Of a DNA stretch of 64,000 nt, positions 1 to 64,000 are shown in pieces. A program made the position numbers and the translations under genes. The stretch is from Deltaproteobacteria bacterium. Lineage in GTDB: Bacteria > Myxococcota_A > UBA796 > UBA2385. The first letter of the stretch is position 1. Each line of letters opens with the position of its first letter. The notes below the pieces were generated by a model that saw only the letters and a program-made list of their open reading frames with translations, was not told the DNA's origin and did no database searches. The stretch is taken from the NCBI GenBank assembly GCA_018401435.1, contig JAGYJW010000028.1, positions 1 through 64,000 on the forward strand, written 5' to 3'.

Positions 1-1
1 C

Positions 2-259
2 TCGGCCGACCGCCTGCTGGAGGCCGGCTGGCGGGCCGTCGAAGCCGGCGACCTCTCCGGCGCCCGCGCCACCTTCTCGAAGCTGCCCGGCGCCGATGGT
101 CGGGCCCGCTATGGGCTGGGCTATGTGGCCGACCAGCAGGGCAACCTGGACGCCGCCACCACCTACTATTGTGCCGCCCTCGACCTCTCGTCCACGCCAG
201 CCGACGTGGCGCGCGAGATTCGGGGACGGCTGGGCGTGCTCGGCCGGGACTGCCCCTAG
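2..259 (+). CDS. C-terminal fragment of TPR-like protein (5' end outside window)
   Basis: Open frame from base 2 to TAG at 257-259; translation ...AGDLSGARATFSKLPGADGRARYGLGYVADQQGNLDAATTYYCAALDLS resembles TPR helices. Confidence 0.6.
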   Translation, partial: SADRLLEAGWRAVEAGDLSGARATFSKLPGADGRARYGLGYVADQQGNLDAATTYYCAALDLSSTPADVAREIRGRLGVLGRDCP

Positions 260-1063
260 ATGTGGCTCACCCTGCTGATGGCCCTGCCCGCGCAGGCCAG
301 CGCGCCCACGGGCAGCCCCTTGGAGCCCTCCCCCGACGACGTCTGCGCGACGCTGTCCGCCTTCAACGCAAAGGCCAGCATGCCCATCGGCGAGATCGAC
401 CGCGAGACCTGCGCCGAGCTGGCCCGGGGGCAGACGGTCACCCTGATCCAGAAGCGCCCCGACGGGCTCTTTCGCGCCGTTGGATTGGCCCGTGCGGGCC
501 AACCCAAGGAGGGTGTCTGGCTGAGCACCCAGGACCCGCACTTTGCCGGTGAGGAGGCCATCGAGGCCAACCTCGAGCTGCGTCCGGATGGGGGCGTCTG
601 GTACGGGATGCTCGACATCCCCCGCCCCTTCGCCGATCGCCACTGGGTGTTGGAGACCTGGAATAACAAGGCATTGGCCAAGGCTTCGGGCGGCGCCATC
701 TGGGAGCACCCCTGGCGCCTTCGCAACGGCGAGACGGCGCGGGTGCGGCCGAAGGTAGAGCGGGGCGAGGTCGCGGGCCTCAGCCTGGAGGTCTTCGACG
801 AGGCGGTGGAGACCTCGGTGAACGAGGGCGCGCTGGTCTTTCTCGACCTGCCGGGCGAGGACAGCCTCTTCCTCTACCATGTGACCACGGTCATCGGCGG
901 CGGCATCCCCGACCGCCTTGTGGCGGGCTTCGTGCGCAGCACCATGTCCGGCTATATCGACGAGACGGTGAAGCGGGCGCGCCGGGTCGTGCCCGGCCAC
1001 TATCGCGCGGGTCACAGCCCCCTGGAAGGGGGGGGCGGGCAGCACCTGCCCTACTATCCCTGA
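260..1063 (+). CDS. Hypothetical exported protein (possible SRPBCC/START-like fold)
   Basis: 267 aa ORF, signal-like N-terminus MWLTLLMALPAQASA, starts directly after the preceding stop. Confidence 0.6.
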   Translation: MWLTLLMALPAQASAPTGSPLEPSPDDVCATLSAFNAKASMPIGEIDRETCAELARGQTVTLIQKRPDGLFRAVGLARAGQPKEGVWLSTQDPHFAGEEAIEANLELRPDGGVWYGMLDIPRPFADRHWVLETWNNKALAKASGGAIWEHPWRLRNGETARVRPKVERGEVAGLSLEVFDEAVETSVNEGALVFLDLPGEDSLFLYHVTTVIGGGIPDRLVAGFVRSTMSGYIDETVKRARRVVPGHYRAGHSPLEGGGGQHLPYYP

Positions 1064-1073
1064 CCCCGTCTCT

Positions 1074-3290
1074 TCAGAAACGAATGCCGGCGGACCCGCC
1101 GGGCCAGAAGCGCAGTCCGTCGGCGATGGGCTGCGCCTCTACCCAGAGGGGCCAGGGCGACGGGTCTCCCCGCACCGCGATGCCCAGGTTGAGATCGGCC
1201 CCCACAAAGGGGGTGAAGTGCTCGTTGATCTTGAAGCCCACCGACACACGAAGGCGCGGGATCAAGGTCAGCTCGGTCTGGCTGTTGAGAGCGATGGCAG
1301 ACCACAGGCCGAGATCGACATCCACCGGGACCCGGGGCGGGCCGGCGCGCACGCCCATGCCCGCGCCGGTGACCAGCAGGTGGTCGGCCGGGGTCTTTGC
1401 CGGCGCGTCGAGATCGGCGATGGCCCCCGCCGCCAACACCGTGTAGAGACGCTTCCCCCCGGTCTTGAGCCCAATCGACGCTGCGCCCGTGCTGTCGGCC
1501 CACAGCTCGCCATCGAAGATGCCGTCCCGCACGATGTTGATCAAGCCGATGGGCGCACCTTCCATGCTGCGGGCCACATTGACCAGGCCCACGGTGCTGC
1601 CTTGGATATCGCCCGAGACGTTGACCAGGCCCAGCTTGAAGGCCCGGTCGTCCTCGCCGGCAGACACGTTTACGAGGCCAATCTGGGCGCCATGGGCCTG
1701 CAGGGCGACGTTGGCGCCGGCGCTCAGCTGCAGGCCCGACAGCTCCTGGGCAAAGTTGGCCCCTGCGCTGGCTTGCAGGCCCTCGGCCCGGGCGCCGACG
1801 ATGTTGGCGCCCGCGCTCAGCTGCAGGCCCCGCAGGTGCTGCTCCACCACATTGGCCACGGCGGCCCCCTGAAGGCCGCGGAGGTCCTGGGCCCAGTTCC
1901 CGCCGGCCGATGCTTGAACTCCCTGCAGCTCCGCAAAGGCGACATTGGCCCCCACCGCACCCTGCATGCCCCGCATGTCGCCGCCGGCATGGTTCAGCCC
2001 GATGGCACCTTGCATGCCCTGGCCGCCGTCGTCGGTGAAGGTGGCGCCCAGGGCCAGGGCGGTGCCGTCCATGCGCCAGGAGCGGGTGGCCACGACGCCC
2101 ACGCCGGTCTTCAGCTCCACCCGCTCGCGATCGGACTCCAGGTTGAGGTCGGGCAGCAGGGTCGCAGCAAAGGCCACCACCCGGTCGGGCTCGCGGTGCG
2201 GGGCTGCGCCCGGCGCGGCTTCGGGGGGCACATCGCCGCGGGCCCGGGCGTCGGCCAGGGCGAAGCCGGTGAATGCGCTGCGCTCCAAGGTGGTGGAGCC
2301 CCCCGCGGGCACCGTCGCCGTCGCCCGCCAGGTGCCGCCCTCCTCGCGGGCCGTGACCGAGTATTGGCCCGGTTCCAGGCCGAGGGCCACGGGCCGCCCG
2401 GGCGCCTTGCGCAGCTCCGCCACCAGACGCCCGCTGCTATCGCGCACCATCACCAGCCCTTGGACCTCAGCGCCCAGCTGCAGACCCGCCCCGCGCTGGC
2501 GCAGATCGGTCATCACCAGATCGCCCGACCCATTGAGTTGGATGTCAAAGGCCGCATGTTGGGGACCGTAGCGGGTGCCCTCGGTGCGGGCCAGCGTCTC
2601 GTCATAGGCGAAGCGGTAGGCCTCGTTCAGGGTCACCCGCCCGTCCAGATCCGTGTCTGCGCCCCCCCGCAGGCCCGTGACCAGGGCGTGGGTGAAGAAG
2701 GATCCGCCCAGGGCGTCGGCCTCCTGGCTGATCTCGTCGGCCGAAGACGAGGTCAGGAAGGCGTGGCCCTCCACCACATTGCCCTCGTCCAACAGAAAGG
2801 CGGGCGCCGCCGCGCCGCCTTTGCCCCGCACCAGCGCCCCCGACGCGCAGGAGTCGAGGATGGCCACCCGCACATCGGCGGGCAAGGCGTCCAATGCCGA
2901 CCGCAGCTCGCGGTAGGGCATGCGCTCGCCCGCCAGCAGCAGGCCCGATGCGTCGGAGTGCCCGGAATAATAGACCACCACCTCGGTGCGGGCAGCCGGG
3001 CCGGCGGCTGCGATGCGCCGGTTGAGGTCGGCGAATGCGTCCTTCATGGCGGCGTGGTCGGGGTCCACCAGCACCACGACATCTCTGGTGTTCACCCCGC
3101 CATAGCGGGCCAACACCGCCGCCATGGACCGGGCGTCCGATCCTGCATAGACCAGGGGGACCCGGTCATTTCCACCGTCGTTGGCGCCAGCCAGCAGCGC
3201 GAAGCGCCGCACCGTGCTCTCTGCAGCATGGGCAGGCGCCGCCCCCAGGGCGGCCAGACCGAGCAGGGTCGCCGCCCACCGTGCGGTCAT
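1074..3290 (-). CDS. Exported caspase-family (C14-like) protease with C-terminal surface-type repeats and barrel-like C-terminus
   Basis: Signal peptide MTARWAATLLGLAALGAAPAHA; His motif VVVYYSGHSD and Cys motif VAILDSCASG; about 10 GLQxSAGANxA / GLVNVxxx repeats; C-terminal ...GGSAGIRF. Confidence 0.85.
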   Translation of the reverse strand: MTARWAATLLGLAALGAAPAHAAESTVRRFALLAGANDGGNDRVPLVYAGSDARSMAAVLARYGGVNTRDVVVLVDPDHAAMKDAFADLNRRIAAAGPAARTEVVVYYSGHSDASGLLLAGERMPYRELRSALDALPADVRVAILDSCASGALVRGKGGAAAPAFLLDEGNVVEGHAFLTSSSADEISQEADALGGSFFTHALVTGLRGGADTDLDGRVTLNEAYRFAYDETLARTEGTRYGPQHAAFDIQLNGSGDLVMTDLRQRGAGLQLGAEVQGLVMVRDSSGRLVAELRKAPGRPVALGLEPGQYSVTAREEGGTWRATATVPAGGSTTLERSAFTGFALADARARGDVPPEAAPGAAPHREPDRVVAFAATLLPDLNLESDRERVELKTGVGVVATRSWRMDGTALALGATFTDDGGQGMQGAIGLNHAGGDMRGMQGAVGANVAFAELQGVQASAGGNWAQDLRGLQGAAVANVVEQHLRGLQLSAGANIVGARAEGLQASAGANFAQELSGLQLSAGANVALQAHGAQIGLVNVSAGEDDRAFKLGLVNVSGDIQGSTVGLVNVARSMEGAPIGLINIVRDGIFDGELWADSTGAASIGLKTGGKRLYTVLAAGAIADLDAPAKTPADHLLVTGAGMGVRAGPPRVPVDVDLGLWSAIALNSQTELTLIPRLRVSVGFKINEHFTPFVGADLNLGIAVRGDPSPWPLWVEAQPIADGLRFWPGGSAGIRF

Positions 3291-4114
3291 CTGCGGGCCT
3301 CCTTCTTGAGCAGCAGGGTCTGCTGCTGCACGGGCTGGCTGGCGGGCAGCTTCAGGGGCAGCAAGGCGGCGCTGCGGGCGAGGCCCGTGGCAGCCAGCTT
3401 CTCGGCCGCGGCCTGCATTGCGCCGGCGTCCAGGGGCAAGGGGCTGGTGACGAAGAAGAAGCGCTCGAAGCCGGGGGCCTCATCCAGGGTCCAGGCGCGG
3501 TCCAGGTGGTGCTCGCCGCCGCCATCCAGGGCGGTGGGTCCGCCGGGCTCGCTGGGCCAATGCAAGCTGACGGCGCCCGCACCATCGATGCTCAGGATGA
3601 CGCCATGGCCCTGGTCGCCGGCGAGGTAGGCGACCTGGATGACGTCGCCCCCGGACACGGCGGCGCCGTCTTGCAGCAGCTCGATGCCGGCGGCTGCTTT
3701 GCGGTAGACCCGCAGATCGGGGCGTTGGGCCTCGGCGCTGCCCTTGGGGCGCACGCCGTCGTTCAGGGCGGGATCCTTGAGGCCGCCGATATGGTCCAGG
3801 CGGTTGGGCGGCAGGGCCACCCACATCATCACGGCCATCACGGCCATCGACATCACCCACACGCCCCAGCCGCCGCGCTTGCGCTCCTCGCGAAAGCCGG
3901 CCCGGGCCTCGATCTCGTTGGCCATGCGCCCCGCGGGGTATTGAATGCGGGTGGCGTCGTCTTCGGCGCGCAGGGCCTGCACCTGGGCGCGGAATTCGGG
4001 GTCGCTGTCCAGCAAGGCGTCCAGGGCGGCCGTGCGGGCGGGGTCCAGCTCACCCAGCAGGTAGCGCTCCAGCTCGAGGCCGACGGGGGGCGGCATCTTG
4101 GGATCGGAGGCCAT
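3287..4114 (-). CDS. Membrane anti-sigma-factor-like protein with DUF4384-like ectodomain
   Basis: N-terminal ELERYLLGELDPARTAALDALLDSDPEFRAQV, one TM (GVWVMSMAVMAVMMWVAL), between ECF sigma and caspase; 4-nt overlap with caspase start. Confidence 0.7.
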   Translation of the reverse strand: MASDPKMPPPVGLELERYLLGELDPARTAALDALLDSDPEFRAQVQALRAEDDATRIQYPAGRMANEIEARAGFREERKRGGWGVWVMSMAVMAVMMWVALPPNRLDHIGGLKDPALNDGVRPKGSAEAQRPDLRVYRKAAAGIELLQDGAAVSGGDVIQVAYLAGDQGHGVILSIDGAGAVSLHWPSEPGGPTALDGGGEHHLDRAWTLDEAPGFERFFFVTSPLPLDAGAMQAAAEKLAATGLARSAALLPLKLPASQPVQQQTLLLKKEARR

Positions 4115-4115
4115 C

Positions 4116-4625
4116 TCAGACTCCTTCCAGCTCGGCCACATGGGCCTTGAGGGTGCGCAGGCGCTTGCGCACCCCCGAAACGGACAGGCCGGTCTCGTCG
4201 GCCACCTCTTGCAAGGTCATGCCATCCAGCAGGTGCATCACCGCCATGGCCCGGGTGCTCTCGGACTCGTCTCGAAAGATGCGTTGCAGCATCAAGCGCG
4301 CCGGAGCCAGCCCGCCCTCGGGGGCGGCGGCAATGCGCTGCAGCAGCGCGTCGTCGCGGTCCTCGGGGTGGCGCTTGTTGCTGCGGATGCGGTTGAGGCA
4401 GACATGGGTGGCCATGCGGTAGAGCAAGGAGGAGAGGCCCTGGTCGGTCAGGCGCGCGGAGTAGCGGAGCAGGCGCACGAAGGTGTCCTGCATCGCGTCC
4501 ACCGCGGCCTCTTCATTTCGGAGGAGAGCCCGACAGCGGCGCAGGACCATGGGCCCATAGCGGCGGTAGGTCGCCTCGACGTCGATGGCCAAGCCATCCT
4601 CCAGGGGGTTCGAGAGGTGGAACAC
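4116..4625 (-). CDS. ECF-family RNA polymerase sigma factor
   Basis: Region 2 YRRYGPMVLRRCRALLRNEEAAVDAMQDTFVRLLRY and region 4 MTLQEVADETGLSVSGVRKRL. Confidence 0.9.
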   Translation of the reverse strand: MFHLSNPLEDGLAIDVEATYRRYGPMVLRRCRALLRNEEAAVDAMQDTFVRLLRYSARLTDQGLSSLLYRMATHVCLNRIRSNKRHPEDRDDALLQRIAAAPEGGLAPARLMLQRIFRDESESTRAMAVMHLLDGMTLQEVADETGLSVSGVRKRLRTLKAHVAELEGV

Positions 4626-4711
4626 CGGGGCCGCCCGGAGCTGTCACCCCAAGCTGCGCCAGAACTAACGCGTGCCCCGTCGGGATAGGGCGCTTGCAGC
4701 CCGGAGGCCCC

Positions 4712-5137
4712 ATGAGCACCCCGAACAAGACCCACCAGACGGAGGCCTCGGTCGAGGCATTCATCGCGGCCACCTGCACCCCGCGCCGCCAGGACGAGGC
4801 CCACCAGCTCTGTCGGCTCATGACCGAGGTCACCGGCGAGCCGCCCGCCATGTGGGGGCCCACGATGATCGGCTTTGGCCGCTACCACTACAAATACGAG
4901 AGCGGCCACGAAGGCGACGCCATGCGGGTGGGCTTCTCGCCCCGCAAGGCCAGGCTCTCCCTCTACCTGCTGCCCGGCCTGGACGGCTACGAGGCGCTGC
5001 TGGCCCGCCTGGGCAAGCACAGCACCGGGGTGGGCTGCCTCTATGTCAACAAGCTGGCCGACATCGACATGGGCGTGCTGCGCGAGCTGGTGCAGAGCGC
5101 CTGGGCCGAGATGAACCGGCGCTACCCGCAGCCCTGA
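4712..5137 (+). CDS. DUF1801-family protein
   Basis: MWGPTMIGFGRYHYKYESG...FSPRKARLSLYL... pattern typical of DUF1801. Confidence 0.75.
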   Translation: MSTPNKTHQTEASVEAFIAATCTPRRQDEAHQLCRLMTEVTGEPPAMWGPTMIGFGRYHYKYESGHEGDAMRVGFSPRKARLSLYLLPGLDGYEALLARLGKHSTGVGCLYVNKLADIDMGVLRELVQSAWAEMNRRYPQP

Positions 5138-5183
5138 GCCCGCGTCTCGGCCGCGATCTTGTAGGATGCGTTGAGGAGGCCCC

Positions 5184-5600
5184 ATGCCCTTGACCTGGAC
5201 CCGTGAGAGCCCCGCCCGTTGGGACGCCGACAAGGCGCGCATCCTGGGGGGCGCCGCCCCGGGCAGCCTGCCCGAGATGGCCATGCCCATCGGAGATCTC
5301 GCGCCGGGGGACTGGTTCCGGGTGGAGCACGACGGCCAGGTCGTGGGCTATGGCTGGATGGATGTGGTGTGGGGGGACGCCGAGATCCTGCTGGCCGTGG
5401 CGCCCGAAGCCCGCGGAAATGGCGTCGGAACCTTCATTCTCGACCAGATCGCCCTGGAGGCCCGCGCCCAGGGCCTGCGCCGCATCCACAACAGCGTGCG
5501 GCCCAACCACCCCGAACGCCAGACCACCCAGGCCTGGCTGGGGCGGCGCGGCTTCTCGGGCGGAGAGGGCCACGAGAGCCTGGAGCGGCGCCTGGCCTGA
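5184..5600 (+). CDS. GNAT-family N-acetyltransferase
   Basis: LLAVAPEARGNGVGTFILDQIALEARAQGLRRIHNSV acetyl-CoA binding motif. Confidence 0.8.
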   Translation: MPLTWTRESPARWDADKARILGGAAPGSLPEMAMPIGDLAPGDWFRVEHDGQVVGYGWMDVVWGDAEILLAVAPEARGNGVGTFILDQIALEARAQGLRRIHNSVRPNHPERQTTQAWLGRRGFSGGEGHESLERRLA

Positions 5601-5618
5601 AGGTGCGCGGGCGGCCCC

Positions 5619-7004
5619 TCAGACCGCCGTGCCCACCCGCGCCCAGTCGCCCCGGCGCCAGTGCACCAGGCCCAGGGCGGCCTTGACCAGAAAGCCCACC
5701 GGAAAGGCCACCCACACGCCAAAGATGCCCAAACCCAGCGGAAAGCCGAAGAGGTAGGACAGGGGGATCTGGACGACCAGGGTGGCCAGGATGTTGATGC
5801 GCAGGCTGGTGCGCGTGGCCCCCGACCCCTGGAACATGCCCACCAGGGCGATGTAGACGCCCGCCAGGGGCATACAGGAGCCCAAGACCCAGATCCACAT
5901 TCGGGTGTGGCTGGCCAGCACCGTGTCTGCGCCAATATCGAAGAGGCCGATGATGGGGTCGGCAAAGCCGATGATCAGGGCTGCGAGGCTGCTCATGATG
6001 GCGCAGCTGAGCACGACCCCGGCCCGCACCACGGCCTTGGCCTCGGCCGGGTTGCCCGCTCCCAGCGCGTTGCCCACCATGGCGCCTGTGGCCTGACCCA
6101 CGCTCATGCCCGGCACGAAGGCCAGGGCCTGTATGCGCAGGCCCACCCCATGGGCGGCCACGGCCACCGGATCGATGCGGCCCAACATGCCCACGATGCT
6201 GATGAAGCTGGCGTTGAGCACCACCATATCCAAGGCGGCCGGCGCGCCGATGCGCACCAGCTGGCGGGCGAGCTTGAGATCGAGCGGGGCCGGCCGCAAG
6301 GCGATGCCCACGCCAGGCACCCCGCCCCTGGCGATGGCCAGGACCAGGACCCCGGTGCTGAAGACCTGGCTGGCGACGGTGCCCAGGGCGGCACCCTGCA
6401 CCCCCATGGCCGGCAGGCCGAAATTGCCCAGGATCAAGCCATAGTTCAGGCCGAAGTTGACCAGGTTGCTGGCCAGGGCCACCAGAAAGGCGAGGCGGGT
6501 ATTGCCCGCCCCCCGCAGCGAGGCCCCATAGAGGATGGTCAGGTAGTAGAAGACCGATCCGGCCAGCAGGGGGCGCAGATAGGCCAGGGCGGCCTGCAAG
6601 GCGCCCCCTTCGGCCCCCAAGGCCCGCAGCATCAGCGGCGCGGCGAGGTTGCCAAAGCCGGCCACCAGCAGCCCCAGGATCACGGTGAGCTGCGTGCTCT
6701 GCCGCATCAGGTGCTGCACCCGGTCCGCGTCGCCCGCGCCATGGGCCCGCGACACCAGGGCCACATTGCCCACGGTCAGGCCCATCATCGCCACCATCAG
6801 CAAGAAGACCAGCTGGGTGGCAAAGCCCAGCCCCGTCAGCGCCGTTTCGGCCAGGGGGGTGCGGCCGATCATCGCCGTATCCACCGCCAGGGCGAGCACA
6901 TTGAGCACGTTGAGGCCGACCACCGGCCAGGCCAACGAGACCAGGCGCCGCGCGATCGGGGGCCCAGGGGGCGTGGAGGGTGGGGTCAACAGGGGTCCGA
7001 GCAC
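5619..7004 (-). CDS. MATE-family efflux transporter
   Basis: 461 aa multi-TM protein; SLAWPVVGLNVLNVLALAVDTAMIGR start and 12-TM-like pattern. Confidence 0.85.
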   Translation of the reverse strand: MLGPLLTPPSTPPGPPIARRLVSLAWPVVGLNVLNVLALAVDTAMIGRTPLAETALTGLGFATQLVFLLMVAMMGLTVGNVALVSRAHGAGDADRVQHLMRQSTQLTVILGLLVAGFGNLAAPLMLRALGAEGGALQAALAYLRPLLAGSVFYYLTILYGASLRGAGNTRLAFLVALASNLVNFGLNYGLILGNFGLPAMGVQGAALGTVASQVFSTGVLVLAIARGGVPGVGIALRPAPLDLKLARQLVRIGAPAALDMVVLNASFISIVGMLGRIDPVAVAAHGVGLRIQALAFVPGMSVGQATGAMVGNALGAGNPAEAKAVVRAGVVLSCAIMSSLAALIIGFADPIIGLFDIGADTVLASHTRMWIWVLGSCMPLAGVYIALVGMFQGSGATRTSLRINILATLVVQIPLSYLFGFPLGLGIFGVWVAFPVGFLVKAALGLVHWRRGDWARVGTAV

Positions 7005-7094
7005 CAGGGCGCCTGCCCCTATCGTCGGAGGGGGGCATGCACCCGTGCTTGATCCCCTGGCCCCGCGCGGCTACGAAGGGCTACCCATCTGCCC

Positions 7095-7436
7095 ATGGAG
7101 CCGGACATGTCCAAGGAAGGCGTCGATCTCGAGGAAGACTACTTCGCTCGCCAGGATCGCGAGAAGCTCGCCAAGATCAAGGCCCAGGCCGAGGCCGAAG
7201 AGGCCGCGCAGGCCGCAGCCGCCCGCAAGGCGCTGCACCACCTGCATTGCGGCAAGTGCGGCGGCAAGATGGACACGACCACCTTCAAGGGGGTCGAGAT
7301 CGAGATCTGCCCGGACTGTGGCGCGGTGCTGCTGGACGCCGGCGAGCTCGAGACCCTCGCCGGCACCGACGAAGGCAGCGCCTTCGACACGCTGGCCGAG
7401 CTCTTCCACTTCAGCAAGGGAAAGCGCAAGCGCTGA
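7095..7436 (+). CDS. TFIIB-type zinc-ribbon (zf-TFIIB) protein
   Basis: HCGKCGGKMDTTTFKGVEIEICPDCGAVLLDAGELE. Confidence 0.8.
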   Translation: MEPDMSKEGVDLEEDYFARQDREKLAKIKAQAEAEEAAQAAAARKALHHLHCGKCGGKMDTTTFKGVEIEICPDCGAVLLDAGELETLAGTDEGSAFDTLAELFHFSKGKRKR

Positions 7437-7468
7437 CCCCGAACCGCCGCCGCCTTCGGGAGCCCGCC

Positions 7469-9112
7469 ATGACCCCAACCCGAAGCCGCCCGGATCGGCC
7501 TTGGTCCAAGAAGGCCCCCCACAACGGGCCCTGGGACGTGATCGTCATCGGGTCGGGCATGGGGGGCATGACCGCTGCCGCGCTCTTGGCCAAGCTGGGC
7601 CGCAAGGTGCTGGTGCTCGAACAGCACTATGTTCCCGGCGGCTTCACCCACACCTTCCGGCGCAAGGGCTATGTCTGGGATGTAGGGGTCCACGCGGTGG
7701 GCGAGGTCACCCCCCACAGCCTGACGGGCCGGCTGCTCGACTTTCTCACCGATGGCCGCTTGAAGTGGGCCAGCCTGGGGCCGGTCTATGACGCCTTCCA
7801 TTACCCGCCGCGCCATGCCGGCGAAGATGGGGTGGACATCGACTTTCCCGACACGCCCCAGGCCTTTCGGGACAACCTGATCGCGGCCTTTCCCGGCGAG
7901 GTGCCGGCCATCGACCGCTACCTGTTGGAGGTCAAGCGCACCGCCGGCGCCATGAAGGGCTACTACCTGGCCCGGCTCTTTGGCGGCCGCATGGGGCGCC
8001 TGGCCGACCGCTTCCTGGCGCGGGAGGCCCAGCAGCAGCTGACCCGTCACACCCGCGAAGCCATCGAGTCCTTCACCGAGGATCCGCACCTGCGCGCAGT
8101 CTTCACGGCGCAATGGGGCTATTATGGCTCGGTGCCCGCCCGGTCCTCCTGGGCCATGCAGGCCCTGGTCACCAAGCACTTCTTGCACGGTGCCTACTAC
8201 CCGGTGGGGGGGTCTGGGCGCATCGCCTTCGAGCTGCTGCGCACGGTGGCCGACGCCGGGGGCTGGACCCGCATCTGTGCCGACGTGGAGCAGATCCGGG
8301 TGGAGGGCGGCAAGACGGTGGGCGTGCGCCTGGTGGGGGGCGAGGAGCTGCACGCCCCGGTGGTGCTCAGCGCCGCGGGCATCCAATCTACGGTGGCCCG
8401 CATGCTACCGCCGGCCGTGGCCGACACCGAGTGGGCGCGGGCGGCCCGAAAGGATCCCCCCGCCTCCGCCCACCTCTGCCTCTACATCGGCTTCAAGGGC
8501 GATATCCGCGCGGCCGGGGCCAGCGCGGCCAACCAGTGGTTCTACGAGGTCTGGCAGTGGGATGGCGAGACGGATGCCTGGGATGTCTCCCAGCCCGACG
8601 CCCTGGACGATGCGCCCTGCTTGTATTGCTCCTTCCCCAGTCTCAAGGATCCCGAGCACGACCCCGGCCCCGAGCAGCGCCACACCGGCGAGGTCGTGAC
8701 CTTCGTGCCCTATGACGCCTTTTCGAAGTGGGCGGGCACCCCCTGGCGCAAGCGCGGGGCCGACTACGAGGCCTTCAAACAGAAGCTCCAAGACAAGCTG
8801 TTGGAGCAGTTTCTGCGGCGCATGCCCGGGCTGGCGCCCTTCATCGACCACGTCGAGATCTCCACGCCCATCTCGACCGAGACCTTCGTACGGCCCATGC
8901 GGGGGTCGATCTATGGCATCGAGCCCACGCCCGAGCGATTCAACAACCCGTGGTTGCGGCCGAAATCGCCCCTTCCTGGCTTGTTTTTCGGCGGAAGCGA
9001 GGTCACGACCGTCGGCGTCATCGGCGCAATGATGGGCGGGGTGCTGGGGGCGGCCGCGGTGGCGCCGGTGCCGGCCCTCAAGCTGCTTCGGGGCCTGCAG
9101 CGGCCCGTCTGA
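7469..9112 (+). CDS. NAD(P)/FAD-dependent oxidoreductase (CrtI/retinol-saturase-like)
   Basis: GSGMGGMTAAALLAKLGRKVLVLEQHYVPGGFTHTFRRKGYVWDVGVH; C-terminal LFFGGSEVTTVGVIGAMMGGVLGA. Confidence 0.85.
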   Translation: MTPTRSRPDRPWSKKAPHNGPWDVIVIGSGMGGMTAAALLAKLGRKVLVLEQHYVPGGFTHTFRRKGYVWDVGVHAVGEVTPHSLTGRLLDFLTDGRLKWASLGPVYDAFHYPPRHAGEDGVDIDFPDTPQAFRDNLIAAFPGEVPAIDRYLLEVKRTAGAMKGYYLARLFGGRMGRLADRFLAREAQQQLTRHTREAIESFTEDPHLRAVFTAQWGYYGSVPARSSWAMQALVTKHFLHGAYYPVGGSGRIAFELLRTVADAGGWTRICADVEQIRVEGGKTVGVRLVGGEELHAPVVLSAAGIQSTVARMLPPAVADTEWARAARKDPPASAHLCLYIGFKGDIRAAGASAANQWFYEVWQWDGETDAWDVSQPDALDDAPCLYCSFPSLKDPEHDPGPEQRHTGEVVTFVPYDAFSKWAGTPWRKRGADYEAFKQKLQDKLLEQFLRRMPGLAPFIDHVEISTPISTETFVRPMRGSIYGIEPTPERFNNPWLRPKSPLPGLFFGGSEVTTVGVIGAMMGGVLGAAAVAPVPALKLLRGLQRPV

Positions 9113-9124
9113 CCCTCCAGCAGC

Positions 9125-10507
9125 TCAGGCCAGAAAGACCGGCGAGCGGCGCTGCGTCCACGCCATCGCCTCCTCCAGGCTGCGGCTGAGGCGCAGCAGG
9201 TCGAGGTCGGCGCCCGGCTTGCCCACCAAGTGCACGCCAAAGGGCAGCTGGTCGGGCCCGCCCAGGCCGCCGGGCAGGCTGGCGGCGGGCTGGCCCGAGG
9301 TGTTGATGGCGGCGGTGAAGGCGCCGATCTGGGCGGCGGCCAGGAAGCCCGCGCGGGGGTCGAGATCGGTGTAGGCGCCCACCTTGGGTGCGAATCCGGG
9401 GGTGGTGGGGCTCAACATGAAGTCGGCGTCGCCAAACCAGGTCAACACCCGGTCCTGGAAGCTGCGGGCCAGGTCGCTGGCCTGCTGGGCGCTGACTTGT
9501 CGCCCCCCCTCCCGCAGCCAGCGGGTGATGGGCTGCATGGCGGCCTCGCTGGGCGAGAAGGCGCGGCTGCTCAGGCGCTGGTAGATGGGAAGGAACTCGT
9601 CGATATCGCCGGATGGGGGCTCAATCTCATCGAGATGGTGCCCCATGTCGGCAAGCAGGCGGGCGACGGCGCGCACCCCCGCTGCGATGTCGGGGTGCAC
9701 CTCGGCCACATTGGAGCGCAGGCACACGCGGATCTTCAAGCCGGCGGGCAGGGGGGTCTGGCTGAGCGCCAGCAAGCTGCCGGGCTGGCCGGCCTGGGGG
9801 CGCCCACACAAGGCGTCCACCACCGCGATGCAGTCCTCGACCCGGTGGGCCACGGCCCCCATCACGGCCATCTTCATCTCGTCGAGGCGGCCGTAGAAGT
9901 CGGGCATGAGGCCACGGGAGGCCTTGTAGCCATAGAGGTGGCAGAAGGCCGCCGGGATGCGGATCGATCCCCCACCATCCGAGGCGTGGGCCACCGACAG
10001 CAGGCCGCCCATGGCCACCGCCGCCGCAGCACCGCCGCTGGACCCGCCGGCGCTGAAGGCCGGGTTCCAGGGATTCACCGTGGGCGGCTGCAGATCGGTC
10101 TCGACCACGGGCATCAGGCCCAGCTCTGACGTCGTGGTCTTGCCCACGAGGGTGGCCCCGGTGCGCCGGAGCAGCTTGACCGCCGGCGCGTCCACCGGCG
10201 ACCAGCCATAGCGATAGGCGCGGGACCCGGCCCGGGTGCCCGCAAAGGCGACCAGGTCGAGATCCTTGATGGCAAAAGGCACGCCGGCCAAGGCGCCGGG
10301 CAGGGGCTGACCGCGGGCCACCGCCGCGTCCACGCGGCGGGCGTGTCGCAGGGACCGTCGGCGAAAACGCTCGGCAAAGGCCTGGAGTTGAGGCTGGTGC
10401 TGGTCGATGCGCGCCTGCTGCCAGTCCAGCAGCTCCACCGCGGACAGGGTGCCGCTGCGGATCTGTGCGGCAAGCTCCAGGGCGCCAGCTTGTGCGATCT
10501 CGGTCAT
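9125..10507 (-). CDS. Amidase signature family protein
   Basis: PFAIKDLDLVAFAGTRAGS...LVGKTTTSELG...NPWNPAFSAGGSSGGAAAAVAMG. Confidence 0.9.
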   Translation of the reverse strand: MTEIAQAGALELAAQIRSGTLSAVELLDWQQARIDQHQPQLQAFAERFRRRSLRHARRVDAAVARGQPLPGALAGVPFAIKDLDLVAFAGTRAGSRAYRYGWSPVDAPAVKLLRRTGATLVGKTTTSELGLMPVVETDLQPPTVNPWNPAFSAGGSSGGAAAAVAMGGLLSVAHASDGGGSIRIPAAFCHLYGYKASRGLMPDFYGRLDEMKMAVMGAVAHRVEDCIAVVDALCGRPQAGQPGSLLALSQTPLPAGLKIRVCLRSNVAEVHPDIAAGVRAVARLLADMGHHLDEIEPPSGDIDEFLPIYQRLSSRAFSPSEAAMQPITRWLREGGRQVSAQQASDLARSFQDRVLTWFGDADFMLSPTTPGFAPKVGAYTDLDPRAGFLAAAQIGAFTAAINTSGQPAASLPGGLGGPDQLPFGVHLVGKPGADLDLLRLSRSLEEAMAWTQRRSPVFLA

Positions 10508-10518
10508 GGGCCTCTCTC

Positions 10519-11328
10519 TCAGGACGACGCGCTGGTGTAATGCGCCAGCGCGCTCACCCACGCCCAGCGGGACAATGCGAGCAGCCCGATGCCCACCGCG
10601 GCGGCTTGCAGCACCAGGCCGGGCTCCATGCGGCCGAGCAAGGCCATGGCCGGGAAGCTGGTGACCAGGGCCACCGGCAGGACCACCGTGAGCAGGGTGC
10701 GCAGCCAGCCGCGGTAGACGGTCACCGGCCAGCGCCCGGTGTCCATGGCGCTATGGAGCAAGAAGCGCAGGTTGTCCACCCGCACAAACCAGAATGAGGT
10801 GCAGGTGACCAGCACCCAGATGCCCACCATGGCGGCCAGCCCGCAGGCGAGCAGGGCGGCGGCCAGCAGGGCCTGGCTGAGGGTGGGCGTCGGCAGCTTC
10901 GATAGTGCATAGACGCCCAAGGCGAGGCCCGCGAAGGCATCCCAGAGCCGGGCGGGGGCCAGGCGCTGCAAGCCGGCCACCAGCTGGGAGTCGGCGGGCT
11001 TGAGCACGAGGTGGTCCAAGGCGCCGGTGCGGATGCCCTCGACGATGGCGCCCAGGTTGGGGTCGACGAAGGCGCCAATCAGCCCCTGCAAGACCAGGAA
11101 GAAGGCCGTGACCAGCAGGGCCTCGGGCAGGGTCCAGCCCGCCACGGTGCTGGCGTGGCCATAGACAAAGACCAGGGGCAGGACCAGGCCCACGCTGGTG
11201 ATGGCGCCGGTGAAGACATCCAACAGAAAAGAGGCGCGGTAGGTTGCCGCGTTCATCAGGGCCACCCGACCCAACGCGCCCAGCACCCGCAGCAGCCGGC
11301 GGAGCCCCTCAGGCACCGACAGCCCCAT
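10519..11328 (-). CDS. ABC-2 type transporter permease
   Basis: 269 aa, about 6 TM; adjacent to a second permease and an ATPase. Confidence 0.8.
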   Translation of the reverse strand: MGLSVPEGLRRLLRVLGALGRVALMNAATYRASFLLDVFTGAITSVGLVLPLVFVYGHASTVAGWTLPEALLVTAFFLVLQGLIGAFVDPNLGAIVEGIRTGALDHLVLKPADSQLVAGLQRLAPARLWDAFAGLALGVYALSKLPTPTLSQALLAAALLACGLAAMVGIWVLVTCTSFWFVRVDNLRFLLHSAMDTGRWPVTVYRGWLRTLLTVVLPVALVTSFPAMALLGRMEPGLVLQAAAVGIGLLALSRWAWVSALAHYTSASS

Positions 11329-12118
11329 AGCGACGCAGCCCCCGCTGCCACATCAGGGCCGCCAAGGCCGCCAGGGCCCCAGTCCAGCCGACCTGCACCG
11401 CGAGTCGCCCCAGCAGATCGGGCTCCAGGCCGACGAGGATCTCGACGGGGGCCGCCAGGGTGGCCTGGAAGGGCAGCCAGCGGGCGGCCGCACCCACCGC
11501 GGGGGGCAGCAGGTCCAGCGGGACGACATAGCCGCCCAGCAGCGCATAGGCGGCGAACCACAGGCCAAAGAAGCCCATGGACTGCTCAAACCAGAAGGCG
11601 AGCATTCCAAAGATGACCTGCACCACAAAGCTCAACAAGAAGGCCAACAAGACGCTGACGGCCCCCGCCAGGGCCTGGGCGGGGGTGGGCAGGGTGGCCA
11701 GCTCGGGGCGCCACAGGCACAGCGCCCCCAGAATGGGCGCCAGGACCACGATCCGAAAGGGCAGGGCGGCGGCGGTCTGGGCCAGCTCATAGACCAGCGG
11801 GTTGAGGGGGCGCAGCAGCAGGGGCGACAGGCTGCCCCGGCGCACCTGCTCGTTCAGCTCCCACACAATCCACGCGCCGGTGAGTTGGCGCACAATCAGC
11901 GTGACCGTGAAGTATCGGGCAAACTCGGCCTGCCCGAATCCCATCAGCGGGCCCTCGGCCGCGGCGGCATCCCACAGGGCCAACATCACCAGGGGCATGG
12001 TCGCAGTGAGGATCCAGACCACCATCTCGGCGCGGTAGGCCACCATGCTGGCAAAGCCCACCCGCAGCAGGGCCGGGGCGGCGCGCAGCAGGTGCAGGGG
12101 CCGGGGCGGCGGGCTCAT
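11309..12118 (-). CDS. ABC-2 type transporter permease
   Basis: 269 aa, about 6 TM; overlaps the downstream permease by 20 nt. Confidence 0.8.
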   Translation of the reverse strand: MSPPPRPLHLLRAAPALLRVGFASMVAYRAEMVVWILTATMPLVMLALWDAAAAEGPLMGFGQAEFARYFTVTLIVRQLTGAWIVWELNEQVRRGSLSPLLLRPLNPLVYELAQTAAALPFRIVVLAPILGALCLWRPELATLPTPAQALAGAVSVLLAFLLSFVVQVIFGMLAFWFEQSMGFFGLWFAAYALLGGYVVPLDLLPPAVGAAARWLPFQATLAAPVEILVGLEPDLLGRLAVQVGWTGALAALAALMWQRGLRRYGAVGA

Positions 12119-13074
12119 GCCGCACCTTCGCCGCGGAAGGTGCGGGCCATGACCTCCTCCAGTGGCAGCTCTTCGACGCCCAGCTCGGCCGCCGGCAAGC
12201 GGGCCAGCAGGCCCTGCACCAGGGCGTTGACCTCGGCTGTGGGGATGGTGGCGACCATGCGGGCGCCATCGACGGCAAAGCCCAGGGCCTGCAGCGGCGG
12301 GTGCACGCCTTTGACCGTCACCCGGCGTTCCGGAGCCATCTTGGCCGTCAGGCCCGAAAGGCTGCCGTCATAACGCAGCCGCCCCTGGTCGATCAAAATC
12401 AAGCGCGGGGTGAGGGCCGCGATGTCTTGCATATAGTGGGAGGTCAGCAGCACCGTGGCGCCAGTGCGGGCGTTGAGATCGGCGATGAAGCGACGCACCT
12501 CGCCCTGCATCTCGACGTCCAGCCCGATGGTGGGCTCGTCCAGGAAGAGCACCTCGGGCTCGTGCAGCAAGGCGGCCACCAGCTCGCACTTCATGCGCTC
12601 GCCCAGGGACAGGTTGCGCGCGGGCTTGTGGATGAGGTCGCCCAGGCGCAGCAGCTCCACCAGGTCGGCCTGGGTCTTTCGGGCGCGGGCGGGGTCCAGA
12701 TCGTAGAGGGCCGTGTTGAGCGCAAAGGTCTCCACCGGCGGCAGATCCCAGAGCAGCTGCTGCTTCTGGCCCATCACCAGGGTGATGCGGGTCAAGAAGG
12801 CGGCCTCGCGCTGCTGGGGACGGTGACCCAGCACCGACAGGGTGCCCGAGGTGGGGTGCAGCAGGCCCGACAGCATCTTCAGGCTGGTGGTCTTGCCGGC
12901 GCCGTTGGGGCCCAGAAAGCCGATTCGTTCGCCCTTCTCGATGGAAAAGCTCAGGTCGGCGACGGCCTGGACCTCCTTGTACTCGCGGTGAAAGAGCGAG
13001 CGCAGGCTGCCCCCGAGGCCCGGCTCGCGCACGGGCACCCGGTAGGTCTTGCTGAGGCCCTCGACCCGGATCAC
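12115..13074 (-). CDS. ABC transporter ATP-binding protein
   Basis: Walker A GPNGAGKTTSLKMLSG, signature LSLGERMKCELVAAL, Walker B VLFLDEPTIGLD. Confidence 0.95.
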   Translation of the reverse strand: MIRVEGLSKTYRVPVREPGLGGSLRSLFHREYKEVQAVADLSFSIEKGERIGFLGPNGAGKTTSLKMLSGLLHPTSGTLSVLGHRPQQREAAFLTRITLVMGQKQQLLWDLPPVETFALNTALYDLDPARARKTQADLVELLRLGDLIHKPARNLSLGERMKCELVAALLHEPEVLFLDEPTIGLDVEMQGEVRRFIADLNARTGATVLLTSHYMQDIAALTPRLILIDQGRLRYDGSLSGLTAKMAPERRVTVKGVHPPLQALGFAVDGARMVATIPTAEVNALVQGLLARLPAAELGVEELPLEEVMARTFRGEGAA

Positions 13075-13084
13075 GGCCGGCGGC

Positions 13085-14929
13085 TCAGGCGCGGTCGAGG
13101 AAGGTCGGGCTGCGGGTCTGGATGGTGCGCAGCAGGCGGTCCTTGAACTCGGCCACGGTCATGGTCTCCTGATCGCGCGAGCCATAGCGCCGCAAGGTGA
13201 CGGTGCCGTCCTCGACCTCTTTTTCGCCGATCACCAGCACATTGGGGATCTTCTCGGTGACGGCGTTGCGGATCTTCTTGTTGATCCGGTCACCCGAGCG
13301 GTCGAGCTCGGTGCGGACCAGGTGGTTGAAGCGCAGGTCTTCGAGCACCGTATCTGCATAGTCATCGAAGCGGTCGGCCACCGTCAGCGCGCGCACCTGC
13401 ACCGGAGCCAGCCAGGTGGGGAAGGCCCCGCCAAAGTGCTCGATCAGGAAGGCGATGAAGCGCTCGTGGGTGCCCAGGGGAGCGCGGTGGATGACATAGG
13501 GGTGGTGTTCGGCGTTGTCGGCGCCGGTATAGGTCAGGTCCAGCCGCGGGGGGATGGCAAAATCCAGCTGGTTGGTGCTGGCCGTCTCTTCGCGGCCGGT
13601 CACGGTGCGGAACTGCACATCGATCTTGGGGCCGTAGAAGGCGGCCTCGCCCTTGACCTCCTTGAAGGGCAGGCCGCTCTCGATCATGGCCTCTCGCACC
13701 ATGTCTTGGGTCCGGGCCCAAGCCTCGGGGTCGTTGACATACTTCTCTTGGCCCTTGGGATCCTCGGGGTCCCAGGTGGAGAAGCGCATGTAATAGTCGG
13801 TCAGGCCGAGAATCTCGTAGAGTTCGCGGTGCAGATCCATGACCGAGAGGAACTCGGACTTGACCTGTTCCAAGGTGCAGTAGATGTGGGCATCGTTCAT
13901 GCACATGCCGCGCACCCGCAGCAGACCCGACAGGGCGCCGCTGTCTTCAAAGCGGTAGCACTGGCCATATTCGGCCAGGCGCAGGGGCAGCTCGCGGTAG
14001 GAGCGCTTGCGGGCACCGAAGATCTTGTGGTGGTGCGGGCAATTCATCGGCTTCAGCGCGTAGATCTCCTTGATCTCCTCCACCGTGCCCGACTCGGTCT
14101 CGCGCTGCTCCTTCAGCTCCATCAGCGGGTACATATGCTTCTGGTAATAGGGCAGGTGGCCGGTCTTGTAGTAGAGCGACGCCTTGCTGAGGTGGGGCGT
14201 CGCAACGCGCTGGTAGCCGCGCTTGAACTCCATCTCCTTGGCCAGCTTCTCCAGCTCGTCGCGCAGCACGGTGCCATGGGGCATCCACAGGGGCAGGCCC
14301 TTGCCGATCTCCTCGTCGATGACAAAGAGATCGAGGTCCTTGCCCAGCTTCTTGTGGTCGCGCTCCTGGGCTTCCTTCCAGGCGGTGACGTGGGCCTCCA
14401 GCTCTTCCTTGGTCTCGAAGGCCCAGGCGTAGAGACGGGTCATCATCGCGTTGTCGCTGTTGCCGCGCCAATAGGCGCCCGCCGTGGCGCGGATCTTGAA
14501 GCCGGCCTTCTGCAGGTCGCGGGTGCTGGCCACATGGGGGCCCTCGCACATGTCCAGGAAGGGGCCGTTCTTGTAGAAGGTCAGCTCGGAGATGCCCTTC
14601 TTGTCGAAGAGCTCCTGGGCATACTCGCGCTTGTAGGGCTCCCCCATCTCGTCGATGCGGGCCATCGCCGCGTCATAGGGCAGGGCGTCCTGTTCGAAGG
14701 GCTGGTTCTTCTTGATGATCTTCCGCATCTTGGCTTCGATCTCGGCAAAGTCGCCATCCGAGATGGGGCTGCTCAAGATGAAGTCGTAGTAGAAGCCATC
14801 GGCGATGGGCGGACCAAAGCCCAGGGTGCTGCCCGGCCGAAGCTCGAGAACAGCCTGCGCCAGCACATGGGCGAGGCTGTGGCGGATGCGGTAGAGCGCG
14901 TCGTTGTGCGAGTCGCCGGCGGTGTCCAT
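13085..14929 (-). CDS. thrS: Threonyl-tRNA synthetase (no TGS domain)
   Basis: RHSLAHVLAQAV editing motif, MNCPHHHKIF, RVRGMCMNDAHIYC, HRAPLGTHERFIAFLIEHFGGAFPTWLAPVQV. Confidence 0.95.
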   Translation of the reverse strand: MDTAGDSHNDALYRIRHSLAHVLAQAVLELRPGSTLGFGPPIADGFYYDFILSSPISDGDFAEIEAKMRKIIKKNQPFEQDALPYDAAMARIDEMGEPYKREYAQELFDKKGISELTFYKNGPFLDMCEGPHVASTRDLQKAGFKIRATAGAYWRGNSDNAMMTRLYAWAFETKEELEAHVTAWKEAQERDHKKLGKDLDLFVIDEEIGKGLPLWMPHGTVLRDELEKLAKEMEFKRGYQRVATPHLSKASLYYKTGHLPYYQKHMYPLMELKEQRETESGTVEEIKEIYALKPMNCPHHHKIFGARKRSYRELPLRLAEYGQCYRFEDSGALSGLLRVRGMCMNDAHIYCTLEQVKSEFLSVMDLHRELYEILGLTDYYMRFSTWDPEDPKGQEKYVNDPEAWARTQDMVREAMIESGLPFKEVKGEAAFYGPKIDVQFRTVTGREETASTNQLDFAIPPRLDLTYTGADNAEHHPYVIHRAPLGTHERFIAFLIEHFGGAFPTWLAPVQVRALTVADRFDDYADTVLEDLRFNHLVRTELDRSGDRINKKIRNAVTEKIPNVLVIGEKEVEDGTVTLRRYGSRDQETMTVAEFKDRLLRTIQTRSPTFLDRA

Positions 14930-14998
14930 GGGGCTCTCCGAAGGGGTCGAAGGGCGCCCCTATCCGGGCGAGCCGAGCGGGGCACCGCCCCAGGCCGG

Positions 14999-16096
14999 TC
15001 AGGGCTTGGGCGCGGGCTCGGAAGGCGGCGGCGCCGCAAGGGTCTTGCCGCGGGGCGCCTTGGCGGCGGGCAGGCCGGCCTCGGCCACGGCGGGCACATG
15101 GCCCACGCCGGGCTGGTCGTGCCAGGAGTAGCGTTCACCGGACTCCACCAGGGGGCGGACCTCGGCGCTGCCGGGCATGACCGGGCGGGTCACGGCCTCG
15201 GTGCGGGTCTCGGTCGTGCGCACAATGCCGTTCTGGAGCTTGCTTTCCACATTGTACCAGCCCGAGGGCAGGTCGCGGATCAGGCCCACCGTCAGCGGCC
15301 CCATGCGGCCGATCTCCATGCCGTTGATGGTGATGTCCGCATAGGACGTGGTCTCGTTGCGAATGGGGAGATCGCCGCGCTCAGGCAGCTTCTGTTGGGC
15401 GTCGCGCTCGGCGCGCAAGCGGCGGCGCACGGCGGCGGCGTCTTCGAGGGCGGCCTGCTGGGCGGTGGCCTCGGGGTCGGCGGAGGCGACCCGCTCCTCC
15501 ACCATGAATTCGACCCGGCGGTTGGCGGTGCGGGCGTCGTCATCGGTGCCGGGCTCCAGGGGCTCGGTCTCGCCCTTGCCCACGGCCACCAGGCGTTCGG
15601 CGGCGACGCCGCGCTGCACCAGGGCGGCCACGACGGCCTCGGCCCGCTGGCCCGACAGGCTGAGGTTGAAGGCGTCGTCGCCCACATCGTCGGTGTGGCC
15701 CTCCACCCGCACGCGGCTCACGCCGGGGTGGGAATTCAGGGCCTGGGTGAGGGCGTCGAGCAGCTCGCTGCTTTCGGCCTTGACCACCGCAGAGCCGGTC
15801 TCGAACTGGATCTTGTCCGAGATGACGAAGCGGTCGGCGGCGACAGCCACCCGCACCACGGGCTTGGGCCTTTCAAAGATCCGGTCGGGCTTGAGCTGGT
15901 CCTTGAGCCCGTAGGGGTCCACATAGACCTTGCGGAAGTTGGCCACCGGGCCTTCGGAGAGGCCGGGGTTCACCGGGTAGGTGGTCGGGTGCTGGGGCAG
16001 CGTCGGATCCCAGGCGGCAGCGTCGCGGGGGGCGGCCACCCAGAGGGCGGCCAGCGAGGTGGCGAGCAGCAGGGTTGGGCGGGTCTGAGCGGTCAT
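14999..16096 (-). CDS. OmpA-family protein
   Basis: Signal peptide; IQFETGSAVVKAESSELLDALTQALNSHPGVSRVRVEGHTDDVGDDAFNLSLSGQRAEAV. Confidence 0.9.
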   Translation of the reverse strand: MTAQTRPTLLLATSLAALWVAAPRDAAAWDPTLPQHPTTYPVNPGLSEGPVANFRKVYVDPYGLKDQLKPDRIFERPKPVVRVAVAADRFVISDKIQFETGSAVVKAESSELLDALTQALNSHPGVSRVRVEGHTDDVGDDAFNLSLSGQRAEAVVAALVQRGVAAERLVAVGKGETEPLEPGTDDDARTANRRVEFMVEERVASADPEATAQQAALEDAAAVRRRLRAERDAQQKLPERGDLPIRNETTSYADITINGMEIGRMGPLTVGLIRDLPSGWYNVESKLQNGIVRTTETRTEAVTRPVMPGSAEVRPLVESGERYSWHDQPGVGHVPAVAEAGLPAAKAPRGKTLAAPPPSEPAPKP

Positions 16097-16181
16097 GCAG
16101 CACCGGAGGTTGCGGGGCTCCCCCCACAGGTGGGAGGACAGGCGGGCGATGCTAACGGGTCGGCGCCCGGCCTTCACTGGC

Positions 16182-17132
16182 CTACTTGATCGAGACATAG
16201 AGGATCAGGGCTTCGACCCCCCCGGCGCCATCGACATCCAGGCAGACCAGGTCGGGGTAGAGATAGGCGTCGGATTCCACGAAAGGCCAGCGTTTACGCA
16301 GCATTTCGAGAGCGCTCATGGGGGCGGAATCCGGAAGTTCCAGCGAGGGCAACAGGGCCTGGACCGTCCCCCAGGCGGCCCGCGCGCTGTCGGGGTGTTG
16401 GGCCTCGGTGACCCAGAGCAGCTTGCTGCCCGAGCGAGCGCCCGCGCGCCGTGCCAGCAGGAAGCGCCGGCAGCGGTTGTGGCTGTGCAGCGGGAGGCTG
16501 TGTCGAAAGGCCTGGAGCGCGCCGGGCAGGCCCAGGTCGCGGGCCTCGCCTTCGCCGTCTTCGCACAACCAATAGTCCCGCGCGCCCACAAAGCCGTCTG
16601 GGCCGAGGTCCGCGCACACTGCGGCCGGCAGGGCCCCCGGCGGAGGGGCCAGGGGCAGAACGCCGGCGCCCAGCCCCAGGACAGCGCCGATGAGGGCCGG
16701 AGCCCGCTGAAGCGCCATCAGCTCCTCGTAGTAGAGGCCAACCCGCAAGGGCCGGCCACCCGCGGCCCCCCACTTGAGCGACAGGGTGGTCTGGACCTCG
16801 CCGGGCGGAGACAGGGCGAAGAAGGCCTCGATCGCGCGCGCCGAGAAGCCCAGGGGCGGCAACACCGACCGGATGCGGCCGCGAAAGGCCTCGGGCTCGC
16901 CCTTGTCGTTCACGGAGAAGCGGGCGTGGGCGGCCCCATCTCGCCCCAACCGAAAGGACAGGTCGAGCTTGAAGCGGCGGGCCTGGGCCTGGGCCACCGC
17001 GGCATCCATCAGGGCCAAGGGATGGGGCTGCAGCGGCGCGGATACGCAGTCGGCGAGGGCCGCAACCAGCGCGTCCACGGCGCCTTCGGGGGCAGGCAGG
17101 TCCGGGCGGGTCTGCAGATCGGGGCCAGCCAT
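16182..17132 (-). CDS. Hypothetical protein
   Basis: In-frame ATG at 17130-17132 within the 824-aa ORF; ends DGAGGVEALILYVSIK; 2-nt gap to upstream ferredoxin gene. Confidence 0.65.
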   Translation of the reverse strand: MAGPDLQTRPDLPAPEGAVDALVAALADCVSAPLQPHPLALMDAAVAQAQARRFKLDLSFRLGRDGAAHARFSVNDKGEPEAFRGRIRSVLPPLGFSARAIEAFFALSPPGEVQTTLSLKWGAAGGRPLRVGLYYEELMALQRAPALIGAVLGLGAGVLPLAPPPGALPAAVCADLGPDGFVGARDYWLCEDGEGEARDLGLPGALQAFRHSLPLHSHNRCRRFLLARRAGARSGSKLLWVTEAQHPDSARAAWGTVQALLPSLELPDSAPMSALEMLRKRWPFVESDAYLYPDLVCLDVDGAGGVEALILYVSIK

Positions 17133-17134
17133 GG

Positions 17135-17419
17135 CTACCAGTAGTCGGTGGTGACCACCATATCGCCCCGGGCTGGGATCAGGCAGGCCAGCCGCAAGGT
17201 CGGGTCCACGCGGTTCGCGGCCTTGCTGCGCTGCTCCATCCGGCTCTCTTTGGGGACGCGCCCCGACAGCACCCGCACCCCGCAGCGCCCGCAGATGCCA
17301 TCGCCGTCGCAGGCCGCCCCCAGGGGCGCCTCGACGCTGCGGGCGGCGGTCAGCACCGATGTGCCGGCCGGGACCTCGGCGACCAGGCCCATGGGCTCGA
17401 AGCGAATGGTGGCGCGCAT
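17135..17419 (-). CDS. [2Fe-2S] plant-type ferredoxin
   Basis: CDGDGICGRCGVRV...LAC cysteine pattern. Confidence 0.85.
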   Translation of the reverse strand: MRATIRFEPMGLVAEVPAGTSVLTAARSVEAPLGAACDGDGICGRCGVRVLSGRVPKESRMEQRSKAANRVDPTLRLACLIPARGDMVVTTDYW

Positions 17420-17465
17420 GCGCCCAGAATGCCACGGGCGGGCCCGGTCCGTTAGGACGCGGCCC

Positions 17466-18905
17466 ATGAGCACCCATATCCACCTCTCCCTCGGCAGCCT
17501 CCCCCCCCTCAACGACCCGCGGGCCACCGTGGTCATCGGCCGCAAGGGGCCCATCGAGAAGGCCGCGCTGTCCGAATTCCTGGGGGTGGACCCCACCGCC
17601 TGGGCCGCCATGTTGGCGGGCACCCGCGCGGGCGACGGGGGCGCCTCCACCACCACCTGGATCGGCCCCCGAAAGATCAGCCTGGGGCTGCTGCCCGAGC
17701 CCTGCTCGCGGCACAACAGCCCCGCCCGCGCCTGGGCCATCCCCAGCCTGGCCGCCCTGGCCAAGGGCAAGCAAGATGCGGTTGTCGTGCTTGTTCTCGA
17801 AGAGGTCGCCCACGCCCGCGCCGCCCTGATGGCGGCCGCCCGGGGCCTGCCCCTCTTTGACCGCAGCACCGGCGAAGATCGGCAACAGCAGGTGCTTCTC
17901 TGCGCGATCGGGCCCGATGGCCCCCTGGATGTCGCGGGCGACCAGCCCCTGGTGGATGGCGTGCGCCTGGCCGCCCGCCTCTTTGACAGCCCCACCGACC
18001 TGCTGCACACCGACGCCTTCGTGGACGAGGCGCGGGCGGTCGCCGCCGAGGTGGGCGCCGAGATCACGGTGATCCAGGGCGAAGACCTCATCGCCGCCGG
18101 ACTCGGTGGCTTGTGGGGCGTGGGCAAGGCCGCCACCCGCAAGCCGGCCCTGGTCGCCTTGCGGCACCGGCCCGCCCAGCCCGCCGCCCGGGTGACCTGG
18201 GTGGGCAAGGGCATCGTCTACGACACCGGCGGGCTCTCCATCAAGGGCAAGGACGGCATGCCCGGCATGAAGGGCGATATGGGCGGCGCCGCGGCGGTGC
18301 TGGGGGCATTTCGGGCGGCCGTGCTGCTGGGCAGCGACCTCGACCTCACCGCCGTGCTCTGCCTGGCCGAGAACGCGGTCGGCCCCGACAGCCTGCGCCC
18401 CGACGACATCCTCACGATGCGCTCGGGCAAGACGGTGGAGGTGAACAACACCGACGCCGAAGGCCGCCTGGTGCTGGCCGATGGTGTGGCCTGGGCCTGC
18501 GCCCAGGGCCCCCTGGACCTGCTGGTGGATGCGGCAACCCTCACGGGCGCGGCCCTGGTGGCGACTGGAAAGACGCACGCCGCCCTCTATTGCAACGACG
18601 AGGGCGTCGAGGCCCTGGCGGTGCGCGTGGGCCGGGAGATCGGCGAGCCCTGCCACCCCCTGCCTTATGCGCCCGAACTCTTCCGCAAGGAGTTCAAGAG
18701 CGAGGTGGCCGACATGAAAAACTCGGTAAAGGACCGGTCAAACGCCCAGTCTTCCTGTGCTGGCCAGTTCATCGCCAACCACCTGCCCGAGGCCGCCCCC
18801 CGGTGGTTGCACATCGACCTCGCGGGCCCCGCCTGGGCGGCCAACGGGCGCGGCACCGGCTATGGCGTGGGCCTGCTGGTGGCCCTGGGCGCCGCCCGAG
18901 GCTGA
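17466..18905 (+). CDS. M17-family leucyl aminopeptidase
   Basis: VGKGIVYDTGGLSIKGKDGMPGMKGDMGG and VNNTDAEGRLVLAD motifs. Confidence 0.92.
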   Translation: MSTHIHLSLGSLPPLNDPRATVVIGRKGPIEKAALSEFLGVDPTAWAAMLAGTRAGDGGASTTTWIGPRKISLGLLPEPCSRHNSPARAWAIPSLAALAKGKQDAVVVLVLEEVAHARAALMAAARGLPLFDRSTGEDRQQQVLLCAIGPDGPLDVAGDQPLVDGVRLAARLFDSPTDLLHTDAFVDEARAVAAEVGAEITVIQGEDLIAAGLGGLWGVGKAATRKPALVALRHRPAQPAARVTWVGKGIVYDTGGLSIKGKDGMPGMKGDMGGAAAVLGAFRAAVLLGSDLDLTAVLCLAENAVGPDSLRPDDILTMRSGKTVEVNNTDAEGRLVLADGVAWACAQGPLDLLVDAATLTGAALVATGKTHAALYCNDEGVEALAVRVGREIGEPCHPLPYAPELFRKEFKSEVADMKNSVKDRSNAQSSCAGQFIANHLPEAAPRWLHIDLAGPAWAANGRGTGYGVGLLVALGAARG

Positions 18906-18918
18906 TCGGCGCGGGCGC

Positions 18919-19593
18919 TCAGGCCAGCGTGTCGGGCGGGCCCGGCATGCGCTCGGCCAGGGCGGCCACCACCTGCTCCACCCGGGGCAGCAGCGGCTCC
19001 TGATCCAGGTAGGCCTGGCGCGTCTCGGGGTCGCGCAGGCAGAGGTGGGCCAAGGCGTCGGTCACCTCGGCCAGATCGCGGTCAGGATCGAGCAAGCCCC
19101 GGAGCTGGTCGGCCACGTCGGGGCGGTGCCCCATCAGCTGGGCGAGGCTCATGCGCAGCTGGGTCCGGGCGCGGCGAAGATCTGCCCCCTGTCGCTCGTC
19201 GGGCGCCTCCTGCATCAGGCGGGCCTGCACCACCCGGTAGGGCAGCGGGCCGGCCGGCAGCTCCTGCACCAGGCGCACCCGGCCCAGCCCCAGGAGCACG
19301 ATATTGCAGCGCCCATCGGGTAGGGCCTCGTGGCGCACGATCCGGCCGATGCCAAAGCTGGGGATCAGGGCCGGGGCCTCCTCGTAGTGGTCCTCCCAGC
19401 CCGGCGCCAGGGCAGGAACCCCCAGCAGGCCATCGGCGGCCCGCACATCGGCGATCAATGCCCGATAGCGCGGCTCGAAGACGTGCAGGGGCAACAAGGT
19501 GTGGGGGAGGAAGACCACCCGGGGCAACGGAAAGATGGGCAAGGCCGCGCAGCGGTCGGCGAGCTGTTGCAGAGAGGGGGCGGCACTTTGCAT
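18919..19593 (-). CDS. LON substrate-binding-domain protein
   Basis: LPIFPLPRVVFLPHTLLPLHVFEPRYRALIADV. Confidence 0.85.
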   Translation of the reverse strand: MQSAAPSLQQLADRCAALPIFPLPRVVFLPHTLLPLHVFEPRYRALIADVRAADGLLGVPALAPGWEDHYEEAPALIPSFGIGRIVRHEALPDGRCNIVLLGLGRVRLVQELPAGPLPYRVVQARLMQEAPDERQGADLRRARTQLRMSLAQLMGHRPDVADQLRGLLDPDRDLAEVTDALAHLCLRDPETRQAYLDQEPLLPRVEQVVAALAERMPGPPDTLA

Positions 19594-19601
19594 GCGCTCC
19601 T

Positions 19602-21056
19602 CTACCTCAATGCCCGGACTCGACGAGCACCGGGGCCGGGCCAGCGCTGAAGAGCCGCCTCAGCGGCAAAGAATCCGCACATGCCATGGACGCCCCCGCC
19701 CGGTGGGGTGGAGGCCGAGCACAGGTAGAGCCTGGGATCCGGCGTGTTGTAGGGTCGGGCCTGCACCAGGGGGCGGGTGAAGAGCTGGTCCCAGTCTGCG
19801 GCCCCACCGTTGACGTCACCGCCCACATAGTTTGGGTTGAGTCGCTCTTGAGTTGCGGCGCTGCGCACATGGCGGGCCAGGATGCGCGCTTGGAAGCCGG
19901 GGGCATAGGCCTCCACCACCGCCTCGATCCGGGCGCTGAGGTCGCGCCGGTCGCCCGGCGGCGCGTGCACATAGGCCCAGGCCACCTGCTGGCCCTCCGG
20001 CGCGCGGCTGTCGTCCACGACGGAGTGCTGCACCAGCAGCACATAGGGGGCCTCGGCCACCCGGCCCTCCCAGGGGGCGCGCTCGGCGGCCTCGATGGCG
20101 GCGAGGTGGCCCCCGAGGTGCACTGTCGCGGAGCGCCGGACCGCTGGATCCGACCAGGGGATGGGCCCCGAGAGCGCCCAATCCACCTTGCTGGCCCCCG
20201 GCCCATAGCGGAAACGAAGGAGGCGCTCCCGCCAGGCCAAGGGCAAGGCCGCCGCGGCGATGGCGGCCAGGGCGCGGGGGCCCGTGTCGAAGAGCACCGG
20301 GCCGTCGGTCTCCACCTCCGAGAGCTGGCCGATGGGCACGCCCGTGCGGATCTCTCCCCCCAGATCGGCGAGGATGCTGGCCAGGGCCGCAGAGACGGCG
20401 CCGGCCCCCCCACGGGGCAGGGGCCAGCCCACCGCGTGCCCCGCAAGCTGCAGCATCAGGCCGATGGCCGCAGAGGGCACCCGGTCCAGCGGCAGCACCG
20501 AGTGGGCGGCAACTCCCGCAAAGAGCGCCTGGGCGCGGGGACCCCGAAAGAGGCGTCGGGCCAGCCCGGCGGCGGACTGGCCCGCGAGCAGCCCAAAGCG
20601 GGCCAACAGAAGGGGCGAAGCCGGCGGCCCGAGGGGGGCCAGGGCGTCGGCGCACAGCTCGGACCAGCGCCGGGCCAGGGGCCCGAAGGCGCGCATATAG
20701 GCGGCCCGATCCACCGGGTCCAGGCCGGCGGCGGTCTGCTCCACCGACCGCTCCAGCACCACCGCGTCCCCATCCAGCAGCGGGTGGACGGCCGGGGCCT
20801 GGGGCTGCAGCCAGGTGACGCCATGCTGGGCCAGGGGAAGCTTGGACCAGTAGGGCGAGGACAGGGCCATGGGGTGCACCGACGAGCAGGGGTCGTGCAC
20901 AAAGCCGGGCAGGGTGAGGGCCGCGCTGGACAGGCCGCCGCCGATCTGCGCAGCACCTTCATAGACGACGACGCGGTGCCCGGCCTGGGCCAGGCGGATC
21001 GCGGCGCTGAGCCCGTTGGGCCCCGACCCGACGACGGCGGCGGTGAAGGCGGTCAT
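19602..21056 (-). CDS. FAD-dependent phytoene-dehydrogenase-like oxidoreductase
   Basis: AAVVGSGPNGLSAAIRLAQAGHRVVVYEGAAQIGGGLSS; C-terminal LYLCSASTPPGGGVHGMCG. Confidence 0.88.
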   Translation of the reverse strand: MTAFTAAVVGSGPNGLSAAIRLAQAGHRVVVYEGAAQIGGGLSSAALTLPGFVHDPCSSVHPMALSSPYWSKLPLAQHGVTWLQPQAPAVHPLLDGDAVVLERSVEQTAAGLDPVDRAAYMRAFGPLARRWSELCADALAPLGPPASPLLLARFGLLAGQSAAGLARRLFRGPRAQALFAGVAAHSVLPLDRVPSAAIGLMLQLAGHAVGWPLPRGGAGAVSAALASILADLGGEIRTGVPIGQLSEVETDGPVLFDTGPRALAAIAAAALPLAWRERLLRFRYGPGASKVDWALSGPIPWSDPAVRRSATVHLGGHLAAIEAAERAPWEGRVAEAPYVLLVQHSVVDDSRAPEGQQVAWAYVHAPPGDRRDLSARIEAVVEAYAPGFQARILARHVRSAATQERLNPNYVGGDVNGGAADWDQLFTRPLVQARPYNTPDPRLYLCSASTPPGGGVHGMCGFFAAEAALQRWPGPGARRVRALR

Positions 21057-21064
21057 GGGCGGCC

Positions 21065-21934
21065 TCAGCCCGCATCTGGCGGAGCGGACAGGTCGGGCCC
21101 ACCCCGCAGCCGGCCGCCCTTGGCCCACTCCAGCTGCCCTGCGGTCTGGATGCCGGCCTGTCGAAAGGCGCGCAACACCCGCTCGGTGACATCCGTGCCA
21201 AAGGAGGTCTCGTAGCGGCCGTCCAACACATAGGCCTTGAGCGTCAGGGCGATGGCGAAACGCTCGGCGCCATCGGGCACCGGGCCCTCGCGCACCTGCA
21301 CCGCGATGGGCTTGCGCAGGTAGACATAGCGGCTGGACGCGCAGGCCTCATAGACGATTCGCCGCCCCAGGTCGAAGTCCTCGTCGCAGCCGATGAAGAA
21401 TCGGAAGACGCACATCTGGTCCAAGGCGCCGGCGTTGGCGCTGGCCACCGTCGCCCCCAGGAAGAGGTTGTTGGGGATGCTGACCAGGTTGTCGTCCAGG
21501 GTGGCGATGCGCACCGACCGCAGGCCCATGGACACCACCTCGCCATAGGTGTCACCGAATTGCACCCGGTCACCCACATTGAATGGCCGGTCAAAGAGCA
21601 GGATGATCCCCGCGATAATCGATGCGAGGATATCCTTCAGCGCAAAGCCGATGGCCACGGCGGCGGTGCCGCTCACCGCCAGCATGGCGTCGTTGGTGAG
21701 CTCCAGCACCGTAGACAGGCTGAGCACCACCGCCACGATCAAGATGAAGAATCGGGCGAAGGCCGTGGTCTGCTTGAGCACCAGCCGGCGGTTGGTGAAG
21801 CGTTCACCCAAGGCATCGAAGGTGCCCGTGATCACCCGCAAAAGGACCACCGCCGCAAATATCCACAGGATCGCGATGGGGATGCGATCGAGGTGGATGT
21901 AGCGGAACAGCGATGCGTCGAGGGCCACGTCCAC
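21065..21934 (-). CDS. MscS-family mechanosensitive channel
   Basis: GTAAVAIGFALKDILASIIAGIILLFDRPFNVGDRVQFGDTYGEVVSMGLRSVRI; 2-nt gap after the upstream ATPase gene. Confidence 0.9.
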   Translation of the reverse strand: MDVALDASLFRYIHLDRIPIAILWIFAAVVLLRVITGTFDALGERFTNRRLVLKQTTAFARFFILIVAVVLSLSTVLELTNDAMLAVSGTAAVAIGFALKDILASIIAGIILLFDRPFNVGDRVQFGDTYGEVVSMGLRSVRIATLDDNLVSIPNNLFLGATVASANAGALDQMCVFRFFIGCDEDFDLGRRIVYEACASSRYVYLRKPIAVQVREGPVPDGAERFAIALTLKAYVLDGRYETSFGTDVTERVLRAFRQAGIQTAGQLEWAKGGRLRGGPDLSAPPDAG

Positions 21935-21936
21935 GG

Positions 21937-24900
21937 CTACTCCGGGTGCAGGAATTGCTTCTGGCGAAGGATGCGGTCCACGGCAGGCAGCCAGGGGTCG
22001 CGAATGAAGAAGCGGCGGCTGGCCACATCCCCCTCCAGCACGCCCAAGGCTTCGAGGTGCCGGCAGGTGGCCCGGCAGACACCGGCGGGCAGGTTCAAGG
22101 TGGACGCAAGCTGGTCCACATCCAGCCCGTCATGGATGCTGAGGGCGGTCAGCACGAAGAGGTCGCGATCCGATGCCACGTCCAGCTGCTTGGCGGCCGG
22201 CGACGAGAAGAGCGTCACCAAGGCCGTCTCTGGCCCAGCACCCTGGCGCAGGCTGTCCACCCACCAGCCCAGGGCCACCTGGGGGTTGCCCTCGCATTCG
22301 TCGGCCAGCAGCAGCCAGTAGCTGGTGCGCGCCCGCTCCAGGGCCCGCGCGAGGTCCGCGGCGCCCTCGGGCACCAGCAGCTCATAGCTGCTGTCCAGGC
22401 CCTGGCTTTGCGCCCGAGCCTCCAGCCACGCGGCCAGCTGGGGGGCATCGAGGGGCCGCAAGGACACCCGCGTGCGGAAGACATCCAGGTTGACCGCCTG
22501 GTTCACGCCTTCGAGGAACCACCAGGCCGGCCCGTGGAAGCAGCACAGCCAGAAGTGCTCTTCGGAGGTGCCATGCATGATCCCAAGCACCCGCCGCAGG
22601 GCCCGGAAGCCCCCCACCGTGCGCAAGAAGAGCCGATGGCAGTCCTCCAGGATGAGGATCATCGGGGGCCGCTTGCTCAGCTCCTCGGCCATGCGCCCGG
22701 CAGCCACGCCGATGTCCTCTCCGGGCGTGAACTGCAGCTCCAAGCGCTCGGCCAGCCAGGCCAAGGCCACATCGCAGTCCTGGGCGCCTGGCGGGGGGTC
22801 GAGCACCACCACCGGCATGCTGTCGTCCAGCCCTTGGATGAAGAGCGCGATCAGGCGCGACTTGCCCGATCCCCGGTGGCCGACGAGGGCCACCATGCCG
22901 CGCCGGTGCTCCCGGGCCCAGCCGCCATGGGCGTGGCGCACGGCGGCCAGCTCCTCCGCACAGGACAAGCCGTCGCTGCCGAGGTCGAGGAGGCGGGTGC
23001 GCTGGTCCTGGCTGAGGGGCAGGTGCTGGTGGTCGGTGTGTTGCTCCTTCAGGCGCTGCCGGGCGAGGGCGGCCCCCAGCCAGGCCAGGCCGGCCTTGGA
23101 CTCCACCAGCCGGGTGGCCAGACCCAGGATGGCCCGCACCCCCAGCACCAACAGGATGGCCGCCGTGAGCGGGGCGCGCAGCACCGGAGACGCCACCTCG
23201 CCGGTGAGCAGGCGGGTGAGCCGGTTCTCTTCGAGCTCGGTGAGGGCCTGGCGGCTGGGACCCCACCAGCGGCTGAGCAGGAGCCCCAGCAAGCCCAAAC
23301 CGCCCACCAGCAGCAGATCCCGCAGCAGGTCAGAGAGGCGATCCGCGTCCAACAGGCCAATGGCCACGAAGCGGGTGACCCGCAGCACCACCCACCAGGT
23401 CACCAGGGCGCCCACCGTGCTCAGAATGAGGTCCCGCAGCTCGGTTTCGACCCGGCGCAGGCTGGGGCGGCTGTCCGTGGTCTGGCCCAGCAGCAGGCCC
23501 ACCAGTCCCGGCACCGCCCGAAGCACCCGAGTGGCCACCCAGATGGCCAGGGGCAAGGCCAACAGGCTGGCCCGCTCGTGCAGCATCAAGAAGACCAGGT
23601 AGCCGGCCAGGGCGTCCACCAGGGCGAGCAGGACGGGGACGGCCGGCAGCACGGCGGCATTCCAGTCACCGGCCACACCCACCTGCTGAAAGGGGCCCGG
23701 CAGGCGCAGGGCCTGGGTCGCACGTCGGCCCGCCCCCATGCTGAGCATGCCCGCAGCGTGTGCAGCGAGGCCGGGCACCTGGCGGCGGATGATGCCCCAC
23801 AACACCACGATCACCAGGATCTCCGCCGAGCTTCGCAGCAGGGTGAGCAGCGCCCGCACCTGCTCTTCGAAGGAGAGGGAGCGCACATCCGTGTGCACCA
23901 GATCCCAGAACCAGCCCCGGACCCGCACCGGAATGGCCCGAAGCTCGTCGGCCAGCTCCACCAGGAAGCCGTCGGTGCTGCGTTGGATGGCGTCGGGTGC
24001 CAGGGCCTCGATGCCCCGACGCAGCAGCTTGGCCTTGGCCAGCACGGCCATCACGGCGGCCACCTCGTCCCGGCAGGCGGTGCGGCGGTCCCGGGCGCGG
24101 TCCTCCAGCTCCGCCACCCCCTGGGTCACCTGTCGGGACAGCTCGGGATCCGCCTGGGCCGCGACATCGCTGGGCACCGAGGGCAGATTCCGGGAGAGTT
24201 CCCGATCAAAGGCCACGATGCGGGCACACTCGTTGTCCCGGTTGAACAGCTCTTTGCGAAGGTCGATGACCAGGGTGTCGGCGCTGCGCCAGGTCTCGGA
24301 CAGGCGGCTGGCGCGTTCGCGGGCCAGCGGGGGCAAGGCGAGGGCCGCCTCGCGGTCCACCTGAATGCCGCCCAGGCGCTGCTCGAAGGCGACCAGCTGG
24401 CCTTCGATGCGGCTGCGCCGGCCCTGCTCGTCCTGGACCTGGCTGACGCTGGCTGCAGACACGGCGGACAAGGCGTCCGCCACCAGCTGGTCGGCCTCCT
24501 GGGCGCCGCGCCGGGCCTCTGCCACCCGCTGCTGGGCGTCGCGGGCGCGGGCCTCAGCGGCGCTCACGTCGGCATCGGTCAGGCTGCCTTGGTCCAGACC
24601 CAGCTCGGCCAGGCGGCGAGCCCGAGCCAGGCGCCGGCGGGCCAGCTCCTCGTCCTGGCTGGCCAGGTCCACACGCAACACCCGCAGGCGGGCCTGCTGG
24701 TCGACAAGGGAGGCCGGCAACAGCGGATCGGGCGCGAGGGCTGGGGCCGCCTCCAGCGCGGTCCGCCGATCGGTGGCCTCGGCCAAGGCCGCCTCGAAGG
24801 TGGCGACCGAGCCCGTCAGCTCGGCCCCTTCCACCGAGAGCAGCTCGGCCTCGTTTTCGGCGCGGCGGCGCTGCAGCTCGGCCTCTTCCTCGTCCAGATC

Positions 24901-25686
24901 GGCCTTTGCGTGCCGGGCCAGGGCCTGCATCAACGGATCGAGCTGGGCCTCGTCCAACAGCGGCGCAACGAGGCGCAGCCGGGCCAGGGCGAAGCGGGCG
25001 TCGTCGTCTTGAAGGCGGGCGAGATCGCGCTGGATCGCGTCGTCCAGGCTGGGATCCTGGGGCACCAGGGCGGCGCGTCGGGCGGCATCGAGCAGGCGGG
25101 TCAGCCGGGCCGCTTCATCCCCCAGGGCGGCATGGCGAGCGGCGCGGTCCTGCCAGCCCTCGCTCCCCTCGTTCACCGGGCCCACCGCTTCGCGGGCGGC
25201 GGCCAGCTCGGCCCACAGGGGCCACTGCCCGGCGCGGCTGAGGCCCGGCGCGCGCTGCAGGGCGGCTTGCAGGGCGACCACCAGGCGCTGTTCCAGGGCG
25301 TCGGCAGCGTCCTCGGCATCCAGCGCCGCCGCGCGGGCCTGGGCCAGCCGCGCGGAATCCGGCGGAGGCAGGTCGGCGTCGAGGGGGGCCACCCGCTCCA
25401 GGGCCCGAAGACGCGCCTTCTCGGACAGATTGTGCAGGCGGCCGGTCAAGAAGTCCGGATCGTCCAGGGGCGCGCCGGCCAGCTCCGGAAAGGCTGCAGG
25501 CAGGGCCAGCTTGCCATCAAAAGCAAGCAGCGCCGCCTTTTTTCGCGCAGTGGCGGCCTGGGTGCGGGCCTGAAGGCCCGGCAGGGTCTGCTGGTCGGCC
25601 CGCGCGACCGCCACCCCCGCCGCCTCGGGGGAGGCCGCCCGGGCGGGGCCCGCGAGGGCGAAGAGCAGGGCAAAGAGTCGAATCAA
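21937..25686 (-). CDS. Large exported coiled-coil / multi-TM protein with C-terminal P-loop ATPase and winged helix
   Basis: 1249 aa: signal-like N-terminus, Ala/Glu/Arg coiled coil, central TM cluster, Walker A GHRGSGKS (about 22858-22881), Walker B MILILEDCHRLF (about 22627-22662), wHTH-like C-terminus. Confidence 0.85.
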   Translation of the reverse strand: MIRLFALLFALAGPARAASPEAAGVAVARADQQTLPGLQARTQAATARKKAALLAFDGKLALPAAFPELAGAPLDDPDFLTGRLHNLSEKARLRALERVAPLDADLPPPDSARLAQARAAALDAEDAADALEQRLVVALQAALQRAPGLSRAGQWPLWAELAAAREAVGPVNEGSEGWQDRAARHAALGDEAARLTRLLDAARRAALVPQDPSLDDAIQRDLARLQDDDARFALARLRLVAPLLDEAQLDPLMQALARHAKADLDEEEAELQRRRAENEAELLSVEGAELTGSVATFEAALAEATDRRTALEAAPALAPDPLLPASLVDQQARLRVLRVDLASQDEELARRRLARARRLAELGLDQGSLTDADVSAAEARARDAQQRVAEARRGAQEADQLVADALSAVSAASVSQVQDEQGRRSRIEGQLVAFEQRLGGIQVDREAALALPPLARERASRLSETWRSADTLVIDLRKELFNRDNECARIVAFDRELSRNLPSVPSDVAAQADPELSRQVTQGVAELEDRARDRRTACRDEVAAVMAVLAKAKLLRRGIEALAPDAIQRSTDGFLVELADELRAIPVRVRGWFWDLVHTDVRSLSFEEQVRALLTLLRSSAEILVIVVLWGIIRRQVPGLAAHAAGMLSMGAGRRATQALRLPGPFQQVGVAGDWNAAVLPAVPVLLALVDALAGYLVFLMLHERASLLALPLAIWVATRVLRAVPGLVGLLLGQTTDSRPSLRRVETELRDLILSTVGALVTWWVVLRVTRFVAIGLLDADRLSDLLRDLLLVGGLGLLGLLLSRWWGPSRQALTELEENRLTRLLTGEVASPVLRAPLTAAILLVLGVRAILGLATRLVESKAGLAWLGAALARQRLKEQHTDHQHLPLSQDQRTRLLDLGSDGLSCAEELAAVRHAHGGWAREHRRGMVALVGHRGSGKSRLIALFIQGLDDSMPVVVLDPPPGAQDCDVALAWLAERLELQFTPGEDIGVAAGRMAEELSKRPPMILILEDCHRLFLRTVGGFRALRRVLGIMHGTSEEHFWLCCFHGPAWWFLEGVNQAVNLDVFRTRVSLRPLDAPQLAAWLEARAQSQGLDSSYELLVPEGAADLARALERARTSYWLLLADECEGNPQVALGWWVDSLRQGAGPETALVTLFSSPAAKQLDVASDRDLFVLTALSIHDGLDVDQLASTLNLPAGVCRATCRHLEALGVLEGDVASRRFFIRDPWLPAVDRILRQKQFLHPE

Positions 25687-25773
25687 GTGCGGTCCGGGGC
25701 TTCAGCCGAGGGTAGCGCACGGACCCGCCGACATCGGTCTGCTTCAATGCTGGGCGATGCACGCATCCATGAA

Positions 25774-26553
25774 CTACAGCGCCTGCTCGGAGATCGCGGC
25801 GTCGGGCTGCAGGAATTCCGTCTGCACATCCACCGCACCCCAGGCCCGGGGTGGGGGCATGGAGCGCAGGCGCGCGGTCAGGGTCTTGCCGAGGATCTGC
25901 ACCTCGTAGCCCACCAGCAGCCCGTCCAAGTTGTAGGACAGGGACACCGGACCGGTGACCGGGCGCCACTCGACCTGATCGGCGGGCACGGCCTCCTGGC
26001 CCACCTGGACCTGGCCGGCGCCCCGGGCGGCGACGCTGCCCGACAGCAGGGTGCCGGTCTCGGCCATCAGCAAGGAGGCCTGCCCCCGCTCGGGGTCCAG
26101 GAGCTTGTGGCGCACGGGATCGAAGAGGTCGAGGCCGGTGAGGTCCACGTCCATGCTGCGGTAGCTCAGCTGCTGGATGCTGCCCTTGGTGATGGCCGTC
26201 ACCAGCCAGGTGCCGCTGGGATCCTGCCGGGCCTGGATCTCCACCGTCTCGCCATTGGTGCGGGTGGAGGCCACAAAGCTCATCTTGCTGGCGGTGGCGC
26301 GGGCGTCGGCGCGGCTGTCGATGTCGTAGTCCAGGCCGGCCACCCGGGCGTCGATGCGGGTGGTGACGCGCAGCAGCCGCGTCTCGGGCGCCACCCCCGG
26401 CTGGGGCGGCAAGGTGCGGATGGCGACCTCGCGGCTGCCCACCGGCTTGCTGCCCAGGAAGATGTCATAGAGGAGAACCTGCTCTTCCTGGGCAAAGGCC
26501 GTCGATGACCCCAGCAGGGCAAGCAGCGTCAAGAGTAGATATCGAAGCAGCAT
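25774..26553 (-). CDS. Hypothetical exported protein
   Basis: Signal peptide MLLRYLLLTLLALLGSSTAFA; VLLYDIFLGSKPVGS... Confidence 0.7.
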   Translation of the reverse strand: MLLRYLLLTLLALLGSSTAFAQEEQVLLYDIFLGSKPVGSREVAIRTLPPQPGVAPETRLLRVTTRIDARVAGLDYDIDSRADARATASKMSFVASTRTNGETVEIQARQDPSGTWLVTAITKGSIQQLSYRSMDVDLTGLDLFDPVRHKLLDPERGQASLLMAETGTLLSGSVAARGAGQVQVGQEAVPADQVEWRPVTGPVSLSYNLDGLLVGYEVQILGKTLTARLRSMPPPRAWGAVDVQTEFLQPDAAISEQAL

Positions 26554-26640
26554 GCGGTGACCCTATCTCGGCCCGTCGGGGGGCGTGAGGGCGACCCCTC
26601 CCTTTCGTCGGGGGCAGGACCCGGCTAACCAGTTGCGGGC

Positions 26641-28179
26641 TTGACCCGCTGCAACCCCCGAGCCGCCTTGCCGCCATCCCTGGCCGAGATCAACACCATC
26701 GACCGCCGCCTGCAGCAAGAGCAGGGCGGAGACTTCCGTCCGGGCGGCCCGCGCTCCGCGCTGCTCTACCCAAGCCCCTACCGGGCCGGCATGTCCAGCC
26801 TGGGTTTCCAGTGGATCCTGCAGCAGCTTCGCGACGCCGGACACGCCACCGAGCGCGCCTTCTTGCCCGACGATGTGCCGGCCTGGCAGGCCAGCCGCCG
26901 GCCTCTCTTCACCTACGAGACCCGCAGCGCCCTGGGCGACTTGCCCGTCATCGGGGTCAGCCTCGCCTATGAGCTGGAGCTGGCCGGGCTGGTGCAAGCC
27001 CTGCAGCTCGCGGGCATCCCGCCCCTGCGCCGAGACCGCGGGCCGCAGCACCCGCGCATCCTGCTGGGTGGCCCGCTGACCTTCTCCAACCCGCTCCCTG
27101 CGGCGCCCTTTGTGGATGCCATGCTGCTGGGTGAGGCCGAAGAGCAGGTTGTCGCGGCCTTTGACGCGGCCCACAATCTGGACACGCCCGCCTTTCAGCG
27201 GACGATCGCCGCCTTGCCCGGCGGCTATGTGCCCGACCTGCACGGCACCGGCTTGCCCCCGGTCGCCAAGGCCACTGACGCCCTGCTTCCGGCCCGGGCC
27301 GCCATCCTGGCCCCCGACGCCGAGCTGTCGTCGATGTTCTTGATCGAGGGCGAGCGGGGCTGTCACCGCCAGTGCACCTTCTGCGTGATGCGGCGCAGCA
27401 CCAATGGCGGCATGCGGCTGGTCACCCCCGACCGCGTGCTGTCCTATATTCCCGAGGCCGCCCAGCGCGTGGGCCTTGTGGGCGCCGCCATCTCCGACCA
27501 CCCGCAGCTGGTGGGCTTGCTGCAGGCCATCGTGGATTCGGGGCGGGGTGTGGGCATCAGCTCCTTGCGGGCAGACCGGGTGGCGCTGAAGCCCGATATT
27601 GCCCGCCTGCTGCGCCTGGGCGGCTACAAGACCCTCACCGTGGCCTCGGATGCCGCCAGCCAGCGGCTGCGCCGGACCCTGGCCAAGGGCACCACCGAGG
27701 CCCACCTGCTGCGCGTGGCCGAGCTCGCCGCCGAGTACCGCTACAAACAGGTCAAGGTCTACATGATGCTGGGCCTGCCCGACGAGACGGACGAAGACCT
27801 CGACGAGCTGATCGACTTCAGCCGCCGAATGGCCGCCATCCACCCCATCTCGCTGGGCATCGCCCCCTTCGTGCCCAAGCGCAACACCCCCATGGACAAT
27901 GCCGAATTCGCTGGCATCAAGGTGGTGGAAGGCCGCCTCAAGCGCCTGGACAAGGGCCTGAAGGGTGTTCAGGCCGAGATTCGCCCCACCTCGGCCCGCT
28001 GGGCCTGGGTCGAGGCCGAGCTGGCCCAAGGCGGGCCCGACAGCGGGCTGGCGGTGCTGCGGGCCGTCGCCGCGGGCGGGCGCTTCGCTGACTGGAAAGG
28101 CGCCCTGTTGGAGGTCGCCCCAGCCACCAAGGCGCCTTGGCGGGAGGACCGGACCGATGGTGTCCACGCCGCGCGCTAG
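26641..28179 (+). CDS. B12-binding-domain-like radical SAM protein
   Basis: ERGCHRQCTFCVMR (CxxxCxxC) and N-terminal YPSPYRAGMSSLGFQWI; TTG start. Confidence 0.9.
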   Translation: MTRCNPRAALPPSLAEINTIDRRLQQEQGGDFRPGGPRSALLYPSPYRAGMSSLGFQWILQQLRDAGHATERAFLPDDVPAWQASRRPLFTYETRSALGDLPVIGVSLAYELELAGLVQALQLAGIPPLRRDRGPQHPRILLGGPLTFSNPLPAAPFVDAMLLGEAEEQVVAAFDAAHNLDTPAFQRTIAALPGGYVPDLHGTGLPPVAKATDALLPARAAILAPDAELSSMFLIEGERGCHRQCTFCVMRRSTNGGMRLVTPDRVLSYIPEAAQRVGLVGAAISDHPQLVGLLQAIVDSGRGVGISSLRADRVALKPDIARLLRLGGYKTLTVASDAASQRLRRTLAKGTTEAHLLRVAELAAEYRYKQVKVYMMLGLPDETDEDLDELIDFSRRMAAIHPISLGIAPFVPKRNTPMDNAEFAGIKVVEGRLKRLDKGLKGVQAEIRPTSARWAWVEAELAQGGPDSGLAVLRAVAAGGRFADWKGALLEVAPATKAPWREDRTDGVHAAR

Positions 28180-29281
28180 GCCGGCCACCTCCTGGACCCG
28201 CCGCCTGCTGGCCCTGGCCCTGGGCAGCGCGGTGGCCGCCGCTGGGCTGCTGGCAGCCGAGTGGCAGATTCGCAAGGATGAAGGCGGCGTAACTGTCTTT
28301 GTTGCGGATCCGGTCGGCCTCAAATTCGCCTATGCGCCGGGCCAGGGTGAGCGCGGTCGGGGCTGGGAGCTTCAGCGACCGCCCGTCCCCAAGGTCAAGG
28401 ACACCCGCCGCGTGGTCTTTGTGGGCGATAGCGTCACCTTTGGCCTGAAGGTGCGGCCCTTCGAGGCCTGGCCTGATGTGGCCACGGATTGGCTCAACCG
28501 GCAGTCCCAGGCCGAGGGCCAGGGCCGGATCGAGTCCTACAACTTCGCCATGTCGGGCTATGACGCCGAACAATCGGCCACGCTGGTGCAGACCGGGCTG
28601 CAAGATTGGGCCCCGGATCTGTTGGTTTGGGGGGTCTATGTCAACGACCTGCAACGCACCTGGCTGCTCTACCGGGAAAGCAAGACCTGGCCCCTCTTTG
28701 TCAGCACCACGGTGCCCGCTTCGGTGGCCTTCCTGCCGGGCGGCTGGGACCACCGCCTGGCCCTGAAGAGCGCCATCTGGCGGCGCTTCCTGGGTGCGCG
28801 CACCGCCCGGGTCATCGAGGCCAACCCCGAGTTCAGCGACGACATCGGCCTGGTGCGCAGCGCCTTGCAGCAGATGAAGGCCTGGGCGGCAAACCAAGGC
28901 ATCCCCTTCGCGGCGGTCGCCCTGCCTCCCCATGTCCTGGCCGACCCGGCGGCCTGTCCGGACTCCTATGGGGGCGACGCCGCCCGTTGCGACCTGGAGA
29001 CGCGCCGCTACCAGCAGATCCTCGACGAGCTGAGCGCCCAAGCCGTCCCCCACGCCGACGCCTTGCCCACCCTGCGGGCCACGGGGCAAGCCGCCTTTCA
29101 ACCCCGGAATGGCACGGATCCCGACCACCCCGGTCCCGACGGCCACCGCCTCTTCGCCAAGGCCGCCTATCCCTTGCTACAGCACCAGCTGGGCCTCTCC
29201 GAGCAGGCGCCGGTAGAGCCTCCTCCGGTGGTGAGAGAGCGCAAGAGCAGCCGGGATTATCCACGCCCGGACAAGCCTTAG
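28157..29281 (+). CDS. SGNH/GDSL-hydrolase-like membrane-anchored protein
   Basis: N-terminal TM; RVVFVGDSVTFGLKVRPFEAWP and C-terminal DPDHPGPDGHRLFA. Confidence 0.75.
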   Translation: MVSTPRARPATSWTRRLLALALGSAVAAAGLLAAEWQIRKDEGGVTVFVADPVGLKFAYAPGQGERGRGWELQRPPVPKVKDTRRVVFVGDSVTFGLKVRPFEAWPDVATDWLNRQSQAEGQGRIESYNFAMSGYDAEQSATLVQTGLQDWAPDLLVWGVYVNDLQRTWLLYRESKTWPLFVSTTVPASVAFLPGGWDHRLALKSAIWRRFLGARTARVIEANPEFSDDIGLVRSALQQMKAWAANQGIPFAAVALPPHVLADPAACPDSYGGDAARCDLETRRYQQILDELSAQAVPHADALPTLRATGQAAFQPRNGTDPDHPGPDGHRLFAKAAYPLLQHQLGLSEQAPVEPPPVVRERKSSRDYPRPDKP

Positions 29282-29293
29282 GCCCGAAGCGTT

Positions 29294-29524
29294 TCAGGAC
29301 TGGGCCGAGGGGTCCACCACCGGCTTGAGTTGCACGCTCAGATTGCCGTGTTCCGCGCTCTTCAACACATAGTCGATGCGGGCGAGGGCGTCGTCTTCGG
29401 TCCACTCCCCCAGCTCGGCCAGCTGGATGATGCGCTTGTCCAGAGCCGCTTTTTCGGCCAGGTCGGCCCGGGACCAGCCCAGGGCCTTTCGGCGGTCCTT
29501 GATGTGCAGCTCGGTGGCAGTCAT
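29294..29524 (-). CDS. Small HTH-like protein
   Basis: RRKALGWSRADLAEKAALDKRIIQLAELGEWT. Confidence 0.6.
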   Translation of the reverse strand: MTATELHIKDRRKALGWSRADLAEKAALDKRIIQLAELGEWTEDDALARIDYVLKSAEHGNLSVQLKPVVDPSAQS

Positions 29525-29541
29525 GGGGTCTCCCAGGGGCT

Positions 29542-31845
29542 TCAGCGGCGAAGCAGCAGGCGCGGGGTCCAGGCGGGCGCCCACACGGTCAGGCTGTCGC
29601 CCGTGGCGGTGAAGGTGTCGCCGCTCAGCAGGTCTTCGAAGGTGGAGCCAGGGCTGAGCCCGGCATAGGCGAGGCCATTGGTCAGGCTGGCGTCGCGACC
29701 GCTGCGGTTGAGGATGACGATGACCTCGTCGCCCGAGTCAGCGTCCTTGCGGGCATAGGCCCACAGATCCGGTGCATCGGTGGGCTCGCGCCACCACTCG
29801 ATGGTGCTGCCCCGGTACATTGCCGGGTGGTCCAGGCGGGCCTGGCCCAGGGCGGCGACGGTGCGCAGCAGGGCAGCCCGGTCGCCATCCACCTGGGCCG
29901 CCAGCGCCTCGACCCCGGCCCCGGGGGGCAGGTCGGCAAACCACCACAAGGGCTGGCGGTTGTCGGGGTCGGAATAGCCGGGAATGCCCAGCTCATCGCC
30001 ATAATAGACCAGGGGCACGGCGGGCTGGGTAAAGAGGAAGGTCCAGGCCAGGCGCATGCGGGTGTAGATGTGGGGGTCCCAAGCCAGGCCCGCGCTGCGC
30101 ACACCCACGCCCTCCTGGCAGGCGGGCTGCCAGCCCTCGGTGGCCTCGGTGGTGAAGCGCATCACGTCGTGGTTGCCCAGGAAGCTCGACATCAAGGCGT
30201 CGCCATAGCTGGCCTGGGCGGCGGCGGCGGCCCCCTCCAATGCAGAGAGGTCAGCGCTCATGGACCCGAAGACCGCCTGCATCGTGTAATACATGGGGAA
30301 GTCGAACTGGCCGTCCAGACCCAGGCGCCCGTCCCCGTCGTTCAGGTACTCGGCGATCTTTTCGGCGCCATCGAAGGTCTCGCCTACGGTCCAGAACTGC
30401 TCGTCGCCTCCGGCCTGCCGGTGTTCGACCTCTCTGCGGATACGCGCCTCCAGGTTCCAGGCCACGCTATGGGGCATGTGCTTGACGGCGTCCACCCGCA
30501 GGCCATCCAGGTCGTAGGTCTTGACCCACCACAGGGCGTCTTCGACCATCAGGTCGAGGATCTCGGGCTGGGCATAGTCGATGTCGGGCAGATAGGGGGC
30601 GAACCAGCAGCTCTCGGGGATGCGGTCCCAATTGCTCTGGCCGCCGCTGCTGTCTCTGCAGTTGGCCGGCGCGTTGAACCAGTCGTCGGCGTGTTCGGCA
30701 TAGTAGGGGTGATCCTGGTGGACATGGTTGGCCACCCAATCCATGATGACCCGCATATTGCGGGCGTGGGCCGCCTCAACCAGGGCGTGCAGCGTGTCTG
30801 CATTGCCGAAGTGATCCTCGACCTCGCGGGCCTGGTCGGGCCAATAGGCGTGGTAGCCCGCATAGGTCTCGTCGCAGTCTCCGTCCCAGGCGCCCTCTGC
30901 GTTGTCTTGGGGGTTGCTCAGCCACAGGGTGCGCACACCCAGCTCGTCGAGGTAGGGCAGGCGGTCGATGACGCCTTGCAGGTCACCGCCCATATAGTCG
31001 CCGATCTCCAGGGTGGTGCCCTCGCTGCGGTCCAGAGAGGGATCCCCGTTGGCGAAGCGATCGACAAAGGCGAAGTAGATGGCGCCCTCTCGCCAGGCGT
31101 CGTCCCCGCTGGCGTCCATCCACAGCGGCACAAAGGCGTCTTCGCTGTCGTTGCCGGCGTCGTCGGTGGCCACCAGGCGCAAGGTGTGGCGGCTGGGGGA
31201 GAGATCCGACAGCTCCAGGCGGGCCACGCTGCCGTCCCAATCGACCGGGTGGTCGGCGCCGTCCAGCAGGGCGCGCACCCCGGTGATGCGGCTGGCGGCC
31301 TGGCCGGGGGTGGCGCTTGCGGCCACCGAGACGCGACCACCGGACCGATCGATGTCCAGGCTGTCCAAAGACAGCTGGGGCAGGGCGCAATTGGCCACCT
31401 TGACCATGCTGTTGCATGCCGTGGCCGCCGGGCTGGCGCAGTCGTGCCGCCAGTCGGTCTCCCAGGGCTCCTTATAGCCCTCCTCGCAGTGAATCAGCTC
31501 GGCATTGGGGTCGCAGACCTCGTTCTCGTAGCCGCCCTCGCTCCAGGCGTAGAATTCGACCAGCCGGTAGGGGTGGGCGCCGGGTGGCAAGGGCACCTGG
31601 GCCTCGAAGTGGCCGGGCGTGGTCTCGACCAGCGGGGTCGCGTCGGTGCGCCAGCCGTTGAAGGCGCCCATGACGAAGACGGCGTCGGGGAACGCGTCTT
31701 CGCTGGCGTCATAGGAGAAGGATGTGTCACAGAGGCCGGCCTGCGGGCCGCTGGACAGATCGGGGGCCACCGCCGGGGGCTGCCCGGAGGGATCCGAGCA
31801 GGAGGCGGCAAGCAGGAGCGTGGGCAGGAGGAGATGGCGTGGCAT
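29542..31845 (-). CDS. Alpha-amylase family (GH13) lipoprotein with N-terminal CBM-like domain
   Basis: Lipobox LLAASC; MDWVANHVHQDHP, DGLRVDAVKHM, SFLGNHDVMRF GH13 regions. Confidence 0.92.
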   Translation of the reverse strand: MPRHLLLPTLLLAASCSDPSGQPPAVAPDLSSGPQAGLCDTSFSYDASEDAFPDAVFVMGAFNGWRTDATPLVETTPGHFEAQVPLPPGAHPYRLVEFYAWSEGGYENEVCDPNAELIHCEEGYKEPWETDWRHDCASPAATACNSMVKVANCALPQLSLDSLDIDRSGGRVSVAASATPGQAASRITGVRALLDGADHPVDWDGSVARLELSDLSPSRHTLRLVATDDAGNDSEDAFVPLWMDASGDDAWREGAIYFAFVDRFANGDPSLDRSEGTTLEIGDYMGGDLQGVIDRLPYLDELGVRTLWLSNPQDNAEGAWDGDCDETYAGYHAYWPDQAREVEDHFGNADTLHALVEAAHARNMRVIMDWVANHVHQDHPYYAEHADDWFNAPANCRDSSGGQSNWDRIPESCWFAPYLPDIDYAQPEILDLMVEDALWWVKTYDLDGLRVDAVKHMPHSVAWNLEARIRREVEHRQAGGDEQFWTVGETFDGAEKIAEYLNDGDGRLGLDGQFDFPMYYTMQAVFGSMSADLSALEGAAAAAQASYGDALMSSFLGNHDVMRFTTEATEGWQPACQEGVGVRSAGLAWDPHIYTRMRLAWTFLFTQPAVPLVYYGDELGIPGYSDPDNRQPLWWFADLPPGAGVEALAAQVDGDRAALLRTVAALGQARLDHPAMYRGSTIEWWREPTDAPDLWAYARKDADSGDEVIVILNRSGRDASLTNGLAYAGLSPGSTFEDLLSGDTFTATGDSLTVWAPAWTPRLLLRR

Positions 31846-31924
31846 GGCGCGAGTCTACCCCGCCTCTCGCGGGTGGCGAAGGCTGGGTACGGGCTGTATG
31901 CTCCGCCCCCGCCTTGGAGCGTCG

Positions 31925-33874
31925 ATGCGCCTGCCCCTGCTGCTCGTTCTGGCCGCCTGTTCCGACCCGGCCAGAGACTCGGCCGACCCCGGGGCCTTGC
32001 CCGCCCGCGACGGCCTGGAGCGGGCGCCCCTGACCGCCGCCTGCGACGATCAGGACGACGCACGCTGCATCCTGCCCTTCCCCAACAACCGCTTCGCGCG
32101 GCTCGATCCCACCAGTGTCGAGACGGGCCTGCGGCTGCAGATCGATCCGGCCTCCCTTGAAGGCCCCCCCGACGAGCCCGACTTCCTCAACACCCATGAC
32201 GGCTTCTCCCGCATCGGGTCGGTCATGACCGCCTGGGATGCCGACATCGACCCCTCCTGGCTGGGTGGCCTGGGCAAGCCCATCGCACTCGACGCCCCCA
32301 TCCGCCTGTTCAACGCCCAGCCGGATCACCCCGACTATGGGCAGCAGGTGCCGCTTTGGGCCGAGATCATCCAGGACCCGTCGGGCATGTCCCTGGTGAT
32401 GGCCCACCCGCTGCAGCCGATGGCCGAGAATGCCGATCACGTAGTGGTCATCACCGATGAGCTGGTCGATCTGGCCGGCGAGCCCCTGCCGCGCAGCGCC
32501 GACACGGCGGTGCTGCTGGGCCTGACCCCCGCCGCCGACGCCGCCCAGGAGGAGCTGGTCTGGTACCACGGCCCCACCCGGGCCTTGCTCGCCGAGGTCG
32601 GCATCGCGCGCGAGCAGGTGCTGCGAAGCTGGGACTTCACCACCCGCAGCCAGGACGATGTGTCCCGGCGACTGCTCGCCATGCTGGCGGGCGTGCAAGC
32701 TGCGAATGACGGCCTGGACGTGATCATCGACCGGGTGCAGGGCTCTGGCAACCCCGACGTGGCCATGGTGGTGGAGGGCCGCGTGACCGGCGTGCCCCTC
32801 TACCTGGACGCCGAGGATCGCTTTGTCTTCGACGCCGACCACCTGCCCACCATCACCGGTGAGAACGAGGCCGTCTTCCGCATCCTGGTGCCGGCGGGCG
32901 GCTATGACAGCCTGGATGGGCCCTACAAGATCAGCCTCTATGCCCACGGCACCGGCGGCGACTTTCACGACGACAGCATGGACGGCACCTTCGCTGCCAA
33001 TGGCGTGGCCAAGCTGGGCTTGCAGCTGGGGGCCTGGAATGGCACCGAGCTCTTCGACACCTTCGCCCGCGTGATGGCCATGAACCGCGGGGTCGAGCAG
33101 TCCACCGGGCAGCTGCTGCAGTCGCTGGTGGACGCCCACGCGGTCTACCAGACCCTCAACGGGCCCCTGGGTGAGGCCCTGATGGCGGCAGAGATTGGCG
33201 GTCAACCCAACCCTGCAGCCGGGCGCAGCTTTGATGCAGAGACGCCCCTGTGGACGGCGGGGTCCCTGGGCGGCACCCTGGGCGCCGTGGTGGGCGCCAC
33301 CTTCCCCGAGGTGCGCTTTGCCGCCATCAACGTGCCCGGCGGGGCCTGGACCCACTTCATCCCCCAGTCTTACCTCTACGATTGGATCATGAAGGGCGTG
33401 ATGGAGGGCAACTTTGGCGGCCCGGTAAACGCGCGCATCGCCATCGCGCTGAGCCAGGGCGGCTGGGATGACGTGGATGGCGGCGCCTGGTCCGATGTCA
33501 TCGCTGAAAAAGGCGTGGTCTTCCTCATGCAGGAGAGCGTGAACGACTCGGTGATGCCCAATGTAGGCACCGAGCTGCTGGCCCGCGCCCTGGGCGCCCA
33601 GCACGTCGGCGTGCCCTTGACCGCCATGCCCGGTGTGGGCGCGGTGGACGAGCTGACCGGCGCCACCGGCGTGACCCAATTCTGGGTGGACGACACCGGC
33701 CCCTACGATGTGCATGGCTTCGCCGCCAAGGACAGCCCCGCCGGGGACGCCGCGCTGGAGCAGATCTTCGGCTTTGCCCGCTCGGCCTGGTCCGGAACCG
33801 CCCACATCACGGTGCCCACCGGCTGTCAGGCCGTGCAGGCCGACGGCCGCTGCGATTTCCGCTCCGCCCGCTGA
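31925..33874 (+). CDS. Lipoprotein, possible secreted alpha/beta-hydrolase-like
   Basis: MRLPLLLVLAACSDPARDSADPG; GGSLGG-like segment LWTAGSLGGTLGAVVGA. Confidence 0.65.
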   Translation: MRLPLLLVLAACSDPARDSADPGALPARDGLERAPLTAACDDQDDARCILPFPNNRFARLDPTSVETGLRLQIDPASLEGPPDEPDFLNTHDGFSRIGSVMTAWDADIDPSWLGGLGKPIALDAPIRLFNAQPDHPDYGQQVPLWAEIIQDPSGMSLVMAHPLQPMAENADHVVVITDELVDLAGEPLPRSADTAVLLGLTPAADAAQEELVWYHGPTRALLAEVGIAREQVLRSWDFTTRSQDDVSRRLLAMLAGVQAANDGLDVIIDRVQGSGNPDVAMVVEGRVTGVPLYLDAEDRFVFDADHLPTITGENEAVFRILVPAGGYDSLDGPYKISLYAHGTGGDFHDDSMDGTFAANGVAKLGLQLGAWNGTELFDTFARVMAMNRGVEQSTGQLLQSLVDAHAVYQTLNGPLGEALMAAEIGGQPNPAAGRSFDAETPLWTAGSLGGTLGAVVGATFPEVRFAAINVPGGAWTHFIPQSYLYDWIMKGVMEGNFGGPVNARIAIALSQGGWDDVDGGAWSDVIAEKGVVFLMQESVNDSVMPNVGTELLARALGAQHVGVPLTAMPGVGAVDELTGATGVTQFWVDDTGPYDVHGFAAKDSPAGDAALEQIFGFARSAWSGTAHITVPTGCQAVQADGRCDFRSAR

Positions 33875-33919
33875 CCCCGCCCAGACCCTTGGCCTCCGAA
33901 TCGGGCTAAGGCGAGGGCG

Positions 33920-35431
33920 ATGGACAGCTTGCCCCCCTCCAGCCTCAGCTTCTTCGAGCTTGTGCAGCCCGTCGGCCGGGGGGCCATGGGTGAGGTGTGG
34001 CTGGCCGAACACAAGCAGGGCCGGGCGCGCGTTGCCATCAAGTTCCTCCACCTGGGCGAGGAGCAGGGACAGGACGCCCGCGAGGCCCTGAGCAACGAGG
34101 TGCGGGCCTGCGCCCACCTGGCCCACCCCAACATCGTCACCGTGCTCGATCACGGGCTGGTGGACCTGCGGGGGCGGGCGGCCAGCGAGGGCCGCATCGC
34201 CGTTGGAACGCCCTATCTGGTGATGGAATTCATCCCCGGGCGCTCCCTGCAGACCGTGGTGGGGCGCATGGCCTGGGCCAGCATGCGCGAGGTGCTACTG
34301 GTGCTGCTGGACGCCCTGGCCCACAGCCACGCCCGCGGCGTGATTCACCGCGACTTGAAGCCCGGCAACGTGCTGTTGCGCCAGCCGCCCATGTCCGAGA
34401 CCACGGGCTTTCTGCCCCCCGAACCGCTGCTCACCGACTTCGGCGTGGCCCAGGCCCTCACCGGCCGCGGCCAGGGCACCCGCGCGGTGGTGGGCACGCC
34501 GGCCTATATGGCGCCCGAGCAGCTGCAGGCCCGGTGGCGGGATCAGGGCCCCTGGACCGACCTCTACTCGATCGGTTGTCTGGCCTGGAGCCTGGCCACG
34601 GGCTTTCCGCCCTTTGGGCGGGGCCGCAGCTTTGAAGAGAACCGCGACGCCCACCTGGGCAGCCCGCCGCCTGCCTTTGAACCCATGATGCCGGTCCCCC
34701 CTGGCTTTGAGGGTTGGTTGCGTCGGCTGTTGGAGAAGGATCCGGGCCAACGTTATGCCCGCGCCGCCGATGCTGCAGTGGGCCTGCTGGCCATGCCGGG
34801 CACGCCACCCCGGGTGGCACCCCCCTGCGCCCACGCTGCCGCCGCTGCCGGGTGCAACAGAGCCACCGGGGCCCGCCTGCAGGCGCTGGACGCCGACGCC
34901 TTGACGCTGCCGCCGGGGATGACGCCGCGCCTGCTGCCGCCCTCCCGCCCGCGGCGCCTTCCCGGGCGGTGGGCGGCGCCATGCCGCCTCGGGTCTTCCC
35001 CAAGCCCATTCAGGCCGAGTGGCGGAGCCCCCGTCCCCCCACCCTCCCGGCCCAGCTGCTGGGGGTGGGGCTCAACCTCTATGGGCTGCGCGATGTGCCC
35101 ATGGTGGGCCGCACGTCGGAGCGGCAGGCCCTCTGGGATGCCCTGCGCGCCGTCGATCAAGAGAAGGCCGCCCGCGCCGTGCTGCTCGAAGGCGCCAGCG
35201 GCAGCGGCACCACCCGCCTGGGGCGCTGGCTCTGTGAGCGGGCCCACGAGCTGGGGGCGGCCATCGACCTGCGCGCCCCGCCAGGTGGCGACGACGGCAC
35301 CAGCGGCGTGGGCGAGATGCTGGCCCGGCACTTCCGCGTGGAGGGCATGGCCGCAGAGCCCCGGGCGCGGCGCCTCGACCGGGTGCTGTCGGACCATGGC
35401 TTCCTCGACCCCTCCGAACGCCGCGCCATGA
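33920..35431 (+). CDS. Ser/Thr protein kinase (5' part of a kinase-ATPase; genuine coding in this frame probably ends between 34800 and 35060)
   Basis: GRGAMGEVWLA, VAIKFLH, GVIHRDLKPGNVLL, DFGVAQAL, APEQL; frame then becomes biased low-quality sequence. Confidence 0.85.
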   Translation: MDSLPPSSLSFFELVQPVGRGAMGEVWLAEHKQGRARVAIKFLHLGEEQGQDAREALSNEVRACAHLAHPNIVTVLDHGLVDLRGRAASEGRIAVGTPYLVMEFIPGRSLQTVVGRMAWASMREVLLVLLDALAHSHARGVIHRDLKPGNVLLRQPPMSETTGFLPPEPLLTDFGVAQALTGRGQGTRAVVGTPAYMAPEQLQARWRDQGPWTDLYSIGCLAWSLATGFPPFGRGRSFEENRDAHLGSPPPAFEPMMPVPPGFEGWLRRLLEKDPGQRYARAADAAVGLLAMPGTPPRVAPPCAHAAAAAGCNRATGARLQALDADALTLPPGMTPRLLPPSRPRRLPGRWAAPCRLGSSPSPFRPSGGAPVPPPSRPSCWGWGSTSMGCAMCPWWAARRSGRPSGMPCAPSIKRRPPAPCCSKAPAAAAPPAWGAGSVSGPTSWGRPSTCAPRQVATTAPAAWARCWPGTSAWRAWPQSPGRGASTGCCRTMASSTPPNAAP

Positions 35432-36684
35432 CCGAGCTGATCGGCCCCGGCGACGGCCAACGCAGCGCCCCCCACACCCTGTCCAACCCCGGCGAACGCT
35501 ACCGCCTGGTCGCCCGCCTGCTGCGCGCCATCTCGCGGGGTCCCCAGGGGCCGCGTCCCCTCATCGTCTTCCTGGACGACGCCCGCTGGAGCCCCGACAG
35601 CCTCGAACTCACCCGGGCCCTGCTCGACCTGCCGGCCAAACGCAACCTGCCGGTGCTGGTGGTGCTGGCCCTGGGCCAGGGCGGCGCCGACCGCGCGGCC
35701 CAGCTGCGGCTGCTGGACAGCTTGCGGGCCCACCCCCGGGCGACCACCCTGAGTGTGCCGCCCCTGCCCCCCGAAGACCACGAGGAGCTGGTGCGCCTGC
35801 TGCTGGGCATGGACGACGCGCTGGTGAGCAGCCTCGCCAGAAGAACCGCGGGCAATCCCCATTATGCGGTTGAGCTGATCCAGGACTGGGTGGCCAATGG
35901 CAAGCTGCAGGTGGGGCCCCAGGGCTTCAAGCTGCGGGCGGGGGTCGAGGTCATCATGCCTCCGGATCTGCAGCAGACCTGGCGGGCCCAGGTCGAACGC
36001 CAGCTCGCCCGCCTCACGCCCGAAGAGGTGCGCGCGCTGGAGCTTGCTGCGGCCCTGGGCAACCAGGTGGACGATGAAGAGTGGCGCGACGTCTGTGCAT
36101 TGACCAGCACCAACCCTTCGCCGCGCCTGCGCGCCCAGCTCCTGGACAGCCAGATCGCCCGTCTCAGCGGGAATGCGACCGGCTGGTCCTTCTCCAACCC
36201 CATGTACCGCGAGGTGCTGGAGCTGCGCAGCAACCAGGCTGGCCGACTCAAGCGCATTCACCTGGCCTGTGCCCGCATGTTGGAGGCCCGCCGCGGCCTG
36301 GTGCCCGGCGCCTGGGAGCGGCTGGGCGTGCACCTGCTGCTGGGCGGCCAACCCATCCCGGCCACGGCGGCCTTGCTGCATGGGGCGGTCGAGCGCCTGG
36401 AGCGCGGGCAGCTGGTGGATGCCGAGCAGCTGCTGGACAAGCGGCAAGAGGTGCTGCGGCGCCTGCGCCTGCCCACCGAGGACGCCTTGTGGGGCCAGGG
36501 CTGGGTGCTGACCGCTCGGCTCTATCGCCTGACCGACCGCAAGACCGAGGCCCGCGAGCTGGCCGAGCGCGCCCTGGCTTCCGCCACACGCAACCGCTGG
36601 GCCGCGGTGCAGGCCGACGCCGAAGCCGAGCTGGCCGCCTTGGCCGCGGGCCCGCTTCCGCCCACGGACTCCTTGTCCGGCTGA
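34981..36684 (+). CDS. AAA_16-like ATPase/regulatory domain, frame-offset continuation of the kinase
   Basis: PMVGRTSERQALWDALRAV, LLEGASGSGTTRLGRWL, RPLIVFLDDARWSPDSLELTRALL. Confidence 0.75.
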   Translation: MPPRVFPKPIQAEWRSPRPPTLPAQLLGVGLNLYGLRDVPMVGRTSERQALWDALRAVDQEKAARAVLLEGASGSGTTRLGRWLCERAHELGAAIDLRAPPGGDDGTSGVGEMLARHFRVEGMAAEPRARRLDRVLSDHGFLDPSERRAMTELIGPGDGQRSAPHTLSNPGERYRLVARLLRAISRGPQGPRPLIVFLDDARWSPDSLELTRALLDLPAKRNLPVLVVLALGQGGADRAAQLRLLDSLRAHPRATTLSVPPLPPEDHEELVRLLLGMDDALVSSLARRTAGNPHYAVELIQDWVANGKLQVGPQGFKLRAGVEVIMPPDLQQTWRAQVERQLARLTPEEVRALELAAALGNQVDDEEWRDVCALTSTNPSPRLRAQLLDSQIARLSGNATGWSFSNPMYREVLELRSNQAGRLKRIHLACARMLEARRGLVPGAWERLGVHLLLGGQPIPATAALLHGAVERLERGQLVDAEQLLDKRQEVLRRLRLPTEDALWGQGWVLTARLYRLTDRKTEARELAERALASATRNRWAAVQADAEAELAALAAGPLPPTDSLSG

Positions 36685-36793
36685 GCCCAGGGGCCTGGCT
36701 TCTGGGTTGGAGCGGAGGGCCCAGGCGCCTTTCGGGCTCATGGGGGGCAGGGTCCGATCCGTCCCCCGAGGGCACCCGACCGATGGAGGCCCC

Positions 36794-37627
36794 GTGAATG
36801 AAGAGCTGATCCAGGCTCCCGATCCGCGGGACGATTCCTACCGCATCGACGATTTTGGCGACCGCGCGGCCGAGCTGGCGCGCCTGGAGCGCCAGGCCCG
36901 CGTGGCCTTGCCCCTGGAGATCGCCCAGCTGCGGCGCATCGGCATCCAGCCGGCCGACAAGGTGCTGGACGTGGGCTGTGGCCCTGGGATCTTGAGCGAG
37001 GCCATCGCCGCCCTCGTCCCCGATGGGCGCGTGGTGGGTATCGACGCCGATCGCGGCCTGCTGATGGGCGCACGGCGCCGTGTGGCGGCCGCCGGCGGGG
37101 GCAACCTGCGCTTCGTGCAGGCCCTCGTCGATGACATCCCGATTGAAAACGATAGCTTCGACCTCGCCTATGCCCGATTTCTCTTCCAGCACCTGCCCCG
37201 CCCCGTCGCGGCCTTGACCGAGCTGCGGCGGGTGATTCGACCCGGGGGACGGGTGGTGGTGGTAGACACCGACGATGGCGGCCTGGTGCTGCACCCCGCC
37301 CCGCAAGGGCTGCCCGCGCTGCTGGCGCGCACCCAGGCGGCCCAGGCCCGGCGCGGCGGAGATCGCGCAGTGGGCCGCAAGCTGCGCGGCCATATGATCG
37401 CTGCGGGCCTGCGGGAGGTGCGGGTGGAGGTGGTGCCCTTCAGCTCCGAGCAGGTGGGCATGCAGGTCTTTCTCGACATCTGCCTGGGCTTCAAGGGGCA
37501 GCTGCTCGCTGCATCGGGCGAGGACCCCGAAGCGACAGGCAAGACCCTGGCCGAGGCCCGCGCCTTGGTGGACCGCCCCGACGCCTTTGGCCACGCCCTG
37601 GTCTATGTGGCGGTGGGCGTCGTCTGA
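36794..37627 (+). CDS. SAM-dependent methyltransferase
   Basis: VLDVGCGPGILSEAIAALVPDGRVVGID; GTG start. Confidence 0.88.
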   Translation: MNEELIQAPDPRDDSYRIDDFGDRAAELARLERQARVALPLEIAQLRRIGIQPADKVLDVGCGPGILSEAIAALVPDGRVVGIDADRGLLMGARRRVAAAGGGNLRFVQALVDDIPIENDSFDLAYARFLFQHLPRPVAALTELRRVIRPGGRVVVVDTDDGGLVLHPAPQGLPALLARTQAAQARRGGDRAVGRKLRGHMIAAGLREVRVEVVPFSSEQVGMQVFLDICLGFKGQLLAASGEDPEATGKTLAEARALVDRPDAFGHALVYVAVGVV

Positions 37628-37645
37628 TCGCCCGGTGTGCGCCGA

Positions 37646-38275
37646 TCAGGACTGGGAGGCCGGCGCGATGCGGGGCTCGGTGGAGGCCAGGGCGATCCAG
37701 GACAACACCGGGATGCCACAGCACATCAGCGCCACCACCGCGGCGTTGATCGCCATGAAGAAGCCGGCAAAGGTGCCCAGCAGGCTGCCTTGTTCCGGGC
37801 CTTGCCTGGCGAGGGCGGCGGCGTCGATGACCTGCCGGGTCTTGGGCCAGAAGGCCCGCCCATAGAAGGCGCCATCCTGCATGGCTACCCGTTCTTCGGT
37901 CACGACCACGGGGTGCCAGGTCTGGGCAAAGCCCTTCTTGACCGTGGCCTGGCCATAGGTCAGCGCGTCGGCTTCGGCCGCCTCGGCCAACCACACATCC
38001 ACCAAGGCCCAGGCGTGCTGGAAGCCGCGTGGAATGCGCCCGTTGTCGTGTTCCCGGAAGCGCTCCAGCAACTCCGTGTAGCCGCCCTGCATGTCGTCTT
38101 TGGCCAGCTGCTGGACGCGCCGGACCCGCACCAGGGTGGTCAGCCGCGAGAAGACATCCCAGTGCCAGCGGCGCCGCATGGCCACAAAGCCATCGGGCAG
38201 CTTTTCGACCACCACAAAGCCAATCTCTTCGAGGGCTTGTTGGCGCCGGTGGAGGTCAAAGGGGGCGGGGCCCAT
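37646..38275 (-). CDS. Hypothetical protein with C-terminal TM
   Basis: 209 aa; C-terminal FAGFFMAINAAVVALMCCGIPVLSWIAL. Confidence 0.65.
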   Translation of the reverse strand: MGPAPFDLHRRQQALEEIGFVVVEKLPDGFVAMRRRWHWDVFSRLTTLVRVRRVQQLAKDDMQGGYTELLERFREHDNGRIPRGFQHAWALVDVWLAEAAEADALTYGQATVKKGFAQTWHPVVVTEERVAMQDGAFYGRAFWPKTRQVIDAAALARQGPEQGSLLGTFAGFFMAINAAVVALMCCGIPVLSWIALASTEPRIAPASQS

Positions 38276-38356
38276 GGCTTCTCCGGGTGGGGGCAGGCGC
38301 CGGCCGGGCGGGTGGCGGCGCAGTGCAGTAGACTGGCAGCTTCACATGGAGGCTTC

Positions 38357-39130
38357 ATGCGCGCACTTCTCCCCATCCTGCTCCTCGCCCTCGCGGCATG
38401 CTCCCCAGCCGACGCCGACAAGTCCGACACCGGTGATATCAGCGGCGATGGCACCTGATGGCACGATGGCACGATGCCCGATGGCACCGATGGCACCGAT
38501 GGCACCGATGGCACCGATGGCACCGATGGCACCGATGGGGGCGGCGACTTCGACGCCACCCAGGTCGAGGGCAAGGCCTACGCCATCGATCTCGCCGAAG
38601 CCACCTGGGTTCAGCCCGCCGGCGTCGGCGACCTGCTGGGTGGCTCCTTGGAGCAGAACCTGCTGCTGGGCGTCGATAGCGCCGATGGCACCTCCATCAG
38701 CTTCATCTCCACCCTGACCACCTCCCTGACCGATCTCAACCAGGATCCCTGCCAGGTCACCCAGGACATCTCGGGCGACTTCAGCGGCGCGCCGGCCTTC
38801 GAGGTCAACGAGCCGGTGCTCAACGTGGGCGTCAGCGGATCGGTGATCCCCTTGCGGGACTTCAGCTTCAACGCCAGCTTCTCGGATGATGGCAGCGCGA
38901 TCGACGATGGCACCCTGGTGGCCGAGATCGACGTGCGCGATGTGGGCCCCCTGGTGGGCTACGACAACCCCGATGACATCTGCGATCTGGTGGTCTTCCT
39001 GGGCACCTCTTGCGTGGCCTGCAGCGATGCTTCGGGCACCTACTGCCTGGACACCGAGATCACCAACTTGCAGGGCCCCGCCGCCGACACCGTGGTGGAG
39101 CGCATCACCACGCCCCCCTCGGGCTGCTGA
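38357..39130 (+). pseudogene. Lipoprotein interrupted by in-frame TGA in DGT repeat tract
   Basis: MRALLPILLLALAACSPADADKSDTGDISGDGT-TGA(38456-38458)-WHDGTMP(DGT)6DGGGDF...; same frame before and after the stop. Confidence 0.7.
38480..38533 (+). repeat. Six perfect tandem copies of GATGGCACC
   Basis: Direct reading; degenerate copies with indels lie just upstream at 38447-38479. Confidence 0.95.
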
Positions 39131-39138
39131 TCTCTGCG

Positions 39139-40068
39139 TTGTCGGCCAGCGACCCGCCGGATCCAGGCAGGGTCCGAGCCTGGCTGCAGGACCTCCAGGG
39201 CCGCATCTGCGCGGGCCTGGAGGCTGTGGATGGGCAGGCGCGCTTTGTCCCGGACCGAGAGGATCGGGGCGAGGCCGGCCTGTCGGATCCCCGGGTGCTC
39301 GAAGATGGGCCGGTGATCGAGCGCGCAGCGGTCAACTTTACGCACAGTCGCGGCGCGGGATTGCCAGAGGCCGCCACCCAGCGCCACCCCCAGCTTGCGG
39401 GGCTCCCCTTCGAGGCCGTGTCGCTGTCGCTGATCGTTCACCCCCGCAACCCCTACGCGCCCACCACCCACGCCAACTTTCGCTGCTTTGTGGCGGGTGC
39501 GCCGGGCGAGCCGGCGGCATGGTGGGTGGGGGGCGGCTTCGACCTCACGCCCTACTACGGCTTTGATGAAGACACGGTGGCCTGGCATCGGGCGGCCCGG
39601 GCGGCCTGTACGCCGTCGGGTCCGGGGGTTCACGCCGACCTGAAGGCGCGTTGCGACGCCTACTTCCACCTGGACCACCGCAACGAGCAGCGCGGGGTCG
39701 GCGGCATCTTCTTCGACGATTGGACCGAGGGGGGATGGACGGCCAGCCTGGGCCTGTTGCAGCGGGTGGGCGAGGCCTTCTGGCCGGCCTACCGCCCCAT
39801 CCTGGTGGCGCGCAGCGCCATGCCCTATGGCGAGAGTCAGCGGCGCTGGCAGCTCATCCGCCGGGGCCGCTACGTCGAGTTCAACCTGATCCAGGACCGC
39901 GGCACCCGCTATGGCCTGCAGTCCGGACGCCGCATCGAGGCGGTCTTGGGATCGATGCCGCCAGCGGTGGCCTGGGCCTACCAGCACCAGCCGACCCCGG
40001 GCAGCCCCGAGGCCGAGCTGCTCAGCCGCTACCTGGTGCCGCGGGACTGGCTGGCTGACGGGGTCTGA
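39139..40068 (+). CDS. hemF: Oxygen-dependent coproporphyrinogen III oxidase
   Basis: FRCFVAG...WWVGGGFDLTPYYGFDEDTVAWH, RGVGGIFFDDW, RRGRYVEFNLIQDRGTRYGL; likely TTG start. Confidence 0.93.
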   Translation: MSASDPPDPGRVRAWLQDLQGRICAGLEAVDGQARFVPDREDRGEAGLSDPRVLEDGPVIERAAVNFTHSRGAGLPEAATQRHPQLAGLPFEAVSLSLIVHPRNPYAPTTHANFRCFVAGAPGEPAAWWVGGGFDLTPYYGFDEDTVAWHRAARAACTPSGPGVHADLKARCDAYFHLDHRNEQRGVGGIFFDDWTEGGWTASLGLLQRVGEAFWPAYRPILVARSAMPYGESQRRWQLIRRGRYVEFNLIQDRGTRYGLQSGRRIEAVLGSMPPAVAWAYQHQPTPGSPEAELLSRYLVPRDWLADGV

Positions 40069-40092
40069 TCCCCGCCGGCCAGCCCCCGTGCT

Positions 40093-41031
40093 TCAGCGGC
40101 AGACCGTGACCGAGGTGGTGTAGCTGCAGGACCAGTCGTCGCAGTCCACGAAGCCGTCGCCGTCGTTGTCCACGCCGTCAGCGCAGGTGGCGTCCGTCGT
40201 TTCGGTGACACCCGGGCCGCCGCAAGCCACGGCGAAGCCGCAGTCGGGGTCGTTGCAGTCCGAGCGGTCCGAGGTGGTCGTATCGGCGTCGTTGTCGATG
40301 CCGTCCGAGCACTCCTCTTCGGTGTCTTCGACGCAGTGGGTGGCGTCCCAGTTGCGCCAGCAGCCGTTGTCGGCGCAGTCGGTGCGGCCGTCGCCGTCGT
40401 TGTCCACGCCATCGGAGCACTGGGCCACGTCGTCGCGACCCTCGGGGATCACCTCGTCGCAGAAGTCCTCGCAGTCGAAGTCATTGCAGTCGATATAGCC
40501 GTCGCTGTCGTTGTCCACGCCGTCGCTGCAGGCGGCCTCGGTGTCTTCGCCCTCGCAGAAGTCGTCGCAGTCGAAGTCGTTGCAGTCGATATAGCCGTCG
40601 CTGTCGTTGTCCACGCCGTCGCTGCAGGCAGCCTCGGTGTTCTCGCCGCCGCAGACGTCGCCGCCCAGGTCCTGGCAATCGAAGTCATCGCAGTCGATGT
40701 AGCCGTCCCCGTCGTTGTCGATGCCATCCGAGCAGGCCGCGGCGTTGTCTTCGGTGCTGCCGCCGCCGTCGCCGCCGTCGCCCCCGTCGCCGCCGTCGCC
40801 CCCGTCGCCCCCGTCGCCCCCGTCGCTACCACCAGCGCAGTCGTCGTCCAGGGCGTCGGCATAGCCGTCGCCGTCGTTGTCCACGCCGTCGTCGCAAATC
40901 TCGACGCTGGTATTGGAGCCGCCGTCGTCGCCGTCATCGTCACCCTCGTCCGTCTTGCCGAAGCAGCCGGCCACGCTGATGAGGAGGGCGAGGCTGAGCC
41001 CGCGGGAGAGGGACAGGGGAAGTCGGTACAT
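40093..41031 (-). CDS. Asp/Cys-rich repeat lipoprotein (MopE-like/Ca-binding-type DGxDNDxDGxxDC repeats)
   Basis: Lipobox LLISVAGC; repeated ACSDGVDNDSDGYIDCNDFDC; GGD tract. Confidence 0.85.
   Translation of the reverse strand: MYRLPLSLSRGLSLALLISVAGCFGKTDEGDDDGDDGGSNTSVEICDDGVDNDGDGYADALDDDCAGGSDGGDGGDGGDGGDGGDGGDGGGSTEDNAAACSDGIDNDGDGYIDCDDFDCQDLGGDVCGGENTEAACSDGVDNDSDGYIDCNDFDCDDFCEGEDTEAACSDGVDNDSDGYIDCNDFDCEDFCDEVIPEGRDDVAQCSDGVDNDGDGRTDCADNGCWRNWDATHCVEDTEEECSDGIDNDADTTTSDRSDCNDPDCGFAVACGGPGVTETTDATCADGVDNDGDGFVDCDDWSCSYTTSVTVCR
40480..40660. repeat. Near-identical tandem DNA repeats encoding CSDGVDNDSDGYIDCNDFDC units
   Basis: cagtcgatatagccgtcgctgtcgttgtccacgccgtcgctgcag recurs with few changes. 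Confidence 0.85.
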
Positions 41032-41265
41032 GCATCCTCCAGGAAGGAGGCATCGTCACCTGTCTGGGGGCCGATCGCCGTGGCGGCCACGTGAAAACTG
41101 GCGCCATATCCACCGCGGCGGGGCGCAGGGCGGCCAGGGATCCCCCCGGGTCTGCCCGCGTAACGGTGCATCTGCAGCCGGCTTTAGGGAGATTTCACCG
41201 CGTCATCAAAGCTCAAGATCCTCGCGGCCCTGCCGTTGCAGACGGTGAAGCCTCAGGAGGTCTAC

Positions 41266-43830
41266 ATGCGCATTCCATCCCTGGTGATCGGCCTCGCCCT
41301 CATGGCCTGCAAGGGCGGCGACTCCGAGAATCCCGACGCCAACATCAACGTCAGCGGGGGCTCCGCCGGGGCCCTCACTGTGGACAACGACGGGGACGGC
41401 TGGACCGAAAACGAGGGCGACTGCAACGACGCCAACGCCTTCGTCTTCCCAGGTGCGGGCGAACGTTGCGACGGCCTGGACAACGACTGCAACGGCACTG
41501 TAGACGACAACGTCCAGGGCATCTGGTATATCGACAATGACGCCGACAACTATGGGCACCCCTCGGGCGTCTTCCCCAGCTGCAACCCACCCCCGGGCTT
41601 TGCACCCAACGCCACCGATTGCGACGACAGCAACGCGTCGGTGAATCCGGGTGCTTCCGAGGTCTGCGACGGCCTGGACAACAACTGCGCCGGCGGCGTG
41701 GACGAGGGGGTGACCACCACCTACTACCGCGACCTCGACGCCGACGGCTTCGGCAACCCGGGCAGCACCAGCGCCGCCTGCAGCGCGCCCAGCGGCTACA
41801 CCCTGGACAATACCGACTGCAACGACGCTAGCGCATCGGCCTACCCCGGCGCCACCGAGATCTGTGACGGCATCGACAACGACTGCGACACCGTCGTGGA
41901 CCAGGTCGATGACGACGGCGACTCCTGGGTGGCCATGGCCTGTGGCGGCGGCGACTGCGACGACACCGACCCCACCGTCAACCCCGGCGCGGTCGAGGTC
42001 TGGTACGACGGCATCGACCAGGACTGCGACCTCAACAGCGACTTCGACCAGGACGGCGACGGCTTTGACAGCAGCGCCTATGGCGGCACCGACTGCGACG
42101 ACACCAATGTCGCCTTCAACCCGGGAGCCACCGAGATCTGGTACGACGGCATCGACCAGGACTGCAGCGGGGGCAGCGACTTCGACCAGGATGGCGACGG
42201 CTACACCGCCCTGGCCCACGGCGGCAGCGACTGCGACGACGTGGCCGCGGGGGTCTACCCCGGCGCCATCGACGCCTGGTATGACGGCGTGGACGCCGAC
42301 TGCGCCGGCAACAGCGACTTCGACCAGGACGGCGACGGCTTCGACAGCGACGCCTATGGCGGCACCGACTGCAACGACCTGGTCGGCACCATCAATACCA
42401 GCGCCACCGAGGTGGCCAACGACGGCGTCGACAACAACTGCGACGCCAGCCCCGTAGGCGACGGCATCTGGCAGCACTTCACGGTGGCCAACGCCGACGC
42501 GCGCTTCACCGGCGAGGCAGCGGGCGACCGCGCAGGCCAGGGCGACCCCGGCATCGACGGTGCCGGCGACGTCAACGGCGACGGCTATGGCGACCTGATC
42601 ATCAGCGCCCTGCGCCATGGCTCCGGCGGCAGCCAGGTGGGCGCGGCCTATGTGGTGTTGGGCCCGGTCAGCGGCAACCACAGCCTCAGCACCGCCGACG
42701 CCAAGATGACGGGCGAGTCCTCCGGTGACCAGGCCGGCCGCGGCGTGGCCGGGGTGGGGGATGTCAACAACGACGGCTACGACGACGTTCTCATCGGTGT
42801 CATCGGCGATGACGCCGGCGGCGCCGACGCGGGCGCCAGCTACCTGGTCTATGGCCCCATCGTGGGCAACTTCGACATGGGCTCGGCCGATGTGGAGATC
42901 CGAGGGGCCGCCGCCAGCGACTCCTTCTGCGAGGTCGCCTGGGTGGGGGATGTCAACGGCGACGCCTACGACGACTTCATGGTGGGCGCGATGTACAGCA
43001 GCGCGGGCGGCCCGCTGGCCGGCGCTGCCTACATCTTCCATGGCCCCATGACCGTTGACATCAGCGCCAGCGCCGCGGACGCCGTCATCACGGGCGAGAC
43101 CTTCTTCGACGAGGCCGGCGCCTCCAACTGGGGTGCCGGCGACGTCGATGGCGACGGCATCAACGATCTGCTCATCGCCTCCCGCTCCAACGATGTGGGC
43201 GGAACCGACGCGGGCGCCGCCTATGTGGTCCTGGGGCCCATCACCAGCGATATGAGCCTGGCCGCCGCCGACGCGCGCTTCACCGGTGAACACGCAGGCG
43301 CCATGATCGGCTGGGGCGTCAGCGCCACCACCGCTGGCGACGTGAACAACGACGGCTACGCCGACATGGTCATCGGGGCGAAGTTCGACAGCGACTCGGC
43401 GACCTATGCAGGCGCCGCCTATGTCATCTACGGTCCGCCCACCGCTGGCTCGTCCAGCCTGAGCACCGCCGATGCCAAGCTGCTGGGCGAGTACGAGCGG
43501 GACTTCACCGGCGACTCGGTGCACGGGCCCGGCGACGTGGACGGCGACGGCTTCGACGACGTGCTGATCGGCTCCGGCTATAGCGACGCCGGAGCGGCCA
43601 ATGCCGGCGCGGTCTACCTGGTGCGCGGCCCCATGAGCGGCACCCAGAACCTGTCCTCGGCCGCGGCCAGCCGCATCGGCGCCGCGGGGGCCGAGGACCG
43701 GCTGCGGGGCCATGGCGCGGGCGATGTGGACGGCGACGGCCTGGCCGACATCCTGGTCAGCGCCCAGCTCAACGACACCGCGGGCACCGACGCCGGCGCG
43801 GTCTACCTCTTCTTCGGCTCGGGGCTCTGA
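41266..43830 (+). CDS. Lipoprotein with MopE-like repeats and integrin-alpha-type FG-GAP repeats
   Basis: LALMACKGGD lipobox; NPGASEVCDGLDNNC repeats, then GDVNGDGYGDLIISA... AGAAYVVLGP repeats; strong SD caggaggtctacATG. Confidence 0.9.
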   Translation: MRIPSLVIGLALMACKGGDSENPDANINVSGGSAGALTVDNDGDGWTENEGDCNDANAFVFPGAGERCDGLDNDCNGTVDDNVQGIWYIDNDADNYGHPSGVFPSCNPPPGFAPNATDCDDSNASVNPGASEVCDGLDNNCAGGVDEGVTTTYYRDLDADGFGNPGSTSAACSAPSGYTLDNTDCNDASASAYPGATEICDGIDNDCDTVVDQVDDDGDSWVAMACGGGDCDDTDPTVNPGAVEVWYDGIDQDCDLNSDFDQDGDGFDSSAYGGTDCDDTNVAFNPGATEIWYDGIDQDCSGGSDFDQDGDGYTALAHGGSDCDDVAAGVYPGAIDAWYDGVDADCAGNSDFDQDGDGFDSDAYGGTDCNDLVGTINTSATEVANDGVDNNCDASPVGDGIWQHFTVANADARFTGEAAGDRAGQGDPGIDGAGDVNGDGYGDLIISALRHGSGGSQVGAAYVVLGPVSGNHSLSTADAKMTGESSGDQAGRGVAGVGDVNNDGYDDVLIGVIGDDAGGADAGASYLVYGPIVGNFDMGSADVEIRGAAASDSFCEVAWVGDVNGDAYDDFMVGAMYSSAGGPLAGAAYIFHGPMTVDISASAADAVITGETFFDEAGASNWGAGDVDGDGINDLLIASRSNDVGGTDAGAAYVVLGPITSDMSLAAADARFTGEHAGAMIGWGVSATTAGDVNNDGYADMVIGAKFDSDSATYAGAAYVIYGPPTAGSSSLSTADAKLLGEYERDFTGDSVHGPGDVDGDGFDDVLIGSGYSDAGAANAGAVYLVRGPMSGTQNLSSAAASRIGAAGAEDRLRGHGAGDVDGDGLADILVSAQLNDTAGTDAGAVYLFFGSGL

Positions 43831-43840
43831 GCCCCTGACC

Positions 43841-44764
43841 TCAGGAGATGATCAGCTCTGCAACAGAGCCGCGGGCGGTCGCCTTGGAGTTGATCGCCCG
43901 CGTCATCATGACCTGACCCGAAGTGAAGCCCCGTCGGTAGAGCGATCTCACCGGCGGGGTGTCGCTGTTGGACAGCAGCACGCTCACGCCCTTGTCCTTG
44001 AGCGCCGCCGCCACATCCCGCAGCCGCTCCTGGTCCGACAGGTCAAAGCCGCCCTGGGTGTAGGCCGTGAAGGAGGCCGTCTCGCTCACCGGCACATAGG
44101 GCGGGTCGAAATAGACCAGGTCACCCGGCAGCGCGCGGTCGAGCACGGCGTCAAAGCCTTCGTGGTGGATGGCCGCGCCCCCCAGCACCCGGCTGCAGGC
44201 CCGCAGGTTGTCCTCGTCGCAGATGCGGGGGTTCTTGTAGCGACCCACAGGCACGTTGAAGTCGCCCTTGCGGTTCACCCGATACAGCCCATTGAAGCCC
44301 GTCTTGTTCAGGTAGATGAACCAGGCACCGACGTCGGCGTCGTGCTCGAAGGCATCGACGGGGAGCTGGCGCACCTCGTAGTAGTGCTCGGGGCCATGGG
44401 CCTCGCTGTAGTCGCGAAGGCGCTGAATGAGGCCCTCCACATCGTCGCGCACAGCCCGATAGGTGCGCACCAGCCGGGCGTTGGTATCGGAGAGGTGGGC
44501 CCAAGGCTGGTCGGGATCGGCGACCAGGCCCCGGGCCTCGCGCCGGGCGGCCAGGCCGAAGAAGAGGGCGGCGCCGCCCGAGAAGGGCTCGTGAAAACGC
44601 TGGAAGCGGTCCGGTCCACGCCGCAGCAGCTCGGGCACCAGGCGGCGCTTGCCACCGGCCCACTTGATGAAGGGGGTGGCCTCGGGTGGGGGCGCACGGC
44701 GAAGCCCGGCCTCCGGCGGCAAGGGGAGCTGGACCGGCGATCCGGCGAGGGCGGGCTTGGGCAT
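43841..44764 (-). CDS. D12-class N6-adenine DNA methyltransferase (Dam-like)
   Basis: FIKWAGGKRRLVPEL, HEPFSGGAALFF, DLVYFDPPYVP. Confidence 0.92.
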   Translation of the reverse strand: MPKPALAGSPVQLPLPPEAGLRRAPPPEATPFIKWAGGKRRLVPELLRRGPDRFQRFHEPFSGGAALFFGLAARREARGLVADPDQPWAHLSDTNARLVRTYRAVRDDVEGLIQRLRDYSEAHGPEHYYEVRQLPVDAFEHDADVGAWFIYLNKTGFNGLYRVNRKGDFNVPVGRYKNPRICDEDNLRACSRVLGGAAIHHEGFDAVLDRALPGDLVYFDPPYVPVSETASFTAYTQGGFDLSDQERLRDVAAALKDKGVSVLLSNSDTPPVRSLYRRGFTSGQVMMTRAINSKATARGSVAELIIS

Positions 44765-44925
44765 GGGCTCTTCTCGGGTCTTGACGTGGCAAGAGTAGAG
44801 CAGAGCTTTGCATCAAGGATGATCCGCGTCCAGCCGGAATTCCTCGCTTTCGACGTTCCACGGCGGGCCTACCGAGGCCGACCTCGATCATATTCTTCGC
44901 GTAGATCCGACTTAGGCTATTGACC

Positions 44926-44931
44926 TGTCAA
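44926..44931 (-). promoter_or_regulatory. Perfect -35-like TTGACA upstream of the methyltransferase (no clear -10)
   Basis: Complement of tgtcaa in a less GC-rich intergenic stretch. Confidence 0.3.
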
Positions 44932-45031
44932 GTGTTTCACAGGCAGGAAAAAGCCCCGGTCAGGCGCAGGCTTCGGCGCGCGGCTCACCCGGCCCCCGGT
45001 GCAGCAGCCCGCGCGGGGGCTCAGCGGGGGC

Positions 45032-46006
45032 TCAACCGTGGCCGTGGCCGTGCCCGTGGTCATGGCCGTGCCCGGCTTCGGGCTCCGGCTCGGGCGCGGC
45101 GGCGGGGGCCTGCATGCCCAGGTCCGGCGCACCACAGGGCCGGTCCGTCTCGACCTGCACGGTGCAATGTCGAATGTCGAATCGGGCCTTGAGCATGGCA
45201 GCCGCCTGGTCGGTCAGGCGGGTGGCGAATTCGGGGCTGCGGGCCACAAGGTGGGCCGACAGCACGGTCTGGCGGCCATCCAGGGACCAGATGTGCAGGG
45301 CGTGCACCTCGGCCACATCTTCAAGGCTCAGCAGAGCCGCGCGCACCGCCTGCACCGACAGCCCCGGTGGCGCGAATTGCAGCAGCACCCGCAGCGTCGC
45401 GCTCAGCAGGCGCAGGGTGCTCCAGGTGACGATGACCGCGACCAGCAGGCTGGCGACCGCGTCGGCCTTGTGGATGCCCGCCAGCAAGAAGCCCGCCGCC
45501 ACGATGGCGGCCACCGATCCGAGCGCGTCCCCCATCATGTGAATGAGGGCGCCGCGGATGTTGAGGTCCTCCTTGTCCGAGCGGTAGAGGGCCCAGGCGC
45601 TGCCCAGGTTCACCGCCAGGCCGATCACGCCGATGACCAGCACCGGCCAGCCCGGAACCTCGGGGCTGCCATGAACCAGGCGTTCCACCGCCTCAATCAG
45701 GATGAGCAGCACCACCACCACCATGGTGCCGCCGTTGATGAGCGCGCCCAGGACCTCGGCCCGGCGCATGCCAAAGGTCTGGTCGGGGCGGGCCGGGCGG
45801 CGGGCCAGCCAGGCGGCACCCAGGGCGATCAACAGGGCGCCCACATCGCCCAGCATGTGGCCGGCGTCGGACAGCACCGCCAGGGAGCCCGTGGACCAGC
45901 CCACGATCAGCTCGGCCACCAGCAGCACGACGTTGAGCGCGAGCACCCAACCCAGCACGCCGCGGTGATCCGCGGAGTCGTGGCTGTGGCTGTGGTTGTG
46001 GGACAA
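45032..46006 (-). CDS. Cation diffusion facilitator (CDF) metal transporter
   Basis: His-rich SHNHSHSHD N-terminus, LSDAGHMLGDVGALLIAL, HMMGDALGSV, HGHDHGHGHGHG C-terminus; TTG start. Confidence 0.9.
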   Translation of the reverse strand: MSHNHSHSHDSADHRGVLGWVLALNVVLLVAELIVGWSTGSLAVLSDAGHMLGDVGALLIALGAAWLARRPARPDQTFGMRRAEVLGALINGGTMVVVVLLILIEAVERLVHGSPEVPGWPVLVIGVIGLAVNLGSAWALYRSDKEDLNIRGALIHMMGDALGSVAAIVAAGFLLAGIHKADAVASLLVAVIVTWSTLRLLSATLRVLLQFAPPGLSVQAVRAALLSLEDVAEVHALHIWSLDGRQTVLSAHLVARSPEFATRLTDQAAAMLKARFDIRHCTVQVETDRPCGAPDLGMQAPAAAPEPEPEAGHGHDHGHGHGHG

Positions 46007-46111
46007 GGGGCCTGCCGCTGCGGGGGAGGCCCAGTCTATCCCTCCCGGCACGCGGGGCGACCGGGCGGTCCCCTCGACACGCGGCGGAACCAACGGGATA
46101 GCGCGAGGTCG

Positions 46112-47923
46112 ATGCTTGCCATGCGCGCCTTCACCCTCAGCCTGATCCTGCTGGCGCCGGGCCTCGCCCACGCGGCCTGGCTGCCCGCCAGCGCCGACCT
46201 CGCCGCCTATAGCGAGGGCGTCGTGGCCCTGGGCACCCAGCGCCTCGAAGACGCCGAGGCCACCTTTCGTCGCCTGCTGGAGGGCAGCCCCGACTGCGGC
46301 ATGTGCCGACAGGGCCTTGGGGTCGCCCAGCTCCGCCAGGGTCGGGTGGAGGAGGCGGTGGTGACCTTGCAGGCGGCCACGGTGGCTGCTCCCGATCAGC
46401 CCGAGGTCTGGTCCTCCTTGTCGGCCGCGGCCTTTGCCGCCCAGGATCTGCCCCGGGCGCGCGAGGCCGCGCTGCGGGCGGTGGCGGTGGACCCCGGTTC
46501 CATCGACGGCCAGGCAGCCCTGCAGCAGGTGCTGCTGCGCACGGGCGATCTCGAGCTGGCCCAGGTGTCCCTGGACCGCGCGCGACAGGACCTGCCCGAC
46601 CCGGTGGTGGCCTGCTTCGAAGTGCAGCTCAGTCAGGAGCGGGGCAAGGCCGTCGCCGCCGACCGCCTGGAGGCCTGCCGCCGCGCCGGCACCCCGGACC
46701 TGGTGGCCGGCGCCCTCAGCCGGGCGAACGAATCCAGCGACCAGGTGGGCGCCCTCGCCGCGCGCCTGGGCATGGACCCGGTGGTGCTGGTCGCACAGGC
46801 CCTCGACCGGGAACAGGCCGGCGATCTGCGCCAGGCCTCGGCCTTGCTGGACCGGGTGCTGGCCGGTTGGCCCCAGCGGGCGGACGCCCGGGCCATGCGG
46901 GCGAGGCTGCGGCGCGCCCAAGGCGACCGCGCCGGGGCAGAGGCCGACCTCGAGGCCCTGCTGATGTCGGGGAGCTGGGTGGATGTGCACCGCAGCGGCG
47001 CCACCAGCGGCATCCTGCGCCAGAGCGACGCCGTGCGCCTGCAGAACACGGTCGCAGAAGGTGCGGCTGCCCTGGTGGAGCTGCACCTCGACGCCGGCGA
47101 TCTGCCCGGCGCACAGACCCGCTGGGCCGCCATCTCGGGGCTGCCGGCCCACCCCGCGCTCTTCGCCATCGGCGCCCGCCTGGCCCTCAAGCAGGGCGAC
47201 CCGGCGCTGGCATGGAGCCGCGTGAATGAAGGCATGGAGCGCTTTCCCAACGATTCTGCCCTGCTGTCTGTCGCCGGCGGGCTGGCGGCCAGCGATCCCG
47301 CCGGGCTGGGCCCGGAACGCCGCGCGGCCTTGGCGGCCTCGCCCCACTGGCGCGACCACCTGAACCTCGCCGCGGTGCTGCGCAAGGAGGGCGATGTCGC
47401 GGGCTGCACCACCCAGGCCGGCCGGGCGCTGGCGGGCGCGGCGCCCGAAGAAGCCGACGCGGTCGCGCTGCTGCTGCATGGATGCGCGGTGGACGGGCGA
47501 GATCGGCAGGGCGCAGACGCCGCGCTGGCGCGCCTCAGGGACGTCGGCCAGCTGCGGCCCGGCGCACGCTACAACCACGCCCTGCTGCACCTCAACGCCC
47601 AGGACAGCGCGGCCGCCGCCCGGGTGCTCGGGCGCCTTCCCGAAGAGCTGGCCGCGGTCTCCAAGGCCGATGATCCGGTGCTGCGCGCGGTGCTCGCCCT
47701 GGGCCTGCGGGTAGCCGCCGCCCAGGCCGACTGGGGCCGCGGCGAAGCCCTCAGCCGCCTGCCCGCCGCCCCCCTCGACGACCGGCTGTGGTTTGTCGGC
47801 GCCATGTTGGACGCCGGCCTGGTGCGCGCCGCGGCAGACCTGCTGCCCGCAGACTGCGACAGCCTGGACCCACCCTTCTCCGGCCGATGCGCCGTGCTCA
47901 AGGCCCGCTCCGGGGCGCTCTGA
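46112..47923 (+). CDS. TPR-repeat exported protein
   Basis: Signal peptide LSLILLAPGLAHAAW; GVVALGTQRLEDAEATFRRLLEGSPDCGMCRQGLGVAQLRQGRVEEAV. Confidence 0.8.
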   Translation: MLAMRAFTLSLILLAPGLAHAAWLPASADLAAYSEGVVALGTQRLEDAEATFRRLLEGSPDCGMCRQGLGVAQLRQGRVEEAVVTLQAATVAAPDQPEVWSSLSAAAFAAQDLPRAREAALRAVAVDPGSIDGQAALQQVLLRTGDLELAQVSLDRARQDLPDPVVACFEVQLSQERGKAVAADRLEACRRAGTPDLVAGALSRANESSDQVGALAARLGMDPVVLVAQALDREQAGDLRQASALLDRVLAGWPQRADARAMRARLRRAQGDRAGAEADLEALLMSGSWVDVHRSGATSGILRQSDAVRLQNTVAEGAAALVELHLDAGDLPGAQTRWAAISGLPAHPALFAIGARLALKQGDPALAWSRVNEGMERFPNDSALLSVAGGLAASDPAGLGPERRAALAASPHWRDHLNLAAVLRKEGDVAGCTTQAGRALAGAAPEEADAVALLLHGCAVDGRDRQGADAALARLRDVGQLRPGARYNHALLHLNAQDSAAAARVLGRLPEELAAVSKADDPVLRAVLALGLRVAAAQADWGRGEALSRLPAAPLDDRLWFVGAMLDAGLVRAAADLLPADCDSLDPPFSGRCAVLKARSGAL

Positions 47924-47926
47924 CCG

Positions 47927-49360
47927 TCAATCGTCGATGACGGGCAGGTGCATCCAGCGCCCCCGGGCAAAGACCACGCCCAGGGCGAGGCCCCGCACCG
48001 CCCAGTCCAGGGTGGTGCCGATCCAGATGCCGAGCAGGCCCATGTCCAGCTCGACCGTCAGCCACCAGCAGGCGGCCAGGCGCACCACGACCGGCCCCAC
48101 CAGCGCCACCACCATGGGGCTGCGGGTGTCGCCGGCCCCCCGCAAGGCGCCGGCCAGCGAGTCCGAGATGGCCATCAGCGGCTGGGCGATGGCCGCCACC
48201 CGCAAGCAGCGGGCCCCTAGCGCCACCACCTCTGCATCAGGGGTGAACAGGGTCACCAGCTCCTCGGCAAAGACCAGGAAGATCACAGAGACCAGGCTGA
48301 GGGACACCGCGCCCAGCCCCACGCTCAGCCAGCCGCAGGTGGCCGCAGCGGCGGGGTCTTGCGCCCCCAGCTTGCGCGCCACCAAGGACGAAGAGGCCAC
48401 CCCAAAGCCGGCCGCCGCGATGAAGCCCAGGCTCTCGATGGCGATCAAGCTCTGGTTGGCCGCCGTGGCCACCGCCCCCAGGCGCCCCACGATGCTGGCG
48501 AAGACCAGAAAACCCACATGGAAGATGAGCTTTTCGCCAAAGGCCGGTCCCGCGATGCGCAGCACCGGCCGCATCAAGGCCCGAAAGCCCGCCCAGGCCT
48601 CGGCCAGGGGCAGGCGCCGCCCCGAAGAATTGCCCAGGGCCCACACCGTCAGCAGCGCCTGCGCCGTGAAGGCCGCGGCGGTGCCGATGGCCGCACCCGC
48701 GATGCCCATCCGGGGCGCCCCCCACCAGCCAAAGAGCAGAAAGCCCGACACCCCCAGGTTGATCAGCCCCGTGAGGATGCCGATGCGCATGGGCGTCTGG
48801 GTGTCGCCGGCGGCCTGAAGGGCCACCGTGCCCGACGCCGCCACGAAGACAAAGGGCAGCAGCGGATAGACGATGCCCATGTAGATCGAGGCATGCTCGC
48901 GCAGCACCGCCGTCTCCGGGCCGCTGCCCGTCATCAGCGCCGCGATCGGATCCCGGGTGACAAAGCCCAGGACCGCGGTGATCACGCCGATGCCCAGGGC
49001 AAAGAGCAGGGTCGCTGCGGTGGTGCGCTCTGCCCGATCGGTCTGGCCGGCGCCCGATGCGCGCCCCACCACGGCCAGCGTGCCCGCCGCGAAGGCCCCA
49101 AAAACCGAGTGCACCGACCACAACACCGGCCCGCTCACCTGCATCGAGCCCAGGGCGTCGGCGCTGAATCGACCCAACATCAGCCGATCGGTGAAGAAGA
49201 CCAGGGTGCCCGCCAGACCAGCCACGATGGCCGGAAAGGCGAGGCGCACGACCTCGCGGGCGAGGGTGGAGAGGGCAGAGGGCGGGGACACGCCGTCGTC
49301 TACCCGGGCCCGGCCCCGGCGGCTAGATCGAAAAGGCCCGCTGCCCCTGGCGCTGTCCAA
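47927..49360 (-). CDS. MATE-family efflux transporter
   Basis: EVVRLAFPAIVAGLAGTLVFFTDRLMLGRF; multi-TM; exact start uncertain. Confidence 0.85.
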   Translation of the reverse strand: MDSARGSGPFRSSRRGRARVDDGVSPPSALSTLAREVVRLAFPAIVAGLAGTLVFFTDRLMLGRFSADALGSMQVSGPVLWSVHSVFGAFAAGTLAVVGRASGAGQTDRAERTTAATLLFALGIGVITAVLGFVTRDPIAALMTGSGPETAVLREHASIYMGIVYPLLPFVFVAASGTVALQAAGDTQTPMRIGILTGLINLGVSGFLLFGWWGAPRMGIAGAAIGTAAAFTAQALLTVWALGNSSGRRLPLAEAWAGFRALMRPVLRIAGPAFGEKLIFHVGFLVFASIVGRLGAVATAANQSLIAIESLGFIAAAGFGVASSSLVARKLGAQDPAAAATCGWLSVGLGAVSLSLVSVIFLVFAEELVTLFTPDAEVVALGARCLRVAAIAQPLMAISDSLAGALRGAGDTRSPMVVALVGPVVVRLAACWWLTVELDMGLLGIWIGTTLDWAVRGLALGVVFARGRWMHLPVIDD

Positions 49361-49540
49361 AGCCTTTCAATAAAGTAGAGGGGCGATTCGGCGGGTGCCC
49401 GGGCGGCATCTTCAGGAGCGCTTCGACGTGGCCATCCCGGCCGCATGGCAGGACAGGCGCCTTCAGCCTGTCAGGACTACGGGCCGCCCAACCAAGACGA
49501 GAGTTCCCTGGGGCGCGGCCCTTTGAAGATCGAGAAGAGC

Positions 49541-50073
<533 letters not shown>

Positions 50074-50101
50074 GTCCCTCGCTCTTGGCGCTGGCCTCTT
50101 G

Positions 50102-50131
50102 GGGGCGCGGTGGCTGCGGCTGCCGCGCCCC
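50102..50131 (+). terminator. Hairpin downstream of the RRM gene
   Basis: ggggcgcgg / ccgcgcccc perfect 9-bp stem followed by tctccttc. Confidence 0.45.
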
Positions 50132-50172
50132 TCTCCTTCATGGCGGCCCCAGAGGCTGGGGGCGGGGCGGGC

Positions 50173-52320
50173 TCAGCGTCCGCTGCAGGCCTGCAGCGCC
50201 TCTTGCACCTTGGGGTCGGCCCGCGCGCCGCGACGCGCCACGTTGATCAGGTAGGGGCGCGCGTCTGCGCAGCGATCCGCCTTGTAGAGCATCCAGCCGG
50301 CCATGGCCCAGGGGCGCGGGTCGCCGGGCATGCTGCGGACCGCGGCGTCATAGGCCTTCCTGGCCTCGTCGATCTGGCCCCCCCGCTGGTAGCCGGCACC
50401 AATCCAGAGGTCCAGATCCGTAGCCTGGGTGCCCGCCTTGCGGGCCTCTTGCATGCGTTGCACGCCGGCCAGGGGGTCGCCACTCTCGATCTCGGCGAGG
50501 CCCAGCAGATAGAGGAGGTTGGGGTCATCGGGGGCGATGGCGACGCCGGCGCGGGTGATCTCCAGCACCTGGACGGCGTCGTTCCGGTCCACATAGACCG
50601 CGGCGGCCAGCCGATAGCCGCGGGGGTCCTGCGGGTTGATGCGGCGCAAGCGCTCCGCCAGCTTGAGGGTCAGCTCGGGCTGCTGCAGGCCCCGGGCCAG
50701 GGTGGCGGCGTTGCCCAGGGCCGTGCTGTGTTCGGGCTGCTGTTCGAGCAGGGTCAGGTTGTCGGCCAAGGCGCCGGCCAGGTCCCCCATCTCGGCCCGC
50801 TTCAGCGCCAAGGAGATGCGCGCGTCGGCCATCTGGGGGTGGGCGCGCACCAGGGCCAGGAGCGCGGGGATGGCGCGCTCCGGCGGCAGGGCCTCGGCCC
50901 CGTGAAGCTCGGCCAGCAGGCCCACCTGGTCGCGGGGATCCGGCGCGTCCGGCCCCGCAGCCACCACCACCGACAGGTAGCCCAAGGCCTCCAAAGCGGC
51001 CGCCTGGTCGCCCGAGAGCGGGCCCGGCCGCGGATCGGCCTGCCCGCGCCACCGCTGCACCGCCGCCCCAAGGCCGGCACCGTGGCGGCCGCCACGCGGG
51101 CTGCCGCGCCCCGCGGGGTCCTCGGTCCATGCAGACTCAGTCAGGAATGCGCCTTGTTCCAAGCGAATCGTCTCGTCCTGCGCCATCTGCAAGGCCGCCC
51201 AGCCATGGTGGAAGGCGGGGAACCACGTCTCTGCATAAACGGGCACCGGGCTCAGGGCCTGCCCCTCCACCAGGGGGCGCAGGCTGCGGCCATCGACCCC
51301 GGGCAAGGCGACACCGGCGTAGTCCGCCAGGGTTGGCGCCAGATCGACGCCGCTCACCGGCATGCGCAGAACCGACCTGGCCTTTGGGGCGTCGGGGACG
51401 GGATCGAGCACCAGCGCGGCATCCACGCCGGCGGGCCGCTGGGTCGCGCTGGCCCCCCAGGCCGGGGCGCGACCGCCGCCGCAGACGCACAAGGGCAGGC
51501 CGGCAGGGGGCCGCAGAATCCACGGCACCCGGGTGACCGAGCGCCCCAACAGCACCCCATGCTCGCGCTCGCCATGGTCCCACAGCGACTCGCCATGATC
51601 CGAGGTCACCACCACCAGATCCCCCTCATCGGTGGCGTCCACCAGCCGCTGAAGCAGGCTGTCGGCATAGGCCACCTCGCCCCGGTAGGGGTCGCCCGTC
51701 CAGCCCGGGTGCTCCTGCCAGGGGGTGTGGGGTTCATAGAGATGCACCCAAGCGAAGCGGGGCCGGTCGCCGTGTGCCGGCGCCTTCCACCAGGCCAGGG
51801 CGGCGTTGACCACCTCGGCGCCCGGTAGGGACACCTCACCGAAAACGGGCGCAGCAGCGAGATCCTGGGGGTGAAATGGATCGCGGTATTCGTCGAATCC
51901 GCGGTCCAGGCCCCAGGCCCCATCCAAGACATAGGCGCTCACGAAGCCGCCCGTGGCGTAGCCCCCGGCAGCGAGGGCCTCGGCCAGGGTGGGCACCCCC
52001 TCTGCCAGCCGGAAGCCCCCATTGTCTCGCAGGCCGTGGTGCAGGGGGTAGAGGCCGGTCAGCAGGCTGGCGTGGCTGGGCAAGGTGAGGGGGGTGACGC
52101 TGTGGGCCTCGGTGAAGAGCACACCCTGGGCCGCCAGCCCATCCAGCACCGGCGTGCGCGCGAGGGGGTCGCCATAGGCGCCCACGCGATCCGCGCGCAG
52201 GGTGTCGATGGTCACCAGCAAGATATCGGGCCGCACCGTCGATTCCGCCGCAGGCGGGCCCTCGGGCGAGGGGGTGGGGTCGCAGGCAACCAGGAGCAGG
52301 GGGAAGAAGCGCATCGTCAT
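50173..52320 (-). CDS. Sulfatase-like alkaline-phosphatase-superfamily lipoprotein with C-terminal TPRs
   Basis: RPDILLVTIDTLRADRVGAYGDPLARTPVLDGLAAQGVLFTEAHSVTPLTLPSHASLLTG; VVVTSDHGESLWDHGE. Confidence 0.9.
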   Translation of the reverse strand: MTMRFFPLLLVACDPTPSPEGPPAAESTVRPDILLVTIDTLRADRVGAYGDPLARTPVLDGLAAQGVLFTEAHSVTPLTLPSHASLLTGLYPLHHGLRDNGGFRLAEGVPTLAEALAAGGYATGGFVSAYVLDGAWGLDRGFDEYRDPFHPQDLAAAPVFGEVSLPGAEVVNAALAWWKAPAHGDRPRFAWVHLYEPHTPWQEHPGWTGDPYRGEVAYADSLLQRLVDATDEGDLVVVTSDHGESLWDHGEREHGVLLGRSVTRVPWILRPPAGLPLCVCGGGRAPAWGASATQRPAGVDAALVLDPVPDAPKARSVLRMPVSGVDLAPTLADYAGVALPGVDGRSLRPLVEGQALSPVPVYAETWFPAFHHGWAALQMAQDETIRLEQGAFLTESAWTEDPAGRGSPRGGRHGAGLGAAVQRWRGQADPRPGPLSGDQAAALEALGYLSVVVAAGPDAPDPRDQVGLLAELHGAEALPPERAIPALLALVRAHPQMADARISLALKRAEMGDLAGALADNLTLLEQQPEHSTALGNAATLARGLQQPELTLKLAERLRRINPQDPRGYRLAAAVYVDRNDAVQVLEITRAGVAIAPDDPNLLYLLGLAEIESGDPLAGVQRMQEARKAGTQATDLDLWIGAGYQRGGQIDEARKAYDAAVRSMPGDPRPWAMAGWMLYKADRCADARPYLINVARRGARADPKVQEALQACSGR

Positions 52321-52384
52321 CCCAAAGCAGGCGCCTTGCCCCTATCGGGCTGTGGCCCCTGCCGCTCCGTGGCATCCTCGCCCC

Positions 52385-53319
52385 ATGTCCCGCCCGCACC
52401 GCACCGTCCTGTTCGCCCCCCTGCTCAGCCTCATCCCGGTGGCCTGTGCGGAATCACCAGAGGCCCCCGCGCCGCCCGGCCACAGCGACAGCGGCGCCCC
52501 AGCGGAGGCCGACACAGGGGATCCTGGCGGCGATGGGGAGGCCGGCGGCTGCCCCAGCGGCGCCCTGGCCCGGCTGGTCTGGGCCGACCGGGACCTCACC
52601 CACGCCCTGATGCCCGGCTTCGCCCTCTCCGTCGTCCCCGAGGTCACCGCTGTGGTCGAGACCCAGGCCACCCTCGAGATCCTCCAGCGCTTCGACCGGG
52701 GGCGCTTCACGTCGGTCACCCTCACGGCCCTGGAGGGCGAGGACCGCCGCCCCCTCTTCGAGGATCGGCTGCTCTGGGGCGAGGACGGGCTGCCGGAGGG
52801 CGAGCAGCGCTGGGTCCCCGACGGCGCGGCGGGCTGGGTCCTGGAGGCTGCCTCCACCTTCCGCCACGACGCGGCGGGGCGCCGGCTGGAGGCCACCCTG
52901 GAATTCGCGGCAGGCGGGCCCGCCCAGCGCCTGCTGTGGACCTGGGAGGAGGGCTGCCTGGTGGCCTATGACCGCGCCGCCGACGACGGCCGACCGGGCA
53001 GCCTGCTGACCTGCACCGCGGGCGACCGGGTGCAGGGGCTGGTGGCCGACGACGGCAGCCCACCCCGCCGCTTTCGGTGGCCCGCAGCCCCACGACGGCG
53101 CCCGGCCCGGATGGACTCGATGAAGATGAAGGCGCTGGCTTCATCTTCGCAGAGGAGTGGACCTGGGATGACCAGGGCGGCCTGCGCACGATTCGCCGCG
53201 CCGACGGCACCGAGGAGCGCCTGGACACCGACGCCGACGGCAGCCTGAGCGCCGCCATCACCGTGCATTCCGACGGCACGGAGTCGCCCACCGCCACCTT
53301 CGCGATCACCTGCGATTAG
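52385..53319 (+). pseudogene. Lipoprotein gene with apparent frameshift near 53060-53090
   Basis: LIPVACAESPEAPAPPGHSDSG... frame 2 up to about 53075; frame 1 continues VARSPTTAPGPDGLDEDEGAGFIFAEEWTWDDQGGL...ITCD*. Confidence 0.7.
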
Positions 53320-53696
53320 CGCGGGTTGAAGACCAGCTCCCAGGGGTGGCCCTCGGGGTCGGCGATCCATGCCGCCATCGCCCCCCAGGGCTTGGCGTGC
53401 AGGGGCCGCAGCAAGGCCGCGCCGGCCGCCCGCGCCAGCTCCAGCTGCCGCTCCAGCTCCGGCAAGGAGGGCAGGTTCCAGGACAGGGCCACCGCGCCCG
53501 CGGGCCCCAGCGCCCGGCCGATCTCCGCCGCCATCGCGGGCCGCGAATAGAGCGCGAGCACGAGGGCGTCCAGGGCAAAGAAGCAGTGGTCCGCCCCCTG
53601 CCGGGTGGGCTCTGCACCCAGAAAGCGGGTGTAGAAGGCGGTGGACAGGCCCAGGTCGGCCACGGCGAGGGTGAGGTAGCTGGGGCAGGCGGCCAT
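53316..53696 (-). CDS. VOC/glyoxalase-family protein
   Basis: YLTLAVADLGLSTAFYTRFLGAEPTRQG...AAWIADPEGHPWELVFNPR. Confidence 0.85.
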   Translation of the reverse strand: MAACPSYLTLAVADLGLSTAFYTRFLGAEPTRQGADHCFFALDALVLALYSRPAMAAEIGRALGPAGAVALSWNLPSLPELERQLELARAAGAALLRPLHAKPWGAMAAWIADPEGHPWELVFNPR

Positions 53697-53905
53697 GGCT
53701 CAGCCCCGCAGCGCCATCATGCGGCCGCAGCGCCAAGCTGCGCTGGGGGGCATGGGCGGGCAGGGAATCGCGGTGGGGAGGCTCTGGGCGGGCACTGGGG
53801 GAGGTCCTCGGCGCGGTCGGGGCTGAAGGGGGCACCCATAGCCCCGCCAGGCGGTCGAAGGGGTCCGCTGCAGGCTGCGGCGGGCGCAATGTGCGAAGGC
53901 CAATC

Positions 53906-54496
53906 CTAGCAGGGCACCAGCGCGCCGCCTGCGCCACCGACCGGCCCGGAAGGCATCCACCGCGATTCGTGAAAGCTGACCCGGTTTTCCACCGGGCGGC
54001 GGGGCCGCGGCATCTCGGACGAGACAGGCTGGTCGAGGACCGCGACCGCCCGTTGGATGAGGCTGCGCAGCTCGTCTGCGCCCAGCGCGCCCGCCGATTC
54101 CTCCGGACTCGAGTAGTCGCCCTCACCGACGGGGAGCAGGGCGCGCATTCGCAGGAGCTTCTCGGCGTTCTTGCCCATCGGCCGCTTGTCGTTCTCCCAG
54201 TAGGACACCTGCTGCGGGCTGATATCGAAGTGGCGGGCGAAGTCCTTGCCGCTCCAGCCCAGGTGCTTGCGCAAGAAGCGGATCTCATCGCCATTCAGGC
54301 GGCCGGGCTTCTGGGCCACCACCCGCGCCAAAGCGTCATGCAGACTGGCCAGACCGGGCACCTCGACCTCTTTCTCGCCGCAGCTGGGGCAGGCGTGGAT
54401 GGTGACACCGTCGAGGATGACCGGGATGCCACAGGGGTAGGGCGCGGACCCCGTGACCGGTGGGCTCATCTCGGTGCCGCATTCGGAGCACTTCAT
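53906..54496 (-). CDS. MqsA/YgiT-type zinc-finger plus HTH antitoxin-like regulator
   Basis: MKCSECGTEM...HACPSCGEKEVEVP then LRKHLGWSGKDFARHFDISPQQVSYWENDKRPM; ATGA overlap with toxin ORF. Confidence 0.85.
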   Translation of the reverse strand: MKCSECGTEMSPPVTGSAPYPCGIPVILDGVTIHACPSCGEKEVEVPGLASLHDALARVVAQKPGRLNGDEIRFLRKHLGWSGKDFARHFDISPQQVSYWENDKRPMGKNAEKLLRMRALLPVGEGDYSSPEESAGALGADELRSLIQRAVAVLDQPVSSEMPRPRRPVENRVSFHESRWMPSGPVGGAGGALVPC

Positions 54497-54828
54497 TTGT
54501 CCTTCCTCCAGGCCGTCACGACCTTCAAGCTCCGCGATGAGCGGAAAAGCACCACCACCACCATCTTGTTGGTGTGGACCTGGTAGCGGTGCGTGCCGCG
54601 TTCGAAGGCGTGCCCCGCTGGGTCAACCCACCCCCTCAGCAGCACATTCCGGACGTCCGAAATGGTGAGATCCCGTTGCCCGCGGCGCAAGTTCATGTGT
54701 GGGCTGGAGTAGCTGACAGAGCTTCAGTCACCCTCCCGGCCATTGGCGATGGTCCGAATGAGCGCCTGTGCGTCGGCCGCAGAGAGTGGCTCAACGAGCG
54801 CATCGTCCGCTTCGTTATCGGCTGTCAT
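54493..54828 (-). pseudogene. DUF4258-like toxin interrupted by in-frame TGA (54724-54726)
   Basis: MTADNEADDALVEPLSAADAQALIRTIANGREGD-TGA-SSVSYSSPHMNLRRGQRDLTISDVRNVLLRGWVDPAGHAFERGTHRYQVHTNKMVVVVLFRSSRSLKVVTAWRKDK, one continuous frame. Confidence 0.65.
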
Positions 54829-54929
54829 CACCAATACCTTAGCTATTCTTTAAGCGCAACCCCGCCGCAAATAACCCCAGGCCCCAATCGGAGCCCGTGG
54901 CACAGCCATGGCACACCGGCGGGGGGGCC

Positions 54930-56390
54930 TCAGCCCCGCAGCGCCGCGACGATGCCCTCCATGCTGGCTTTGGCGTCGCCGAAGCACATCAGCGTGTTGT
55001 TGTGGAAGAACAGGGGGTTTTCCACGCCGGCATAGCCCGCGCTCATGCCGCGCTTGAAGACCACCACGTGCTTGGACTTCCACACCTGCAACACGGGCAT
55101 GCCGTAGATGGCGCTGCTGGTGTCCGTCTCGGCGCCGGGGTTGACGATGTCGTTGGCGCCAATGACCAGGACGAGGTCCGTCTCGGGCAGATCGCCGTTG
55201 ATCTCGTCCATCTCCAGGACGATGTCATAGGGCACGCCGGCCTCGGCCAGCAGCACATTCATGTGGCCGGGCAAGCGGCCGGCGACCGGGTGGATGGCGT
55301 AGCGGACGTTGACGCCCCTGGCGCGCATCTGGGCGGAGAAGTCGTTGACCAGGTGCTGGGCCCGACCCACGGCCATGCCGTAGCCGGGCACGATCACGAT
55401 GGAGCGGGCGTCCTTGGCCAGCTCGGCCACCTCTTCGGGCGTCGCCGACTGGACCTCGCCCTGCTCGGCGGCCTCACCCGATGGCGGGGCCGCGCCGGCG
55501 TTGGCCCCAAAGCCCCCAAAGACCACATTCCAGATGCTGCGGTTCATGGCCGCGCACATGATGTAGCTGAGGATGGCCCCGGAGCTGCCCACCAGGGCGC
55601 CCGTCACGATCAGCAGGTCGTTGCCCAGCATGAAGCCAGCGGCCGCCGCCGCCCAGCCCGAGTAGCTGTTGAGCAGGGACACCACGACGGGCATATCCGC
55701 ACCGCCAATGCCGGCGACCAGGTGCACGCCCAACAGGCCGGCCACCACGGAATTGCCCACCAGCAGCCAGAAGGCGAGGCCCGGCCCCGGGCTTGCGTGG
55801 CCCAGCGCATCTTGCACAAAGGGCACGGCCGCCCCCACCAGGGTGAGGACCAGCAGCGCATTCAGCAGGTGGCGGCCCGGCAGGAGCAGGGGCTTGCCCG
55901 ACAAGGTGCCCTTGAGTTTGGCCCAGGCCACGATGGACCCGGTGAAGGTGACCGCGCCGATGGCCACGCCCAGCCAGATCTCCAGCGAGTGCACGACCAG
56001 GGCGCCGGTGCCGGTGGGGTGGTCGGTGCCCAGCAGGCTGGACATGCCCACCAGGACGGCGGCCAGACCCACGAAGCTGTGCAGCAGGGCCACCAGCTCG
56101 GGCATGGCGGTCATGGCCACGCGCTTGGCCAGGGTGCTGCCGATGGTGGCGCCAACGGCCACGGTGCCCGCGACCAGGCCCCAGGCGGTGGCATTCCACT
56201 TCATGATGTGGGCGAGGACTGCGGTGGCCACCACCGCGATGACCATGCCGATCACGCCGTAGAGGTTGCCCCGCCGCGCGGTCTCCTGGTTGGACAGGCC
56301 ACCCAGGCTGAGGATGAAGAGCACCGCGGCGCCCAGATAGGCCACCGTCGCGACGCCCCGCAGGTCTGAAAACAAGGCTTCAGCGGGCAT
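54930..56390 (-). CDS. pntB: NAD(P) transhydrogenase subunit beta
   Basis: [32 protein letters not shown]...[18 protein letters not shown]...[15 protein letters not shown]. Confidence 0.95.
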
Positions 56391-58023
56391 GGTGGCCCCT
56401 CCCGTTGCTCTTCGCCGGGCCTTCGCGGCGGAACATCTGCAGCATGCGGTGGGTGACCCGGAAGCCACCCGCGATGTTGATGGTGGCGACCAGGATGGCG
56501 ATGCCACCCAGGATGGCGCCCAGGTCCAGGCGCCCGCTGGCGGCCTGCAGCAGCCCGCCCACGACGATGATGCCCGAGATGGCGTTGGTCACGCTCATCA
56601 GCGGGGTGTGCAGGGCCGGGGTGACATTCCAGACCACCTGCCAGCCCACGAAGCAGGCCAGGACAAAGACGGTGAAGTGTTGGATGAACTCGGCCGGGGC
56701 GAAGAGCCCGATCACCCCGAAGAGGGCGGCCACACCCAGGGCCACCAGCCCGCGGGTGCTGCCGGGCTTCTTCTCGGCCTGGGCGCCGGCGGCGGTCACG
56801 GCCCCGGGCACGCCCGCCTGGGGCAGGGCCTTGGCATCGGGCCGCGCGGATTGGGCGGTGGGCGGCGGCGCCACGGCCTTGCTGGGGTCGGGCGGCGGGG
56901 GCCAGGTGACCCGGCCCTCATGCAGGACGAGGCTCTGCTGCACGACCTCGTCGCTCAGGTCGATCTGGAAGGAGTCGGCCCCGCCCATGTCGCTGAGCAG
57001 GTGCAGCAGGTTCGTGCCGAAGAACTGGCTGGCGTGGGTGGCCAGGCGGCTGGTGAGGTCGGTGTAGCCGATGACGGTGACGCCGTTGACCTCCACCGCC
57101 TGGTCGGGCTGGGTGTAGCCGCAGTTGCCGCCCTGTTCAGCAGCGAGGTCCACCACAATGGAGCCTGGCCGCATGCTATCGACCATTTCTTTCGTGATGA
57201 GGGTGGGGGCGCGCTTCCCGGGGATCAGGGCGGTGGTCACGATGATGTCCACCTCCTTGGCCTGGGCGGCGAAGAGGGCCATCTCGGCGTCGATGAAGGC
57301 CTTGGACATCTGCTTGGCGTAGCCGCCGGCGGTCTCGGCCTGCTCCTCCTCTTCGAAGTCCAGCTCCAGGAAGCGGGCGCCCAGGCTCTCGACCTGCTCT
57401 TTTGCGGCCGGGCGCACGTCAAAGGCGCGCACCTGGGCCCCCAAGGATCGGGCGGCGGCGATGGCCGCGAGGCCCGCCACGCCGGCGCCGATCACCAGCA
57501 CCTGGGCCGGGCGGGTGCGCCCCGCCGCGGTGATCTGTCCGCCAAAGAAGCCGCCGAAGTGGTTGGCGGCCTCGATCACCGCCCGGTAGCCGGCGATATT
57601 GGCCATGCTGCTGAGCACGTCCATCTTCTGGGCGCGGCTGATGCGGGGGATCTGGTCCAAGGCGATCAGGCTGCAGCCGCGGGCGGCCAGGCGCTCGATC
57701 AGCTCGCCGTTCTGGGCCGGCTGCACCATGGAGATCAACAGCTGGCCCGCCCGCGCCTTGTCGGCCTCGTGGGCCCCGTCCGGTAGCAGGTCGGGCGCGT
57801 TGACCTTGATGAGGATGTCGGCGGCCGCCCAGACCGCGTCGGCGTCCGGCAGGATCTCTGCCCCTGCGCTGACGTAGAGGGCGTCGTCCAGGCGCGCCTC
57901 TTCGCCTGCGCCAGCCTGCACCAGCACCAAGAAGCCGAGCTTCTTGAGCTTGCCCACCGTGTCCGGCGTGGCTGCGACCCGGCGCTCTCCGCCCCGGACC
58001 TCCCGTACGATGCCGAGCTTCAT
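56380..58023 (-). CDS. pntA: NAD(P) transhydrogenase subunit alpha
   Basis: [31 protein letters not shown]...[32 protein letters not shown]-terminal TM domain. Confidence 0.95.
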
Positions 58024-58084
58024 GCGACCTCCAGCGCGCGCCGGATAAGCCGCTGGAGCCCATTGGGAAAGGATGAAGGGCGCT

Positions 58085-59404
58085 TCAGCGAGGCAGGCTG
58101 AAGCGGTCGATGACCTCGCCGGACAGGCCGCGCACCACGAACTCGATGCTATCCGGGCCAAAATCGGCGATGATGTAGTGCTCTTGGGGGCTGGCCACCG
58201 CGCCGAACCACTCGCCCTCGACATTGGTGTAGAGCGGCGCGCCTGCTCCGCCAGAGACCAGGTAGACCGTGCCTTGTCCCGGCTCGACCTGGCGCCCGTT
58301 GGCGATGGGCACGCTGCGCTCGTAGATGTGGTTGTGCCCAGCCAGAACGAAGTCCACGCCGTTGTTCTCAAAGATCGGCGACCAGTCCAGCCTCAGGTCC
58401 AGATCCGAGCCGTGGGTGGTGCAGGTGGAGTAGGCCGGCTGGTGATGCAGGGCGATCCGCGTGGGCGCTGCGCTCGCGGCCAGCTCGCGCTCCAGAAACT
58501 GCGCCTGGGTGGTGGAGATGCTGTTGGAATCCCGCACCGTGTCGTTGAGGGCCAGGATCAGGGCGTCCCCCCAGTCCACCGCGAAGTACTCTTCGGGCTC
58601 GGGCAGGGACCACAGCGCGAAGTAGTGCTGGGCCAGGAATTCGTGGTTGCCGTGGGCGGGCACCAGGATGCGCCGCGCCAGGATGTCCCCCGTGGCCTCG
58701 AACCAGCGGTCCCACTCCTCCTGGTTGACGCCCAGCTCGACCATATCGCCCGAGAAGAGGATGAGGTCGGGCTGGTGGCTGTCCATGGCCGCGAGCAGGC
58801 TGGCCCAGGTGGCATAGGCCCCGCGGCTATCGCCGGCCATGGCCACCCGGAAGCTGCTGAAGCTGCCCGGGGCGCCCGGCGTGGTGAAGCTGTAGATCGG
58901 CGACCAGGCGCCCTGTCCGCCCACCCGGTAGCTGTAGGTGGTGCCGGGCGTCAGGCGCTCGCACAGGCGCACCTCGTGCACGCGGTTGGGACCCTCGCCC
59001 ACCACGCCGCCCCCATAGAGGAAGCTCGCGCCCTCAACCTGCTCGGCATTGTCGGGAAAGCCGTCGGCAGGCCCGAACTCGACCAGGGACGAGAGCGTGG
59101 CCGTGTCGGTATTCCACACCATCGACACGCTGCGGGACAGGTCGCGTTCGGGGATGCCCAGGTGCACGGAATAGGGCGTGGGCGCGGCCCCCAGGCTGGC
59201 TTGATGGGGGGTGGCCGGCAGGGGCTGCCCCGGCAGGTTGCCGGTGGGCACCCAGATCTCGGTCTGGCAGGCGGTGGTCTGGGGATGCACCGACGGGCCG
59301 CCCGTGTCTTCGGGGTAGAAGTCGATGCAGCCCGCTGCCAACAGCAGGACGAGCGCGGGGCCGCCATTCAGGCAGGGGATGAAAGCAGTCCGGCCGGGGC
59401 CCAT
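58085..59404 (-). CDS. Purple-acid-phosphatase-like metallophosphoesterase lipoprotein
   Basis: Lipobox [43 protein letters not shown]. Confidence 0.9.
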
Positions 59405-59414
59405 GATCGGCTCC

Positions 59415-59453
59415 AGGGTGGATCAGCAGGGTGGATCAGCAGGGTGGATCAGA
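59415..59453. repeat. Three tandem copies of 13-bp AGGGTGGATCAGC, each with a GATC
   Basis: Direct reading; last copy overlaps the porin stop codon and differs at its last base. Confidence 0.95.
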
Positions 59454-60645
59454 AGGTGAAGTGGCCGGCCAGGGCGACCCGGTCATTGGCCACGGGCTGG
59501 CCTTCCCTTTCCTGAATATGGCCAAAGACAAGCTGCAGGCGCAGATCGTGGGCGGATTGGAACCAGGGCTGACCCGCATAGAGCCCCAGACCGCCCTCCC
59601 AGATCCGCTGGCCCTGGCTGGGATCGGTGGGACCCGACAGCGGCAGGGTCGCGGTGATCGGCGCGAATGCGTCCATATCCTCGAAACGGGCCAGCAGCGC
59701 GAGGTGATCGCCCAGCTTGGGGATGAAGTAGCCCGCCTGTATATAGGCGCTGCGGGCGGTGAAGTCGGCGATGCTGGGGTCCTGCCAGTCGTTGAACTGG
59801 TGCAACCACTCGGCCTGCAGGGTCAGGCCGCGCCAATGGCCCATCAGCTCGGCGTTGTGGCCCAGGGTGCCCAGCTCCTGGCCCTCGGGCCCCACCACGT
59901 TGAGGTGCGCGGCATAACCAAGGGAGAAGGTAGCATCCATCGCAGAAGGCAGCAGCTCGCTGTCTGCGCCGGGCCCCCCCAAGGGGCTGACCGAGATCCG
60001 CCCCACCCACAACATCTTGCGGTTGACATTGCCCAGGCGGTTGGCGCCCTCGCCATTGAAAGAGGCCAGGGCCCACTCCAGGCGATGCTCGGGCAAGAAA
60101 CCAAAGAGCATGGCGCCCATCTCGCGCCCGGGCTCCAGGCGCTGCAAGGCGGCGCGTTCGGGAAAGAGCGTCTGGCGATCCGATACCAGCCAGGTGCGGC
60201 TGACCGGGGCCTTGAACTGGCCCGCCCGCAGCTGCAGCCAGGGGCGCAACCAGAGGTCGAGGAAGACGTCGGCGAGCAGGGCCTCGGGCACCAGCTCCGT
60301 GCTCATCTTGGGGTGGATGCCCCATCCCCGGCCATAGGCGGCATCGCCCCAGCGATCGACCTGGGGCGCGCCGCCCCGCAGGGTGGTCAGGGTCGCATCG
60401 ATCTCCAGCCGCGCGCGGGCCACCTGAAAGCCCACCTCGCCCGTCGCGCCGGCCACGGGGTCTTCGGGGATGCGCAAGGCGCGGGGCTGGACGAAGCCGC
60501 CCACATCCACGGCCACCTGGTCGAAGCCGGCCTCGGGGCGGGCGTCCAGCAGCTCCAGGGCCTGGGCCGGACGGCGCAGGGCGAGCAGGGCGAGGGTGGG
60601 CCCCAGCACGAGGACGCGGCGCGGCCAGGGGGCGCGTGGGCCCAT
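59449..60645 (-). CDS. Outer-membrane porin, phosphate-selective (OprP/OprO)-like
   Basis: PWLQLRAGQFKAPVSRTWLVSDRQTLFPERA...; C-terminal VALAGHFTF. Confidence 0.75.
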   Translation of the reverse strand: MGPRAPWPRRVLVLGPTLALLALRRPAQALELLDARPEAGFDQVAVDVGGFVQPRALRIPEDPVAGATGEVGFQVARARLEIDATLTTLRGGAPQVDRWGDAAYGRGWGIHPKMSTELVPEALLADVFLDLWLRPWLQLRAGQFKAPVSRTWLVSDRQTLFPERAALQRLEPGREMGAMLFGFLPEHRLEWALASFNGEGANRLGNVNRKMLWVGRISVSPLGGPGADSELLPSAMDATFSLGYAAHLNVVGPEGQELGTLGHNAELMGHWRGLTLQAEWLHQFNDWQDPSIADFTARSAYIQAGYFIPKLGDHLALLARFEDMDAFAPITATLPLSGPTDPSQGQRIWEGGLGLYAGQPWFQSAHDLRLQLVFGHIQEREGQPVANDRVALAGHFTF

Positions 60646-60788
60646 GGAGCCTCCAAGGTGGTCCGCGCAGCATGCCCGGCCTCGGTGGCGTTGGCGTGAC
60701 GGCGGTCAGATACGACCTTCCGCGCCCGGGTCGTGGACAGCGGCGACGCGGAGTGGCTAGGTGGAGGAGCGCGCCGACTGGAGCCCCT

Positions 60789-61337
60789 GTGTCCCGCCCT
60801 CACACCTCGACCTCCCGCCTGCTTGGCGGCCTGGCCGCCGCGGCGCTGTCCGGGCCGGGATGCGCCTCCACCACTGTGGTCTTCACGCCCGCAGACGACC
60901 CCATCCCCCTGCTTCAGGGGGAATTGGAGGCGGCCGAAGAGCGCATCGACCTCGCGATCTACACCTTCAACTACCCGCCCATCGCCGACATGCTGGTAGT
61001 GGCGAAGCTGCGGGGCGTCAAGGTGCGGGTGATCGCCGATGCCGGCCAGAGCTACCCCCCCGCCAGCGAAGGCGGCGGCGCCATCGGCCAGGCCGATCTG
61101 CTGGCCGATCTGGAGAGCGAGGGCATCCCGGTCTGCCGCCGCGGCGGCGAAGACGGCGGCATCATGCACCACAAATTCGCCGTGGTGGACCGGCGAACCG
61201 TGGTGACCGGCTCCTACAACTTCACCGAATCCGCCACGCTGCGGAACCTCGAGAACCTGCTCGTCCTGTCGGATCCGACGCTGGCGGTGCAATATGCCGA
61301 CGCCTTTGACGGGCTGTGGAGCTGCAATGGGCAATGA
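60789..61337 (+). CDS. Single-HKD phospholipase-D-like (Nuc-type) exported protein
   Basis: AEERIDLAIYTFNYPPIADMLVVAKLRGVKVRVIADAGQ...GIMHHKFAVVDRRTVVTGSYNFTESA; GTG start. Confidence 0.85.
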   Translation: MSRPHTSTSRLLGGLAAAALSGPGCASTTVVFTPADDPIPLLQGELEAAEERIDLAIYTFNYPPIADMLVVAKLRGVKVRVIADAGQSYPPASEGGGAIGQADLLADLESEGIPVCRRGGEDGGIMHHKFAVVDRRTVVTGSYNFTESATLRNLENLLVLSDPTLAVQYADAFDGLWSCNGQ

Positions 61338-63582
61338 CAGGGCCTGGATGGGCCTGGGGCTGCTGGTCGGGCTGGCGCTGGCGCCCCGTTCGGCAGAGGC
61401 GCGGGTCTACCCGATCCCGATCCTCGCCGACACCGAGGACGATCTGCGCCTGTTGATCGAGGACGGCGTGCTGGATCCCGACGACTTCGAGACCCTGCTG
61501 GAGCTGCTCAGCAACCCGGTGGATCTGAACCGGGCCAACAAGAACCAGGTCTATGACCTGCCCGGCGTGTCCTTGAAGCTGGCCGGCGCCATCGTCGACG
61601 ACCGCAGGGCCAACGGCCCCTTTGCCTCTCAGGCCGACCTGGCCCGGGTGCCCGGGGTCACCGACGAGATCGTCGCACAGGCCCGGCTCTTTGCCTATGC
61701 CGAGCCCCGCCCCGACAAGCCTCGCCTGGAGGATCTGCGCACCAACCTGAAGATGCGCGGCTCCTACTTCATCCAGGATCGAAGCACGTTCTCAGCCTCG
61801 CAGACCAGCTCCAACAGCACCGAGGAGCTGGGCTATGGCAGGTTGCCCCAGAGCTATGTGGCCACCCGGGTAGAGCACCCCTGGGGCTTCGAAGCGGGCT
61901 TTGTCGGCCTGCAACGAGAGGCGGTGGTGCGGGCGGCCTATAGCCCCGCCGACCAGGCCATCTACGCGGATTGGGGCTACCCGGCCCTGCAGCTGGGGCG
62001 CCTGTGGGGATCGGTCGAGCGGGGGCGCTACTCGGCCATCGCCGGGCACTACACCGCCGGCTTCGGCCTGGGCATCACCTTTGACAGCACCAACCGCACC
62101 CGGCCCCAGGGCTGGTACCCCGACATGGCGGTGAACACCGACATCGAAGACGGCGACTTCCGCCTGCGCCAGGCCCTGGTCGGCGTATCGGGTCGGGTGG
62201 AGGATGTGCCCCTGGGCAGCCTGCTGCTGGAATCGACGGCCTTCGTGTCTTCACGAACCCCGGACGTCTACCAGTACCATATGGCCGTCACTGGCGATGA
62301 AGCCTTCGATCCCGACTCGCCCGACCTCAGCTCCCCCCGTGTCTTCATTGACGGCTACAAGGCCGCCTACATCACCATACCCAACGCCTACCGCGAGAAC
62401 CTGGTGGGCCTCAACACCGAGCTGAGCGCGCGGGGCAGCACCCGCTTCGGGCTGACCGGCTGGATGGGCTTCTACGACAAGACCGCCCTGGACGGCACCC
62501 CCGACAACGAGGAGTGGTATGTGCGGCAGCGGGTGGCCGACGACAACCAGTTCGGCGCCTTTGGGGCCTATGCGGGCCACAGCGTCGGCGGATTCGACTT
62601 CACGGGCGAGTATGCACGCAGCCTGTCGGGGGGCAACGCCGTCCAGCTGATGGCGCTCTATGACGACGGGCCCGCCGAGATCGAGCTTTCGGCGCGGCAT
62701 TTCGATACGACCTATGACAACCCCCACGCCCGCGGCATCGCCGCCGCCGACGTCTACCGGGGCTTCCGCGACCGCGACGAGCAGGGCCTTCGGTTGCGCA
62801 CCGAGATCAAGCCGACCAAGATCTTCAAGACCCGCTGGATGGTGGACGCCTGGAAGAACCTCAGCACCGACCGCGCCAACCTCGAGGTCTTCGGCCGGGT
62901 GCAGCTGGATCCCCAGAAGTGGCTGATGCTGGCCGCAATGGCCGACCACCGCAACCGCGACCTGGCCAACAACGGGCGCACCCGCATCTATGGCGGGGAC
63001 TACGCCGACCAGTTTGCCGACGCGGGGGACTTTGACGAAGACGTCACCGTGATCACCGACGACACCAACATTGTCGATGGGGCAGGGTCGCGAAACTACT
63101 GGGCCCTGCAGACCCGCTTCTCGCTGATTCCGGCCACCCAGCTGGAGCTGTTCTACCGGCGGGTCTACGAAGACGCCGGGCTGGTCTACCCCCAAGGGGG
63201 CGAGATCTGCGAGCCGGGCTTCCAGATTGGCACCGCAAGCTGGGCCAAGGTGCGGGTCAAACCCACCGACAGCACCACCTTGACGGTGCGCTGGCGCTAC
63301 TGGGACGATGATGTGCATGGCAGCAAGGGCGACCGCTTCACCGACGGCTACCTGCAGGCCCAACAAAAGATCAACAAGACCTGGTCCGCGACCCTGCGGG
63401 GCGGCCTCCTCTTTGACCTGGTGGACCTGCCAGCGGAGTGGGCCGATGCCTGCAAGCTGGTGGGCCGGCCCGACCTCGAGGCCGCCTGTGGGGTGACCGT
63501 GGACACCGACACCGCGCTCTCGGCCGCCAAGAAAAAGCCCGAGGCGCTCATTCTGGCCACGGTGGAGGCGCGCTTCCGATGA
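61327..63582 (+). CDS. Helix-hairpin-helix (ComEA-like) protein with large beta-barrel-like C-terminal region
   Basis: NPVDLNRANKNQVYDLPGVSLKLAGAIVDDRRANGPFASQADLARVPGV, then long alternating aromatic-rich region ending EARFR. Confidence 0.75.
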   Translation: MGNDRAWMGLGLLVGLALAPRSAEARVYPIPILADTEDDLRLLIEDGVLDPDDFETLLELLSNPVDLNRANKNQVYDLPGVSLKLAGAIVDDRRANGPFASQADLARVPGVTDEIVAQARLFAYAEPRPDKPRLEDLRTNLKMRGSYFIQDRSTFSASQTSSNSTEELGYGRLPQSYVATRVEHPWGFEAGFVGLQREAVVRAAYSPADQAIYADWGYPALQLGRLWGSVERGRYSAIAGHYTAGFGLGITFDSTNRTRPQGWYPDMAVNTDIEDGDFRLRQALVGVSGRVEDVPLGSLLLESTAFVSSRTPDVYQYHMAVTGDEAFDPDSPDLSSPRVFIDGYKAAYITIPNAYRENLVGLNTELSARGSTRFGLTGWMGFYDKTALDGTPDNEEWYVRQRVADDNQFGAFGAYAGHSVGGFDFTGEYARSLSGGNAVQLMALYDDGPAEIELSARHFDTTYDNPHARGIAAADVYRGFRDRDEQGLRLRTEIKPTKIFKTRWMVDAWKNLSTDRANLEVFGRVQLDPQKWLMLAAMADHRNRDLANNGRTRIYGGDYADQFADAGDFDEDVTVITDDTNIVDGAGSRNYWALQTRFSLIPATQLELFYRRVYEDAGLVYPQGGEICEPGFQIGTASWAKVRVKPTDSTTLTVRWRYWDDDVHGSKGDRFTDGYLQAQQKINKTWSATLRGGLLFDLVDLPAEWADACKLVGRPDLEAACGVTVDTDTALSAAKKKPEALILATVEARFR

Positions 63583-64000
63583 CCCCTCTCACCCTCAGCT
63601 TCGCGCTCCTGCTCGCTGCCCAGGCCGCTCCCCCCGCCGTGGGCGATGTGGTCTTCACCGAGATCCACCCGCGGGCCAGCCCCAGCTACTGCGAGTGGTT
63701 CGAGGTGGGCAATGCGGCAGGTGCCCCCGTCGAACTCGACGGCTGCTATATCGCCTGGCAAGGCGAGACCTCCCGCTTGGCCGAGCTGGACGGCTTCAGC
63801 CTGTCCGCCGGCCAGACCGCAGCAAACCCCGCGATCATCGGCCGAGACACCGACTCCTGCAAGGACGACGACAGCGCGCCCTTGGATTGTGTCGCATGGG
63901 CCGAACCCGAGCGACTGACCTGCACGGCCCCAGTAGATATCGCCGTGCCCGGCATCAGCGTCACCGACAGCGTGCGCGGCAGCCTGTGCATCGCTTGCGG
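63579..64000 (+). CDS. Lamin-tail-domain (LTD)-like exported protein, truncated by window edge
   Basis: VGDVVFTEIHPRASPSYCEWFEVGNAAGAPVELDGCYIAWQG; ATGA overlap with upstream stop. Confidence 0.75.
   Translation, partial: MTPLTLSFALLLAAQAAPPAVGDVVFTEIHPRASPSYCEWFEVGNAAGAPVELDGCYIAWQGETSRLAELDGFSLSAGQTAANPAIIGRDTDSCKDDDSAPLDCVAWAEPERLTCTAPVDIAVPGISVTDSVRGSLCIAC

Follow-up and report, generated by a model that had tools for sequence, protein, structure and literature searches.

Caspases are best known as proteases of animal cell death, and to our knowledge the roles and substrates of bacterial caspases are largely unknown. Three described bacterial systems bring caspase-fold proteins close to regulatory partners. 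Type III-E CASP comprises Csx29 (TPR-CHAT), Csx30, and CASP-sigma, and cleaving the inhibitor has been proposed to lift the inhibition (PMC10028731). CHAT, subtilase, and carboxypeptidase genes are found near genes for ECF54 sigma factors, for which proteolytic control has been proposed (PMC8999054). MaOC1, a bacterial orthocaspase, is reported to cleave an antitoxin (PMC7935541).

The operon described here is located on the minus strand of the window (i.e., the whole 64,000-nt stretch of DNA that was analysed) and, as the preliminary description had stated, contains genes for a sigma factor, an anti-sigma factor, and a caspase, in that order. Its features are as follows (a slash marks a predicted cleavage position):

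4621–4648, minus strand: ECF-type operon promoter, a perfect copy of GGTGACA-N14-CGGTGTT
4116–4592, minus strand: ECF sigma factor gene with a revised TTG start (Pfam Sigma70_r2, 7e-13)
3287–4114, minus strand: single-pass anti-sigma factor, 275 aa (N-terminal profile match to anti-sigma domains; AF2 pLDDT 87)
3818–3874, minus strand: TM helix of the anti-sigma factor, approximately aa 81–99 (hydrophobicity scan; AF2 helix 61–100; basic stretch N-terminal of the TM)
3740–3745, minus strand: candidate cleavage site Lys124-Gly125 (GVRPK/GS) in the TM-ectodomain linker (conservation)
3302–3718, minus strand: putative periplasmic beta-sandwich ectodomain, DUF4384-like, aa 133–271 (AF2 strands)
1074–3290, minus strand: putatively exported caspase-domain protease, 738 aa (Peptidase_C14, 1.7e-10)
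3222–3290, minus strand: signal-peptide-like N-terminus of the caspase, aa 1–23, ending APAHA/AE (by eye and hydropathy)
2958–2960, minus strand: predicted catalytic His111 (YYSGH), invariant in a 36-sequence alignment
2847–2849, minus strand: predicted catalytic Cys148 (DSC), invariant in the same alignment
2817–2822, minus strand: candidate auto-cleavage site Lys157-Gly158 (VRGK/GG), nine residues past the catalytic Cys (conservation)
1077–2120, minus strand: C-terminal all-beta domain, aa 391–738, with 16-residue LA_2272/VC2662-like repeats ending in GIRF (AF2 strands, high confidence)

The circuit proposed for these genes can be likened in its working to both the RseA-DegS-RseP/sigma-E pathway and type III-E CASP, and belongs to neither. 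Shared with the former are an ECF sigma factor, its predicted retention by an anti-sigma factor with one TM helix, a predicted periplasmic cut near the membrane, an envelope regulon, and autoregulation. However, while DegS is a serine protease, the site-1 enzyme here would be an operon-encoded, exported cysteine protease of caspase fold, with no PDZ-type sensing and with a predicted basic P1 residue. As in type III-E CASP, a caspase-fold protease, a sigma inhibitor, and an ECF sigma factor are encoded in one locus; type III-E CASP differs in being RNA-activated via Cas7-11 and in using a CHAT protease, whereas the present operon pairs a putatively exported C14 protein with a membrane-bound inhibitor. 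PADLOC gave no convincing Cas match among seven genes near the operon, and no CRISPR-like array was found in positions 1–16000 of the window; a CRISPR or defence setting was therefore rejected, and the earlier view of the operon as a non-CRISPR analogue of type III-E holds, as an analogy of logic only. ECF54 sigma factors likewise have a conserved caspase-fold (CHAT) protein nearby, but without an anti-sigma factor, which here is the caspase's regular neighbour. MaOC1, too, is a prokaryotic caspase homologue encoded beside its regulatory substrate (a predicted one in our case); its partner is a toxin-antitoxin module, in contrast to the transmembrane anti-sigma factor found here.

The stop codon of the anti-sigma gene and the start codon of the caspase gene overlap by 4 nt (ATGA, 3290–3287), as previously noted, and the three-gene order proved to be conserved very widely in relatives. 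A caspase alignment used as query against genome contigs found 475 relatives, while a single caspase sequence used in the same way gave no matches. The triad was complete in 54 of the 60 Myxococcota loci picked by their caspase, five of the six incomplete loci being broken by contig ends, and in all 40 Myxococcota loci picked, outside the order, by the anti-sigma factor alone; because of these numbers, a chance arrangement can be excluded. The triad is also present in Spirochaetales and Fibrobacter and, judging from this distribution, is ancient. The genes stay together even in rearranged loci where the caspase gene is divergent or upstream of the sigma gene (L081, L102, L103, L245, L257, L271, and L423), and in Myxococcus, where the sigma gene is not adjacent, the anti-sigma and caspase genes are still paired behind the same promoter. 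An Rfam search identified no RNA family.

The sigma protein presented an NCBIfam sigma70-ECF match above cut-off, while its region 4 (r4_2) fell narrowly below (25.4 vs. 25.7 bits); it has the features of an ECF factor, with regions 2 and 4 only and a promoter class of its own (the autoregulatory motif). The start originally assigned to this gene, a GTG at 4625, had to be abandoned, as it falls within the -10 element of the conserved promoter (4648–4621); translation is likely to start at the TTG at 4592, which is located behind a GGAGG sequence and corresponds to the TTG or GTG used by relatives. A near-consensus promoter was found upstream of 41 of 94 homologous sigma genes, with a spacing of 14 in every one. 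The genome holds four perfect copies of GGTGACA-N14-CGGTGTT (0 mismatches); the few other copies mostly precede genes for envelope lipoproteins and for homologues of the C-terminal repeats of the caspase. Promoter copies are informative only when near-perfect: the pattern with two or fewer mismatches was not enriched (14 sites vs. 32 for a reversed control), and a degenerate pattern summed over 63 genomes gave 119 sites against 38 for its reversed control.

The anti-sigma factor may be of class I, with an N-terminal sigma-binding domain ahead of one TM helix. The N-terminus of the anti-sigma family profile matches the solved anti-sigma domains of ChrR, RslA, and DdvA, and the AF2 model shows helices and the TM segment; the protein in the window does not have the zinc ligands kept by some family members. 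The hydrophobicity scan and the AF2 helix agree on the single TM helix, and the AF2 strands bear out the long ectodomain, both of which had been noted from the sequence. PF14326 was matched weakly by 10 of 40 anti-sigma family members, and a Foldseek search with the anti-sigma model gave no significant match. In the caspase, both catalytic motifs reported initially, YYSGHSD (His111) and DSCASG (Cys148), were recovered, and the structural model contains the dyad in a caspase fold, its best Foldseek matches being metacaspase 7qp1 and caspase-7; by sequence it is a C14-family, orthocaspase/metacaspase-like protein. The signal peptide described earlier corresponds to a signal-peptide-like N-terminus, and a hydrophobic stretch precedes the domain in nearly all homologues. 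The C-terminal domain gave a match to NCBIfam VC2662_fam (2e-5 over aa 455–592) under the family cut-off.

D52, S109, and D146 are invariant in the caspase alignment (36 sequences; profile aligned with metacaspases) and are predicted to form an acidic S1 pocket for a basic P1 residue. Their equivalents in TbMCA2, Asp95, Ser156, and Asp211, have been linked to activity and to the binding of substrate (PMC4357240), and the two Asp residues to the accommodation of basic residues (PMC6426788). K157 and G158 are invariant as well (36-sequence alignment), the low-confidence caspase loop 157–170 of the AF2 model begins at K157, and RxK/G is found nine residues past the catalytic Cys in all 61 caspases of the first set; in the loop of one further caspase (L264), Glu replaces Lys. 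Metazoan caspases undergo auto-cleavage near the position that matches this motif.

The same motif is found in the anti-sigma linker, where residues 107–114 and 116–123 have pLDDT < 50 in the AF2 model. G125 is the sole invariant column among 40 aligned anti-sigma factors, with K124 conserved at 90% or more. In the linker of all 129 caspase-linked anti-sigma factors, a basic residue precedes a small one, and 124 of them have Lys/Arg-Gly proper; where Gly is absent, its place is taken by Asn, Ser, Ala, or Thr, and the basic residue is always kept. Any K/R-G would be expected in 31% of shuffled linkers. P1 residues were assigned by alignment and anchored search, as an automatic caller misassigned K/R-G in beta-strands. 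This linker motif matches both the predicted specificity of the caspase and its own loop motif. Arg-Gly occurs at both sites in a divergent paralogous clade, and Arg at both sites in two members of the main clade (L253 and L372), an Arg/Arg pairing that represents few independent events; 15 pairs are mixed, with Lys in the caspase and Arg in the anti-sigma factor.

Taken with the conserved linkage, and despite the mixed pairs, the few Arg/Arg events, and L264, which count against it, these patterns make it probable that the operon encodes an envelope-signalling circuit that regulates itself, with the caspase as site-1 protease of the anti-sigma factor. The suggestion made at the outset, that the caspase releases the sigma factor proteolytically by cutting the anti-sigma factor on its ectodomain side, is supported by this comparative evidence; we infer that the caspase is exported, that it cuts both itself and the anti-sigma factor, and that the latter binds the sigma factor and finally lets it go, and we also infer the trigger. 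In the resting state, the ECF sigma factor would be bound by the anti-sigma N-terminus in the cytoplasm and so kept at the inner membrane, while the caspase would be exported as a zymogen and mature by a self-cut at R-x-K/G. The active caspase would then cut the linker at VRPK124/G125, between membrane and ectodomain, and removal of the membrane stub would be completed, as in RseA, by a site-2 protease together with proteases of the cytoplasm; members of a site-2 protease family (Peptidase_M50, best 5.5e-61) are encoded in the genome, a weak indication since they were also present in 14 of 14 control genomes. A point against this reading is that a caspase anchored by an outer-membrane domain might be out of reach of the inner membrane, or face outward. 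The freed sigma factor would transcribe its own operon along with a few envelope genes, with positive feedback via the protease and negative feedback via fresh anti-sigma factor. If true, a caspase would control genes across a membrane in a setting that involves neither CRISPR nor cell death, and would represent a new class of site-1 protease in anti-sigma signalling; the circuit offers a candidate substrate, bond (K124-G125), self-processing site (K157-G158), promoter, and short list of target genes.

The caspase could instead be one of the products that the sigma factor switches on, namely a protease that is secreted or resides in the envelope, with the anti-sigma factor under another signal and another protease and the operon reflecting mere co-regulation. 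The sigma factor's own promoter drives the caspase gene, the remaining predicted regulon genes are envelope outputs, and some Myxococcus-type genomes contain extra caspases that lack sigma and anti-sigma genes yet have a copy of the promoter in the retrieved locus (L404, L405, L409, and L412), all of which such a role would explain; we nevertheless find it unlikely, as the linker motif fits the predicted specificity and loop motif of the caspase, and linkage persists where the caspase gene is divergent or the sigma gene missing. It is still less likely that Lys/Arg-Gly serves the structure or folding of the first ectodomain strand, or that a general periplasmic protease of trypsin type cuts there, and that the caspase has its target elsewhere. 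The distance from motif to ectodomain is nearly fixed (26–29 aa in 102 of 121), while that to the membrane varies, which is what a structural element would predict and which led us to drop an initial reading of free spacing on both sides. The motif is also kept in three anti-sigma factors without a linked caspase (L173, which is followed by a kinase gene, L174, and L175), so that it may have a function in the structure or be read by a protease acting in trans. Against this, the motif lies at the end of the low-confidence linker, and its substitutions retain the basic residue and exchange Gly for other small residues. It is also missing from related ectodomains with no caspase nearby (L177, L188, L346, and L352, and likewise L371), a control that is weak because the members lacking the motif largely belong to one subfamily.

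Two further roles for the caspase seem remote. If its C-terminal domain displayed it on the cell surface, the enzyme might attack other cells or remodel matrix; the order of an N-terminal enzyme and a C-terminal all-beta domain with an aromatic end is autotransporter-like, and many Myxococcota are predators, but the pairing with the anti-sigma factor and the shared motif would be left unexplained, and we regard this role as very improbable. Hardly credible is an RseB-like caspase that binds the linker without cutting and thereby protects or modulates the anti-sigma factor: tight gene pairing by itself would fit, but the dyad His and Cys and the S1 residues are invariant, as expected under selection for catalysis.

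Within the site-1 protease reading, the protease may tentatively be imagined as the sensor too, although we doubt it: failed assembly or occupancy of its C-terminal, outer-membrane-like repeat domain would free the caspase to cut K124/G125. If the sensor reading is true, Myxococcota, Spirochaetales, and Fibrobacter would have a one-protein sensor-protease switch. Homologues of the C-terminal domain that do not include a caspase are predicted regulon members, as indicated by promoter copies, and the anti-sigma/caspase pair is present in a tractable relative, Myxococcus xanthus.

The three genes, encoding an ECF σ factor, an anti-σ factor with one transmembrane segment, and a caspase predicted to be exported, lie consecutively in this order, as the preliminary description had it, on the window's minus strand, and the caspase start and anti-σ stop overlap as ATGA; the operon is flanked upstream by a small divergent gene and downstream by a convergent gene without a Pfam match. 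The σ factor start, formerly placed at GTG 4625, is better placed at TTG 4592, because relatives use matching TTG or GTG codons and 4625 falls within the −10 element of a conserved ECF-type promoter (GGTGACA-N14-CGGTGTT; 4621..4648, minus strand).

Conservation of the gene set across genomes was borne out in two sets of loci. Caspase homologues occur in 54 of 63 genomes of the source genome's order, and 54 of 60 loci picked on caspase similarity contained all three genes; five of the other six stop at contig edges, and in one of the 60 (L076) no anti-σ factor was recognised within the fetched stretch. All 40 loci from outside the order, picked by the anti-σ profile alone, contained a caspase-family gene and a σ gene, and the caspase Cys motif was readable in 38. 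Among 80 named relatives, 57 presented all three genes, 15 the anti-σ and caspase genes, and eight, some of these at contig ends, only the caspase gene; represented among the 80 are Myxococcus, Corallococcus, Archangium, Anaeromyxobacter, Spirochaetales, and Fibrobacter. The genes stay together despite altered order or strand (L081, L102, L103, L245, L257, L271, and L423), and in Myxococcus xanthus AM003 the promoter directly precedes the anti-σ and caspase genes, with no adjacent σ gene.

The promoter precedes 41 of 94 σ genes, with a spacing of 14 in every one, and the best dyad in the regions upstream of σ genes was found in 31 sequences, as compared to 6 in shuffles. Four perfect copies are present in the whole genome (about 0.04 expected by chance, by our estimate from a base composition of ~70% GC); one is in the window, and the other three stand before the genes for a small exported protein, for a GIN-domain lipoprotein (DUF2807, 3.7e-36), and for a protein built of the 16-residue repeats found at the C-terminus of the caspase. 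A degenerate pattern occurred 119 times in the 63 genomes, as compared to 38 for a reversed control (our sums). Of 20 fetched non-operon sites, 15 have close downstream an ORF in which a signal peptide or lipobox was recognised by eye; among these are FG-GAP and Asp-rich lipoproteins and a further repeat protein. A small Asp-rich lipoprotein (..GCIIYD..) adjoins the triad in L075, L077, L080, L085, L086, L089, L097, L106, L108, L109, and L113, and similar lipoproteins follow promoter copies in L332, L333, and L340; it is a candidate accessory component. A different lipoprotein (..CGDISN..) comes after the caspase in L083, L092, L105, and L107, all from a single family within the order.

Gly125 of the anti-σ factor was the sole invariant column in an alignment of 40 diverse sequences (mean column identity 28%), and Lys124 was conserved in ≥90%. 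In the structural model, a long helix crosses the membrane and runs to residue 100, confidence is lowest in the linker (residues 107–123), and a beta ectodomain starts at 133. Among 129 nonredundant caspase-linked anti-σ factors, K/R-G was called automatically at the expected place in 121 and read by eye in three more (L255, L350, and L054), while the remaining five carry K-N, K-S, K-A, R-T, and R-T; the basic residue is therefore always kept and the next residue is always small. The motif lies about 6 to 87 residues from the membrane and mostly 26–29 from the ectodomain. In a small and phylogenetically clustered control set (L180, at a contig end, left out), it is absent from related-ectodomain anti-σ factors without a nearby caspase gene (L177, L188, L346, L352, and L371) but present in others without one (L173, L174, and L175). 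At L173 (contig G024:C116), a Ser/Thr kinase-like gene takes the caspase's place after the σ and Lys-Gly anti-σ genes.

The proposed catalytic dyad, His111 and Cys148, is invariant among 36 aligned caspases, and so are D52, S109, and D146. The top fold match of the caspase model is a yeast metacaspase, with caspase-7 and legumain next, and metacaspases 4, 1, and 9 were the only significant solved relatives of the profile. The proposed S1 pocket of TbMCA2 includes Asp95, Ser156, and Asp211 (PMC4357240), of which the two Asp accommodate basic residues (PMC6426788). By our alignment, D52 (aligned with the metacaspase ND(A/V) motif), S109, and D146 (Cys minus 2) would be their equivalents. K157-G158 (RxKG, Cys+9) is likewise invariant among the 36, and a low-confidence loop (157–170) begins exactly there. 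Since metazoan effector caspases auto-cleave at about Cys+12, K157-G158 looks like a candidate activation site.

The same peptide occurs in the caspase loop and the anti-σ linker, with identical letters in some loci (TRLKG in L078 and L087). A divergent second triad clade has Arg-Gly in both proteins, as do L253 and L372 of the main clade; the window's own genome carries a second triad, which belongs to the divergent clade (L186, contig C150:25500-35500), with Arg-Gly at both sites and the catalytic motif DTCHNG, whose caspase was not among the matches of a Pfam C14 scan of the genome. Caspase/anti-σ residue pairs were K/K 93, K/R 15, R/R 10, and R/K 2; the covariation is only suggestive, as events are few.

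These lines of evidence support the earlier interpretation of proteolytic σ release, for which we propose a mechanism. In the simplest account, the caspase would be the site-1 protease of the anti-σ factor and would activate itself at the same motif, and the shared promoter would provide positive feedback. The C-terminal domain, which may be a barrel or a solenoid, has outer membrane-like end sequences (GIRF, WPGFFAGVRF); it could anchor the caspase at the outer membrane and serve as the sensor. By this account the operon would work like RseA/DegS without being a member of that system. It would share its logic with type III-E CASP but contains no CHAT protease, and PADLOC gave no convincing Cas hit in the 7 genes scanned; ECF54 σ factors with CHAT proteins, unlike this operon, have no anti-σ factor. 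Full-text literature searches returned no paper describing the triad, which may be mentioned in the main ECF classification paper.

The 48-nt direct repeats at 1706-1889 of the window do not form a CRISPR array; they encode the 16-residue repeats in the C-terminal domain of the caspase. A lone caspase-domain protein in the same genome (L207, contig C35:70500-79500), with no σ or anti-σ gene nearby, has YYAGHG but LDAGFG in place of the DxC motif and is therefore probably a pseudo-caspase. In Myxococcus L404 and L409, several kb separate a promoter copy from a caspase gene that has no adjacent σ or anti-σ gene, and in L404 a TonB-receptor-like gene occupies part of the interval; the arrangement may represent a surface-signal operon.
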